From contig JAGOSA010000002.1 of the NCBI GenBank assembly GCA_018062505.1, forward strand, positions 11,948 to 52,445: 40,498 bases of DNA, given 5' to 3'. A program made the translations under genes and the position numbers. Origin of the DNA: Minisyncoccota bacterium (GTDB lineage Bacteria > Patescibacteriota > Minisyncoccia > Phycocordibacterales > UBA9973). Numbering within the stretch: position 1 is the stretch's first letter; each line of letters opens with the position of its first letter. The notes beneath the pieces are model-generated. The model worked only from the letters and a program-made list of their open reading frames with translations. It searched no databases and was not told the origin of the DNA. Positions 1 to 40,498 of the stretch are shown one piece after another.

Positions 1-2
1 TT

Positions 3-692
3 TGCGTTCGCACAAGTGGTGTCGCTTTTGTTGTTGGTTATGGATTCAAGAAAGCTGATTGCCGCAGAAATGATAAGCTCGTTACTATAATAAAAAATGG
101 TGCAGTTGGCGCACAAGGACCAGTTGGAGATAAGGGTCCTATTGGCGATAAGGGTTTGCAAGGAGACAAAGGCGAAACAGGCGACAAGGGCCCGACTGGA
201 GATCGCGGCCCAACAGGTTCGTCTGGAGCAGCGGGAACAGCTGGAGCAGATGGAGAACAAGGACCTGTGGGTTTACAAGGTCCAGTTGGAGAAAAAGGTC
301 CAGTTGGTGATCGCGGAGAAAAAGGCGAAACTGGCGACAAGGGAGAGCGTGGCGAACAAGGCTTGCCCGGCCCTACTGGAAGCGGTGGTGGCGAAACGTT
401 GGCCGTAATGCGCGTTATGGGAACAACTTCTGTTTATACTGAACCAAGTTCAGGAACTGGCGTTTCTTCAGCAGGTGCTCAAGTTTTTTCGACAGCAACC
501 TGTCCAGAAGGTTCATTCATTCTCGGCGGTGGTGCAGAAGTAACAACGAGCGACACTGGAAAAGAAAAAGTAGTTTTGTCTGCATCGTATCCGTCTGACG
601 TCTACAATTGGCAAGCGGCCGCAGCCGAAGTTGCAGATCTTGTGGCAGGGAAGACAATGACGCTGACGGCGTATGCGATTTGCAAGGCGTAG
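3..692 (+). CDS. Collagen-like surface protein, 5' end outside window
   Basis: The frame is open from the first bases of the window, so the N-terminus is missing. After about 32 residues there are 32 uninterrupted Gly-X-Y triplets (about 99-386), rich in GDK, GPV and GEK. A globular C-terminal domain of about 100 residues follows, with two cysteines and the sequence ATCPEGSFILGGG. Bacterial collagen-like proteins form trimeric stalks, usually on the cell surface, and the C-terminal domain is the likely trimerisation or tip module. An in-frame ATG at 156 lies inside the repeat and is unlikely to be the true start. The next feature downstream is a repeat cluster next to a tRNA gene. The collagen-like nature is clear; the function (adhesion, host contact) is inferred. 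Confidence 0.85.
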   Translation, partial: CVRTSGVAFVVGYGFKKADCRRNDKLVTIIKNGAVGAQGPVGDKGPIGDKGLQGDKGETGDKGPTGDRGPTGSSGAAGTAGADGEQGPVGLQGPVGEKGPVGDRGEKGETGDKGERGEQGLPGPTGSGGGETLAVMRVMGTTSVYTEPSSGTGVSSAGAQVFSTATCPEGSFILGGGAEVTTSDTGKEKVVLSASYPSDVYNWQAAAAEVADLVAGKTMTLTAYAICKA

Positions 693-708
693 GTAAAATA
701 TAAAATTA

Positions 709-833
709 GTGACCCTACGGAGAATCGAGGCGGATTTCCTTAAACTTTAATCTTTATTTGTGAACCTACGGAGAATCGAGGCGGATTTCCTGCAACTTCA
801 ATATGACTTTGTTGTGACCCTACGGAGAATCGA
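709..833. repeat. Two partial copies of the tRNA-Glu 3' end next to the intact gene
   Basis: A 32-base unit at 709-740 recurs at 760-791 with one mismatch. The first 20 bases of the unit at 709 match 814-833 exactly, which is the T-arm/acceptor end of the tRNA-Glu gene plus one flanking base. The unit at 760 has one mismatch there. Spacing is 51 and 54 bases. The two outer copies lack the 5' half of the T stem and cannot be working tRNAs. They lie on the 3' side of the tRNA, where integrase attachment sites often leave direct repeats. Confidence 0.8.
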
Positions 834-886
834 ACTCCGATTAGCGGATTGAGAACCCGCTGTCCTAACCGTTAGACGATAGGGCC
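815..886 (-). tRNA. tRNA-Glu (anticodon CTC)
   Basis: The reverse complement folds as a full cloverleaf. The 7-bp acceptor stem pairs GGCCCTA with TAGGGTC (one G-U). The D arm contains GTCT...GGAC. The anticodon stem is GCGGG/TCCGC with loop TTCTCAA, giving anticodon CTC. The T arm is CGGAG-TTCGATT-CTCCG and the discriminator base is A. It is 72 nt without CCA, which is not encoded. The anticodon reads GAG codons; a second tRNA-Glu (TTC) would be expected elsewhere. Confidence 0.93.
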
Positions 887-931
887 ATTGCCAGAAAATA
901 GTACATCAAAAAACCTGTTTATTCAAGGCGG

Positions 932-959
932 TCGACATTTTGCGCAAAAGTGCTATAGT
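932..959 (+). promoter_or_regulatory. Possible sigma-70-type promoter
   Basis: TCGACA and TATAGT separated by 16 bases, upstream of the gene at 983. The -35 match is imperfect. Confidence 0.4.
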
Positions 960-982
960 TTCGGAAATCGCTCATATTTTAT

Positions 983-1666
983 ATGGGGCGACTCCTCGAA
1001 AAAATAGTTCCTTACAATCAAAAAACAGAAATTATGGCTACTAAAAACACAAGCGCGATTAACCTGATCGCAAAGGATAAGCCCAATATTGTGCTTATCG
1101 GGATGGGTAGTGGCAACTCAGCGCTCTACCACGAAATTAAATCTCGGCTCGCAATGGAAACGCGCATCAATTGTATTCCACTAAGTAGTTTACCTGATCA
1201 GAAAAAACCAGATCACGAACAATTGCAAGACGATGTCGATATGCGCTTTTTGCTCAAGAAGTTGAGCGAAGAACCAAATGAATTCTCAGTGCTCGTTGTT
1301 GGGGAAGAAGTGCAGGAAGACGATGTCTATGATCATCGGGCGATGGAAACTATTATTGATGTCACTTCATCGCTTATGCGAAAACATGAGCGCCAACGCA
1401 TTAAGCTTTCTGCAGTACTCCACGAAAAATTTATTTCGTATGATTACTACACACGGCATTACAAAAAATTAAGCAATGAGCTTGGGTTTTATTTGCCAGC
1501 AGATGAAATAGCTTCAGAAGCTGTTCAAAAAGCTCTGGCCAACATGGAAGTTAGGGAAAATGAAGTAATTGTCATTGAAGCTGCTCCCAAGGATGAGCAC
1601 ATTTCGCACGGCATGCCTGGCTTTTCAAAACCGACTGACAGCAAAGTAAGCAAAATGGAAAGCTAG
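983..1666 (+). CDS. Hypothetical protein, 227 aa
   Basis: I do not recognise the family. The product is soluble, with no signal peptide or membrane segment. Residues 35-45 (IVLIGMGSGNS) look like a beta-strand followed by a glycine-rich turn, as at the start of a Rossmann-like or receiver-like fold. A second hydrophobic strand (SVLVVGEEV) lies near residue 105. The C-terminus is polar and probably disordered. Start choice is uncertain: ATG 983 gives 227 aa, while ATG 1034 (MATKNTS) gives 210 aa and begins closer to the folded part. Neither has a clear ribosome binding site. It stands alone between a tRNA and a bidirectional terminator. Confidence 0.7.
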   Translation: MGRLLEKIVPYNQKTEIMATKNTSAINLIAKDKPNIVLIGMGSGNSALYHEIKSRLAMETRINCIPLSSLPDQKKPDHEQLQDDVDMRFLLKKLSEEPNEFSVLVVGEEVQEDDVYDHRAMETIIDVTSSLMRKHERQRIKLSAVLHEKFISYDYYTRHYKKLSNELGFYLPADEIASEAVQKALANMEVRENEVIVIEAAPKDEHISHGMPGFSKPTDSKVSKMES

Positions 1667-1690
1667 TTTTTAAAAGCAAAAAAGCAAAAG

Positions 1691-1719
1691 AAAAAAAGGT
1701 CTCCAATTGGAGGCCTTTT
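1691..1719. terminator. Bidirectional terminator
   Basis: GGTCTCC-AATT-GGAGGCC hairpin (one G-T pair) with an A-run before and a T-run after. It lies between convergent genes and can serve both strands. Confidence 0.8.
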
Positions 1720-1741
1720 CTTATTCGTATTTTTTCAATTA

Positions 1742-2788
1742 CTACTGATCAAGCAATGCTTTCTCAATTAGCTCTGGTGCAATCCCTGGTGCTTCGCTGG
1801 TTATTCGCATCACGTCTTTGTCGACTTTCTTGAGTTCCTTGCCTGAATTGTTGTAGTGGTTCACTACAGTACCGAGCGATGCGCCGAGCTTGTTGTGGTA
1901 GTCTTCGTAGCTCTTGAGGTGGCGGCCGAGCTCTTCGACGCGCTTGATGATGTCTTTGGCGGTTTCTTCGATCTGCATGGCGCGAAGCCCTTGCATGACA
2001 GTCTGCAAGTAGGCGAGGAAAGAAGTTGGAGAGACGATGATGACTTTATACTTTGACGCGGCGCGCTCTATGAGGCTTTGATTGTCGTCGCCTTCAGTCA
2101 GGCCGCCAATTTTATTGATGATGAGATCGTAGTAAATCGCTTCGTGCGGGATGAACATAAAGGCAAAATCCATCGTTCCTTCGTCTGGCTTAATGTATTT
2201 CGACGTTTCAGTGATGCGATTCTTGAGATCGTTAACAAAAGCTTTTTCGAGGCGGTCGCGCTCAGCCGGTTCGCGAGCTTCGACGACGCGATTGTAGTTT
2301 TCGAGCGAGAACTTTGAGTCCACAGGAATTATTTTATCTTTTACGTAAATTGCGCAGTCGACGATCAAGCCGTCACTAAAGCCGTGCTGCATTTTGTAAG
2401 AACCGGGAGGCAAAATATTTTTCAAAAGCGTTTCGAGATAGTATTCGCCGAGAATGCCGCGCTGCTTCGGATTTTTCAAAATGTTCTGAAGTTCGTCGAG
2501 CTGATCAGCGAAAGAAACAACTTGTTTGTTGGTTTCGTCGAGACGAGTGAGTCGCTCTGTAATATCAGTAATGATTGAGCGGGATTCTTTACTCTGATGC
2601 ATCATGCTTTCGCGCACCGTTCGCTCATTGTCGCCGAGGCGCGAGTCCATAGCACGGCGAAGTTCATTGATCTGTTCGAGCAAGAGGGGGAGTCCGCTGT
2701 CGTTCGCCGGCGGTCTCTGGCTGCGGAAGAAAAGGAAGGCAATGATGATGCCGCCGAGAAGTGCGATGATTATCCAAAGTATTGTCAT
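1742..2788 (-). CDS. rmuC: RmuC family DNA recombination protein
   Basis: RmuC proteins are predicted nuclease-like factors that limit recombination at inverted repeats; their exact reaction is not settled. The 348-aa product has an N-terminal membrane anchor (about residues 3-21), a coiled-coil region (about 30-100), then the family core with GILGEYYLETLLKNIL, VDCAIYVKDKIIPVDSKF and FMFIPHEAIYYDLI, which are characteristic of RmuC. The anchor suggests location at the inner face of the membrane. It is transcribed alone and convergent with the gene at 983. A TAAAAT box ends 6 bases before the ATG, so the mRNA is probably leaderless. Confidence 0.93.
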   Translation of the reverse strand: MTILWIIIALLGGIIIAFLFFRSQRPPANDSGLPLLLEQINELRRAMDSRLGDNERTVRESMMHQSKESRSIITDITERLTRLDETNKQVVSFADQLDELQNILKNPKQRGILGEYYLETLLKNILPPGSYKMQHGFSDGLIVDCAIYVKDKIIPVDSKFSLENYNRVVEAREPAERDRLEKAFVNDLKNRITETSKYIKPDEGTMDFAFMFIPHEAIYYDLIINKIGGLTEGDDNQSLIERAASKYKVIIVSPTSFLAYLQTVMQGLRAMQIEETAKDIIKRVEELGRHLKSYEDYHNKLGASLGTVVNHYNNSGKELKKVDKDVMRITSEAPGIAPELIEKALLDQ

Positions 2789-2794
2789 GGGGTT

Positions 2795-2800
2795 ATTTTA
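2795..2800 (-). promoter_or_regulatory. -10 box of rmuC, leaderless
   Basis: TAAAAT on the minus strand, 6 bases before the rmuC ATG. Confidence 0.5.
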
Positions 2801-2839
2801 GCATATTGCCAAGAGTGCAGGAGTTACTAACATATTACC

Positions 2840-2867
2840 TTGCAATTAAGGGTTGTTTTCATATAAT
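2840..2867 (+). promoter_or_regulatory. Promoter of a short stand-alone transcription unit
   Basis: TTGCAA-16 bp-TATAAT; the -10 matches consensus. Transcription would begin near 2874. Confidence 0.6.
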
Positions 2868-2896
2868 GAAAGCCACTATCGTTCTTTATTTTGTAG

Positions 2897-2992
2897 ATGT
2901 TTAGTTATGTTAAGTCTGTGTTAGGCGCAGTTGTAGTTGGGGAGTTGCTCGTCGTGGCTCCCCATTTCTTCCAAAAACTTTTTCATAGTTAA
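2897..2992 (+). CDS. Possible small hydrophobic protein, 31 aa
   Basis: ATG to TAA inside the transcription unit bounded by the promoter at 2840-2867 and the terminator at 3007-3037. The peptide begins MFSYVKSVLGAVVVGELLVV and ends with FFQKLFHS, so it could form one membrane helix with a basic end. There is no clear Shine-Dalgarno sequence. Nothing like it is recognised, and the frame may be fortuitous. Confidence 0.35.
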   Translation: MFSYVKSVLGAVVVGELLVVAPHFFQKLFHS

Positions 2993-3006
2993 GTATATAT
3001 TGTTTC

Positions 3007-3037
3007 AAAGTCCGTTCACCCCCGTGACGGACTTTTT
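3007..3037 (+). terminator. Strong intrinsic terminator
   Basis: An AAAGTCCGT(T)CAC arm pairs with GTGACGGACTTT around a CCCC loop with one bulged T, followed by a T-run. Confidence 0.85.
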
Positions 3038-3082
3038 TTATTTCCTTTATTAAAGTTGTAATTTAAAAACTTTCTGCTGGGG

Positions 3083-3586
3083 TTACTTTGCAAACAGAGA
3101 ATAGAGAAGTTTCGTTGCAGGATCGAGATCTGGGCCGTAGACAATAGCTCCGCCCAGGCCGCCAACAATAGTAATGAGCGCAAGCCCAACAAGTGCAAGA
3201 ATGACAAAAATCCATCGCTTGTTGAGTGGTGCAAGTTTATGAGCAATGTTTTGCCATGGTGTAATCGGATTAGTATATTTCTCAAGTATCCAACTCAAAA
3301 CAGAAAGCAATGCGAGTGCTCCAGCCACAATCACAAATGCACCAGCAAATGTTGAATGAGCTTCGATAAGGTTGTGTAGACTTGGGTCAATGTTTCGGCC
3401 GATGGCATGCTCGGCCGCTTCTCCTGTAGCGAGCGTTATCCAGCCAGCGATAAATCCAACAATCGAGAGCAATCGCTTTCCATTGCGCAAGCTCGGAAAC
3501 TTTTTGTCGATGCAAACGATTTCCATTATTGCATAGAGAGTAAAAATGCCGATTGGCATGTGCACTAAAATTGGATGAATGTTCAT
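3083..3586 (-). CDS. DUF2231-type membrane protein
   Basis: The start at 3586 gives 167 aa beginning MNIHPILVHMPIGIFTLYA, which matches the typical N-terminus of DUF2231 proteins (N-I-H-P-hydrophobic-V-H-x-P). Four hydrophobic segments are visible at about residues 10-30, 40-58, 78-100 and 125-150. The conserved histidines near the start (residues 4 and 9) are common to the family and may bind metal or haem; this is not established. A TACAAT box ends 6 bases before this ATG, which supports this start over an upstream one at 3655. The family's function is unknown. Confidence 0.75.
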   Translation of the reverse strand: MNIHPILVHMPIGIFTLYAIMEIVCIDKKFPSLRNGKRLLSIVGFIAGWITLATGEAAEHAIGRNIDPSLHNLIEAHSTFAGAFVIVAGALALLSVLSWILEKYTNPITPWQNIAHKLAPLNKRWIFVILALVGLALITIVGGLGGAIVYGPDLDPATKLLYSLFAK

Positions 3587-3592
3587 AGTCGC

Positions 3593-3598
3593 ATTGTA
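3593..3598 (-). promoter_or_regulatory. -10 box of the DUF2231 gene, leaderless
   Basis: TACAAT on the minus strand, 6 bases before the ATG at 3586. Confidence 0.5.
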
Positions 3599-3611
3599 GC
3601 ACCGCTCCGTG

Positions 3612-3617
3612 TATACT
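3612..3617 (+). promoter_or_regulatory. -10 box of the EVE gene, leaderless
   Basis: TATACT, 6 bases before ATG 3624. It is divergent from the DUF2231 promoter, and the two boxes lie within 25 bases of each other. Confidence 0.55.
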
Positions 3618-3623
3618 TTCTGT

Positions 3624-4085
3624 ATGAAAAAGGGGAAACAGTACTGGCTGCTCAAAAGCGAATGCTATACGATCGACGATCTCAAGGCGGACAAGAAAAC
3701 CCCATGGACTGGCGTGCGCAATTACCAAGCAAGGAATTTTATGCGCGACAGCATGAGTGTTGGCGACGAAATTCTTTTCTACCATTCGAACGCTGAGCCG
3801 TCTGGCATTTATGGTTTGGCTAAAGTTGCGAGCGCGCCGCATGCCGATGCCACTGCCCTCGACAAGAAAGACGATCACTACGATCCGAAGTCTTCAAAGG
3901 AAAAGCCGATTTGGGAGTGCGTTGATGTTGCATTTGTGAAAAAATTCAAAGAGCCGATTGCGTTGTCTTATGTAAAACTCGATCCAATGCTCGAAGGCAT
4001 GGTTGTTATTCAAAAGGGAAGCAGGCTTTCGGTTCAGCCAGTGAGCAAAGAACATTTTGAGTACATCGTGGAAATCGCAAAATAG
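3624..4085 (+). CDS. EVE domain-containing protein
   Basis: The whole 153-aa product is one EVE domain, the PUA-like fold also found in thymocyte nuclear protein 1. Family landmarks seen are the N-terminal YWLLKSE, then W-x-GVRNYQARNFM, then VGDEILFYHSN, then GIYGLAKV. EVE domains bind modified bases, notably 5-methyl- and 5-hydroxymethylcytosine in double-stranded DNA, by base flipping. A free-standing bacterial EVE protein has no fixed role. The start at 3624 is preferred over 3609 because the TATACT box at 3612-3617 would place the transcript start on it. An MGMT-type gene follows after 90 bases. Confidence 0.85.
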   Translation: MKKGKQYWLLKSECYTIDDLKADKKTPWTGVRNYQARNFMRDSMSVGDEILFYHSNAEPSGIYGLAKVASAPHADATALDKKDDHYDPKSSKEKPIWECVDVAFVKKFKEPIALSYVKLDPMLEGMVVIQKGSRLSVQPVSKEHFEYIVEIAK

Positions 4086-4175
4086 GATTGTTCAAACAAA
4101 ACAAGATTGATAAATATTAAGGAAAATTTTATCTTATTTTAATAAATAATTAAGTAAGGGGTTTTAAGATACATT

Positions 4176-4448
4176 ATGAAAAGCTTTAAAGACGCCGTAC
4201 ACGCCATAGTCAAAAAGATTCCAAAAGGCAAAACTATGACGTACAAAGAAGTCGCAACCAAAGCCGGCAAGCCGAATGCTGCGCGCGCTGTCGGCGGCTA
4301 CATGAGCAAAAACGCCGACAAAACTATTCCTTGCCACAGAGTTGTCCGAAGCGACGGCAAAATCGGCGACTACAATGGTTTGCAGGGAAAAAAGACAGGC
4401 TCTGACGCCAAGATTGCATTGCTCAGAAAAGAAGGCGTGAAAATATAA
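4176..4448 (+). CDS. Methylated-DNA-[protein]-cysteine methyltransferase domain protein
   Basis: This 90-aa protein consists only of the DNA-binding/active-site domain of O6-alkylguanine-DNA alkyltransferase. It has the helix-turn-helix KTMTYKEVATKAG, the arginine-finger-like segment NAARAVGGYM, and the active-site sequence IPCHRVV with Cys53 intact. The cysteine separates it from alkyltransferase-like (ATL) proteins, which usually carry Trp there. The N-terminal domain of full-length Ogt/Ada is absent, as in many short family members. A TAAGAT box ends 5 bases before the ATG. Role inferred: repair of O6-alkylguanine. Confidence 0.85.
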   Translation: MKSFKDAVHAIVKKIPKGKTMTYKEVATKAGKPNAARAVGGYMSKNADKTIPCHRVVRSDGKIGDYNGLQGKKTGSDAKIALLRKEGVKI

Positions 4449-4450
4449 TC

Positions 4451-4486
4451 AGGCAAAAGAAAGGCCTCTGATATAAAATCAGAGGC
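4451..4486 (-). terminator. Terminator-like hairpin facing the minus strand
   Basis: Perfect 9-bp stem GCCTCTGAT/ATCAGAGGC with loop ATAAA. Read on the minus strand it is followed by CTTTCTTTTG; on the plus strand no T-run follows. It therefore suits a minus-strand transcript coming from 4490-4700. Confidence 0.55.
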
Positions 4487-4818
4487 GAGCGAGAGAATGT
4501 ATTAAGTTTTTTAAAAAGAATTGATGTATGAAGTTGTTATGATGTTGTGGAAGGTGCTGATGGAGTGTCGGAGTGGTCTGGGAGATGGGAGGGGTGATAA
4601 ATAGCGGGGTAATTATTGATTGTTGTAGGGATTAAGGCAGTAGTGGACTGGTTGGTGTGACGGTGGAATCTATAAAATAATTACCTGAACTTGTTGGGAA
4701 CGCTATTTACTATCAGTTAGTATGATAAAGGATCTTGAGTTCATTGTACTCCTCTGACATAGCTCGTCAAGCATTCTGTGGATTGCGAAATGAGCCTTAT
4801 TCTACAAGGGAAATTTCC
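4487..4818. other. Gene-free region with a strongly strand-skewed block
   Basis: No convincing coding region. By my count 4501-4680 has 64 G and 8 C on the plus strand. On the minus strand this is a G-poor, C-rich stretch ending in the hairpin at 4451-4486, and one minus frame stays open for about 50 codons without a usable start codon. From 4690 on composition is normal. Just before the dnaJ promoter an imperfect dyad (4805-4821, AAGG-GAAATTT-CCTT) is present; it is not a CIRCE element. Confidence 0.5.
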
Positions 4819-4847
4819 TTGTTTGCGACCGCGAAATATGGTATAAA
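4819..4847 (+). promoter_or_regulatory. dnaJ promoter
   Basis: TTGTTT-17 bp-TATAAA, with the -10 ending 8 bases before the dnaJ ATG. The transcript would have almost no leader. Confidence 0.55.
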
Positions 4848-4855
4848 GTAGTGCA

Positions 4856-5950
4856 ATGAAAAAAGATTTCTACGAAACTCTCGGTGTCGCAAAAGGCGCC
4901 TCAAAAGACGAAATCAAGAAAGCCTTCCACAAGATGGCTCATAAATACCATCCTGACAAAAAAGACGGCAATGCTGACAAATTCAAAGAAGTAAACGAAG
5001 CGTATCAAACACTTTCTGACGACAAGAAGCGCGCACAGTACGATACCTATGGACAAACTTTTGATGGCGCAGGCGCACCCGGTGCTGGCGGCTTCGGAGG
5101 ATTTGGCGGACAAGGTTTCGGCGGCTTCGATTTCTCTGGTGCACAAGGCCAGCAATTTGATTTCGGCGACCTCGGCGATATATTCTCAGAATTTTTTGGC
5201 GGCGGAGGCGGCGGTCGCGGAGGCAAGCCGCGCGGCAGCGACATTTCTACTGAAATCACTATTCCATTTTCCGAATCTATTTTTGGCTCAAAGCGCACTC
5301 TCGTCATTTCTAAAACATCAACCTGCGAAACATGCAAAGGCAATGGCGCAAAGCCCGGAACTGAAACAGTTACTTGCGACCGCTGCAATGGCAATGGCCA
5401 AGTTCGCGAAACAAAGCGTTCAATTCTTGGCTCATTTACTGCTGTTCAAGAATGTTCAAAGTGTCATGGCGCTGGCAAAATTCCGAAAGAACCTTGCGGC
5501 ACATGCCGCGGCATTGGCGTCCATCGCAAAGAAGAGCGCATCGATGTCGTTATTCCAGCTGGTATACAGAATGGAGAAATGATCCGCCTGTCTGGGATGG
5601 GCGAAGCTGTTCCTCATGGTACAACTGGCGATCTCTACATCAAAGTTCGCGTCGAGCGCCACAAAACAATTGTGCGCGAGGGCAACAATCTTTCTTCAAC
5701 TCTATCGATCCGTCTTTCAGATGCACTCCTCGGTGCTGACTACAAAATAGAAACGCTAGATGGCCTCGTCGACATTTCTATTCCTGCCGGCGCCACATTT
5801 GGCGAAATACTTCGTGTCAAAAACAAAGGCGTACCGACTGGCAAAAACAGCCGTGGCGACTTTATGGTCAAACTCGAAATTGAATTGCCGAAAAAACTTT
5901 CCGGAAAAGCTAAGAAGATAATGGAAGAATTGCGCGAAGAAGGTATATAG
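4856..5950 (+). CDS. dnaJ: Chaperone protein DnaJ
   Basis: Hsp40 co-chaperone that delivers unfolded proteins to DnaK and stimulates its ATPase. All domains of a type I DnaJ are present in 364 aa: a J domain with HPD at residues 32-34; a Gly/Phe-rich linker (about 70-125); four CxxCxGxG-type zinc repeats with cysteines at 157/160, 174/177, 200/203 and 214/217; then the C-terminal substrate-binding domain. No dnaK or grpE is adjacent. proS follows after 31 bases with its own possible -10 box. No CIRCE operator is visible upstream. Confidence 0.97.
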   Translation: MKKDFYETLGVAKGASKDEIKKAFHKMAHKYHPDKKDGNADKFKEVNEAYQTLSDDKKRAQYDTYGQTFDGAGAPGAGGFGGFGGQGFGGFDFSGAQGQQFDFGDLGDIFSEFFGGGGGGRGGKPRGSDISTEITIPFSESIFGSKRTLVISKTSTCETCKGNGAKPGTETVTCDRCNGNGQVRETKRSILGSFTAVQECSKCHGAGKIPKEPCGTCRGIGVHRKEERIDVVIPAGIQNGEMIRLSGMGEAVPHGTTGDLYIKVRVERHKTIVREGNNLSSTLSIRLSDALLGADYKIETLDGLVDISIPAGATFGEILRVKNKGVPTGKNSRGDFMVKLEIELPKKLSGKAKKIMEELREEGI

Positions 5951-5964
5951 CAGAATCGCAAATA

Positions 5965-5970
5965 TATAGT
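5965..5970 (+). promoter_or_regulatory. Possible -10 box of proS
   Basis: TATAGT ending 11 bases before the proS ATG; an overlapping TAGTAT would be 9 bases away. Confidence 0.35.
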
Positions 5971-5981
5971 AGTATATTCTT

Positions 5982-7448
5982 ATGTCAGAAAAACCAGCTG
6001 AAAAGGCAACTGAAAAAACAGTCGAAAAAAAGATAACGCCTCGCGCCGAAGATTATTCGCAGTGGTATCTGGATGTCATTGATGCGGCAGATCTCGCCGA
6101 CTACGGCCCAGCTCGCGGCACGATGGTCATCAAGCCATACGGCTACGCAATCTGGGAACGCATTCAGGAAGTCCTCAACAAAAAATTCAAAGCAACTGGC
6201 GTGCAGAACGCTTATTTTCCAATGCTCATTCCGGAGCGACTCCTCAAGCGCGAAGAAAATCACGTTGAAGGTTTTGCTCCTGAAGTTGCTGTCATTACTC
6301 ATGCTGGCGGCAAGAAGCTCGAAGAAAACCTCATCGTCCGTCCAACTTCTGAAACAATTATGTACGAAGTGTTTTCAAAGTGGATTCATTCATACCGCGA
6401 TTTGCCGCTCCTCATCAATCAATGGGCCAACGTCGTTCGCTGGGAAATGCGAACACGTCTCTTTCTCCGTACGACAGAATTTCTCTGGCAAGAAGGCCAC
6501 ACAGCGCACGCAACACATGACGAAGCAGATGAGCGCGCAAAAGATATGCTCAAAATCTACAAAGACCTTGCTGAAAACTACATGGCAATTCCAGTTACGA
6601 TGGGACAGAAGTCTGAATCAGAAAAATTCGCCGGTGCACTTCGCACGTATACTTGCGAAGCTATGATGCAAGACGGCAAGGCACTTCAGTTTGCAACATC
6701 GCACAACCTCGGTCAAAATTTCGCGACAGCTTTTGATGTAAAGTTTACAGACCAAAACGGCGAAACTGTTTTCTGCTGGCAGACGAGCTGGGGACTGAGT
6801 ACTCGCTCTATCGGCGGCCTCATCATGACGCATAGCGATGACAAAGGCTTGGTTTTGCCTCCGAAGATGGCTTCGATTCAGGCTGTCATCACAACGATTG
6901 CTCCATCTGAAACAGATCGCACAACAGTTGGCGAAAAAGCAAACGAACTCAAATCAATTCTTGAAGCTGCTGACATTTCTTGTCACGTCGACAATCGCGA
7001 ACTTCGCCCTGGAGAGAAATATTTCGAATGGGAAAAGAAAGGCGTGCCTGTTCGCATCGAACTTGGTCCAAAAGATATTGCGAACAACAGCGCTGTACTA
7101 GTTCGCCGCGACACTGGAGAGAAAAAGCCAGTAGCTCTTGCTGATCTTTCTAAAGAAGTTGCAACTTTACTCGAAGCAATTCAAAGCAATCTCTTCGAGC
7201 GCGCGCTTGCACTTCGAAAAGACAAAACAGTTACTGTTGATTCTTGGGAAGAATTCCAGAAGGAAATCGAAGAAGGCAAATTCGTCATGGCTCACTGGTC
7301 TGGCGACGCTGCTGACGAAGCTGAAATCAAGAAAGCAACCACTGCCACAATTCGCTGCATTCCATTTGATCAGCCAGAAGAAGAAGGCAAGTGCGTTTTC
7401 TCTGGAAAGCCATCAAGCAAAAGAGTTATATTTGCGAAGGCGTATTAG
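5982..7448 (+). CDS. proS: Prolyl-tRNA synthetase, archaeal/eukaryote-like type
   Basis: Class II synthetase charging tRNA-Pro. Motif 2 is seen as VVRWEMRTRLFLRTTEFLWQEGHTAH, in two overlapping pieces around residue 160. RPTSET precedes it and WGLSTRSIGGLIMTHSDDKG forms the motif 3 region. The 488-aa length, the lack of the large editing insertion (INS) of standard bacterial ProRS, and a C-terminal domain ending in Tyr (FAKAY) mark the archaeal/eukaryote-like form. The first 20 residues are Lys/Glu/Thr-rich and likely a disordered tail. Without the INS domain, removal of Ala-tRNA-Pro would need a separate factor, which is not seen nearby. Confidence 0.95.
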   Translation: MSEKPAEKATEKTVEKKITPRAEDYSQWYLDVIDAADLADYGPARGTMVIKPYGYAIWERIQEVLNKKFKATGVQNAYFPMLIPERLLKREENHVEGFAPEVAVITHAGGKKLEENLIVRPTSETIMYEVFSKWIHSYRDLPLLINQWANVVRWEMRTRLFLRTTEFLWQEGHTAHATHDEADERAKDMLKIYKDLAENYMAIPVTMGQKSESEKFAGALRTYTCEAMMQDGKALQFATSHNLGQNFATAFDVKFTDQNGETVFCWQTSWGLSTRSIGGLIMTHSDDKGLVLPPKMASIQAVITTIAPSETDRTTVGEKANELKSILEAADISCHVDNRELRPGEKYFEWEKKGVPVRIELGPKDIANNSAVLVRRDTGEKKPVALADLSKEVATLLEAIQSNLFERALALRKDKTVTVDSWEEFQKEIEEGKFVMAHWSGDAADEAEIKKATTATIRCIPFDQPEEEGKCVFSGKPSSKRVIFAKAY

Positions 7449-7491
7449 GAACGTAAAAATCAAAACATTCACTACTTAACATTGGGTCTTA

Positions 7492-7520
7492 TTGACAAAA
7501 ATAATTTCTGATGTTATTTT
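7492..7520 (+). promoter_or_regulatory. Promoter of the ATP-grasp/phosphatase operon
   Basis: Consensus TTGACA-17 bp-TATTTT, with TG two bases before the -10 (extended -10). The transcript would start about 12 bases before ATG 7539. Confidence 0.65.
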
Positions 7521-7538
7521 TAAAAAAACTTAACAATA

Positions 7539-8594
7539 ATGCTAAAAGGAAATACGAACTACTCATCAAAGCGGTTGGTTATTCTTATTGATTACCGACA
7601 GCAATTCTACTCTTCGACCTTAGGTCGGGGAGCATCACTTGATATTTCTTTAATAAAATCAGGATTTGAGGCTGCAGGCTATGCTGTTTATGTATATCAG
7701 TATAGTGAAATCGATTTTTCGAAACAAGATTATAGTGATGCATTAGTGCTCTATAAATCTTCCGAAGATCCGTCCCTAAAATACAAAGACTTCATTGAAG
7801 ATATATTGCTCGGCATGGCGTACCAGGGCGCTACACTCATTCCTGATTTCCAGTATTTCCGTGCCCACCACAATAAGGTGTTTATGGAAATAATGCGAAG
7901 CTCACTAAAAGAAAAGTTTGGGCTTCCATCATCTCGTTACTATGGAACATACGAAGAGTATTTACAGGATTTCACATCGGACTCATTTCCTGTGGTATTT
8001 AAATCAGCCACGGGTTCAAAGGCGAGTAATGTATTTATTGCTCACAGTAAAGATGAAGCGAATGCTGTTGCAAAAAAGATATCATCGACACCATCTACAT
8101 TTAATGCGTCATTGCGACGATTGAGTTTGGCTGATGCGAATGGTTTTTTGCCAATATCCAACAATAGGAATAAATTTATTGTCCAAGATTATATTCCTGG
8201 TGTTCCTGGAGATTACAAAGTGCTTGTCTATGGTGGCCGATACTTTACGTTCTATCGGGAAAATCGTCCGAATGACTTTCGAGCAAGCGGTACTATGGAT
8301 TTTGTATTTGTAGACACCCTGCCTGATGCCGTTCTTGATTTTGCGAACCAGGTATATGATTCCTTCGATGTCCCGTTCATCTCGCTTGATATAGGGTACG
8401 ATAGAAATCAGTGCTACTTATTTGAATTTCAATTTGTAGAATTCGGGCAACGAGCAGTTCAGCGATCCAATCACTATTTTCAGAAAAAAGAAAGTGGCTG
8501 GGAGCGCATTTCCCAACAGAGTAAAGCTGAACATGAGTTTGTTCGTTCAGTACATCAGTACATTCAAAAAAAACAAGGAGGCAACAATGCTTAA
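7539..8594 (+). CDS. ATP-grasp domain protein (possible carboxylate-amine ligase)
   Basis: 351 aa. The N-terminal third (VILIDYRQQFYSS...) resembles a pre-ATP-grasp Rossmann-like domain. The ATP-grasp core follows: VVFKSATGSKASNVF (phosphate-binding loop region, about residue 155), FIVQDYIPGVPGDYKVLVYGG (about 215), FRASGTMDF, and SLDIG...YLFEFQF (acidic metal ligands, about 285-300). Such enzymes activate a carboxylate as acyl-phosphate and join it to an amine or thiol; the substrates cannot be read from sequence. Its last 8 bases overlap the histidine phosphatase gene, so the two are co-translated. The start codon is downstream of a good promoter. I cannot name a closer family. Confidence 0.75.
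   Translation: MLKGNTNYSSKRLVILIDYRQQFYSSTLGRGASLDISLIKSGFEAAGYAVYVYQYSEIDFSKQDYSDALVLYKSSEDPSLKYKDFIEDILLGMAYQGATLIPDFQYFRAHHNKVFMEIMRSSLKEKFGLPSSRYYGTYEEYLQDFTSDSFPVVFKSATGSKASNVFIAHSKDEANAVAKKISSTPSTFNASLRRLSLADANGFLPISNNRNKFIVQDYIPGVPGDYKVLVYGGRYFTFYRENRPNDFRASGTMDFVFVDTLPDAVLDFANQVYDSFDVPFISLDIGYDRNQCYLFEFQFVEFGQRAVQRSNHYFQKKESGWERISQQSKAEHEFVRSVHQYIQKKQGGNNA
8575..8581 (+). promoter_or_regulatory. Strong Shine-Dalgarno sequence of the phosphatase gene
   Basis: AAGGAGG, 5 bases before ATG 8587. It fixes the start inside the end of the ATP-grasp gene and is the only clear Shine-Dalgarno I noticed in the window. Confidence 0.75.
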
Positions 8595-9231
8595 AAAAGT
8601 AATTATTACCCGCCACGCAGAATCATCGGAGGATATTGATCCAACAATGCACAATATCAAAGATGGAAAGTCTGCCGGACTTACCGATCGCGGCAAAGTC
8701 CAAACGATTGACCTTGCAAAAGTGATTCGTGAAAAACTGAAAGAATGCAACCGTTTATTTGCATATGTATCACCAGCCGATCGTGGGCAAGAAACCTGGG
8801 AATTGATCAAAGATAATTTAGGTCTTCCTTTTGTTGTATTAACTGATGTTCGCATCAGAAATCTCAATTGGGGGAATATTACTGTTGCAAATCGATCCAC
8901 TGTTGAAGCGGACCGATATGCGGTTGGTGTTCTAAATTTCACTTTTCCGGAAGGTGACCACACTCCGTCGTATGTTTCAGCCATAAATGATCTGATTGAC
9001 CAGTCGCTGGTCGACGTGACGAGTCATACGGAAGAAAGCGATGATGCGATTCTATTTGTGACACACGGATTCGCCCTTAGGGTTATTCTTAAAAAGTTAC
9101 TCAGACTAGATGAAAAAGAATTTCAATGGCTTAGCAATCCACCAAATTGCTACGTCATAGAATTACTTTATGATTCGACGTCAGGTTCTTTCCGCGAAAC
9201 GGAGCCACTGAGAAGAATGAACCCGATTTAG
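8587..9231 (+). CDS. Histidine phosphatase family protein (phosphoglycerate mutase-like)
   Basis: 214 aa from the ATG preceded by AAGGAGG. The catalytic signature RHAE (RH at residues 9-10) is followed by an arginine in SPADRGQET (R66) and the second histidine in VTHGFALR (H160). This is the branch-1 histidine phosphatase pattern, in which His10 is phosphorylated during the reaction. The substrate is unknown. It overlaps the ATP-grasp gene by 8 bases, which suggests that the two proteins act in one pathway, for instance the phosphatase removing phosphate from the ligase's substrate or product. A terminator follows at once. Confidence 0.85.
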   Translation: MLKKVIITRHAESSEDIDPTMHNIKDGKSAGLTDRGKVQTIDLAKVIREKLKECNRLFAYVSPADRGQETWELIKDNLGLPFVVLTDVRIRNLNWGNITVANRSTVEADRYAVGVLNFTFPEGDHTPSYVSAINDLIDQSLVDVTSHTEESDDAILFVTHGFALRVILKKLLRLDEKEFQWLSNPPNCYVIELLYDSTSGSFRETEPLRRMNPI

Positions 9232-9253
9232 TAGAAGTGTTGAATTTTAATTT

Positions 9254-9280
9254 AGCCCCACAAAAGTGGGGCTTTATTTG
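9254..9280 (+). terminator. Intrinsic terminator after the phosphatase gene
   Basis: AGCCCCAC-AAAA-GTGGGGCT hairpin followed by TTATTTG. Confidence 0.85.
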
Positions 9281-9281
9281 T

Positions 9282-9287
9282 TATACT
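9282..9287 (+). promoter_or_regulatory. -10 box of the Nudix gene, leaderless
   Basis: TATACT, 6 bases before ATG 9294 and immediately after the preceding terminator. Confidence 0.55.
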
Positions 9288-9293
9288 ATCCAA

Positions 9294-9848
9294 ATGAATA
9301 CCATCATTACCATAAGGGATACTGATATTTACCCAAATAAACAACTAATCACTGTTGCAGAATGGCTCGAGAGGAAAACTGTCAAAATAATCCTTAAGAA
9401 CAACAAAAATGAACTAGCTTTTGTTACAAATCCTATTCATGGTTTCTGTCTTTTGCCTGGCGGGGGAATTGAAGAAGGAGAAAATATAGAAATAGCAGCA
9501 AACAGAGAATGTCAGGAAGAAGTTGGCTGGTCTATTAGAGATATTTCTATTCTAGGATATGCGGATGAGTGGCGTGCGCGAGACAGCAAGCACTATACAA
9601 CGGTTTGTGTAGTCGCTCAGGTAGATGCGCCGATCGACGAAGATTTGCGGACAACGCAAGAAAAGGAAAACGGCCTCCATGTTGTCTGGTTTTCATTTGA
9701 CAAAGCCTTTGATGTTCTCAAGAATCAAGTTGCTGAACTTCGCGAGAAAGAAATCCCTTTTTACAACACTTCCTTTAATATTTTAAGAGATTACCTTTTC
9801 CTTGAGGCGTATAGTGAATCAAAAAATAAACTTCGAAACACTATATGA
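9294..9848 (+). CDS. Nudix hydrolase
   Basis: 184 aa. A complete Nudix box (G-x5-E-x7-REUxEExGU) runs from Gly57 to Trp79: GGIEEGE, then REC and EEVGW. These enzymes hydrolyse nucleoside diphosphates linked to another group, using divalent metal held by the box glutamates. Substrate unknown: candidates include oxidised dNTPs, nucleotide sugars or ADP-ribose. The start at 9294 is chosen because the TATACT box at 9282-9287 leaves no room for the upstream ATG at 9237, which lies before the terminator. The gene ends in TGA. Confidence 0.9.
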   Translation: MNTIITIRDTDIYPNKQLITVAEWLERKTVKIILKNNKNELAFVTNPIHGFCLLPGGGIEEGENIEIAANRECQEEVGWSIRDISILGYADEWRARDSKHYTTVCVVAQVDAPIDEDLRTTQEKENGLHVVWFSFDKAFDVLKNQVAELREKEIPFYNTSFNILRDYLFLEAYSESKNKLRNTI

Positions 9849-9891
9849 TTTAAGCGCTGATGAGAATTAAGAATATTGAGGACGATTTCCA

Positions 9892-9927
9892 CAATTAGCA
9901 ATCCCCTTAATCGGGGATTTCTAATTG
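9892..9927. repeat. Long palindrome upstream of speD
   Basis: CAATTAG-c-AATCCCC pairs with GGGGATT-t-CTAATTG around a 6-base loop, giving 14 paired bases with one mismatch. No T-run follows on either strand, so it is a poor terminator. Its right arm covers the place where the -35 box of speD would be (about 9918-9923), so it could be an operator. Confidence 0.6.
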
Positions 9928-9940
9928 CCCCATATTTGTA

Positions 9941-9946
9941 TATAAT
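9941..9946 (+). promoter_or_regulatory. -10 box of speD
   Basis: Perfect TATAAT with upstream TGTA, 10 bases before ATG 9957. Confidence 0.55.
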
Positions 9947-9956
9947 GCTTTCACAT

Positions 9957-10352
9957 ATGGAAACCACAAATTTCGGTGAGCATCTCACCATTGACGGCTA
10001 CGGCGGCGATTACGACAAGCTTAACGATAGGGAAGCGGTTCTGCGCACACTACAAGAATTGCCTGAGAAACTCGGCATGAAAGCATTGTCGGAAGCAGTT
10101 GTTTTCTCAGCGCCAGATAACGGCATCAAAGACCCAGGCGGCTGGAGCGGCTTTTTGGTTATCGCTGAAAGCCACATTGCAGTGCACACATTTCCAAAAC
10201 GGGGATTCGTCAGTGCCGACATCTACACATGTCGCAATGGCCTTGATCAAGCATTTGTCATCCAATACTTTAACGACATCTTTGGACTCAAAGACGTAGA
10301 AACTAACTTTATTATGAGGGGAACAAAGTACCCTGTAGAGAATATTCAGTAA
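9957..10352 (+). CDS. speD: S-adenosylmethionine decarboxylase proenzyme family (SpeD)
   Basis: 131 aa, the size of the short bacterial/archaeal form. The self-cleavage site is seen as ESHIAVHTFPKRG: Ser72 would become the pyruvoyl group, with His77 and a downstream Cys92 in the usual places. SpeD decarboxylates SAM to supply aminopropyl groups for spermidine. No spermidine synthase (speE) is next to it. Some SpeD homologues, including examples from reduced-genome bacteria, are reported to have become arginine or ornithine decarboxylases, so the substrate is open. An upstream in-frame ATG at 9945 overlaps the TATAAT box, which supports the start at 9957. Confidence 0.88.
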   Translation: METTNFGEHLTIDGYGGDYDKLNDREAVLRTLQELPEKLGMKALSEAVVFSAPDNGIKDPGGWSGFLVIAESHIAVHTFPKRGFVSADIYTCRNGLDQAFVIQYFNDIFGLKDVETNFIMRGTKYPVENIQ

Positions 10353-10364
10353 GAGTAGGGTCTG

Positions 10365-10393
10365 TTGACTTTTAATATTTTAAATGGTATAAT
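10365..10393 (+). promoter_or_regulatory. Promoter of the EamA transporter gene
   Basis: TTGACT-17 bp-TATAAT. Transcription would start about 12 bases before ATG 10412. Confidence 0.7.
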
Positions 10394-10411
10394 TTAAAAA
10401 AATAGAAACTT

Positions 10412-11350
10412 ATGAATCCTATCTTACTCGCTGCTGTTGTTGCACCATTACTCTATGCAACCGTTAACTATGTAGACAAATTTATTGTCGGCAAAGTTGC
10501 GACATCGAAGTCTGCTTGGTCATTCTTCGGTTTATTTTCTTTTATTATTGCAGGAATTATTGTTGGCGGACTTGCGATAGTAGGAACGTCGATACAATTG
10601 CCGGCACATAATGCACTTATGCTTATGGTAACTGGAATTTTCCAAGTATCGTGGGTCTATTTGTACTTCAAGGCATTAGAAGGGGAAGACACTTCAAGTG
10701 TTACTCCTTTATTCCAATTTATCGGCTTTTTTGCTTATATATTTGGGGTGTTGTTCTTGGGGGAAGTCCTTGCTGCGCCAAAACTGCTTGCACTTGCACT
10801 CATTTTGGTTGGAGGCGGCTTGCTGTCTTACGATCCTGGCAAAAAACTCGCTTTCAAAAAAGAAGCAGGTTACATGCTCCTTGCTTCAGCGATTATTGCA
10901 CTCGGTTTGGTTTTCTTTAAGAAATCGACAACCGATATTGCGTCATTCGACACTATAGGATTGACCGAATTCTTCATTTCATCTTTCTGGATGTATTTGG
11001 GAATGGGGGTAACAACTGTACTTGTACTTGTATGTGCTCCATCGGTACGCAATGACCTCTCTGTTATGCTCAAAAAAAACAGCGCAACAGTTTGGAAAGC
11101 TAATATCCTCAATGAAGTACTCAATGTGCTTGCAACCTTGTCAGTATCGTATGCACTCTTAAAAATTCCAGTTGCTACGGTGTCTGCGCTCCAGTCAGTG
11201 CAGGCATTCTATGTGCTCCTCATTGGTATTTTCGGGACAATGTTCTTGCCGAAATACATATCCGAGACATTTACTAAAAAATCAATCATTTACAAGGTGA
11301 TTGCCATCGGAATTATGGTCGCAGGGGGAATATTATTAGAAGTTCTCTAG
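10412..11350 (+). CDS. EamA/DMT family transporter
   Basis: 312 aa with about ten hydrophobic segments arranged as two similar five-helix halves, the layout of drug/metabolite transporters. YLYFKALEGEDTSSVTPLFQ in the first half and VSYALLKIPVATVSALQSVQ in the second are the matching family segments. The substrate cannot be predicted. It lies directly after speD, but with its own promoter and a terminator behind, so it is probably a separate unit. A role in polyamine movement would be speculation based only on position. Confidence 0.85.
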   Translation: MNPILLAAVVAPLLYATVNYVDKFIVGKVATSKSAWSFFGLFSFIIAGIIVGGLAIVGTSIQLPAHNALMLMVTGIFQVSWVYLYFKALEGEDTSSVTPLFQFIGFFAYIFGVLFLGEVLAAPKLLALALILVGGGLLSYDPGKKLAFKKEAGYMLLASAIIALGLVFFKKSTTDIASFDTIGLTEFFISSFWMYLGMGVTTVLVLVCAPSVRNDLSVMLKKNSATVWKANILNEVLNVLATLSVSYALLKIPVATVSALQSVQAFYVLLIGIFGTMFLPKYISETFTKKSIIYKVIAIGIMVAGGILLEVL

Positions 11351-11353
11351 TCT

Positions 11354-11379
11354 AAAGCCGCTTTCTCTAAGCGGCTTTT
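11354..11379 (+). terminator. Intrinsic terminator after the EamA gene
   Basis: AAAGCCGCTT-TCTCT-AAGCGGCTTT hairpin followed by T-rich sequence. Confidence 0.85.
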
Positions 11380-11407
11380 GTTATGTTCCTTTTATAGTAA
11401 ATTCATA

Positions 11408-11413
11408 TATAAT
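11408..11413 (+). promoter_or_regulatory. -10 box of the DUF2156 gene, leaderless
   Basis: Perfect TATAAT, 6 bases before ATG 11420. Confidence 0.6.
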
Positions 11414-11419
11414 AGCACC

Positions 11420-12340
11420 ATGATTCCAAACTTTCCGGATTTTAAGCCTATAGAGCTTAATGATAAGGACGAAATAGAGAGTTTTACTAAGAAGTTTGCC
11501 CCATACTCAGATTTTAACTTTGCCAGTATGTGGTCTTGGGATGTAAAAGAAGAAATGCGTGTTTCCCAGCTAAATGGAAACCTTGTTGTTCGTTTTACCG
11601 ACTACCTCACAGGAGAACCTTTCTATTCATTCTTGGGTTCTAATAAGCCAACCGAAACTGCCGATGCACTCCTTACTTTGGCAGAGAAAGAAGGCATTCC
11701 GCTTCACCTGAAACTGGTTCCTGAAGACTCAGCAAAAGAAATAGATCCGACTAGATTCAAGATTGAAGAAGACAGGGATCACTTTGACTACATTCTTGAT
11801 TGCGAAAAATTAATGAGCTACCCAGGACACGAGCTCCGTGGTCACGCTAGTTTCTATAGACGTTTTGTAGAAGAACATGGAGAAAAACTTGAAATAAAAG
11901 TTCTTGATATCGACAATCAGGATCACCAGAACGGAATACAGCTCCTCAATGCTATATGGGTGAACAATAAGAAGGATGAAGGCAAGGATCAGTTTACTGA
12001 TCTAAGTATTGAAGATTTAGCTATTAAAAAATTTCTCAATATCAATAAGGAATTTAAGCACCTCTTTTTGGTCGGGGTTTTTAATGGCGAGAATATGATC
12101 GCTTTCAGTATCAATGAAATAGGCGAAGGAGATGTTGCTACTTGCCATTTTATGAAGGCTAATAATACCTATAAAGGTATTTATTCATATTTATTTAGTG
12201 AGTGTGGAAAAATGCTTGCAAGCTATTCGAAGAAGTATGTTAATATTGAACAAGACCTAGGCCTCAAAAACCTTCGCCAGTCAAAAAAATCCTACGAACC
12301 CGCTCACTTCTTAAAGAAATACATTATTCAGCGAGTGTAA
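11420..12340 (+). CDS. DUF2156 / phosphatidylglycerol lysyltransferase C-terminal-like protein
   Basis: 306 aa, soluble. The overall plan fits the double-GNAT fold of DUF2156 and of the cytosolic domain of aminoacyl-phosphatidylglycerol synthases. It opens with an N-terminal part reading MIPNFPDFKPIEL, followed by FNFASMWSWD. YRRFVEEHGEKLEIKVL lies in the middle. The end has the typical VNIEQDLGLKNLRQSKKSYEPAHFLKKY. No flippase membrane domain precedes it. Family members with that domain move an amino acid from tRNA to lipid; lone domains have unknown acceptors. The start at 11420 is supported by TATAAT 6 bases before; an earlier in-frame ATG at 11378 lies before this box. Confidence 0.75.
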   Translation: MIPNFPDFKPIELNDKDEIESFTKKFAPYSDFNFASMWSWDVKEEMRVSQLNGNLVVRFTDYLTGEPFYSFLGSNKPTETADALLTLAEKEGIPLHLKLVPEDSAKEIDPTRFKIEEDRDHFDYILDCEKLMSYPGHELRGHASFYRRFVEEHGEKLEIKVLDIDNQDHQNGIQLLNAIWVNNKKDEGKDQFTDLSIEDLAIKKFLNINKEFKHLFLVGVFNGENMIAFSINEIGEGDVATCHFMKANNTYKGIYSYLFSECGKMLASYSKKYVNIEQDLGLKNLRQSKKSYEPAHFLKKYIIQRV

Positions 12341-12361
12341 TAAAAACAATAACGAAAAAGT

Positions 12362-13189
12362 ATGAAACCCTCTCCAAATAAAAGCAAGATAGCATTCACT
12401 ATATCAACTATTCTTTTCTTGGCCTTTACTGCATGGTGGCTGTACATCAAGCAGTTTGATATTGATGCAACACGAGACATGCGTCAGCTTTGGGGTGCAA
12501 CATACCAAATAATAGCTCTTTTTGGCGCTATCGTAGGTTTCGTTATTTCAAAGAGATGGGGAGGTTATAAAAGCATGCTCGGAAGGGCGATTATGGCATT
12601 TGCAGTTGGACTATTGTTGCAATCATTTGGCCAAACTTACAGTAGCTATTACGTATATTCTCACCACGTTGAGTCTCCAATCTACCCAGGAATAGGTGAT
12701 GTTGGTTTTTTTGGTAGTGTAATCGCATATATATATGGCATCATTGCCTTGTCAAAAATTAGCGGCATTCGAGTTTCGCTTAAGAAAATGCAGAACAAAG
12801 CTTGGGCACTTATTATCCCAGTTGCCATACTTGTCGGTTCTTATATGTTCTATCTAAAAGGGTATGAATTCGACTGGTCAGACAAAATTAAGGTTTTTCT
12901 TGATTTCGGGTATCCGCTCGGCCAGGCATTTTATATGTCTATTGGTATTCTTGCTCTCATTTTGAGCCGCAACGTCCTCGGGGGAATAATGAAAAAACCG
13001 ATCCTTTTCTTGATTATTGCTTTGCTTTTCCAGTATTTCTCCGATTTCTTTTTCCTATACGAGGCGAACCTCGGCGTATGGTATGTCGGCAATATTAATG
13101 ACTTCTTATATTCTGCATCTTATTTCCTTATGTCAATCAGTCTCATTCAATTTAGTGTAGCTTTTCATCGTATTAGGAGCACAGAATAA
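12362..13189 (+). CDS. Eight-helix membrane protein, possible sensor module
   Basis: 275 aa with eight predicted membrane segments (about residues 9-29, 43-64, 71-95, 109-132, 147-168, 178-203, 212-235, 245-272). The segments IYPGIGDVGFFGSVIAYIYG and FGYPLGQAFYMSIGILALIL resemble membrane sensor modules usually fused in front of kinase or GGDEF domains. Here there is no fused output domain. A 94-aa protein starts 3 bases later and a soluble histidine kinase 5 bases after that. My reading is that this is the membrane input part of a sensor encoded as separate chains. The ligand is unknown. Confidence 0.65.
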   Translation: MKPSPNKSKIAFTISTILFLAFTAWWLYIKQFDIDATRDMRQLWGATYQIIALFGAIVGFVISKRWGGYKSMLGRAIMAFAVGLLLQSFGQTYSSYYVYSHHVESPIYPGIGDVGFFGSVIAYIYGIIALSKISGIRVSLKKMQNKAWALIIPVAILVGSYMFYLKGYEFDWSDKIKVFLDFGYPLGQAFYMSIGILALILSRNVLGGIMKKPILFLIIALLFQYFSDFFFLYEANLGVWYVGNINDFLYSASYFLMSISLIQFSVAFHRIRSTE

Positions 13190-13192
13190 TTT

Positions 13193-13477
13193 ATGACAAC
13201 AGCATTTGATTTAATTTCACAAAGAATCATCAAGGAACAAGAGCTTATTATTGGTCCTATGGCTTGGGAAGAAGCACGCAAGGTAAATGGCCTAAGCGTT
13301 GTTGACACTAAACAAGGAGTAATTTCAATCATGGGCGACGGCAAGCAGATTGTCGACGCGCTCGTTTCTCGCTACGTCAAACTATTTGGCAAAGCTTCAC
13401 AAGAAGCATGTAAAGAATCTGTGCAAGACCTTCTCGCAGACATGAAAGCAGAAGACGTACCAGCAATGCTCAAATAA
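13193..13477 (+). CDS. Small soluble protein between membrane sensor and kinase, 94 aa
   Basis: I do not recognise the family. It is predicted soluble and mixed alpha/beta, with hydrophobic strand-like segments GLSVVDTKQGVISIMG and helices at both ends. It starts 3 bases after the membrane protein stop and ends 5 bases before the kinase start. This spacing makes co-translation and a shared function likely, for instance as an adaptor. No histidine-phosphotransfer or receiver motif is present: there is no conserved His and no acidic pocket. Confidence 0.7.
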   Translation: MTTAFDLISQRIIKEQELIIGPMAWEEARKVNGLSVVDTKQGVISIMGDGKQIVDALVSRYVKLFGKASQEACKESVQDLLADMKAEDVPAMLK

Positions 13478-13482
13478 TAGCT

Positions 13483-14856
13483 ATGGATACTGAAGAAACT
13501 AAAGTTGAAAAAACTGACGCTACACTTCAGCATCTCAACGAGGACCTATACAAACACAATCTTGAGCTTGCCATGGTCAACAAGACTTTGTCGCTTTTGC
13601 GTAAGCTCTACCAGATCAGCTTGCTCGAGCTTGATCCGGTTACACTCGCCAATAAAGTTTCAGATACAGTCCGCGTCGACTTCAACCTCGAAATTGCCGG
13701 TATTTTTGTGTATGACAAAAAGAAAGACTTGCTTGAGCCACTCCACTTTTCAAAATCAGAAAGGCTTTTGGCTTCAGTCGAGAAAACAGATTTTCATTTT
13801 AAGGATGCAATGATTTTTAATGTTTCCAAAAATACTTTTTTTGATAAGCTGGTAAAATTCAGTAACCCTATCATGACAAAAGACATCAATGATGTCTGGG
13901 GCGGCGTTATTCCAAGCGACAAGCTTGAAACTGTTCGCAAAGAGTCGAACCTTAAAACTATTTTGCTTTTTCCGCTCGTCACTCAAAACAAGACAATTGG
14001 TGTTCTGTTGCTTGGCTTCAATCGTCCATACGAAGCACTTTCTGAATTTGAGCAAGAAGCGATGAAGAGCGTCACGGACGTTGCTGCTGTCGCTCTCGAC
14101 AAAGCGTACTTGTACCGCGAGCTCGCTGACGCTAATCTCAAACTTGAAGAAGTCGACAAGCGAAAGACTGAATTCCTCTCACTTGCGTCTCACCAGCTCC
14201 GCAGTCCGATTACGGCAATCAAAGGCTATACGTCCATGGTTCTTGAAGGTTCATATGGCGATGTTACAGAATCGCAGCGCGAGCCGATCAGTCGCGTTTT
14301 CCAGTCGAGCCTCAACCTCGCAAACGTTGTTGAAGACTTGCTTGATGTTGCCAAAATCGAACAAGGCGGAATGAAGTACGTCATGCAAGATGCTGATCTT
14401 GAAATGATTACATCGGCCCTCAACAAAGAATTTTCTCTTACTGCAAAGAGTAAGGGACTTGAGCTGCAGTATGAAAATGCTGGCGCGTCGCCGTGCATGG
14501 TCAGCATCGATCCAGTTAAGTTCCGTCAGGTTATTTTGAATTTGCTCGATAATTCGATCAAGTACACTGAAAAAGGTTTCGTTAAGCTTTCTATAAAAAA
14601 AGATGGCACAAATGCCATGATTGTCATCAGTGACTCAGGCATGGGAATGTCTCCCGAAACGCAGGCTAAACTGTTCGGCAAATTCAGTCGCGGCGAAGGC
14701 ACAAAAGTAAATGCCGGCGGTTCCGGTATTGGACTCTATTTAGTTAAGGAAATTGTCGAAGCTCACGGCGGCACTGTTTCTGCAGAATCTGCAGGGGTAG
14801 GGAAGGGATCTGTGTTTACAGTAAAGATTCCGCTTAAGACAGAGGCGAAAGCCTAG
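13483..14856 (+). CDS. GAF-domain sensor histidine kinase without membrane segments
   Basis: 457 aa. A short coiled coil (about 15-40) leads to a GAF domain (about 45-210), a helical linker (210-230), then the HisKA domain with FLSLASHQLRSPITAIKGY (phospho-accepting His237), N-box NLLDNSIKYT (Asn357), G1 DSGMGM (384-389) and G2 GGSGIGL (412-418). All catalytic boxes are intact. It has no transmembrane helix, so input may come from the GAF ligand or from the eight-helix protein two genes upstream. No response regulator is adjacent. The 3' end overlaps the 3' end of cysS by 23 bases on the opposite strand. Confidence 0.92.
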   Translation: MDTEETKVEKTDATLQHLNEDLYKHNLELAMVNKTLSLLRKLYQISLLELDPVTLANKVSDTVRVDFNLEIAGIFVYDKKKDLLEPLHFSKSERLLASVEKTDFHFKDAMIFNVSKNTFFDKLVKFSNPIMTKDINDVWGGVIPSDKLETVRKESNLKTILLFPLVTQNKTIGVLLLGFNRPYEALSEFEQEAMKSVTDVAAVALDKAYLYRELADANLKLEEVDKRKTEFLSLASHQLRSPITAIKGYTSMVLEGSYGDVTESQREPISRVFQSSLNLANVVEDLLDVAKIEQGGMKYVMQDADLEMITSALNKEFSLTAKSKGLELQYENAGASPCMVSIDPVKFRQVILNLLDNSIKYTEKGFVKLSIKKDGTNAMIVISDSGMGMSPETQAKLFGKFSRGEGTKVNAGGSGIGLYLVKEIVEAHGGTVSAESAGVGKGSVFTVKIPLKTEAKA

Positions 14857-16234
14857 CTGGCACAATCTGTGAGCCTTCTTTGGCGTCGCGGACGATGAAA
14901 CCTTCAGCTTCGATTTTCATGCGGAGCTCGTCGGCCTTTTTGAAATCTTTATTAGTGCGAGCTGTGTCTCGATCGGCTGCAAGAGCTGTAACGCTTTCCG
15001 GAATTTCGATTTTCGGCAATTGCCCGAAGCCAAGCCCGAGAACTTGATCAAAGAAAAGAATGGTTGCGCGCTTTGTTGCTCCGTCTAAGTTTTCATCTTT
15101 AAAAGCGCCAAACAGCGTAGCAATTGCCCTCGGTGTGTCGAGGTCATTTTCGATGGCTGCGATAAAAGCTACTTTGTAATTTTCGTCTACTGTGCCGTCA
15201 GCTTCAGGCAAAGCGACAAACGCTTCGTATAGTGTCGTGAGTGCAGTGTCAGCAGCTCGTAGCGCGTCGTAAGTAAAGTTAATAGGCGAGCGGTAGTGCG
15301 CCATCAAAAGCCACAATCGATAACTTTCAGGGCGAGCGATTTTTGCGACGTCTGCCAAATAAATATCGTTGCCGAGGGATTTAGAAATTTTTTCGCCATC
15401 AATGTTGACGAATCCATTGTGCATCCAAACATGAGCGAGCGGTTCACCATATGCAGCTTCCGATTGTGCAATTTCGTTGGTGTGGTGAACGGGAATGTGG
15501 TCGATGCCTCCAGTGTGAATATCAAATGGCTGACCGAGAAACTTGCGAGCCATTGCCGAACATTCAATATGCCAACCTGGAAAACCCGTGCCCCATGGCG
15601 ACGGATAGCCGATTTTCTCATTATCCGAAAATTTCCAAAGAGCGAAATCTCTAGGAGAATGCTTTTCGCTGTTGGCGCCTATGCGCGATTCAAGTTCGCC
15701 TTCAGCTTCGATGTACGGCCCAGCAAGTTTGCCGTAGTCTTTCATTTTCTTCGTATCAAAATACATGCCGTCGCTGATTTTGTAGGCAAAGCCTTTTTTC
15801 TCAAGCAATTCGATTATTTCAATATCTTCAACAATGTTATCGCTCGCAAAAGGCATTTCGTGCGGCATCAGTATTCGGAGCGTTTTGAGATCGGCAACAA
15901 AAGCATCTTTGTAAAAGTTTGCGACTTCGCGCATTGCGGCGAGCGTCATTTCTTTGCCTTCACGCTTGAGTGCTTTGACCATCTTGTCGTCGCCATCATC
16001 GCCGTCTCCTGTGAGGTGTCCAATATCAGTTATATTTATCGTTTGCTTCACAGCAAAACCAGAAAGTTCCAGCGCGCGACGAAGAGTATCTGCAAAGATG
16101 AATGAACGGAAATTACCAACATGCGCATAGTTGTAAACCGTCGGCCCACAATGGTAAATAGAGGCCTTTCCGGCGAGGATTGGCTTGAATTCTTCGATTT
16201 TCTTGGTGAGGGTATTGTAGAAGGCTAGAGCCAT
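14834..16234 (-). CDS. cysS: Cysteinyl-tRNA synthetase
   Basis: Class I synthetase charging tRNA-Cys, 466 aa, the normal bacterial size. Seen: HIGH-type motif HVGN at residues 38-41; zinc ligands Cys29, Cys225, His250 or His251, and Glu254; and KISKS at 282-286. Its ATG lies within the end of corA (10-base overlap), so the two are co-transcribed from the corA promoter and translationally coupled. The stop lies inside the convergent kinase gene with no terminator between them, which is unusual in this otherwise terminator-rich window. Confidence 0.97.
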   Translation of the reverse strand: MALAFYNTLTKKIEEFKPILAGKASIYHCGPTVYNYAHVGNFRSFIFADTLRRALELSGFAVKQTINITDIGHLTGDGDDGDDKMVKALKREGKEMTLAAMREVANFYKDAFVADLKTLRILMPHEMPFASDNIVEDIEIIELLEKKGFAYKISDGMYFDTKKMKDYGKLAGPYIEAEGELESRIGANSEKHSPRDFALWKFSDNEKIGYPSPWGTGFPGWHIECSAMARKFLGQPFDIHTGGIDHIPVHHTNEIAQSEAAYGEPLAHVWMHNGFVNIDGEKISKSLGNDIYLADVAKIARPESYRLWLLMAHYRSPINFTYDALRAADTALTTLYEAFVALPEADGTVDENYKVAFIAAIENDLDTPRAIATLFGAFKDENLDGATKRATILFFDQVLGLGFGQLPKIEIPESVTALAADRDTARTNKDFKKADELRMKIEAEGFIVRDAKEGSQIVPARLSPLS

Positions 16235-17139
16235 TTCTTGCTGCGGAAATAAGTGATAAGCACGACGCCTGTTAGTATCATAGCACCTAAGACAATAATG
16301 AAGTCTCTGTAGGTATCGATGAAGACAAATGAGGTATTCATGCCAAATACGCCTGTGATGAGCGTCAGCGGGAGCATGATGAACGAAATAATCGTCAAAA
16401 TTTTGATTGTTTCGTTGGTTTTCGATGTCAACAAAGCGTCGTTTGTGGCTTTGAGGTCGTCTAGAATTTCTTTCTGGCTTTCCATTATGCTTGCGACGCG
16501 GCGGTATTCGCCTGTGATCGATTCGAGGTGATGCTTGAATTTCTCGCCAAAGAGATTTGCTCCTGCAGATTCGAATGAAAGCAAAACGTGCTCGTGGAAA
16601 CGAATCGCTTGCTTGAAGTCGAGAAGCTTGCGGTTGATATTTGAAATGACGTGAACCATTTTCTCTTCTTTGCTTTCGAAAATATCCTTTTCGATATCTT
16701 TGAGGTCTTCTTCAAGCTCATATAATTCGGCTTCAGAGTATTTGTAGAGTTCGCGCATGATGTAGAAGAGCAAGTAGCCGGCATGGTCGCCCATAGGACG
16801 CTTGTCTAGAATCGACTTTATTTCGAAGACACGAGAAAACTCGTGCAATGAATCGATCGGTTCGTAGTGGACGGTGATGAGATGCTCTTTGCCGATGATG
16901 AAGTCGATTTCCTGTTCGTATCGGCTGCCGTCGCGGCTGCGTCCGATGATCGGGAAGTGGAGCACCATGTAGATGAAGTTCGGGTAAAGGTCCACTTTGC
17001 TGCGGACGCTTTTTTCCATGAGCTCTTCGCCGACAAGTTCCGGCAAAGCGTAATCTTCCATGAGATGCATGATCTCATCGCGAGTTGGTCCTTCGACATC
17101 GATCCATGTCAGGCCTTTGTGTTTGTATTTTGAAACCAT
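16225..17139 (-). CDS. corA: CorA family magnesium/divalent cation transporter
   Basis: 304 aa. It has a soluble N-terminal domain, long helices (about 125-225), and two C-terminal membrane helices with the signature GMN at 266-268, followed by a basic tail (RSKKWL). CorA forms a pentameric Mg2+ channel gated by intracellular Mg2+. The canonical periplasmic loop after GMN is here TSFVFIDTYRD, lacking the usual MPEL sequence. A TATAAT box ends 6 bases before the ATG, so the mRNA is probably leaderless. cysS follows with a 10-base overlap. Confidence 0.93.
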   Translation of the reverse strand: MVSKYKHKGLTWIDVEGPTRDEIMHLMEDYALPELVGEELMEKSVRSKVDLYPNFIYMVLHFPIIGRSRDGSRYEQEIDFIIGKEHLITVHYEPIDSLHEFSRVFEIKSILDKRPMGDHAGYLLFYIMRELYKYSEAELYELEEDLKDIEKDIFESKEEKMVHVISNINRKLLDFKQAIRFHEHVLLSFESAGANLFGEKFKHHLESITGEYRRVASIMESQKEILDDLKATNDALLTSKTNETIKILTIISFIMLPLTLITGVFGMNTSFVFIDTYRDFIIVLGAMILTGVVLITYFRSKKWL

Positions 17140-17145
17140 GTAGAA

Positions 17146-17151
17146 ATTATA
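17146..17151 (-). promoter_or_regulatory. -10 box of the corA-cysS operon, leaderless
   Basis: Perfect TATAAT on the minus strand, 6 bases before the corA ATG. Confidence 0.6.
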
Positions 17152-17234
17152 TAGCCTTTTGGGACAAGGTCATAGAAGACCAATACGGGGATAACCGAAA
17201 TAGCAGCTTTTTCCAACCAGTTATTGGGCAATAC

Positions 17235-17262
17235 TTGCATTTTTCTGAAAAACCTTTAGAAT
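17235..17262 (+). promoter_or_regulatory. rplU promoter
   Basis: TTGCAT-16 bp-TAGAAT, with the -10 ending 9 bases before ATG 17272. Confidence 0.5.
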
Positions 17263-17271
17263 ACCAGCATT

Positions 17272-17670
17272 ATGGCAGTTAAGAAGGCAACAACAAAAAG
17301 CGCCCCTAAAAAGGCCACAAAGAAGGTCAAAAAGGCTCCAGCCGCAGATACTGGCGAATTCGCTGTTATTATGACTGGCGGTAAGCAGTACCGAGTGGCT
17401 GCGGGCGATATGATCATGATCGAAAAGCTTGCGGGCGACCACAAGGCTGGCGACATTGTCGTTTTTGACAAAGTCCTCCTCGTTGAAAACAACGATGGTT
17501 GCAGCATTGGCGACCCATACATTGCTGGCGCTGAAGTTCACGCTGAATTCAAGGAAAATGGCCGCGCTCAGAAGATCCGCATCGTCAAGTACAAGGCTAA
17601 GGCTCGCCAGCTCACTCAGAACGGCCACCGACAGCCATTCGCTAAGCTTCTCATAACTGCGATCAAGTAA
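17272..17670 (+). CDS. rplU: 50S ribosomal protein L21
   Basis: 132 aa. The L21 core begins at about residue 29 with FAVIMTGGKQYRVAAGD and ends with NGHRQPFAKLLI, both family signatures. It is preceded by a Lys/Ala-rich tail of about 27 residues that standard L21 (about 103 aa) lacks. L21 binds 23S rRNA in the large subunit. In most bacteria rpmA (L27) follows at once; here a terminator and an ABC transporter gene follow instead. Confidence 0.96.
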   Translation: MAVKKATTKSAPKKATKKVKKAPAADTGEFAVIMTGGKQYRVAAGDMIMIEKLAGDHKAGDIVVFDKVLLVENNDGCSIGDPYIAGAEVHAEFKENGRAQKIRIVKYKAKARQLTQNGHRQPFAKLLITAIK

Positions 17671-17701
17671 CTCTCAATTTAATCTCAAGAAAAAAATAAA
17701 G

Positions 17702-17725
17702 CCCCAAGAAATTGGGGTTTTATTT
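17702..17725 (+). terminator. Intrinsic terminator after rplU
   Basis: CCCCAA-GAAA-TTGGGG with a GNRA-type loop, followed by TTTTATTT. Confidence 0.85.
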
Positions 17726-17753
17726 ATAATTTTTTTATCTTCATAAATTATAG

Positions 17754-17759
17754 TATGAT
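17754..17759 (+). promoter_or_regulatory. -10 box of the ABC exporter gene
   Basis: TATGAT ending 10 bases before ATG 17770; an overlapping TATAGT lies at 17749-17754. Confidence 0.4.
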
Positions 17760-17769
17760 TAGCTGACTC

Positions 17770-19581
17770 ATGACGAAACCACAAAGCTTCACTAAAAGAA
17801 CACTCTTGCTCTTTAAGCCATTTAGAAAATACATTATCTTTTTCTTAGTGCTCATGCTCATCGGCCAGGCGATTGGCGCTATTTCTCCTTATGTTTTTGG
17901 CAAGAGTGTCGACGCCGTTGCAAGTAGTAATGCAAAACTGACGATTCAATTCCTGATCATTGGTTTTGCTCTTTCATATATTCAGCAACAAGTCTTGGTT
18001 TGGGTGCGCGAGCATATGGAAATTAAGCGCCTCGACCGAAATATTGAGGTTGCGTTTTCTGGTTTGTCGCTCAAGAAAATGCTTTCTTTTTCTGTTGGAC
18101 AGCATATCAATGAGCACTCTGGTGTTAAACAAAATGTTGTCTCAAAAGGACAGTATGCGTTGCATGACCTCATGTATACGGCGCTTTTCAATATTATTCC
18201 TATGGTTCTGCAGATTGTAGCGACGCTCGGTATTCTGGTATTTTTCGATTGGCGCATCGCTTTTTGTGCGGCAGTCTTTCTTTTTCTGTACGTTTTTGTT
18301 GCGTACCAGCGCAACCTTGAATATTTCCCAAAGATTGATGTGCTTCGCAAAGAAGACCAAGCATTTTCAAAATTGCAGTCTGAACTTTTCAGAAATTCGA
18401 CACTCGTCATTGCTGAAGCGAAAGAGTCTGATACAAATGCAATGTTTAATGAACGAGGAACGACAGTTGCCTCCACTGCTAGCAATCTTTGGCTCAATTA
18501 CCTCAAGACATTTTACTTGCACAAGCACTTGCTCACTCTTGGTCAATGGATAACGCTTGCGCTAAGCGTCTACCTCATTTTTATGGGCTACCATTCTGTC
18601 GGTATGTTCGTTGCTCTGTTCTCATGGATCAGTACTATTTTTGCCAACGTTGTGCAAATCATGAACATGCAGCGCCACATGCTTTTCAAGATTGTTGAAA
18701 TCAAGAAGTATTATGAATTGCTCGACATTACTCCTGATATTAATCCGAACCCAGCTGCAATAATTCCTGAAAAATTTAGCGGCGAAATCGAATTCAAAAA
18801 TGTCAGCTTTGCTTACCCATACCGCAAGTCTAAACAAGAAGAAGAAACAGAAGACGAGCTGATGAAAGAGGATCGAAAAACCGAAGAAAAGGCAGTTGAT
18901 ACTGTCAGTTTCAAGATACCAGCTGGTGCTAAAGTTGGATTCGTCGGCATTTCCGGCTCTGGAAAATCGACAATGGTTAATTTGATGCGCCGCTATTACG
19001 ATCCGACCGAGGGTGAAATCCTCATCGACGGCATAAGCCTCAAAGAAATTAATCTCGAATGGTTCCGCTCAAAAATCGGCAACGTTGAACAGAAGATTGA
19101 GCTATTCGATCGCAGCATTCGAGATAATATTATTTTTGGCTTGCCAGACAGCCATACGGTTACAGACGAACAAGTTGCAAAAGCCGTAACTGATGCTTCA
19201 CTCGATGACTTTATCGCAAAACTCACTGATCACGGACTCGAGACAGTTATTGGCGAAGGCGGCATCAAAGTTTCTGGAGGCGAACGTCAGCGCATCGGCA
19301 TTGCTCGCGCACTCATCAAAAATCCGAAGATTCTCATTTTTGACGAAGCAACTTCTGCGCTCGATTCGATCAATGAAAAGCTCATTCATGACGCAATCAA
19401 CCGCGGCTCAAAAGGCCGAACGACAATAATCATTGCGCACAGACTTTCAACAGTTATGGATGCCGACATTATCTTTGTCGTCGCTGGCGGCAAGATCGTC
19501 GACCAAGGAACTCATGCTGAACTTTCAGCAAATAGCGAAGAGTATAAGAAGCTGATTGCGAATCAGATTCTAGTTGGATAA
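17770..19581 (+). CDS. ABC transporter, fused permease and ATPase (type IV exporter)
   Basis: 603 aa. The N-terminal membrane domain has six helices (about 20-310). The ATPase has an A-loop tyrosine (FAYP, about 348), Walker A GISGSGKST (393-401), signature VSGGERQ (501-507), Walker B ILIFDE (521-526) and H-loop His557. It works as a homodimer or heterodimer exporting lipids, peptides or drugs; the substrate is unknown. Between the A-loop and Walker A there is an extra, highly charged stretch at about residues 353-375 (EEETEDELMKEDRKTEEK), which ordinary exporters lack. No partner half-transporter is adjacent, so a homodimer is likely. Confidence 0.93.
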   Translation: MTKPQSFTKRTLLLFKPFRKYIIFFLVLMLIGQAIGAISPYVFGKSVDAVASSNAKLTIQFLIIGFALSYIQQQVLVWVREHMEIKRLDRNIEVAFSGLSLKKMLSFSVGQHINEHSGVKQNVVSKGQYALHDLMYTALFNIIPMVLQIVATLGILVFFDWRIAFCAAVFLFLYVFVAYQRNLEYFPKIDVLRKEDQAFSKLQSELFRNSTLVIAEAKESDTNAMFNERGTTVASTASNLWLNYLKTFYLHKHLLTLGQWITLALSVYLIFMGYHSVGMFVALFSWISTIFANVVQIMNMQRHMLFKIVEIKKYYELLDITPDINPNPAAIIPEKFSGEIEFKNVSFAYPYRKSKQEEETEDELMKEDRKTEEKAVDTVSFKIPAGAKVGFVGISGSGKSTMVNLMRRYYDPTEGEILIDGISLKEINLEWFRSKIGNVEQKIELFDRSIRDNIIFGLPDSHTVTDEQVAKAVTDASLDDFIAKLTDHGLETVIGEGGIKVSGGERQRIGIARALIKNPKILIFDEATSALDSINEKLIHDAINRGSKGRTTIIIAHRLSTVMDADIIFVVAGGKIVDQGTHAELSANSEEYKKLIANQILVG

Positions 19582-19610
19582 TTGGCCTTTTTTTGCTAGT
19601 ATCTCTCTAT

Positions 19611-20906
19611 ATGATAAAGCGAACATACATCAAAGATCTCACAGCTGAAGCCGGCAAGGAAGTTACTGTCCTTGGTTTTGTGCAGGCGTCACGCGACCAG
19701 AAAAAAATTATATTCCTCAATATTCGCGATGTGACAGGTCTCGTTCAGGCTGTCATTTTCGGCAATGAAGAACTGCTCGCAATTGCCCGCGACATTTCTC
19801 TCGAATCTGTCATTAAAATTTCTGGAACTGCAAAAATCGAACCGCAAGCTCCGGGCGGCGTTGAAATCGCAGCTTCAGCTATCGAAGTTCTTTCTGTTTC
19901 AGCTCCAGAACTTCCAATTCCTATTGTTGTTCAAAAGGGCGGCGGCGAAATCGATCAGCCAATCCGACTTGACCACAGACAGCTCGACTTGCGACGACCA
20001 GAGCATTTAGAAATTTTCAAAGTTTGGACGTTGCTCGAAAAAGGTTTCCGCAAATTTTGGAATGACAATAATTTCATTCAGATTTACACTCCGTCTTTCA
20101 TGCAAACTCCGTCAGAAACTGGCGCTGAAGTTTTTGCTGTCGATTATTTCGACAAAAAAGCATATCTCGCGCAGTCACCACAATTCTATAAGCAGATGGC
20201 AATGTCTGCTGGCTTCGAGCGCGCTTTCATGGTTGGTCCAGTTTTCCGCGCTGAAGAATCATTCACAACTCGCCATCTCACAGAATTCACTGGTTGGGAC
20301 TTCGAAATGTCATACATTGAAGATCATCACGACATTATGGACAATGAAGAGGGAATGATCGTCGAAGGATTTAAAGCAATTAAAGAAGCATTGCCTCACA
20401 TTGCAATCGACATTCCATCAATGCCATTTCCTAGAATTCCGATAGTTGAAGCCAAGAAAATGCTCGCTGAAGCTGGTATTCCAAGTGCCGAAGAGCATGA
20501 CCTTTCGCCAGAAGAAGAACGTGGCCTTTGTGCAATCGTCAAAGAAAAGCATAATCACGATTTTGTCTTCGTCACTGACTACCACAAATCAAAAAGTGCT
20601 TTCTATCACATGCGCCACAGCGACGACAACGATCGCTCACGACGAGCTGACCTCCTGTTCCGTGGTATCGAAATCACGACACTAGCGCAGCGCGAACACC
20701 GTATCGACATTTTGGAAAAGCAGGCAATCGATAAAGGCATGAGCCTTGAATCACTCGCTGACTATCTGAACTTTTTCCGTTACGGTGTTCCACCACACGG
20801 CGGCGCTGGCATTGGTCCAGGACGATTGATCATGAAAATTCTCGATCTCCACAATATTCGCGAAGCAACATACTTGCCGCGCGACGTTAAGAGGCTTAAT
20901 CCATAA
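19611..20906 (+). CDS. aspS: Aspartyl-tRNA synthetase, archaeal-type
   Basis: 431 aa, compared with about 590 for the standard bacterial enzyme. The bacterial GAD insertion is absent, so this is the short archaeal/eukaryote-like form. It has an N-terminal OB-fold anticodon domain (about 1-110) and a class II core with FRAEESFTTRHLTEFTGWDFEM (motif 2 region, in two pieces) and GVPPHGGAGIGPGRLIMKIL as motif 3. Archaeal-type enzymes in organisms lacking AsnRS are often non-discriminating and also form Asp-tRNA-Asn for GatCAB; that is not decided here. Start 19611 is preferred to 19593 because a TAGTAT box ends 8 bases before it. Confidence 0.93.
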   Translation: MIKRTYIKDLTAEAGKEVTVLGFVQASRDQKKIIFLNIRDVTGLVQAVIFGNEELLAIARDISLESVIKISGTAKIEPQAPGGVEIAASAIEVLSVSAPELPIPIVVQKGGGEIDQPIRLDHRQLDLRRPEHLEIFKVWTLLEKGFRKFWNDNNFIQIYTPSFMQTPSETGAEVFAVDYFDKKAYLAQSPQFYKQMAMSAGFERAFMVGPVFRAEESFTTRHLTEFTGWDFEMSYIEDHHDIMDNEEGMIVEGFKAIKEALPHIAIDIPSMPFPRIPIVEAKKMLAEAGIPSAEEHDLSPEEERGLCAIVKEKHNHDFVFVTDYHKSKSAFYHMRHSDDNDRSRRADLLFRGIEITTLAQREHRIDILEKQAIDKGMSLESLADYLNFFRYGVPPHGGAGIGPGRLIMKILDLHNIREATYLPRDVKRLNP

Positions 20907-20916
20907 AAATGAAATA

Positions 20917-20958
20917 AAAAAACGCCTTTCACTTTGCCTCAAGTGACTGGCGTTTTTT
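20917..20958. terminator. Bidirectional terminator
   Basis: AAAAAACGCC pairs with GGCGTTTTTT, with an inner CACTT/AAGTG stem. Symmetrical, between convergent genes; it overlaps the stop of the minus-strand gene. Confidence 0.85.
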
Positions 20959-21262
20959 AGATGGCAAGTTTTGCTGGTTCTACAAATGGATTATGGAAAC
21001 CCCATGATGTGTATCCATGCTGTAGGTAGTAGTCAAACTCATCTCGCGGAATGCAGATCGCCTTTGCGCTATTTCCGTCTACAGGAGCAATGTCTGTTAA
21101 GTAGTACATTGGCAGCCTTGGTATGGAAAACGCTTCAAATTCATCCTCAAACGTATTGAATTCTACAGTGTAGATTCCGATAGGAATGAGATGCTTTCGG
21201 TCTTCGGGAGTGTGAGTACAAATCAAAACTTGTCCTTCTTTGGAAGGAATTGGCCTTTTCAT
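20957..21262 (-). CDS. Hypothetical protein, 101 aa
   Basis: I do not recognise the family. It is a small soluble, acidic protein of mixed beta strands: VLICTHTP, IGIYTVEF, KAICIPRDEFDYY. No cysteine pairs, membrane segment or signal peptide are seen. It is transcribed alone, convergent with aspS, and its stop codon is inside the shared terminator. A minus-strand TATACA box lies 4 bases before the ATG. Confidence 0.65.
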   Translation of the reverse strand: MKRPIPSKEGQVLICTHTPEDRKHLIPIGIYTVEFNTFEDEFEAFSIPRLPMYYLTDIAPVDGNSAKAICIPRDEFDYYLQHGYTSWGFHNPFVEPAKLAI

Positions 21263-21370
21263 CTTTTGTATATGTTAGAGAAACGCTTGTTTAATAAATG
21301 GTACAGGCTATTTTTTAGCATGTCAATCGAGAATCCAAAATTGTGATTTATCAAATAGGGATTTGCATTG

Positions 21371-21376
21371 TATACT
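21371..21376 (+). promoter_or_regulatory. -10 box of scpA
   Basis: TATACT ending 7 bases before a GTG (21384) and 16 before an ATG (21393). Confidence 0.5.
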
Positions 21377-21383
21377 TTCTTTC

Positions 21384-22154
21384 GTGGAAACAATGTACAG
21401 CGTCAAGACATCTGCCTACGAAGGCCCGTTCGATGTCTTGCTCGATCTCATCGAGAAGCGCAAACTATTCATCAACGATATTTCTCTCTCCCAAGTCACT
21501 GACGACTTTTTGGGCTACATTCGTCGCATGGAAAAAGCTGACCCGAGTGTTTTATCTGGGTTCATTGTTGTTGCGGCAACGCTCATCCTCATCAAGTCTC
21601 GATCGCTCCTGCCCAATTTTTCGCTGACGAAAGAAGAAGAGAAGGAAGCCGGCGATCTTGGTAAGCGTTTGGCGCTCTACCGAATGTTTGTCGATCTCGG
21701 CGAAGTAGTTCGCAAGCAGTTTGGGAAAAACATTTCATTTGAAAAAAAATCAGTTGCGCCAAGCGATCCAGTTTTCGTTCCGTCACAGCTCATATCTATA
21801 GCATCAATGCGAGACGCAGCACGAACTGTGCTGCATAACATCCCAAAAGTAGAGAAACTTCCAGAAGTCGAAGTCAAAAAAGTCATGAGTATCGAAGAAA
21901 TGCTCGTTCGGCTGACTGATCGAATGGAAAATGCTATGCAGTCGAGCTTCAGGCAATTTGTTGGTGTCGGCCAGCCTGCGACAAAAGAAGAAAAAGTGTT
22001 GGTTATCGTTGGCTTTCTTGCTATGCTTGAACTCGTACGACAGGGAATTATGGAAGTGCTCCAAGGCGATATGTTTGGCGACATAGAAATGTCCAAGCTC
22101 GATGCAGATGTTTCGCAAACTGTTCCGGATGACGGAGAGGAACTTACAGTTTAA
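21384..22154 (+). CDS. scpA: Segregation and condensation protein A
   Basis: Kleisin subunit that links the heads of SMC in the bacterial condensin. The N-terminus YEGPFDVLLDLIE is the ScpA signature, followed by helical segments and a C-terminal winged-helix part (EEKVLVIVGFLAMLELVRQG) that binds the SMC cap. Length is 256 aa from GTG 21384, or 253 from ATG 21393. GTG is favoured because the TATACT box would place transcription on it, as in the other leaderless genes here. An ATG at 21363 lies before that box. scpB follows after 37 bases; no smc gene is in the window. Confidence 0.92.
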   Translation: METMYSVKTSAYEGPFDVLLDLIEKRKLFINDISLSQVTDDFLGYIRRMEKADPSVLSGFIVVAATLILIKSRSLLPNFSLTKEEEKEAGDLGKRLALYRMFVDLGEVVRKQFGKNISFEKKSVAPSDPVFVPSQLISIASMRDAARTVLHNIPKVEKLPEVEVKKVMSIEEMLVRLTDRMENAMQSSFRQFVGVGQPATKEEKVLVIVGFLAMLELVRQGIMEVLQGDMFGDIEMSKLDADVSQTVPDDGEELTV

Positions 22155-22191
22155 TTTTTTTATTTTCTCTTCATTTTTATTTCATACAAAT

Positions 22192-22734
22192 ATGCTTTCA
22201 CTAGACGCAAAAATAGAATCAATACTTTTTTACAAAGGCGAACCAGTTTCGTATAAGGAACTTTTGGCGATTCTCAAAGAAGATCCTGAAGCAATCAAGG
22301 AAGCAATTGCTGTTCTTCGCGAACGCCTCGCAAATAGCGGCTTGTCGCTTATCGAAAATAGCGGCGAAGTCGGCCTTTACACTTCACCTGAAGCCGGCAA
22401 AATGATTGAGGACTTGCGCAAAGACGAATTATCGAAAGAGCTTTCAAAAGCCGCGCTTGAGACTTTGTCGATCGTTTTGTATGGCAAAGACGTTGCGCGC
22501 AGCGATATTGATTTTATCCGCGGCGTGAACTCAAGCTTCATCCTCCGCAATTTGCTTATTCGCGGCTTGATTGAGCGCAAAGAGCATCCGACAGATTCCC
22601 GCAAAAATGTCTACGTGCCAACACTCGCGCTTTTGTCATTCATGGGAGTAGAGCAGCTCATCGATCTTCCTGATTATGAAACTATCCGTGCGTCTCTCGA
22701 AGAATCTAAAGAAAAAACAAACGAAGCAGAATAA
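22192..22734 (+). CDS. scpB: Segregation and condensation protein B
   Basis: 180 aa. Two winged-helix domains, as expected for ScpB: the first in LDAKIESILFYKGEPVSYKEL, the second in LETLSIVLYGKDVARSDIDFIRGVNSS, the family signature. ScpB dimers bind ScpA to complete the SMC-ScpAB complex for chromosome organisation. It is encoded just after scpA in the common order. Start 22192 is chosen because the family signature begins within a few residues; an upstream in-frame ATG (22102) would overlap scpA by 53 bases and add an unrelated hydrophobic tail. Confidence 0.93.
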   Translation: MLSLDAKIESILFYKGEPVSYKELLAILKEDPEAIKEAIAVLRERLANSGLSLIENSGEVGLYTSPEAGKMIEDLRKDELSKELSKAALETLSIVLYGKDVARSDIDFIRGVNSSFILRNLLIRGLIERKEHPTDSRKNVYVPTLALLSFMGVEQLIDLPDYETIRASLEESKEKTNEAE

Positions 22735-22774
22735 TTAGTTTATATAAAAATCGCAAAATAGTAATTTCACAATC

Positions 22775-23704
22775 ATGAACAAACTCACGCACAATGAAAC
22801 ACGCCTTTTGATAATCATTGTGGTTCTTGCTGTGCTTGGACTTTTTACTTATGGGGCATCGAGCCAGAAGTTGGCGAAACTGCAGAGCGAATATAGTCAG
22901 GAGCGACAGGATGAGGAAGCATTGACTGCTTTTTTCAGCACTGACGACAATGCAAAGGCAGTGTACGTCTACGATGCAACAAATAAAAAAGTTCTCTACG
23001 AACGAAATGCCGACATGCAGCTTCCTCTTGCCTCGGTAACGAAACTTGCGACGGCACTTACCGTAAATAAGGTTTTTGGCGAAACAGATACTATTGCCAT
23101 AAGTCCGAAATCGCTCGCCGTTGAAGGCGACAATGGCTTGATCGACGGGGAAGTTTGGAGTCGTGACCAATTGCTTGGCTTCATGCTTGTCATTTCATCG
23201 AACGATGCAGCGTATGCGTTTAAAGAAGCTTATGATGGCAACTTCATGGAAACAATGAATGCATATGCTAAAGAAATCGGCCTTGAGAATACGACATTTT
23301 CAAATCCTGCAGGACTCGACTTTGACGGCAAAGCAGGCTCGGTTGGAACAGCGAGAGATATGTCGACGCTCATTTTGCATTTTCTCGATACGATGCCGGC
23401 AGTTGCCGCTGAAACAATTCGACCGCAGCAGACTTTCAAAAGCGCTGCAAACGCCGGCGCGTCAGGCAAATCTCACACTATTTCAAATACAAATGACCTC
23501 TCAGTTCACATAGATAGCCTGCTGGCGTCGAAGACTGGCTACACAAGACTGGCAGGCGGAAACCTAGCACTCGCTTATAGAATGCCGATTTACGGCAATA
23601 CGATTGTCATCGTTGTCCTTGGCTCGACAAAGGAGGGGCGCTTTGTCGATATTGAGCGCTATATGGAAGGTGTTGAGAATTACTTTAAGATTTCTAAAAA
23701 GTAA
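22775..23704 (+). CDS. D-alanyl-D-alanine carboxypeptidase (peptidase S11)
   Basis: 309 aa. An N-terminal membrane anchor or signal (about 10-27) is followed by an extracytoplasmic penicillin-binding-protein fold. Active-site motifs are S87-V-T-K90 (SxxK), SSN at 141-143 (SxN) and KTG at 253-255. S11 enzymes trim the terminal D-Ala of peptidoglycan stem peptides. The usual C-terminal anchoring domain of PBP5 is missing; anchoring is likely by the N-terminal helix. It begins the cell-wall gene run, 15 bases before mraY. Confidence 0.92.
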   Translation: MNKLTHNETRLLIIIVVLAVLGLFTYGASSQKLAKLQSEYSQERQDEEALTAFFSTDDNAKAVYVYDATNKKVLYERNADMQLPLASVTKLATALTVNKVFGETDTIAISPKSLAVEGDNGLIDGEVWSRDQLLGFMLVISSNDAAYAFKEAYDGNFMETMNAYAKEIGLENTTFSNPAGLDFDGKAGSVGTARDMSTLILHFLDTMPAVAAETIRPQQTFKSAANAGASGKSHTISNTNDLSVHIDSLLASKTGYTRLAGGNLALAYRMPIYGNTIVIVVLGSTKEGRFVDIERYMEGVENYFKISKK

Positions 23705-23706
23705 AC

Positions 23707-23712
23707 TATAAT
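23707..23712 (+). promoter_or_regulatory. -10 box of mraY, leaderless
   Basis: Perfect TATAAT, 7 bases before ATG 23720. Confidence 0.55.
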
Positions 23713-23719
23713 TCTCTTT

Positions 23720-24784
23720 ATGATTGCTTTAACCCTAACGAAAGTCCTTTTGCCTGCCGCCACAGCTTTTTTGATTGGCATTGCTATTACGCCATTTCTA
23801 TCTGGCATCATGTACAAGTACAAGCTCTGGAAAAGGGTATCAAGGCAGACTGCAAACCCAGACGAACTTTCAGCTGAATTCAAAAAAATAAATACAGCGA
23901 TCGAATCCGAAGAAGTTCACACTCCGCGAGTTGGCGGCATTGTTGTCTGGGCTTCGATCATTTTGACGACAATTATCTTCTGGCTGATTGCCCGATTTAC
24001 TGGCGCCAACGACAACATTTTCGATTTCGTTTCGCGACAAGAAACATGGCTGCCTCTTGCTGGTATCGTAGTCGGTGCGGCGCTTGGCCTCATCGAAGAC
24101 TTGCTCGAAATCTGGGGCGGCATCAAAAACAAACTGATTCACGGTATGCCGAGCCGCTACCTCATTCCTATTATTGCGCTCATTGGACTCGTCGGCGGCT
24201 TGTGGTTTTACATCAAGCTCGATATGAGCGTTATTAATGTGCCGTTTTTTGCTCCAACTGATATTGGCATTTGGTTTGTGCCATTTTTCATTCTCGTCAT
24301 GCTTGGCACTTTCTCGAGTCGCGTGATCGATGGTGTCGACGGCTTGTCCGGTGGAGTACTTGCAACAATATTTACGAGCTACGGATTTATCGCATTTGCG
24401 CAAGGGCAATATGACATCATGACACTTTGCTTTGTCATTGCTGGAGCTTTGCTTGCATTCCTCTGGTTCAATGTTCCGCCAGCTCGTTTCTATATGGGTG
24501 AAACAGGAATGCTTCCGCTGACAATTGCGCTCACCGTTATTGCTTTCCTGACGCATGAGCCTTTGCTTTTACTCGTCATCGGCTTTCCGCTCGTCGCAAC
24601 AGCGCTCTCGTCTTTCATTCAAATTATTTCAAAGAGGTTTTTCCACAAGAAAGTATTCCTAGTCGCTCCGCTTCACCACCACTTTGAAGCCCTCGGCTGG
24701 TCCCGTCCAAAAATTACTATGCGATACTGGATTGTCAGTTTGATGTGTGGCATTGTCGGCATCGTCATTGCGTTGTGGTCCTAA
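23720..24784 (+). CDS. mraY: Phospho-N-acetylmuramoyl-pentapeptide transferase (MraY), divergent
   Basis: 354 aa with about ten membrane helices. MraY moves phospho-MurNAc-pentapeptide to undecaprenyl phosphate, forming lipid I. Family marks are HTPRVGG (67-73), DGVDGLSGG (204-212), MGETG (259-263) and APLHHHFEALGW (His319-321), the last being specific to MraY within its superfamily. Two acidic motifs differ from the classical enzyme: the first Asp of the cytosolic DD pair is Glu (E126-D127), and MGDTG is MGETG. About 20 extra residues lie before HTPRVGG (about 43-65). ftsW follows and murG is nearby, which supports the role. Confidence 0.85.
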   Translation: MIALTLTKVLLPAATAFLIGIAITPFLSGIMYKYKLWKRVSRQTANPDELSAEFKKINTAIESEEVHTPRVGGIVVWASIILTTIIFWLIARFTGANDNIFDFVSRQETWLPLAGIVVGAALGLIEDLLEIWGGIKNKLIHGMPSRYLIPIIALIGLVGGLWFYIKLDMSVINVPFFAPTDIGIWFVPFFILVMLGTFSSRVIDGVDGLSGGVLATIFTSYGFIAFAQGQYDIMTLCFVIAGALLAFLWFNVPPARFYMGETGMLPLTIALTVIAFLTHEPLLLLVIGFPLVATALSSFIQIISKRFFHKKVFLVAPLHHHFEALGWSRPKITMRYWIVSLMCGIVGIVIALWS

Positions 24785-24822
24785 GAGAAGCACAGTAGCC
24801 ATAAAGAAGTTCTTTAGAAATT

Positions 24823-25950
24823 ATGCAAGAAATTGAAAACAAAACACAAGGCAAGAAAGTAGACAAACTTTTCCTGACCATTATATTGTTGCTCACCGGC
24901 ATTGGCTTGGTTTTTTTCATTTCAGCATCGCTTGGCGTTTTGGCAAAGAGCGAAGCTAAGTTCTACAATATTCTCTTTACGCAGCTTGCTGTCGGTCTGA
25001 TCGGGGGAATGATTGCGCTCTACATAACCTCGCGCATCAACTACAAAGTTTGGCGTCGCTATGCATTCTTCTTCTTGCTGGCAACACTTGGCCTCGCCCT
25101 TCTCGTCTTCGTTCCCAGCCTCGGCCTGACGCACGGTGGCGCAACACGCTGGGTGAGCCTCGGCTTCATTTCCTTCCAGCCAGCCGAATTTCTCAAAATC
25201 GCATTTATTATTTACTTTGCATCATGGCTTTCAGCTGTTCGCGAGAAAGCAGATTCATTCAAGCACGGGCTTTTGCCATTTTTCATACTCATGGGCGTTA
25301 TTGCTATTGTCTTGCTCAAGCAGCCTGATACAAAAAGCTTGATCCTGATGTTCGTCACAGGATGCGCTATGTACTTCATGACCGGCGTCAGTTGGAAAAA
25401 AATCCTGCTCATTGGCGGCGTTTCGATCGCTGGCTTTGCAATTCTCGCATTCAGTACGCCGTACCTTCGCGATCGCGTCAAAACGTTCATGAATCCAGAC
25501 CACGATCCGCGCGGCTCTTCGTACCAGCTCAAGCAAGCACTCATTGCAGTTGGTTCTGGTGGTATCACCGGAAAGGGAATTGGACAGAGCGTTCAGAAGT
25601 TTAGCTACTTGCCAGAGCCGCAGGGCGACTCGATTTTTGCCGTCATTTCTGAGGAAACAGGCTTTGTTGGAGCGCTCGTGGTTATCATTCTCTATGCAGC
25701 ATTTGCCATGCGCGGCTTGCGTATCGCTGCGCGCGCCCCAGACGCTTTTGGGAGGCTTTTGGCAGTTGGACTCGTCATTTTACTCACAGCTCAATCATTC
25801 CTCAATATAGCCTCAATTACGGGCCTTTTCCCGCTCACGGGCGTGCCACTGGTCTTCATGAGCCAAGGCGGAACGTCACTTCTCATTTCGCTCGCTGCGG
25901 CCGGCATGATTTTGAATATTTCGAGGTTTCAGAAGAAGAGGAAAAGCTAG
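24823..25950 (+). CDS. ftsW: FtsW/RodA family peptidoglycan glycosyltransferase
   Basis: 375 aa, SEDS family, about ten membrane helices. Signatures seen: GGATRWVSLG near residue 105, FQPAEFLKIAFIIYFA (about 116-131), then LKQALIAVGSGGITGKGIG, and LPEPQGDSIFAVISEETGF with the family's essential-loop region. SEDS proteins polymerise lipid II glycan chains with a class B PBP. FtsW (division) rather than RodA (elongation) is chosen from its place between mraY and murG, as in the dcw cluster; sequence alone does not decide. No PBP2/FtsI gene is in the window. Confidence 0.88.
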   Translation: MQEIENKTQGKKVDKLFLTIILLLTGIGLVFFISASLGVLAKSEAKFYNILFTQLAVGLIGGMIALYITSRINYKVWRRYAFFFLLATLGLALLVFVPSLGLTHGGATRWVSLGFISFQPAEFLKIAFIIYFASWLSAVREKADSFKHGLLPFFILMGVIAIVLLKQPDTKSLILMFVTGCAMYFMTGVSWKKILLIGGVSIAGFAILAFSTPYLRDRVKTFMNPDHDPRGSSYQLKQALIAVGSGGITGKGIGQSVQKFSYLPEPQGDSIFAVISEETGFVGALVVIILYAAFAMRGLRIAARAPDAFGRLLAVGLVILLTAQSFLNIASITGLFPLTGVPLVFMSQGGTSLLISLAAAGMILNISRFQKKRKS

Positions 25951-25960
25951 CTACAATGTA

Positions 25961-25988
25961 TTGACTGTTTATAAATTTGTGCTATTAT
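25961..25988 (+). promoter_or_regulatory. Promoter of the deoxyribosyltransferase-like gene
   Basis: TTGACT-16 bp-TATTAT; leader of about 35 bases to ATG 26030. Confidence 0.6.
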
Positions 25989-26029
25989 TTAGTTATAAAT
26001 AGATCTTTAACTAACCTAAAAAATAAAAA

Positions 26030-26623
26030 ATGTATAGAAATCTGACTATTCACACTCCGACCTCAAAGTACGGAACATCCGTGCGGAAAAATGTAAAAAT
26101 TGAGACGACAAAACCAGTACTGTTTCTGGCTGGTCCAATCCGCAACGCACCCAAGTGGCAAGAAGAAGCGATAGATATTCTCTTCCAAAAAAATGAAACG
26201 GTTTTTGTTGCCAGTCCAACGAGAACACTCGGTAAAACATTAGATGGTTTTACTGAGGTCGACAAACCACAAGAATATGAAACCTTTATACGTCAGCGTG
26301 CATGGGAGCAATACTATATGTATGCCGCTGCCAAAAAAGGCACTATTATTTTCTTTCTGCCAAAGGAAGCAGAGGTAAAGGAATTCCCGGATAAAGTCTA
26401 TGCGCACATCACAATGATGGAGCTAGGATTATGGATTGCCCGATGCAAAATGGATAAGGAAATTAACCTTGTTATCGGAACTGACGGCAATTTCCCTGAA
26501 TGGTCAACAATCGAATTTGAAATTAAGACTGAGATTCCTCATGTTCAGATTTACGATTCTTTGGAAAAAACCATCGATGCTGCAATTGAGTTGTGCCGTA
26601 AGGATATACTCAATCTGCTGTAA
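26030..26623 (+). CDS. Nucleoside 2-deoxyribosyltransferase-like protein
   Basis: 197 aa. PVLFLAGPIRNAPKWQEEAIDIL (residues 29-51) is the typical strand and glycine loop opening of this family. IIFFLPKEAE and HITMMELGLWIA supply the later conserved region, including a glutamate in the position of the catalytic nucleophile (in MMELG). The enzymes swap bases on (deoxy)ribose-type nucleosides or hydrolyse them; close relatives also have other roles. It has its own promoter and terminator and sits inside the cell-wall gene run, between ftsW and murG, facing an opposing gene. Confidence 0.75.
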   Translation: MYRNLTIHTPTSKYGTSVRKNVKIETTKPVLFLAGPIRNAPKWQEEAIDILFQKNETVFVASPTRTLGKTLDGFTEVDKPQEYETFIRQRAWEQYYMYAAAKKGTIIFFLPKEAEVKEFPDKVYAHITMMELGLWIARCKMDKEINLVIGTDGNFPEWSTIEFEIKTEIPHVQIYDSLEKTIDAAIELCRKDILNLL

Positions 26624-26630
26624 GTAATGT

Positions 26631-26671
26631 AACCCACTAAAATGAAGACTCATTTCGGTGGGTTTTCTTTT
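26631..26671 (+). terminator. Intrinsic terminator after the deoxyribosyltransferase-like gene
   Basis: AACCCAC/GTGGGTT outer stem with AAATGA-AGAC-TCATTT inner hairpin, followed by TTCTTTT. Confidence 0.85.
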
Positions 26672-26711
26672 CCCTGACATTGAATGTACTTAATTATAAA
26701 TAATAAAAATT

Positions 26712-26751
26712 AAAACCGCTGTATACAAAATGTATATCAGCGGTTCTTTTT
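26712..26751. terminator. Second terminator, symmetrical, serving the opposing gene
   Basis: AACCGCTG/CAGCGGTT stem around an inner ATACA/TGTAT pairing, with A/T-rich tails on both sides. Confidence 0.8.
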
Positions 26752-26754
26752 AAT

Positions 26755-27444
26755 TCATGCTACTGCAAACGTTTTTAATTTTTCTGATGTTGCGCCTTCA
26801 AGCTTTAAGTAGTGAATAGCGCGGTGCATTCCTGACTCAGGTACTTGTTCGATTTCTTTGATGGTAAATGAACTTACATTTCCGACAAAAGAATCAATTC
26901 TGTAATCACTAATTTTGTACTCCTTTGAAATTGGTTCGGGGCTGAGGCCGAGTTGCTCTTTTGTTTCCATTAACCTGCTTGTAAAAATAGAATAGCGCGT
27001 GTCTCCACAATCAAAGAAAATTTCTTTTGATCTCGTTTGTATATATGGCCCAAGAAACTGCAGGTCTTTGTGCTTTTCGTAAAATTCCAACTGGAAGACA
27101 ACATTACATTGTCTGTTGATAATTTTTCTCAACTCCTGAATTTTCGGAGAACCAAATACAATTCCGGTTAGATCGACATGATTTTTCGGAATTCTTTCGC
27201 TAACTTTTTCTATTGCTTTGTAGTTGATCACAAGACGGTAAACCATCGAAAGGCAAATACCGCTTATTCCCAAAATCAATGTAGGATTTGATTGTATTAT
27301 TCCAAATATGCCGAGCGCAATAATACCAATAATGAGTACTCCGGCCTGAGAAAACATAGCATCTGTGCGTTTTGTTATTTCTCTGACTTCCGGATAGGCA
27401 TATCTACGCCTGTCGTCACGGTCAAGGTTCCATATTTTTTCCAT
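26755..27444 (-). CDS. Hypothetical two-helix membrane protein, 229 aa
   Basis: I do not recognise the family. A charged cytosolic N-terminus (MEKIWNLDRDDRRR) is followed by two adjacent membrane helices (about 34-51 and 54-71), then a soluble domain of about 150 residues. The hairpin-like topology places both ends in the cytosol. The soluble part contains scattered strands and no obvious catalytic motif. It ends in TGA. It is transcribed against the deoxyribosyltransferase-like gene from its own consensus promoter, and the two together split ftsW from murG. Confidence 0.7.
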   Translation of the reverse strand: MEKIWNLDRDDRRRYAYPEVREITKRTDAMFSQAGVLIIGIIALGIFGIIQSNPTLILGISGICLSMVYRLVINYKAIEKVSERIPKNHVDLTGIVFGSPKIQELRKIINRQCNVVFQLEFYEKHKDLQFLGPYIQTRSKEIFFDCGDTRYSIFTSRLMETKEQLGLSPEPISKEYKISDYRIDSFVGNVSSFTIKEIEQVPESGMHRAIHYLKLEGATSEKLKTFAVA

Positions 27445-27467
27445 TTTTTAAGATTTAGGTTTTTTAT

Positions 27468-27496
27468 AAATTAACATTAAAGATTTAACATGTCAA
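27468..27496 (-). promoter_or_regulatory. Promoter of the two-helix membrane protein gene
   Basis: Minus strand TTGACA-17 bp-TAATTT, about 24 bases before the ATG at 27444. Confidence 0.6.
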
Positions 27497-27542
27497 ACAA
27501 ACTATAAACAGAAATCCACCGATTACGGAGTCATTTTCATGC

Positions 27543-27548
27543 TATTAT
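27543..27548 (+). promoter_or_regulatory. -10 box of murG, leaderless
   Basis: TATTAT, 7 bases before ATG 27556. Confidence 0.5.
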
Positions 27549-27555
27549 TCTCCCT

Positions 27556-28683
27556 ATGAAGATCGTACTCACAGGCGGCGGGACAGGCGGGCACTTTTAT
27601 CCGATTATTGCCATTGCTGAAGAAATAAATCGCATCGTCGACAAAGAACACATTGTCGACGCAAATCTCTACTATTTTTCAGATAGTCCTTTCGACAAGA
27701 CAATGCTCTACGAAAATGGCATTCGATACGAATGGGTTCCGGCAGGCAAGTGGCGGCTCTATCCGTCTCTCAAAACTATTATCGATATGATCAAAGTGCC
27801 ATACGGTATTTTGGTTGCACTTTTCAAACTCTACAGACTTTATCCAGACGTCGTTGTCGGCAAAGGCGGCTACGCTTCATTTCCAACACTTTTTGCCGCG
27901 AAGTTTTTGCGCATTCCTGTTATCATCCACGAATCTGATACAGTTCCGGGTAAAGTTTCAAAGTGGGCGGGAAAGTTCGCCAAGAAAATTGCGATTTCAT
28001 ACCAAGACGCTATTGCATATTTTCCAAAAGAAAAAACAGCTTGGACTGGCCAGCCAATTCGCGCTGCTATCGTAAAGGCAGCTCAAGAGGGTGCAAAAGA
28101 ATATTTGCGTCTCGAAGAGGGAATTCCGGTTATTGCAATCATTGGCGGATCGCAAGGTGCGCAGACTATCAACAATGTCATCCTCGATGCTTTGCCTGAT
28201 CTCGTCAAAAAGTATGAAATCATTCACCAAACAGGCGTCAAAAACTACAAAGAAGTTTCTGAAACCGCAGCGATCATTCTCGGCGACGATCCCGACGCAA
28301 AACACTACAAGCCATTTCCATTTCTCAACGATCTTGCTACGAAGATGACGGCAGGCGCAGCGGACATTATTATTTCGCGCGCTGGTTCCGGTCTTTTTGA
28401 AATTGCGAGTTGGGGCGTTCCGTCTATTGTCATTCCAATCACTAAGACAAATGGCGACCACCAAAAGAAAAATGCGTATGCGTATGCGCGAAACGGTTCA
28501 TGCGAAGTTATCGAAGAAATAAATCTCACATCTTCAGTTCTCGAAACAGCAATCAGCGACCTTCTGACTAGTCCAGACAAGTTGGCCTTTATGAAAAAAG
28601 CGACAGCCGACTTTTCTAAGTCAGGTGCCGGACATGCTATTGCTGAGCAAGTTGTGAAGATTGCGCTTAGTCACGAAAGCTAG
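27556..28683 (+). CDS. murG: UDP-N-acetylglucosamine-undecaprenyl-PP-MurNAc-pentapeptide GlcNAc transferase
   Basis: 375 aa, GT-B fold. MurG adds GlcNAc to lipid I to make lipid II at the inner face of the membrane. Seen: glycine-rich loop TGGGTGGH (6-13), GKGGYASFP (about 99-107), IHESDTVPGK (about 123-132), IIGGSQGAQTINN (about 196-208) and the UDP-GlcNAc site SRAGSGLFEIASWGVPSI. All major family blocks are present. It is separated from mraY-ftsW by two unrelated genes and has its own -10 box. Confidence 0.96.
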   Translation: MKIVLTGGGTGGHFYPIIAIAEEINRIVDKEHIVDANLYYFSDSPFDKTMLYENGIRYEWVPAGKWRLYPSLKTIIDMIKVPYGILVALFKLYRLYPDVVVGKGGYASFPTLFAAKFLRIPVIIHESDTVPGKVSKWAGKFAKKIAISYQDAIAYFPKEKTAWTGQPIRAAIVKAAQEGAKEYLRLEEGIPVIAIIGGSQGAQTINNVILDALPDLVKKYEIIHQTGVKNYKEVSETAAIILGDDPDAKHYKPFPFLNDLATKMTAGAADIIISRAGSGLFEIASWGVPSIVIPITKTNGDHQKKNAYAYARNGSCEVIEEINLTSSVLETAISDLLTSPDKLAFMKKATADFSKSGAGHAIAEQVVKIALSHES

Positions 28684-28703
28684 TCTGCAAAGCCTAATTT
28701 TGC

Positions 28704-28709
28704 TATATT
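28704..28709 (+). promoter_or_regulatory. -10 box of gltX, leaderless
   Basis: TATATT, 6 bases before ATG 28716. Confidence 0.5.
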
Positions 28710-28715
28710 TTCTCT

Positions 28716-30206
28716 ATGTCAGATACTCACAAAGACGGAGCTAAAAAAGTCGTTACTCGCTTTGCTCCAAGCCCAACAGGATACATGCACATCGGCGGCG
28801 TTCGAACCGCGCTTTTTGCTTGGGCGCTTGCCCGACAGAATAATGGAACATTTATTCTTCGCATCGAAGACACAGACAAAGAGCGCGAAGTTGAAGGCTC
28901 TATCCAGCAGATTATTGATTCACTCAAATGGATTGGTATTGATTGGGATGAAGGTATCGATATCGGCGGACCAGCAGGCGAGTACCTTCAGTCAAAACGT
29001 ATAGATCGCCATACAGAAGTTGCAAAGCAGCTCGTCGCTAAAGGTTTGGCATATGCTGATCCTTATTCAGCAGAAGAAGTTGAAGCTTTTAGAAAAAAAG
29101 CCGAAGAAGAGAAGCGGCCATTTTTGTACCGCGACCATCGTCCAGAAAATCCTCCCATCTGGGACGGCACAAAGCCGCTTCGTCTCAAAGTTACCAATAT
29201 CAAAGCTTACGAATGGAATGATCTTGTCCGCGGCAAGCTTTCAGCTGGGCCTGAAGCGCTCGATGATTTTATTTTGATCAAAAGCGACGGCTATCCGACA
29301 TACAACTTTGCGCACATTGTCGACGACCTCGATATGGGCGTCACTCACATTTTGCGATCGGATGAATTCATTTCTTCTGTACCGAAATTTCTTTCACTCT
29401 ATGATGCTCTCGAAATTACTCCGCCGCTTATGGCAATTCTTCCGCCAATCATGAGTCCGACAGGCAACAAAAAGCTCAGCAAGCGCGATGGCGCAAAAGA
29501 TGCGCTTGGCTACCGCGATGAAGGCTATCTTCCATCTGCACTTTTGAACTTCCTCGTTTTAATCGGCTGGAACCCCGGTGACGATACTGAAATCATTACG
29601 CCAGAGGAATTTATCAAGATGTTCGATGTCACTAAAATTCAGCGATCAGGTGGTGGCTTCAACGAAGAAAAACTCAATTGGATTAACAAAGAGCACATGA
29701 AGCGCTTGCCTCAGCAAGAACAATTTGATTTTGTCTTGAAGTTTATTTCATCTGATTTTGTTAATGCTTGCAGCGAGCAAAAAATTGCCCGCGTTTTGCC
29801 GATGATTATCGAGCGCATTAGTTACGGCAAACAGGCGAGCGAAATGGAAGAAAAAGGCGAGCTCGATTTCTTAATCAAGCAGCCGACACTCGACCTCGCT
29901 ATCCTCAACTGGAATGGCAAGCAGAATAATGCCGAAACTATCACGCATCTTGAAGCGATGAAGCGCATTCTTACTGATGAAATTCCCGAGTCTGGCGCAG
30001 ATGACACTATTACCGCAGAAGCAGCAAAGGAAACAATCATGAAATACGCTAGTGGTCTCGCACAACGCGGTGCTTCACTCCACCCGCTACGATATGCGCT
30101 CACAGGCCTCGCTTCTTCGCCTGATCCATTTTCTGTGATCTATATGCTTGGTAAGACAGAAAGCCTCAGCCGCATCCAAATTGCCCTCGATCAACTAGCA
30201 GGGTAA
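28716..30206 (+). CDS. gltX: Glutamyl-tRNA synthetase
   Basis: Class I synthetase charging tRNA-Glu, 496 aa, normal bacterial type. It has RFAPSPTGYMHIGG with the HIGH motif as HIGG at 25-28, RIEDTDKER, and KLSKRDGA with KMSKS-type KLSKR at 253-257. The C-terminal helical anticodon domain is complete. The window also carries tRNA-Glu(CTC). Whether the enzyme also charges tRNA-Gln cannot be read here; no gat genes are in the window. The stop codon forms part of the TAAAAT box of the next gene. Confidence 0.97.
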   Translation: MSDTHKDGAKKVVTRFAPSPTGYMHIGGVRTALFAWALARQNNGTFILRIEDTDKEREVEGSIQQIIDSLKWIGIDWDEGIDIGGPAGEYLQSKRIDRHTEVAKQLVAKGLAYADPYSAEEVEAFRKKAEEEKRPFLYRDHRPENPPIWDGTKPLRLKVTNIKAYEWNDLVRGKLSAGPEALDDFILIKSDGYPTYNFAHIVDDLDMGVTHILRSDEFISSVPKFLSLYDALEITPPLMAILPPIMSPTGNKKLSKRDGAKDALGYRDEGYLPSALLNFLVLIGWNPGDDTEIITPEEFIKMFDVTKIQRSGGGFNEEKLNWINKEHMKRLPQQEQFDFVLKFISSDFVNACSEQKIARVLPMIIERISYGKQASEMEEKGELDFLIKQPTLDLAILNWNGKQNNAETITHLEAMKRILTDEIPESGADDTITAEAAKETIMKYASGLAQRGASLHPLRYALTGLASSPDPFSVIYMLGKTESLSRIQIALDQLAG

Positions 30207-30209
30207 AAT
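30204..30209 (+). promoter_or_regulatory. -10 box of the M23 peptidase gene
   Basis: TAAAAT, overlapping the gltX stop, 8 bases before ATG 30218. Confidence 0.45.
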
Positions 30210-30217
30210 AGAAGCCT

Positions 30218-31483
30218 ATGAGACTTGCTGCAATAGGTCTGATTCTCTTAAGCCTTACAATAGGTTTAACAGCATTTGGCCAAACAGCGACGCCGACTGA
30301 CACTCAATCCAAAATCAACAATCAAAACGCCGAAATCGCAAAGCTCGAAGCTGAAATCGCAGCATTCAAAGACCAGCTCGCCAAAACGCAATCGCAAGGG
30401 AATACGCTCGCAAACGCCGTCAAGGAAATTGACCTCAACCAGAAGAAAATCGAAGCTGACATGAAGCTCATCGAGCAAAAAATTGCCAAGAAAAATCTTG
30501 AGCTCAGTCAGCTCGGCAATCAGATCGACGACAAAAAAGATGCGATCAATGGGCTCATTGCTGCTGTTCGCGATGGTGCGCGGCGCATTGATGAAGCGGA
30601 TCACACGTCTTTTCTCATGTACCTCGTCCGTTCTGAATCAATGTCGGAAGCATGGCGCGAATTCGATGCTATTCAGACTATCGAATCACACCTCAACAAA
30701 AACATCAGCAGCCTGTCGACTGCCAAAGTCGATTTGGAAATAAAGAAAACTGATACAGAAACCGAGAAGCAGGATATTGTTTTGCTCAAGAAAAATCTGG
30801 AAACGCAGAAAAAAATAATACTCGCCAACAAGAACGAAAAAGAACGATTGCTCAAGGCGACCAAGAATGACGAAAGCTCATATAAGAAAATGATTGCCGA
30901 AAGCGAAAAGAAAAAGCAGGAATTCGAGGATGCACTCCGCAAAGTTGAAGAAAAAATCGATTATACTGTCAACATAAAAAATTTGCCGACAGGCATTGCT
31001 TTCGCTTGGCCGCTCGAAAAAATAATCATTACTCAAAAGTTTGGCGTGACAGCTTCTTCTGGAAGACTCTACAAATCAGGCTCGCATAGCGGCATCGACC
31101 TTGGGGCAGCGATAGGCACCCCAGTCTACGCAATGGCTGATGGCACTGTCGAGGGAACTGGCGACACTGATGTTCTCTGTCCTCGCGTTTCGTACGGCCG
31201 ATTTATTTTGATCAAATACAGTAACGGCCTAGCAAGCACGTACGGCCACTTGTCTGTCATTTCGGCCTCAGCTGGGCAGTCCGTCAAAAAAGGCCAGCTC
31301 GTCGGCTACAGCGGCAATACGGGCTATTCTACCGGCCCGCACCTCCATGTTTCGGTCTATGATCGCGATGCCGTTAACATGAAGACTTTGCCGTCCGTTT
31401 CGTGCAAGGGTAAGGTTTTAACTCAGCCAATTGCTGCCACAAGCGCGTACCTTGACCCATTAAAGTATCTTCCGGCTAATTAA
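30218..31483 (+). CDS. Secreted coiled-coil M23 peptidase (EnvC-like murein hydrolase or activator)
   Basis: 421 aa. A signal peptide (about 1-21, ending near AFGQ) is followed by a long coiled coil (about 27-245) and a C-terminal LytM/M23 domain. Zinc ligands are His290 and Asp294 (HSGID) and His377 in HLH, with catalytic His344 in GHL and His375; all are present, so it can be an active endopeptidase. The architecture matches EnvC and related cell-separation factors, which cut peptide crosslinks or activate amidases. It lies at the end of the cell-wall gene run. Confidence 0.92.
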   Translation: MRLAAIGLILLSLTIGLTAFGQTATPTDTQSKINNQNAEIAKLEAEIAAFKDQLAKTQSQGNTLANAVKEIDLNQKKIEADMKLIEQKIAKKNLELSQLGNQIDDKKDAINGLIAAVRDGARRIDEADHTSFLMYLVRSESMSEAWREFDAIQTIESHLNKNISSLSTAKVDLEIKKTDTETEKQDIVLLKKNLETQKKIILANKNEKERLLKATKNDESSYKKMIAESEKKKQEFEDALRKVEEKIDYTVNIKNLPTGIAFAWPLEKIIITQKFGVTASSGRLYKSGSHSGIDLGAAIGTPVYAMADGTVEGTGDTDVLCPRVSYGRFILIKYSNGLASTYGHLSVISASAGQSVKKGQLVGYSGNTGYSTGPHLHVSVYDRDAVNMKTLPSVSCKGKVLTQPIAATSAYLDPLKYLPAN

Positions 31484-31513
31484 TTTCTTCATTTTTGGCC
31501 CATACCTGCATGG

Positions 31514-31519
31514 TATAAT
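31514..31519 (+). promoter_or_regulatory. -10 box of the gene at 31526, leaderless
   Basis: Perfect TATAAT, 6 bases before ATG 31526. Confidence 0.6.
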
Positions 31520-31525
31520 GGCCAT

Positions 31526-32083
31526 ATGGAAAATAATCACGAACATAACGAAATTCCGACGAATTCGCCAAGAAAAAATAAAAAAACTCGCAATATAATC
31601 TTAATTATTGCTTTAGTTGTCATCGCTGCAGGTGCAGTCTGGTATGTAACAAAGCCAAAGTATGCATCGAACCTTATTGGAGGGGAATACGCTGTCGCTG
31701 GCATCACTAACGCTTTCGGCGCAAACCTCAAAATGGTTTCGCTCACAGCTGAGCCTGCACTCGTCGCAGAATCAATGGACAGACAGTACAAGCCATTCGT
31801 TACGGAAAAACTTTTAGCAGAATGGAAAGCGGATCCGACAAAAGCTCTCGGACGACAGACATCAAGCCCATATCCAGACAAAATTGAAATCGCTAGCGTC
31901 AGCAAAGTTTCCAAGAAAAGCTACGTGGTCACCGGCAATGTCATCGAGGTTGCAACAGGAACAAAAGGTGCAGTCACAACCGTTTCCGTTTACCCAGTTA
32001 CGCTTACGTATAAAAACATCAGAGGCGTCTGGCTCATCGATGAAGTAGTAAAAGGCGAAACCGCAGCAGCAACTCAGGAGTAG
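31526..32083 (+). CDS. Membrane-anchored hypothetical protein, 185 aa
   Basis: I do not recognise a named family. A polar cytosolic N-terminus (about 1-22) is followed by one membrane helix (about 24-41) and an outward domain of about 145 residues. The outer domain has an alpha/beta pattern similar to small NTF2-like domains: helices with MDRQYKPFVTEKLLAEW, then strands KSYVVTGNVIEV, TTVSVYPVTLTYK and GVWLIDEVVKG. That similarity is only a visual impression. It follows the M23 peptidase gene but has its own promoter, and a terminator follows it. Confidence 0.7.
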   Translation: MENNHEHNEIPTNSPRKNKKTRNIILIIALVVIAAGAVWYVTKPKYASNLIGGEYAVAGITNAFGANLKMVSLTAEPALVAESMDRQYKPFVTEKLLAEWKADPTKALGRQTSSPYPDKIEIASVSKVSKKSYVVTGNVIEVATGTKGAVTTVSVYPVTLTYKNIRGVWLIDEVVKGETAAATQE

Positions 32084-32110
32084 TATCTGTAAAATAATAT
32101 CAGTAAATTG

Positions 32111-32140
32111 AAAACCACCTTTCACGAGGTGGTTTTCTTT
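32111..32140. terminator. Bidirectional terminator
   Basis: AAAACCACCT-TTCACG-AGGTGGTTTT, between convergent genes, with T-rich sequence on both strands. Confidence 0.85.
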
Positions 32141-32175
32141 GAGTAGGGTGTATATTAGATTGTTTTGTGTAAATA

Positions 32176-32703
32176 CTATTTGTGCATGCGCATTTTCATC
32201 ATGCCCGCGCCGCCGTGGCCTTTGCCGGCTTCCATTTTCATACCGAACATCATGAAGTCAGCGGGAATATTATTTTCAGTAGCCCAGTTTTTGAGCGAAT
32301 CCATTTGCGTTTTCATTGCTGCTCGCTTTTCATCTTCAGTTTTTCCTTCCATGCTTGAACGAAGTGATTCAAGTTCTGCTTTTTTGGCAGTTATCTTGTC
32401 TGCTTGGTCTTGCGTGATTTTTCCGTCGGCAACAGCTTGCTTGAGACGATCGGCAAAAGCTTGCTCGTGCTCTTTTTCCATCTGTGCTCGCTGTTCGTCA
32501 AATACAGCTTGCACGTCTGTTGTACTGAGATTGAACTTGGTAGCAATAGCATTGACGAGGCTGCTCATTTGGTTGCCTGCTCCAGCTGTCGAATTTGCGG
32601 CCTTAGAAACACCTGCACCCGCAAATACGAGGCCGAGGGCAATGATTGCACTGCCTGCCAATACTCTCTTCTTAGACGTTTTGCTCTTTCCGTTTGTATT
32701 CAT
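32176..32703 (-). CDS. Secreted helical protein with Met/His-rich tail, 175 aa
   Basis: A signal peptide (about 1-35, cleavage near VSKA-A) is followed by a helical, charged body (about 45-150), resembling secreted DUF2680- or Spy/CpxP-type proteins by composition only. The tail GKGHGGAGMMKMRMHK and the preceding FMMFGMKM are rich in Met and His and could bind copper or another soft metal. It lies 60 bases after the kinase gene of a two-component pair on the same strand, so it may be regulated by, or feed back on, that system. Role is inferred. Confidence 0.7.
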   Translation of the reverse strand: MNTNGKSKTSKKRVLAGSAIIALGLVFAGAGVSKAANSTAGAGNQMSSLVNAIATKFNLSTTDVQAVFDEQRAQMEKEHEQAFADRLKQAVADGKITQDQADKITAKKAELESLRSSMEGKTEDEKRAAMKTQMDSLKNWATENNIPADFMMFGMKMEAGKGHGGAGMMKMRMHK

Positions 32704-32763
32704 ATATTTTTACTAAAAATATTACTGATAATAACGAGACTCGGCCCGATCGTTTGCCTAGCC

Positions 32764-33879
32764 TCAGTTACTATTGTAATTAAGTAAAGATGAAGGAATT
32801 CTAAAGATCAAAGATGTTCCTTTGCCGACTTCGCTTTTGACAGTGACAGTACCGTCGATTTTGTCGAGGGCTGCCTTAACAATAGAGAGACCAAGTCCGC
32901 TGCCGCCAGTCTGGCGAGAACGGCTCTTGTCCGCACGGTAGAAGCGCTCAAATACTTTTTCTGTATCTTCTTCGCTCATGCCGATGCCTGTATCAGTGAC
33001 TGTAATAATCACAGCTCCCGAGCTTTCTTCTTTCTCGAGCTTTGTCATAACAGTTCCGTTCGGCTTGTTGTAGTTGATGCCATTTTTGACGGCATTGAGG
33101 AGAATTGCTTCGACGAGAGATTCATTGCTCGAAAGCATAATATCTTCTTTCGGCAATTCGCAAGCGAGATTGATGCTGTTTGCTTTTGCCACGATAGCAA
33201 GGCGCTCGTTTGTTTTGACAACGAGCTGATTGATGTTGAAAGGCGCCATGGTTACAGGAGAGGCAGTGCCGTCTTCAGACATTCGCGAAAGAGTGAGCAA
33301 GTCGCTAATGATCCGGCTCATGCGATCGACTTCTTCGAGATTGCTTTCAACATGCTTTGCGTTTGCAGAGGTTGCATGTCCTTTGCCTTTCTGCTCAGAT
33401 AATTGATTTTCTAGTTCCGTTTTGAGAATGCTGAGCGGCGTGCGAAGTTCATGCGAAGCGTCGCTCAAAAATCTTTTTTCGCGCATATACGATTGCTTGA
33501 GAGGGGAGAGCGTCCACTCGGCGAGTTTGTAGCTAAGGCCTCCAGCGATCAGCAACAGGAATCCGTTTACTAAAAACAGCAAATTAACGAGGTCTTCGCG
33601 AACATCGTCAGGTGTCGGATAACCAGAAGGGTAGTTTGGACGCACAATGCGGTCGCTTGCTTCAATTTCGCCGATTATTTGCCCACCAACAATAGCTGGT
33701 CCGCGGAATCTTGTTTCAAGTCGCGCTGAAAAAACCGAATAGAGAACGCTACTCGACACAAAGAGAATGCCGCCAAGAATAATGACGTAGATAAACGTCA
33801 GCTTAATAATCGAATGGCTAAGCCGTTTATCAAACGAGCTGATATCCTTTGCCCCAGACTGTCTTGATCCTTCTTGCAT
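32764..33879 (-). CDS. Membrane sensor histidine kinase
   Basis: 371 aa. Two membrane helices (about 27-49 and 98-118) enclose a short outer domain of about 48 residues. There is no clear HAMP; the linker reads AEWTLSPLKQSYMREKRFLSD. The HisKA box DASHELRTPLS has phospho-accepting His143. The ATPase domain has N-box NAVKNGINYN, G1 DTGIGM and G2 GGSGLGLSIVKAAL. It overlaps the end of the response regulator gene by 50 bases and ends in TGA. It is an OmpR/PhoB-class kinase; the signal is unknown. Confidence 0.93.
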   Translation of the reverse strand: MQEGSRQSGAKDISSFDKRLSHSIIKLTFIYVIILGGILFVSSSVLYSVFSARLETRFRGPAIVGGQIIGEIEASDRIVRPNYPSGYPTPDDVREDLVNLLFLVNGFLLLIAGGLSYKLAEWTLSPLKQSYMREKRFLSDASHELRTPLSILKTELENQLSEQKGKGHATSANAKHVESNLEEVDRMSRIISDLLTLSRMSEDGTASPVTMAPFNINQLVVKTNERLAIVAKANSINLACELPKEDIMLSSNESLVEAILLNAVKNGINYNKPNGTVMTKLEKEESSGAVIITVTDTGIGMSEEDTEKVFERFYRADKSRSRQTGGSGLGLSIVKAALDKIDGTVTVKSEVGKGTSLIFRIPSSLLNYNSN

Positions 33880-34492
33880 ATTTGTATGGTAATTTCTTTC
33901 TTAGATTCTTGAGGTGAACGTCGACCACATTACTGAAGAGGTCGTGGAATTTATCCCAGACATGTTCGAGTATATCATCTCGAGTAACAACTGCGCCCTT
34001 GTTGCGGAGGAAAAATTCGAGCATGCCATATTCGCGAAGCGTGAGGTCGACGGGCTGTTCGGCAATCGAAACATTTTGCGTTTTGGTATCGAGCACTAGT
34101 TCGTCGAGAACAAGAATGTCGCTCGTCGAAATAACCGGACGTCTCATGAGTGCGCGGATGCGAGCTACAAGCTCGTCGAATGAAAATGGCTTAACCAAAT
34201 AGTCGTCCGCACCAACATCTAGTCCCAGAATCTTTTCGTCTGTTTCATCTTTTGCTGTCAGGAAAATGATCGGCGTCTTGTAGCCTTGCAAACGAAGGTT
34301 GCGGCAAACCGCAATGCCGTCGCGCTTTGGCATCATGACATCGAGCACAATCAGGTCGTAATTGCCGTATTTTGCGAGCTGTTCGCCCACTTCTCCGTCA
34401 AAGGCAAAGTCTACGGCATATCCGCGTTTCTGGAGGCCTTCTACGAGGTTCTTATTGAGTTTTGGTTCGTCTTCTACTACTAATATTTTCAT
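33830..34492 (-). CDS. OmpR/PhoB family response regulator
   Basis: 220 aa. The receiver domain has an acidic pocket near residues 7-9 (EDE), phospho-acceptor Asp51 in VLDVMMP, Thr79 and Lys101 in DDYLVKPF. The C-terminal winged helix (about 125-220) carries DLTLREYGMLEFFLRNKG and VDVHLKNLRKKL as recognition helix, and ends GKGYQLV. It is a DNA-binding transcription factor. First gene of the unit with the kinase and probably the secreted Met/His-rich protein. A TATACT box lies 8 bases before the ATG. Confidence 0.95.
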   Translation of the reverse strand: MKILVVEDEPKLNKNLVEGLQKRGYAVDFAFDGEVGEQLAKYGNYDLIVLDVMMPKRDGIAVCRNLRLQGYKTPIIFLTAKDETDEKILGLDVGADDYLVKPFSFDELVARIRALMRRPVISTSDILVLDELVLDTKTQNVSIAEQPVDLTLREYGMLEFFLRNKGAVVTRDDILEHVWDKFHDLFSNVVDVHLKNLRKKLPYKYARRIKTVWGKGYQLV

Positions 34493-34500
34493 ACATATCT

Positions 34501-34506
34501 AGTATA
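34501..34506 (-). promoter_or_regulatory. -10 box of the response regulator operon
   Basis: TATACT on the minus strand, 8 bases before the ATG at 34492. Confidence 0.5.
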
Positions 34507-34585
34507 TACCGTAATTATGAAGAAATTCTGAAGCACCACAAAGCCAAAAAGTGGCTAGTTTTAAGCATATTTTTTGATTAGGTTT

Positions 34586-36058
34586 TTACTTCTCCAAATC
34601 AAGTATTTCATCAATCCTAATCTGAGAGACAAATTCAGGAACGTGGGAAACGAGAATCATTGCGCCCTCATATTCGTCGAGCGCTTTGGCAATTATAGGC
34701 AAGTGACGGAAGTTAATGTGGTTTGTTGGCTCGTCCAAAATGAGAAGCCCAGGTTTCTGCAGAACAAGTCGAGCAAATGCAACGAGTCCTTTTTGTCCTT
34801 CAGAGAGGCTGCCGATCTGTGTATTAATGATGTCTCCAGTAATGAGGAATTGAGCAGCCGTCGAGCGAATTTTGTGTTCGTTCTCGCGCTCGCCAGATGA
34901 AATCATTCCAGAAGTGAGGGAAGCGAGAACTGTGTCATTGAAATCGAGTGTAGAAAAGTCTTGGCGATAGTAGCCGACGCGAACGCCGTCAGAAATAGTC
35001 GTGCCTTCAGCAGTGTTGGTTGCGATTTTTTCGAGCAATGTTGATTTGCCGATGCCGTTTGGTCCTTGCAAAAGCAAGTGCTGCTTCTTTTTGAGCGAAA
35101 TGTTTGCTTTGTGCTTTGTAATTTTACCTGTCTTCATTGTTGTGAATGAAGAAATAGTAATTATTTCGCCGATTATGTCGCCCTGAGAGGGAATAGTGAA
35201 AGGACGAATTGTTTTATCTTCTTTGCGGACATCGACAAGATCTTCTTCAAGTTCTTCGGCCATTTCGCGCATGCGCTTAGCAACGAGACGCATTTGTCCG
35301 CCTTTATTCGCAAACTTGTTTGACTGATCTTTTTTCTCTTGGATCTTTTTGGCGAGCTGGGCATTCTTCATGTTTTCGCGCTCGACGCGAGCAGTGATTT
35401 CTTTGACCACGTCGTGGTAGTTACCGTCGTACTGTTCGATCTTTTTTGTATAAATGTCTAGGTACAAGACGCCTTGAGTAAATGAGTTCAAGAATTCAGC
35501 ATCATGGGAAATGACGATGACGCTTTTGTCATACTTTTGGAGGAATTCAGTGAGGTGCGCGATGCCAGCCTTGTCGAGGTTGTTTGTTGGTTCATCGAGC
35601 AAGAGCAAATCAGGATTCTGAATAAGTGCAGACGCAAGCAAAAGGCGAGCCTGCTGTCCGCCAGAAAATGTTTTGATGATGCGATCGTGAACTTTTTCGT
35701 GGCCTTTGAGGTGGACGATTTCAAGAACGTCGTCGATCAAGACGTCTATATTGTAGATTTTCTTCGGAAAGCACTTTTGGAAAAAGTCTCGGACAGTGAG
35801 CTCCATTTCTTCGCGCGGAATAACCTGACGAGAAATGGCGATTGAAACACCGTTGACGACATTGATGATGCCTTCTTCTGGCTGGAATTCTTTTGTTATT
35901 AGCCCGAAAATGGTACTTTTGCCGGCGCCGTTCTGTCCCATGAGCGTGATTTTGCGGCCTCGGCGAATAGAAAAGCTAACCTCCTCGAGGATGGGCTTGT
36001 TGACGTTGTATTCGAATGAGACATTCTCAAATCTGACTATTGCATCTCCGCGTGACAT
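34586..36058 (-). CDS. ABC-F family ATPase
   Basis: 490 aa, soluble, two ABC ATPase domains and no membrane part. First domain: Walker A GQNGAGKST (41-49), signature FSGGQQARL, Walker B LLLLDEPTNNLD. Then the charged helical linker of ABC-F proteins (about 215-280), which reaches into the ribosome in studied members. Second domain: GPNGIGKST, LSEGQKGLVAFARL and LLILDEPTNHI. Members act in translation, rescuing stalled ribosomes or giving antibiotic protection; which subfamily this is (EttA, Uup, YfmR or YdiF type) is not clear. The minus-strand -10 box TATAGT ends 4 bases before the ATG. Confidence 0.92.
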   Translation of the reverse strand: MSRGDAIVRFENVSFEYNVNKPILEEVSFSIRRGRKITLMGQNGAGKSTIFGLITKEFQPEEGIINVVNGVSIAISRQVIPREEMELTVRDFFQKCFPKKIYNIDVLIDDVLEIVHLKGHEKVHDRIIKTFSGGQQARLLLASALIQNPDLLLLDEPTNNLDKAGIAHLTEFLQKYDKSVIVISHDAEFLNSFTQGVLYLDIYTKKIEQYDGNYHDVVKEITARVERENMKNAQLAKKIQEKKDQSNKFANKGGQMRLVAKRMREMAEELEEDLVDVRKEDKTIRPFTIPSQGDIIGEIITISSFTTMKTGKITKHKANISLKKKQHLLLQGPNGIGKSTLLEKIATNTAEGTTISDGVRVGYYRQDFSTLDFNDTVLASLTSGMISSGERENEHKIRSTAAQFLITGDIINTQIGSLSEGQKGLVAFARLVLQKPGLLILDEPTNHINFRHLPIIAKALDEYEGAMILVSHVPEFVSQIRIDEILDLEK

Positions 36059-36062
36059 ATGA

Positions 36063-36068
36063 ACTATA
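36063..36068 (-). promoter_or_regulatory. -10 box of the ABC-F gene, leaderless
   Basis: TATAGT on the minus strand, 4 bases before the ATG at 36058; TTATAG one base further out would leave 5. Confidence 0.45.
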
Positions 36069-36131
36069 ACAGTACCTCATTTTGGCTTATTTTCCAACAT
36101 TTATGACGCAAAATGGCAATATTGCAGTCTA

Positions 36132-36160
36132 TTGACAAAATAGGTTAAAGTGTATATAAT
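36132..36160 (+). promoter_or_regulatory. Consensus sigma-70 promoter
   Basis: TTGACA-17 bp-TATAAT, fully consensus and correctly spaced; about 36 bases of leader to ATG 36203. Confidence 0.8.
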
Positions 36161-36202
36161 ATAGGTAGTTCACTTGAATCTATAAAAACTAAAAAGACGA
36201 CT

Positions 36203-36730
36203 ATGAAAAATATCTTCGCGATCTTCGCACTAGGATTATTACTATCAACTGCAGCGCAAGCTCAAACGAGAACTGCACCTGATACGACAGAATTACCTGA
36301 AGTAACAAGAACTGTTATTAAGCCAGGAATACTATTTGCTCCACAAGGTGTCATAAACTTTGGAAAAAGCAAAGAAGGCTTTAGTACAAGTTTGCCGGTT
36401 TTTGGAACCGTAGCGATAACTATAGATGGTATTGTGACACTCACACCCTTCTATAATTTCTCAAACAATGCCACTGGTTTAGCATTTGAATATGCAATCA
36501 ATGACAGAGTTGGAATGTACGGCGTATTCTCTAAGACAGTAATATTCCCGAAAGAATCGTTTAGTTCTGAATATGTAGGAATTGGCATCGATCGTGCAGT
36601 CGCAAACAATGCAGCATTCGCGTTTATTGAAATCGGTTTCGATACTGGTGCAAGAAACTATATCGGTTCAATTGGTACATTTATCCCACTAAGCTGGGAG
36701 CCGGGCAAAAAAGCAAAAAATAAAAAGTAA
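36203..36730 (+). CDS. Secreted hypothetical protein, 175 aa
   Basis: A clear signal peptide (about 1-20, ending AAQAQ) is followed by about 150 residues of alternating hydrophobic/polar strands (GVINFGKSKEGFSTSLPVFG, then VTLTPFYNFSNN, then GMYGVFSKTVIF) and a basic tail KKAKNKK. The strand pattern with many aromatic and small residues is beta-rich and looks like part of a beta-barrel or beta-sandwich; it is too short for certainty. It has the best promoter in the window and a strong terminator, so it is probably abundant. Family not recognised. Confidence 0.7.
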   Translation: MKNIFAIFALGLLLSTAAQAQTRTAPDTTELPEVTRTVIKPGILFAPQGVINFGKSKEGFSTSLPVFGTVAITIDGIVTLTPFYNFSNNATGLAFEYAINDRVGMYGVFSKTVIFPKESFSSEYVGIGIDRAVANNAAFAFIEIGFDTGARNYIGSIGTFIPLSWEPGKKAKNKK

Positions 36731-36752
36731 TGAGGTGGTTTGATTAATGGCG

Positions 36753-36788
36753 AACTGGAGCAACATAATGTTGTTCCAGTTTTTTTAT
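36753..36788 (+). terminator. Strong intrinsic terminator
   Basis: AACTGGA-g-CAACA pairs with TGTTG-t-TCCAGTT around TAA, followed by TTTTTT. Confidence 0.9.
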
Positions 36789-36814
36789 TGCATAATATAT
36801 TTTTTAATAATGCA

Positions 36815-36845
36815 TTGACATCATTTCATTGATGCATGATATAAT
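36815..36845 (+). promoter_or_regulatory. Promoter of the large surface-protein gene
   Basis: TTGACA and TATAAT separated by 19 bases, longer than ideal. TGCAT (36811-36815) and ATGCA (36832-36836) form an inverted repeat around the -35 box, which could be an operator. Confidence 0.5.
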
Positions 36846-36994
36846 AATGAGTGTCACGGCGACGCACATCAAGATGAGAGGCCCAATGGTTTGGAGCCGA
36901 CAATCTTCTTATTATTAAATAAGGTCGCAAACTACATTATTAATAATTTATTTAGCGATTACTGCCACAGGGGCAGTAGCGTTACTTTTAATTT
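36846..36994 (+). promoter_or_regulatory. Long structured 5' leader of the surface-protein gene
   Basis: About 150 bases lie between promoter and ATG, unlike the leaderless genes elsewhere. Possible structures are a 7-bp hairpin GGC-CCAA-TGGT-TTGG-(A)-GCC near 36880-36898, closed by CGGC/GCCG pairing, and ACTGCC-ACAGG-GGCAGT at 36960-36976 shortly before the start codon. It matches no riboswitch class I know by eye. Confidence 0.45.
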
Positions 36995-38710
36995 ATGAAT
37001 ACAACTAAAAAAAGATCGTTCAAATTATTGATCGGTAGTATTGCTTTTGCGCTTGCAGCATTGCTTGTTGCGAACTCAGCAATGACAGCGCGAGCCGAAG
37101 CTCCGTACACGGTGACTATTGCGAAGTACATTAACGGTGCAATGGCAACATCGGAAAATACTAATAACGGCACGTTCTCAATGCATGCTGTATATCCGGG
37201 TGGGGAAGGAGACTTTAACCTCTCTTCTACTGGATTCAATAATGCGAATGCATATATGGCAACAACTGCTGATATGCCTGAAGGATCTAATTACAGCGTA
37301 AGCGAAAACACGCCTGCGTCTTGTACTGCTGATTATCCATATATGCTAGCTGGCTACACTACTGGCACAACTATGGAAGAGGCAGCTGCTGCAACTCCGA
37401 CAATGACAGCTCCAAGCTTTACGAACATGATGAGCAATCAGCATGTCATCGTTTGGAACAAGACTTGTTCTCCTGCACCTGTGCATGCAACTCCTGCAAA
37501 CGACAGCACTATGACAAGCGCTGCATGGACAATGGCTGATTGGAGCGATGTAACTACACCAGCAGCAGGCGCAGTTACTTACATCTACCAGTCATCTCAC
37601 ATTGCTGATGTAAATGCTGATGGTTCATTCACAACTCCTAGCTACACTTCTGGTGCGCTCACAAGCTCACAGGCTGATACAACTGGAACTCCGAACGGTA
37701 CATACTACTGGCACGTCAAAGCAATTGATGGCGCTGGAAACTCTAGCGCATGGTCAACACCATGGAAAATTACTATTGCAGACGATGAAGCTCCGGCAAC
37801 TAGTCAGGTTCACATCGTAAAGTATCTCGATGGCGCTATGGCGACAGCAGCTTCTGCAAACAGCTACATGTTCCCAATGTCATCAACATGGACTGCGTCT
37901 AACCTCAACGGTGGTGCAGAAACATCGGGCTCATTTACTCTCGGCAATAATCACGGCGGTGCAACTGATGCATACGGCGCAATGACTGCAGAGATGAATG
38001 ACTCTTACAACTACACTACATGGGAAGTTACTGATGGAGACAGCCACGTTCTTGCTTCTGGCGCAACATGTGTAGACGGCAAGTATCGCCTCGTTGGCTA
38101 CAAGACAAGTTCAGTAAGTTTTGCTGATGCTGCAACGCAGACATCGAGCACAACAGCTCCGAACTTTAGCGGCGCAACAGGCGACCGCTATGTGATTGTC
38201 TACAACGAAAGTTGTGGAACAGTTACTCCGCCAACTGATTCGACATTGGTTCAGATGACTTGGGCAATTGCCATCGAAATGGACAATGCTCTCGCAAATG
38301 ATCCGACAAACAAGTATGACTGGAAAGCTCTCGGCGATGTCACTGACTATCTCGCATGGTCACTTAACGAAAGCTACTGGTCAGATGCCGATCATGTCAT
38401 GAATAAGAAAGTGCAGGATCATCACGGAAAATCTGTTCGCGCGCTCACGCAGCTCAAGAACAGCAATAAAGGAATGGTCAGCGCTGCAACACTTCAGGGC
38501 TGGATCGATCGCATCATTGCAATCGACAGAGAAATTGCGACAAACCAGATCGATCAGGCAACTGCTTGGTCAGGTAAGCCTGCAAAAATCACTAAAGCAA
38601 ATAATTGGGTAACGACAGGCGATGGCCACCGCGATGGTGGGCAGGGCACACAGTCGGTAACTGATTACCAAACAGCTTGGAAGTTTGCTTGGGATGCAGT
38701 AAGTCACTAA
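36995..38710 (+). CDS. Large secreted surface protein with duplicated domain, 571 aa
   Basis: A signal peptide (about 1-34, TARA-E) is followed by two related domains. Domain 1 (about 38-158) runs from VTIAKYINGAMATSEN to HVIVWNKTC. Domain 2 (about 272-405) runs from VHIVKYLDGAMATAAS to YVIVYNESC. Each has a cysteine pair. Between them lies a fibronectin-III-like segment (about 162-263, with YYWHVKAIDGAGNSSAWS). The C-terminal 160 residues are helical and Trp-rich. No LPxTG or C-terminal membrane anchor is seen. Composition is rich in Thr, Ala, Asn and Ser, as in secreted or adhesive proteins. Likely cell surface or released; binding partner unknown. Confidence 0.8.
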   Translation: MNTTKKRSFKLLIGSIAFALAALLVANSAMTARAEAPYTVTIAKYINGAMATSENTNNGTFSMHAVYPGGEGDFNLSSTGFNNANAYMATTADMPEGSNYSVSENTPASCTADYPYMLAGYTTGTTMEEAAAATPTMTAPSFTNMMSNQHVIVWNKTCSPAPVHATPANDSTMTSAAWTMADWSDVTTPAAGAVTYIYQSSHIADVNADGSFTTPSYTSGALTSSQADTTGTPNGTYYWHVKAIDGAGNSSAWSTPWKITIADDEAPATSQVHIVKYLDGAMATAASANSYMFPMSSTWTASNLNGGAETSGSFTLGNNHGGATDAYGAMTAEMNDSYNYTTWEVTDGDSHVLASGATCVDGKYRLVGYKTSSVSFADAATQTSSTTAPNFSGATGDRYVIVYNESCGTVTPPTDSTLVQMTWAIAIEMDNALANDPTNKYDWKALGDVTDYLAWSLNESYWSDADHVMNKKVQDHHGKSVRALTQLKNSNKGMVSAATLQGWIDRIIAIDREIATNQIDQATAWSGKPAKITKANNWVTTGDGHRDGGQGTQSVTDYQTAWKFAWDAVSH

Positions 38711-38745
38711 TCCATTCACTAGGACTGTGAATTGATGTGAATAAA

Positions 38746-38778
38746 GAAAACCACCAGTTTAAAAGCTGGTGGTTTTTC
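38746..38778. terminator. Bidirectional terminator
   Basis: AAAACCACCAG/CTGGTGGTTTT stem with A-run and T-run flanks, between convergent genes. Confidence 0.88.
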
Positions 38779-38791
38779 TGTACATTTTTGA

Positions 38792-39271
38792 TTAACTGAG
38801 ATCTACAAAACCGAGAAAGTAATGTTTACTACTATGCTTGCCAATTCGAATGCCAATTGGACCAACTCCGAGTTTTGGAAATTCCATGACATAGATTTCG
38901 CGGTCGTCATTAACTTTAGAGATAGTAACAACAGACAATACTCTTCCACTCATAATTCTGGTGGCTTTATCCATACCTACGGAGTCGCAAGCTTGAACGC
39001 AGTGATTTGCTAGGCTTTCAAACTTGTCAGGAAAAGTCGAAGACTTTATTTCATATGGAGCGAAATATTGCTTTGCCAATTCTCTCGGTGTCAGCACTTT
39101 TGGAATCTCACTTTTATCATCACTTGTCGGCAGGGAAGTAATTGCATTTTTTACAATCTGTCGCTTCATTAGGCTTGAGAAGTAAATGATAAGGGCGAAG
39201 TATGCAAACAGGAGTAATAGTACATCTCCTTGTGGAATGTGGAGGTTCAAAAGAACAGTTGTATGAGCCAT
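38792..39271 (-). CDS. Hypothetical single-helix membrane protein, 159 aa
   Basis: I do not recognise the family. One membrane helix near the N-terminus (about 17-36) is followed by a soluble domain of about 120 residues. This has a helical part around LTPRELAKQYFAPYE and a C-terminal run of strands (GRVLSVVTISKV, EIYVMEFPKLGVGPIGIRIG). Three genes in a row on this strand (this one, a lipoprotein, and the CheD-like protein) have separate terminators, so they are independent units. Confidence 0.65.
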   Translation of the reverse strand: MAHTTVLLNLHIPQGDVLLLLFAYFALIIYFSSLMKRQIVKNAITSLPTSDDKSEIPKVLTPRELAKQYFAPYEIKSSTFPDKFESLANHCVQACDSVGMDKATRIMSGRVLSVVTISKVNDDREIYVMEFPKLGVGPIGIRIGKHSSKHYFLGFVDLS

Positions 39272-39286
39272 ATTTTTTTTCTTTTT

Positions 39287-39315
39287 ATATTATACGACAG
39301 CTATTGACCTGTCAA
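39287..39315 (-). promoter_or_regulatory. Promoter of the gene at 39271
   Basis: Minus strand TTGACA followed by TATAAT at 15 bp or TAATAT at 17 bp; about 10 bases of leader. Confidence 0.6.
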
Positions 39316-39352
39316 CATATTGTGTTGTGTAGTTTTTTGATTTGGCGGTCTG

Positions 39353-39392
39353 GAAAAATAAAATAGCGTCTCCCAAAAATTGGAGACGCTAT
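39353..39392 (-). terminator. Terminator of the lipoprotein gene
   Basis: ATAGCGTCTCC/GGAGACGCTAT, 11-bp stem, followed on the minus strand by TTTATTTTT. Confidence 0.88.
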
Positions 39393-39412
39393 GTTTATTC
39401 TTTGTATAGTTG

Positions 39413-39727
39413 CTATTTAACATCGACATACGGCATGTCGCATCCACAGAAGCCATCGCCAGAATGAAATGTTGCTTTAAAGGGGAACGTTTTACCTTCT
39501 AAGTCTTTAGTAAAGATCGCAGCCTTTGTCGTGAGCTGTGTCGAGTCGTCGACATGAATATTGACGACACTCACTGAACTCTTTGCGCCACGAAAGGTTT
39601 CTTTTTCGGCTGCAGTGAACGTGGTTGTGTCGGCTAAGCCTGTAACTAAGGTTTCTCCGGAGTAAGACTCGCATGAATACATTGCAAACATTGCAATAAG
39701 TACAATCAGAAGAGGAAGTTTTTTCAT
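39413..39727 (-). CDS. Small putative lipoprotein, 104 aa
   Basis: The start at 39727 gives MKKLPLLIVLIAMFAMYSCES, a lipoprotein-type signal peptide with Cys19 as the probable lipid attachment site (box A-M-Y-S-C, a loose match). The mature part is about 85 residues, mostly strands, and ends with DGFCGCDMPYVDVK, in which CGC could form a disulphide or bind metal. A longer frame upstream of this ATG has no signal sequence and crosses the promoter, so it is rejected. Function unknown. Confidence 0.68.
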   Translation of the reverse strand: MKKLPLLIVLIAMFAMYSCESYSGETLVTGLADTTTFTAAEKETFRGAKSSVSVVNIHVDDSTQLTTKAAIFTKDLEGKTFPFKATFHSGDGFCGCDMPYVDVK

Positions 39728-39752
39728 GTGATATATTTTTTTGGTTTTAAAC

Positions 39753-39781
39753 ACATTAACACCCAATAATACAACTGTCAA
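39753..39781 (-). promoter_or_regulatory. Promoter of the lipoprotein gene
   Basis: Minus strand TTGACA-17 bp-TAATGT, about 25 bases before the ATG at 39727. Confidence 0.55.
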
Positions 39782-39805
39782 TATATTGGCATATAACAGG
39801 GAGGT

Positions 39806-39840
39806 ATATAAAAAGCGCCTCACGAAAATTTGTGAGGCGC
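39806..39840 (-). terminator. Terminator of the last gene
   Basis: GCGCCTCAC/GTGAGGCGC stem around 8 bases, followed on the minus strand by CTTTTTATATA-type sequence. Confidence 0.85.
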
Positions 39841-39872
39841 CATATTTCTTCTTTATAATTCTCTTTACTTTG

Positions 39873-40490
39873 TTAGTTGTGGCTAGAACCAATCGGATCC
39901 TTTAAATGCGTTAGGTAATACGTATTGTCATAGTTCACTCGCATAGCGCTGACTTTTTGCTTTGAAAGCGCGAGTAGTGTTGCCTGCGTATTTTCAAATG
40001 TTTCAAACAGGTTTATTTGAACATTCGGCAATATGTGCAGCAATGGATGTACGAATGAGTCGAGCGAAACACCGTAATGTGATTTATTAATTTCGTTGTT
40101 TTTGCGTCCACCAGCAACGTAAATGGCAGGAATGTCATAGGCTTCATTTATTTGCTTGAGCAGCCAGAAGTATTTTTTCTGAATGTTGCGGCGAATTTTT
40201 GCATTTGGCCGGACAGGCGATATGTGGAAGCCGATCAAGCCTCCGCTGTCTAAACTTATGCCTTCTTTAGGCACTAAATGCATACATATGCCAATGCATC
40301 TCATGAGTTCGGGAATAATAATGTGTTTCGTCTTCTTTCCTTTGTCAGGGATACTTTTGTAGTTGTAGCATGTCTTTTGGCATTCCTCGACATAGGTTAG
40401 TGAATGCTTTCTCATGTCTACGCCTTTCATTTCGCGAAGCTGTTTGAGGCTAACGGATTCGTAGTGGCTAACGATAGTTATATTGTTCAT
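39873..40490 (-). CDS. Hypothetical protein, possibly CheD-like
   Basis: 205 aa, soluble. CIGICMHLV (Cys69), then SGGLIGFHISP (His89), then IPAIYVAGGRKNN, follow the order and spacing of the CheD fold: catalytic Cys in an LGSC-like turn, GG-x-x-H about 20 residues later, and a later GG turn. CheD deamidates glutamines of chemoreceptors, but no chemotaxis gene is in the window and the third catalytic position is not certain. The N-terminal 55 residues are extra and Cys/Lys-rich. The gene is complete; its promoter lies outside the window. The CheD relation is a tentative reading. Confidence 0.6.
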   Translation of the reverse strand: MNNITIVSHYESVSLKQLREMKGVDMRKHSLTYVEECQKTCYNYKSIPDKGKKTKHIIIPELMRCIGICMHLVPKEGISLDSGGLIGFHISPVRPNAKIRRNIQKKYFWLLKQINEAYDIPAIYVAGGRKNNEINKSHYGVSLDSFVHPLLHILPNVQINLFETFENTQATLLALSKQKVSAMRVNYDNTYYLTHLKDPIGSSHN

Positions 40491-40498
40491 TTGTGTAA

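Follow-up and report, generated by a model that had tools for sequence, protein, structure and literature searches.

A membrane protein, a STAC-like small protein, and a soluble histidine kinase as a putative three-part receptor in Patescibacteria

RESULTS

The window, i.e., the whole 40,498-nt stretch of DNA analyzed here, belongs to a 671-kb genome that is about 80% complete. It carries three consecutive genes on the plus strand, separated by 3 and 5 bases as the initial annotation had described; we refer to their products as MEM, P94, and HK and to the three together as the triad. The features considered are as follows.

9876-10352, plus strand: S-adenosylmethionine-decarboxylase-family (AdoMetDC-family) gene (Pfam)
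10412-11350, plus strand: EamA-family transporter (Pfam), with a homologue in 10 of the 61 triad loci described below
11378-12340, plus strand: LPG_synthase_C-domain protein (Pfam), 21 bases upstream of MEM
12362-13189, plus strand: MEM, open reading frame (ORF) of 275 aa, 8-TM membrane protein
13193-13477, plus strand: P94, ORF of 94 aa, putative STAC-like cytosolic connector
13483-14856, plus strand: HK, ORF of 457 aa, soluble GAF histidine kinase
13525-13572, plus strand: HK N-terminal helix motif (LQHLNEDLYKHNLELA), proposed P94 docking site
13633-14100, plus strand: HK GAF domain (Pfam, below cutoff)
14164-14838, plus strand: HK HisKA and HATPase_c domains (Pfam)
32764-34492, minus strand: separate response-regulator/histidine-kinase pair, overlapping genes

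The eight helices assigned to MEM from its letters were recovered in its structural model (mean pLDDT, 92), and HK is, as had been proposed, a kinase with an output half and no membrane part: HisKA (52.6 bits; cutoff, 26.9) and HATPase_c (96.3 bits; cutoff, 26.4) are recognized by Pfam, three GAF models score 1.5 to 2.4 bits under their cutoff, and no TM segment was found by hydropathy. The closest relatives by P94 are "Candidatus Nomurabacteria" of the Patescibacteria.

P94 matches were found in 16 of 100 relatives, and the MEM-P94-HK order is preserved at the ten closest P94 loci, the window included, with the exception of one MEM cut by a contig end and one locus with an extra ORF before an HK of 745 aa and 9 TM segments. 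A sample of named genomes gave 61 Patescibacteria loci holding 62 P94 genes and spanning Nomura-, Staskawicz-, Kaiser-, Uhr-, Andersen-, Roizman-, and Saccharibacteria, among others. There, MEM lies directly upstream of 57 of the 62 P94 genes, with gaps of -32 to +26 nt; of the remaining P94 genes, three have a divergent MEM 0.5 to 1 kb away, one belongs to a stretch lacking MEM, and one is an extra copy that has no MEM of its own. HK is found within 150 nt for 45 of the 60 P94 genes having more than 700 nt of room, and the other 15 have no HK within that distance. The kinase lies 0.9 to 4.5 kb downstream of P94 in L134, L146, L161, L170, and L175, and L182 holds an HK fragment only; an ORF apparently joining P94 and HK in L182 crosses unknown bases and was rejected as a fusion. 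The triad is fully contiguous in 41 of the 61 loci.

Surveyed from the membrane protein side, a phylum-wide sample of 286 genomes has 22 with MEM, and P94 is adjacent or fused in 18 of the 20 MEM loci retrieved from these, the other two having a divergent P94 at 1.7 kb and a partial P94 match at 3.6 kb. Within the order, MEM is present in 21 of 397 genomes: all 13 with MEM at E < 1e-90 have P94 adjacent or fused, and no P94 was found in the other eight, whose MEM is weaker, three of them (one genus) having no adjacent HK either. Moreover, MEM and P94 form a single ORF in two genomes distant from each other, L062 of the same order and L222 of another class of the phylum (378 and 381 aa). Altogether, comparative genomics supports the view that MEM, P94, and HK form one unit. 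Two of the checks suggested with the initial annotation, conservation of the neighborhood and a search for fused parts, turned out in favor of its proposal, and the gene order, which recurs across the phylum, is not a matter of chance.

The AlphaFold2 model of P94 (58 rows; pLDDT, 96) has helices at residues 4 to 20 and 23 to 29, strands at 34 to 38 and 43 to 46, and helices at 50 to 65, 67 to 76, and 78 to 82, i.e., two helix pairs plus a short helix, with a linker of about 20 residues including the two strands. In the STAC domain, two alpha hairpins joined by a nine-residue linker make up a four-helix bundle, and its hallmark, according to the accessible part of PMC4834066, is an LGPx(x)A motif that connects helices 1 and 2. 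The initial annotation credited the 94-aa protein with no known motif, which has to be corrected: the P94 of the window has IGPMA at residues 20 to 24, between helices 4-20 and 23-29, and [LIV]GPx(x)A is present in 57 of 58 triad P94s and in 25 of 30 members of a distant P94 group. In structural comparison, 65 of 69 residues of the solved STAC protein Af1502 (5A1Q) were aligned with P94 (Z, 5.1; rmsd, 3.0 Å; rank 12), H-NOX/soluble guanylate cyclase chains reached Z values of 2.5 to 6.1 at about 4 Å, and the top row was a designed protein (Z, 6.6), all of these scores lying below the level that shows kinship. The setting of P94 fits that of STAC proteins, either stand-alone beside a membrane receptor or as a connector between membrane and two-component parts. 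Profile comparison by hhalign with a 10-sequence SLC5/STAC alignment gave no relatedness (E, 0.43, 0.59, and 0.47), and because the profiles of these ten domains gave nothing, P94 is not filed here as a STAC member; it is STAC-like and may work like STAC. The P94 rows matched no Pfam family at E 1e-3, apart from scattered matches of single or few members, a silence that means little since RpuS, although a known SLC5/STAC kinase, has no Pfam match in its STAC region either. In NCBIfam, P0001 and P0002 scored far under the cutoffs, and the PDB sequence search gave two designed armadillo-repeat proteins (E, 5e-4; no stretch passing alone) and nothing else credible; absence from these family and PDB lists excludes no family. 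The window P94 was not found in viral contigs nor one distant P94 in plasmids, and a whole-word literature search found no publication joining STAC terms with Patescibacteria.

In MEM, inner loops average 2.2 to 4.0 K+R versus 0.3 to 0.7 for outer loops, one outer loop having 1.9 (47 rows), so that both ends are predicted to be cytosolic. Its conserved residues are Y108, P109, D113, D228, and D247; the three aspartate positions are acidic in 98 to 100% of the 47 rows and are predicted to face outward, close to conserved aromatic residues. MEM itself had one subthreshold Pfam match only, and no MEM row matched a Pfam family at E 1e-3, with scattered matches of single or few members. Having no SSF (SLC5) match at E 1 and being encoded apart from the kinase, it is not part of an SLC5/STAC histidine kinase. 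In structure, it comes closest to the bundles of 7TM receptors and rhodopsins, with which it shares a common arrangement only: a rhodopsin or G protein-coupled receptor was rejected, as the best Foldseek E value was 0.056 and the best Z of about 12 is at the level that helical models reach. Microbial rhodopsins conserve a retinal-binding lysine in their last helix, and this identity was likewise rejected, no position having Lys in at least 80% of the 47 rows. A MEM-P94 read-through model (pLDDT, 92; pTM, 0.85) has a continuous helix at residues 245 to 297; as the two chains are linked in it by two residues, neither the helix nor the pTM is proof of contact.

A helix motif, ELYKxNxELA, lies within the first 120 residues of 44 of the 45 P94-adjacent HKs, the 45th having been called without its N terminus. 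The motif profile (A6) matches 13 of the 397 order genomes, the same 13 that have P94 and MEM at E < 1e-90, bearing in mind that it was built from such kinases and is biased towards them. In other classes, the motif is kept in 12 of the 13 HKs examined and is absent from that of L220. Among the other-class HKs scanned, six have PAS in place of GAF (four above the Pfam cutoff), those of L223 and L217 have neither, and that of L220 has GAF. Eleven of the 45 P94-adjacent HKs are only 271 to 290 aa long and match neither GAF nor PAS at E 0.01; the input to P94-adjacent HKs therefore probably comes in trans. All of these short kinases (L136, L143, L144, L148, L150, L152, L153, L157, L166, L168, and L180) have HATPase_c above cutoff. 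Pfam recognizes HisKA only in L136; the other ten keep, by eye, a histidine in an atypical context, and because of this missing HisKA match the phosphoacceptor half of the ten is, judged on sequence, atypical.

Two MEM types can be distinguished, with 26 and 24 of the 50 usable rows from the 61 loci and 29% identity between them. An LPG_synthase_C homologue lies near 19 of the 24 type-2 MEMs versus none of the 26 of type 1. On the HK tree, a minimum of 8 changes of MEM type is needed, fewer than in any of 200 shuffles (9 to 17). On the P94 tree, the minimum is 14, scarcely below the shuffles (13 to 21; 28 of 200 as low); P94 is a short protein with a weak tree. Across 27 loci, P94 and HK pairwise distances correlate (r = 0.57), and those of MEM track neither P94 (r = 0.05) nor HK (r = 0.06); distance correlation thus failed to give MEM-P94 coevolution. 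We read this as an exchangeable MEM input on a P94-HK core, with apparent swapping of subtypes, which, together with the distances, argues against a tightly coevolved MEM-P94 surface.

Profile comparison links the triad P94s to the distant group (E, 1e-14; L026 to L031, L069, and L078 to L100). In 29 of 30 distant loci, P94 is followed by a kinase of 579 to 594 aa with an N-terminal TM segment, the contig ending in L094, and the six such kinases that were read have a TM-GAF-PAS-kinase look. A homologous small protein (113 to 195 aa; 2 to 5 TM segments) stands beside P94 in 21 of the 30 (directly before P94 in 13, separating P94 from the kinase in 7, and overlapping in 1), and a response regulator is present in 27 of the 30 stretches. 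A P94-like domain also ends bitopic proteins with an extracytoplasmic part at six loci of five genomes:

L063:3089-4048, bitopic P94-like protein
L064:3408-4352, bitopic P94-like protein
L065:3603-4910, bitopic P94-like protein
L066:2134-3531, bitopic P94-like protein
L067:3629-4585, bitopic P94-like protein
L068:4160-5503, bitopic P94-like protein

Their extracytoplasmic region has a recurring "VAPGE-LPISVKL," with one TM segment near the end, and PAS-like and histidine-kinase genes are near four of the six (L063, L066, L067, and L068). Because distant P94s adjoin other membrane proteins and kinases, the combination of membrane protein, P94, and kinase recurs with unrelated membrane parts, and P94 looks like a reusable coupler.

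Polyamine-synthesis genes were found in 28 of the 61 triad loci (622 kb), versus none in two controls, 31 distant-P94 loci (259 kb) and nine MEM-without-P94 loci (76 kb). The difference from the distant-P94 loci has a Fisher p of 7e-7, to be read in the light of queries picked from triad loci after the neighborhood survey and of related species that are not independent. By kind, they are pyruvoyl arginine decarboxylase (9), AdoMet-decarboxylase family (9), ornithine/DAP/arginine decarboxylase (6), and agmatinase (4); the AdoMetDC family of candidate-phyla bacteria can include ornithine and arginine decarboxylases, according to the portion of PMC10407285 consulted. The decarboxylase gene ends 4 to 34 bases before MEM in L136, L154, L162, and L166 and overlaps it in L145. 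A second triad set, which overlaps the 61, has a polyamine gene in 9 of 18 loci. Polyamine sensing by MEM may thus be hypothesized, the link being one of gene neighborhood only, and, with the outward-facing aspartates of MEM, a polycation ligand is plausible. The triad has another recurrent neighbor, of about 200 aa and apparently a membrane protein (L161:536-1237), with homologues in 19 of the 61 triad loci and no Pfam family at E 1e-3.

No receiver gene adjoins the triad in the window. Four receiver hits were obtained in the genome; the one closest to the triad belongs to the separate pair at 32764-34492, and two are near other kinases. Likewise, a CheY-like gene is present in the fetched stretch of 4 of the 61 triad loci, never directly after HK. 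In other classes, L217, L220, L223, and L225 have a CheY-like regulator of 127 to 156 aa directly after or overlapping HK, and because of these adjoining regulators a single-domain receiver is a likely output of the triad. Hence, the initial statement that no response regulator is adjacent and that the output is distant holds for the window but not for these four loci. In the same genome, an orphan 131-aa CheY-like protein is encoded between pilB- and pilT-type genes (L121:376-3263). It was tried as the HK partner, but among the 397 order genomes, 283 have a homologue at E 1e-20, as do 11 of the 13 with the triad (Fisher p, 0.36), and with homologues this widespread, no specific link to the triad is shown. 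It is kept as the best local output candidate, with a distribution that shows no link to the triad. A degenerate receiver beside a dnaX-like gene was no better.

DISCUSSION

We propose that MEM, P94, and HK are a two-component receptor split into three polypeptides, a reading that we hold to be probable; for the parts and for their co-occurrence, support is good. The input would be MEM, a receptor with eight TM helices and with conserved acidic residues facing outward. Beneath the membrane, P94 would lie against the cytosolic end of MEM and pass the conformational signal of MEM on to HK. The kinase would be held and controlled via its N-terminal helix, ELYKxNxELA, followed by GAF, by PAS, or directly by the catalytic half. 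HK may then phosphorylate a CheY-like receiver encoded elsewhere, and the natural input is possibly linked to polyamines. Weighing against this reading are MEM distances that follow neither P94 nor HK, the P94 genes lacking a kinase within 150 nt, the order genomes that have MEM but no P94, the atypical phosphoacceptor half of ten short kinases, and the L220 kinase lacking the motif. The initial suggestion of an undescribed three-part sensor stands for the split into input, coupler, and output, to which synteny, the two fusions, and the motif (13 of 13) testify, but P94 is STAC-like and such connectors are known from SLC5/STAC kinases. A wider, joint reading, to which we give somewhat less than even chances, is that in Patescibacteria a STAC-like soluble domain is the common plug between interchangeable membrane receptors (two swapped 8-TM MEM subtypes, small 2- to 5-TM proteins, and bitopic sensors) and separate histidine kinases, that the kinase of the MEM system recognizes this plug via a dedicated N-terminal docking helix, and that MEM senses extracellular polyamines.

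The correlated P94 and HK distances, with MEM following neither, and the distant P94s adjoining kinases with their own N-terminal TM segment would also suit a P94 that is a soluble modulator of HK (an inhibitor or phosphatase switch), MEM being a separate, coregulated protein and no chain leading from membrane to kinase. This seems unlikely to us, since in gene order P94 is more tightly linked to MEM than to HK (57 of 62 versus 45 of 60), MEM and P94 are fused in two genomes, and P94-like domains follow a TM helix in the bitopic proteins. Slightly less credit still goes to a reversed flow, in which MEM is transporter-like and P94 and HK regulate or report transport: the polyamine and EamA-transporter genes nearby and a proposal, in the available part of PMC4834066, that STAC regulates solute transport speak for it; against it, MEM matches no transporter family at E 1e-3 and best resembles 7TM receptor and rhodopsin bundles, if in common arrangement only.

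Several H-NOX/soluble guanylate cyclase chains score slightly above 5A1Q (Z, 5.2 to 6.1 at about 4 Å, versus 5.1 at 3.0 Å), which would suit a P94 that is not STAC-like but left over from the N-terminal part of an H-NOX-type protein. The H-NOX domain comprises about 180 aa with a heme-binding half. P94, however, is half as long as stand-alone H-NOX chains (94 versus 182 to 189 aa), covers 5A1Q almost end to end at a lower rmsd, and has the STAC hallmark as its motif, and other H-NOX chains reach only Z 2.5 to 3.9; such an origin is therefore highly improbable.

CheW is a small soluble adaptor through which chemoreceptors in the membrane act in trans on CheA, a soluble histidine kinase. The proposed triad would resemble it in arrangement, and its kinase, unlike CheA, is of the HisKA type. 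Further parallels are the STAC proteins (Af1502/5A1Q and the kinases CbrA, CrbS, and RpuS). Like P94, the STAC domain is small and made of helices; it either stands alone or lies between a histidine kinase and a polytopic membrane domain, carries a motif of the LGPx(x)A type where helices 1 and 2 join, and has a fold that may resemble the one predicted for P94. The linker differs (about 20 residues with two strands in P94 versus nine residues in STAC), and, unlike in SLC5/STAC kinases, MEM is not SLC5, the kinase is on its own polypeptide, and P94 has no profile similarity to the ten domains compared. In CbrA, the STAC domain docks beneath the membrane domain, as stated in the part of PMC13022988 at hand. 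Af1503-type archaeal receptors, as far as the accessible text of PMC4834066 covers them, also pair an effector-less membrane receptor with a neighboring stand-alone STAC protein of 60 to 90 aa; Af1503 has a HAMP domain, whereas the triad has an 8-TM receptor plus a kinase with its own N-terminal motif.

Membrane-bound histidine kinases usually signal via one continuous helix chain. In the proposed receptor, this chain would be cut twice, with a small domain between the cuts, natural P94s being found unattached as well as fused to the membrane part and some kinases being reduced to a putative docking helix and the catalytic half. Such a split would make the function of STAC-type connectors directly testable, as the passage of a signal through a detachable middle piece, and offers a modular receptor design. 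It also suggests what some of the streamlined Patescibacteria, tiny and mostly uncultured, may sense, possibly polyamines.

MEM relatives occur in further settings. In some of the eight order genomes that have MEM but no P94 (L113, L114, L116, and L117), a divergent MEM lies beside or overlaps soluble kinases of 521 to 668 aa, whose N-terminal halves are uncharacterized, and in L133, L135, L141, and L183, a second MEM relative lies a few kilobases upstream of the triad.
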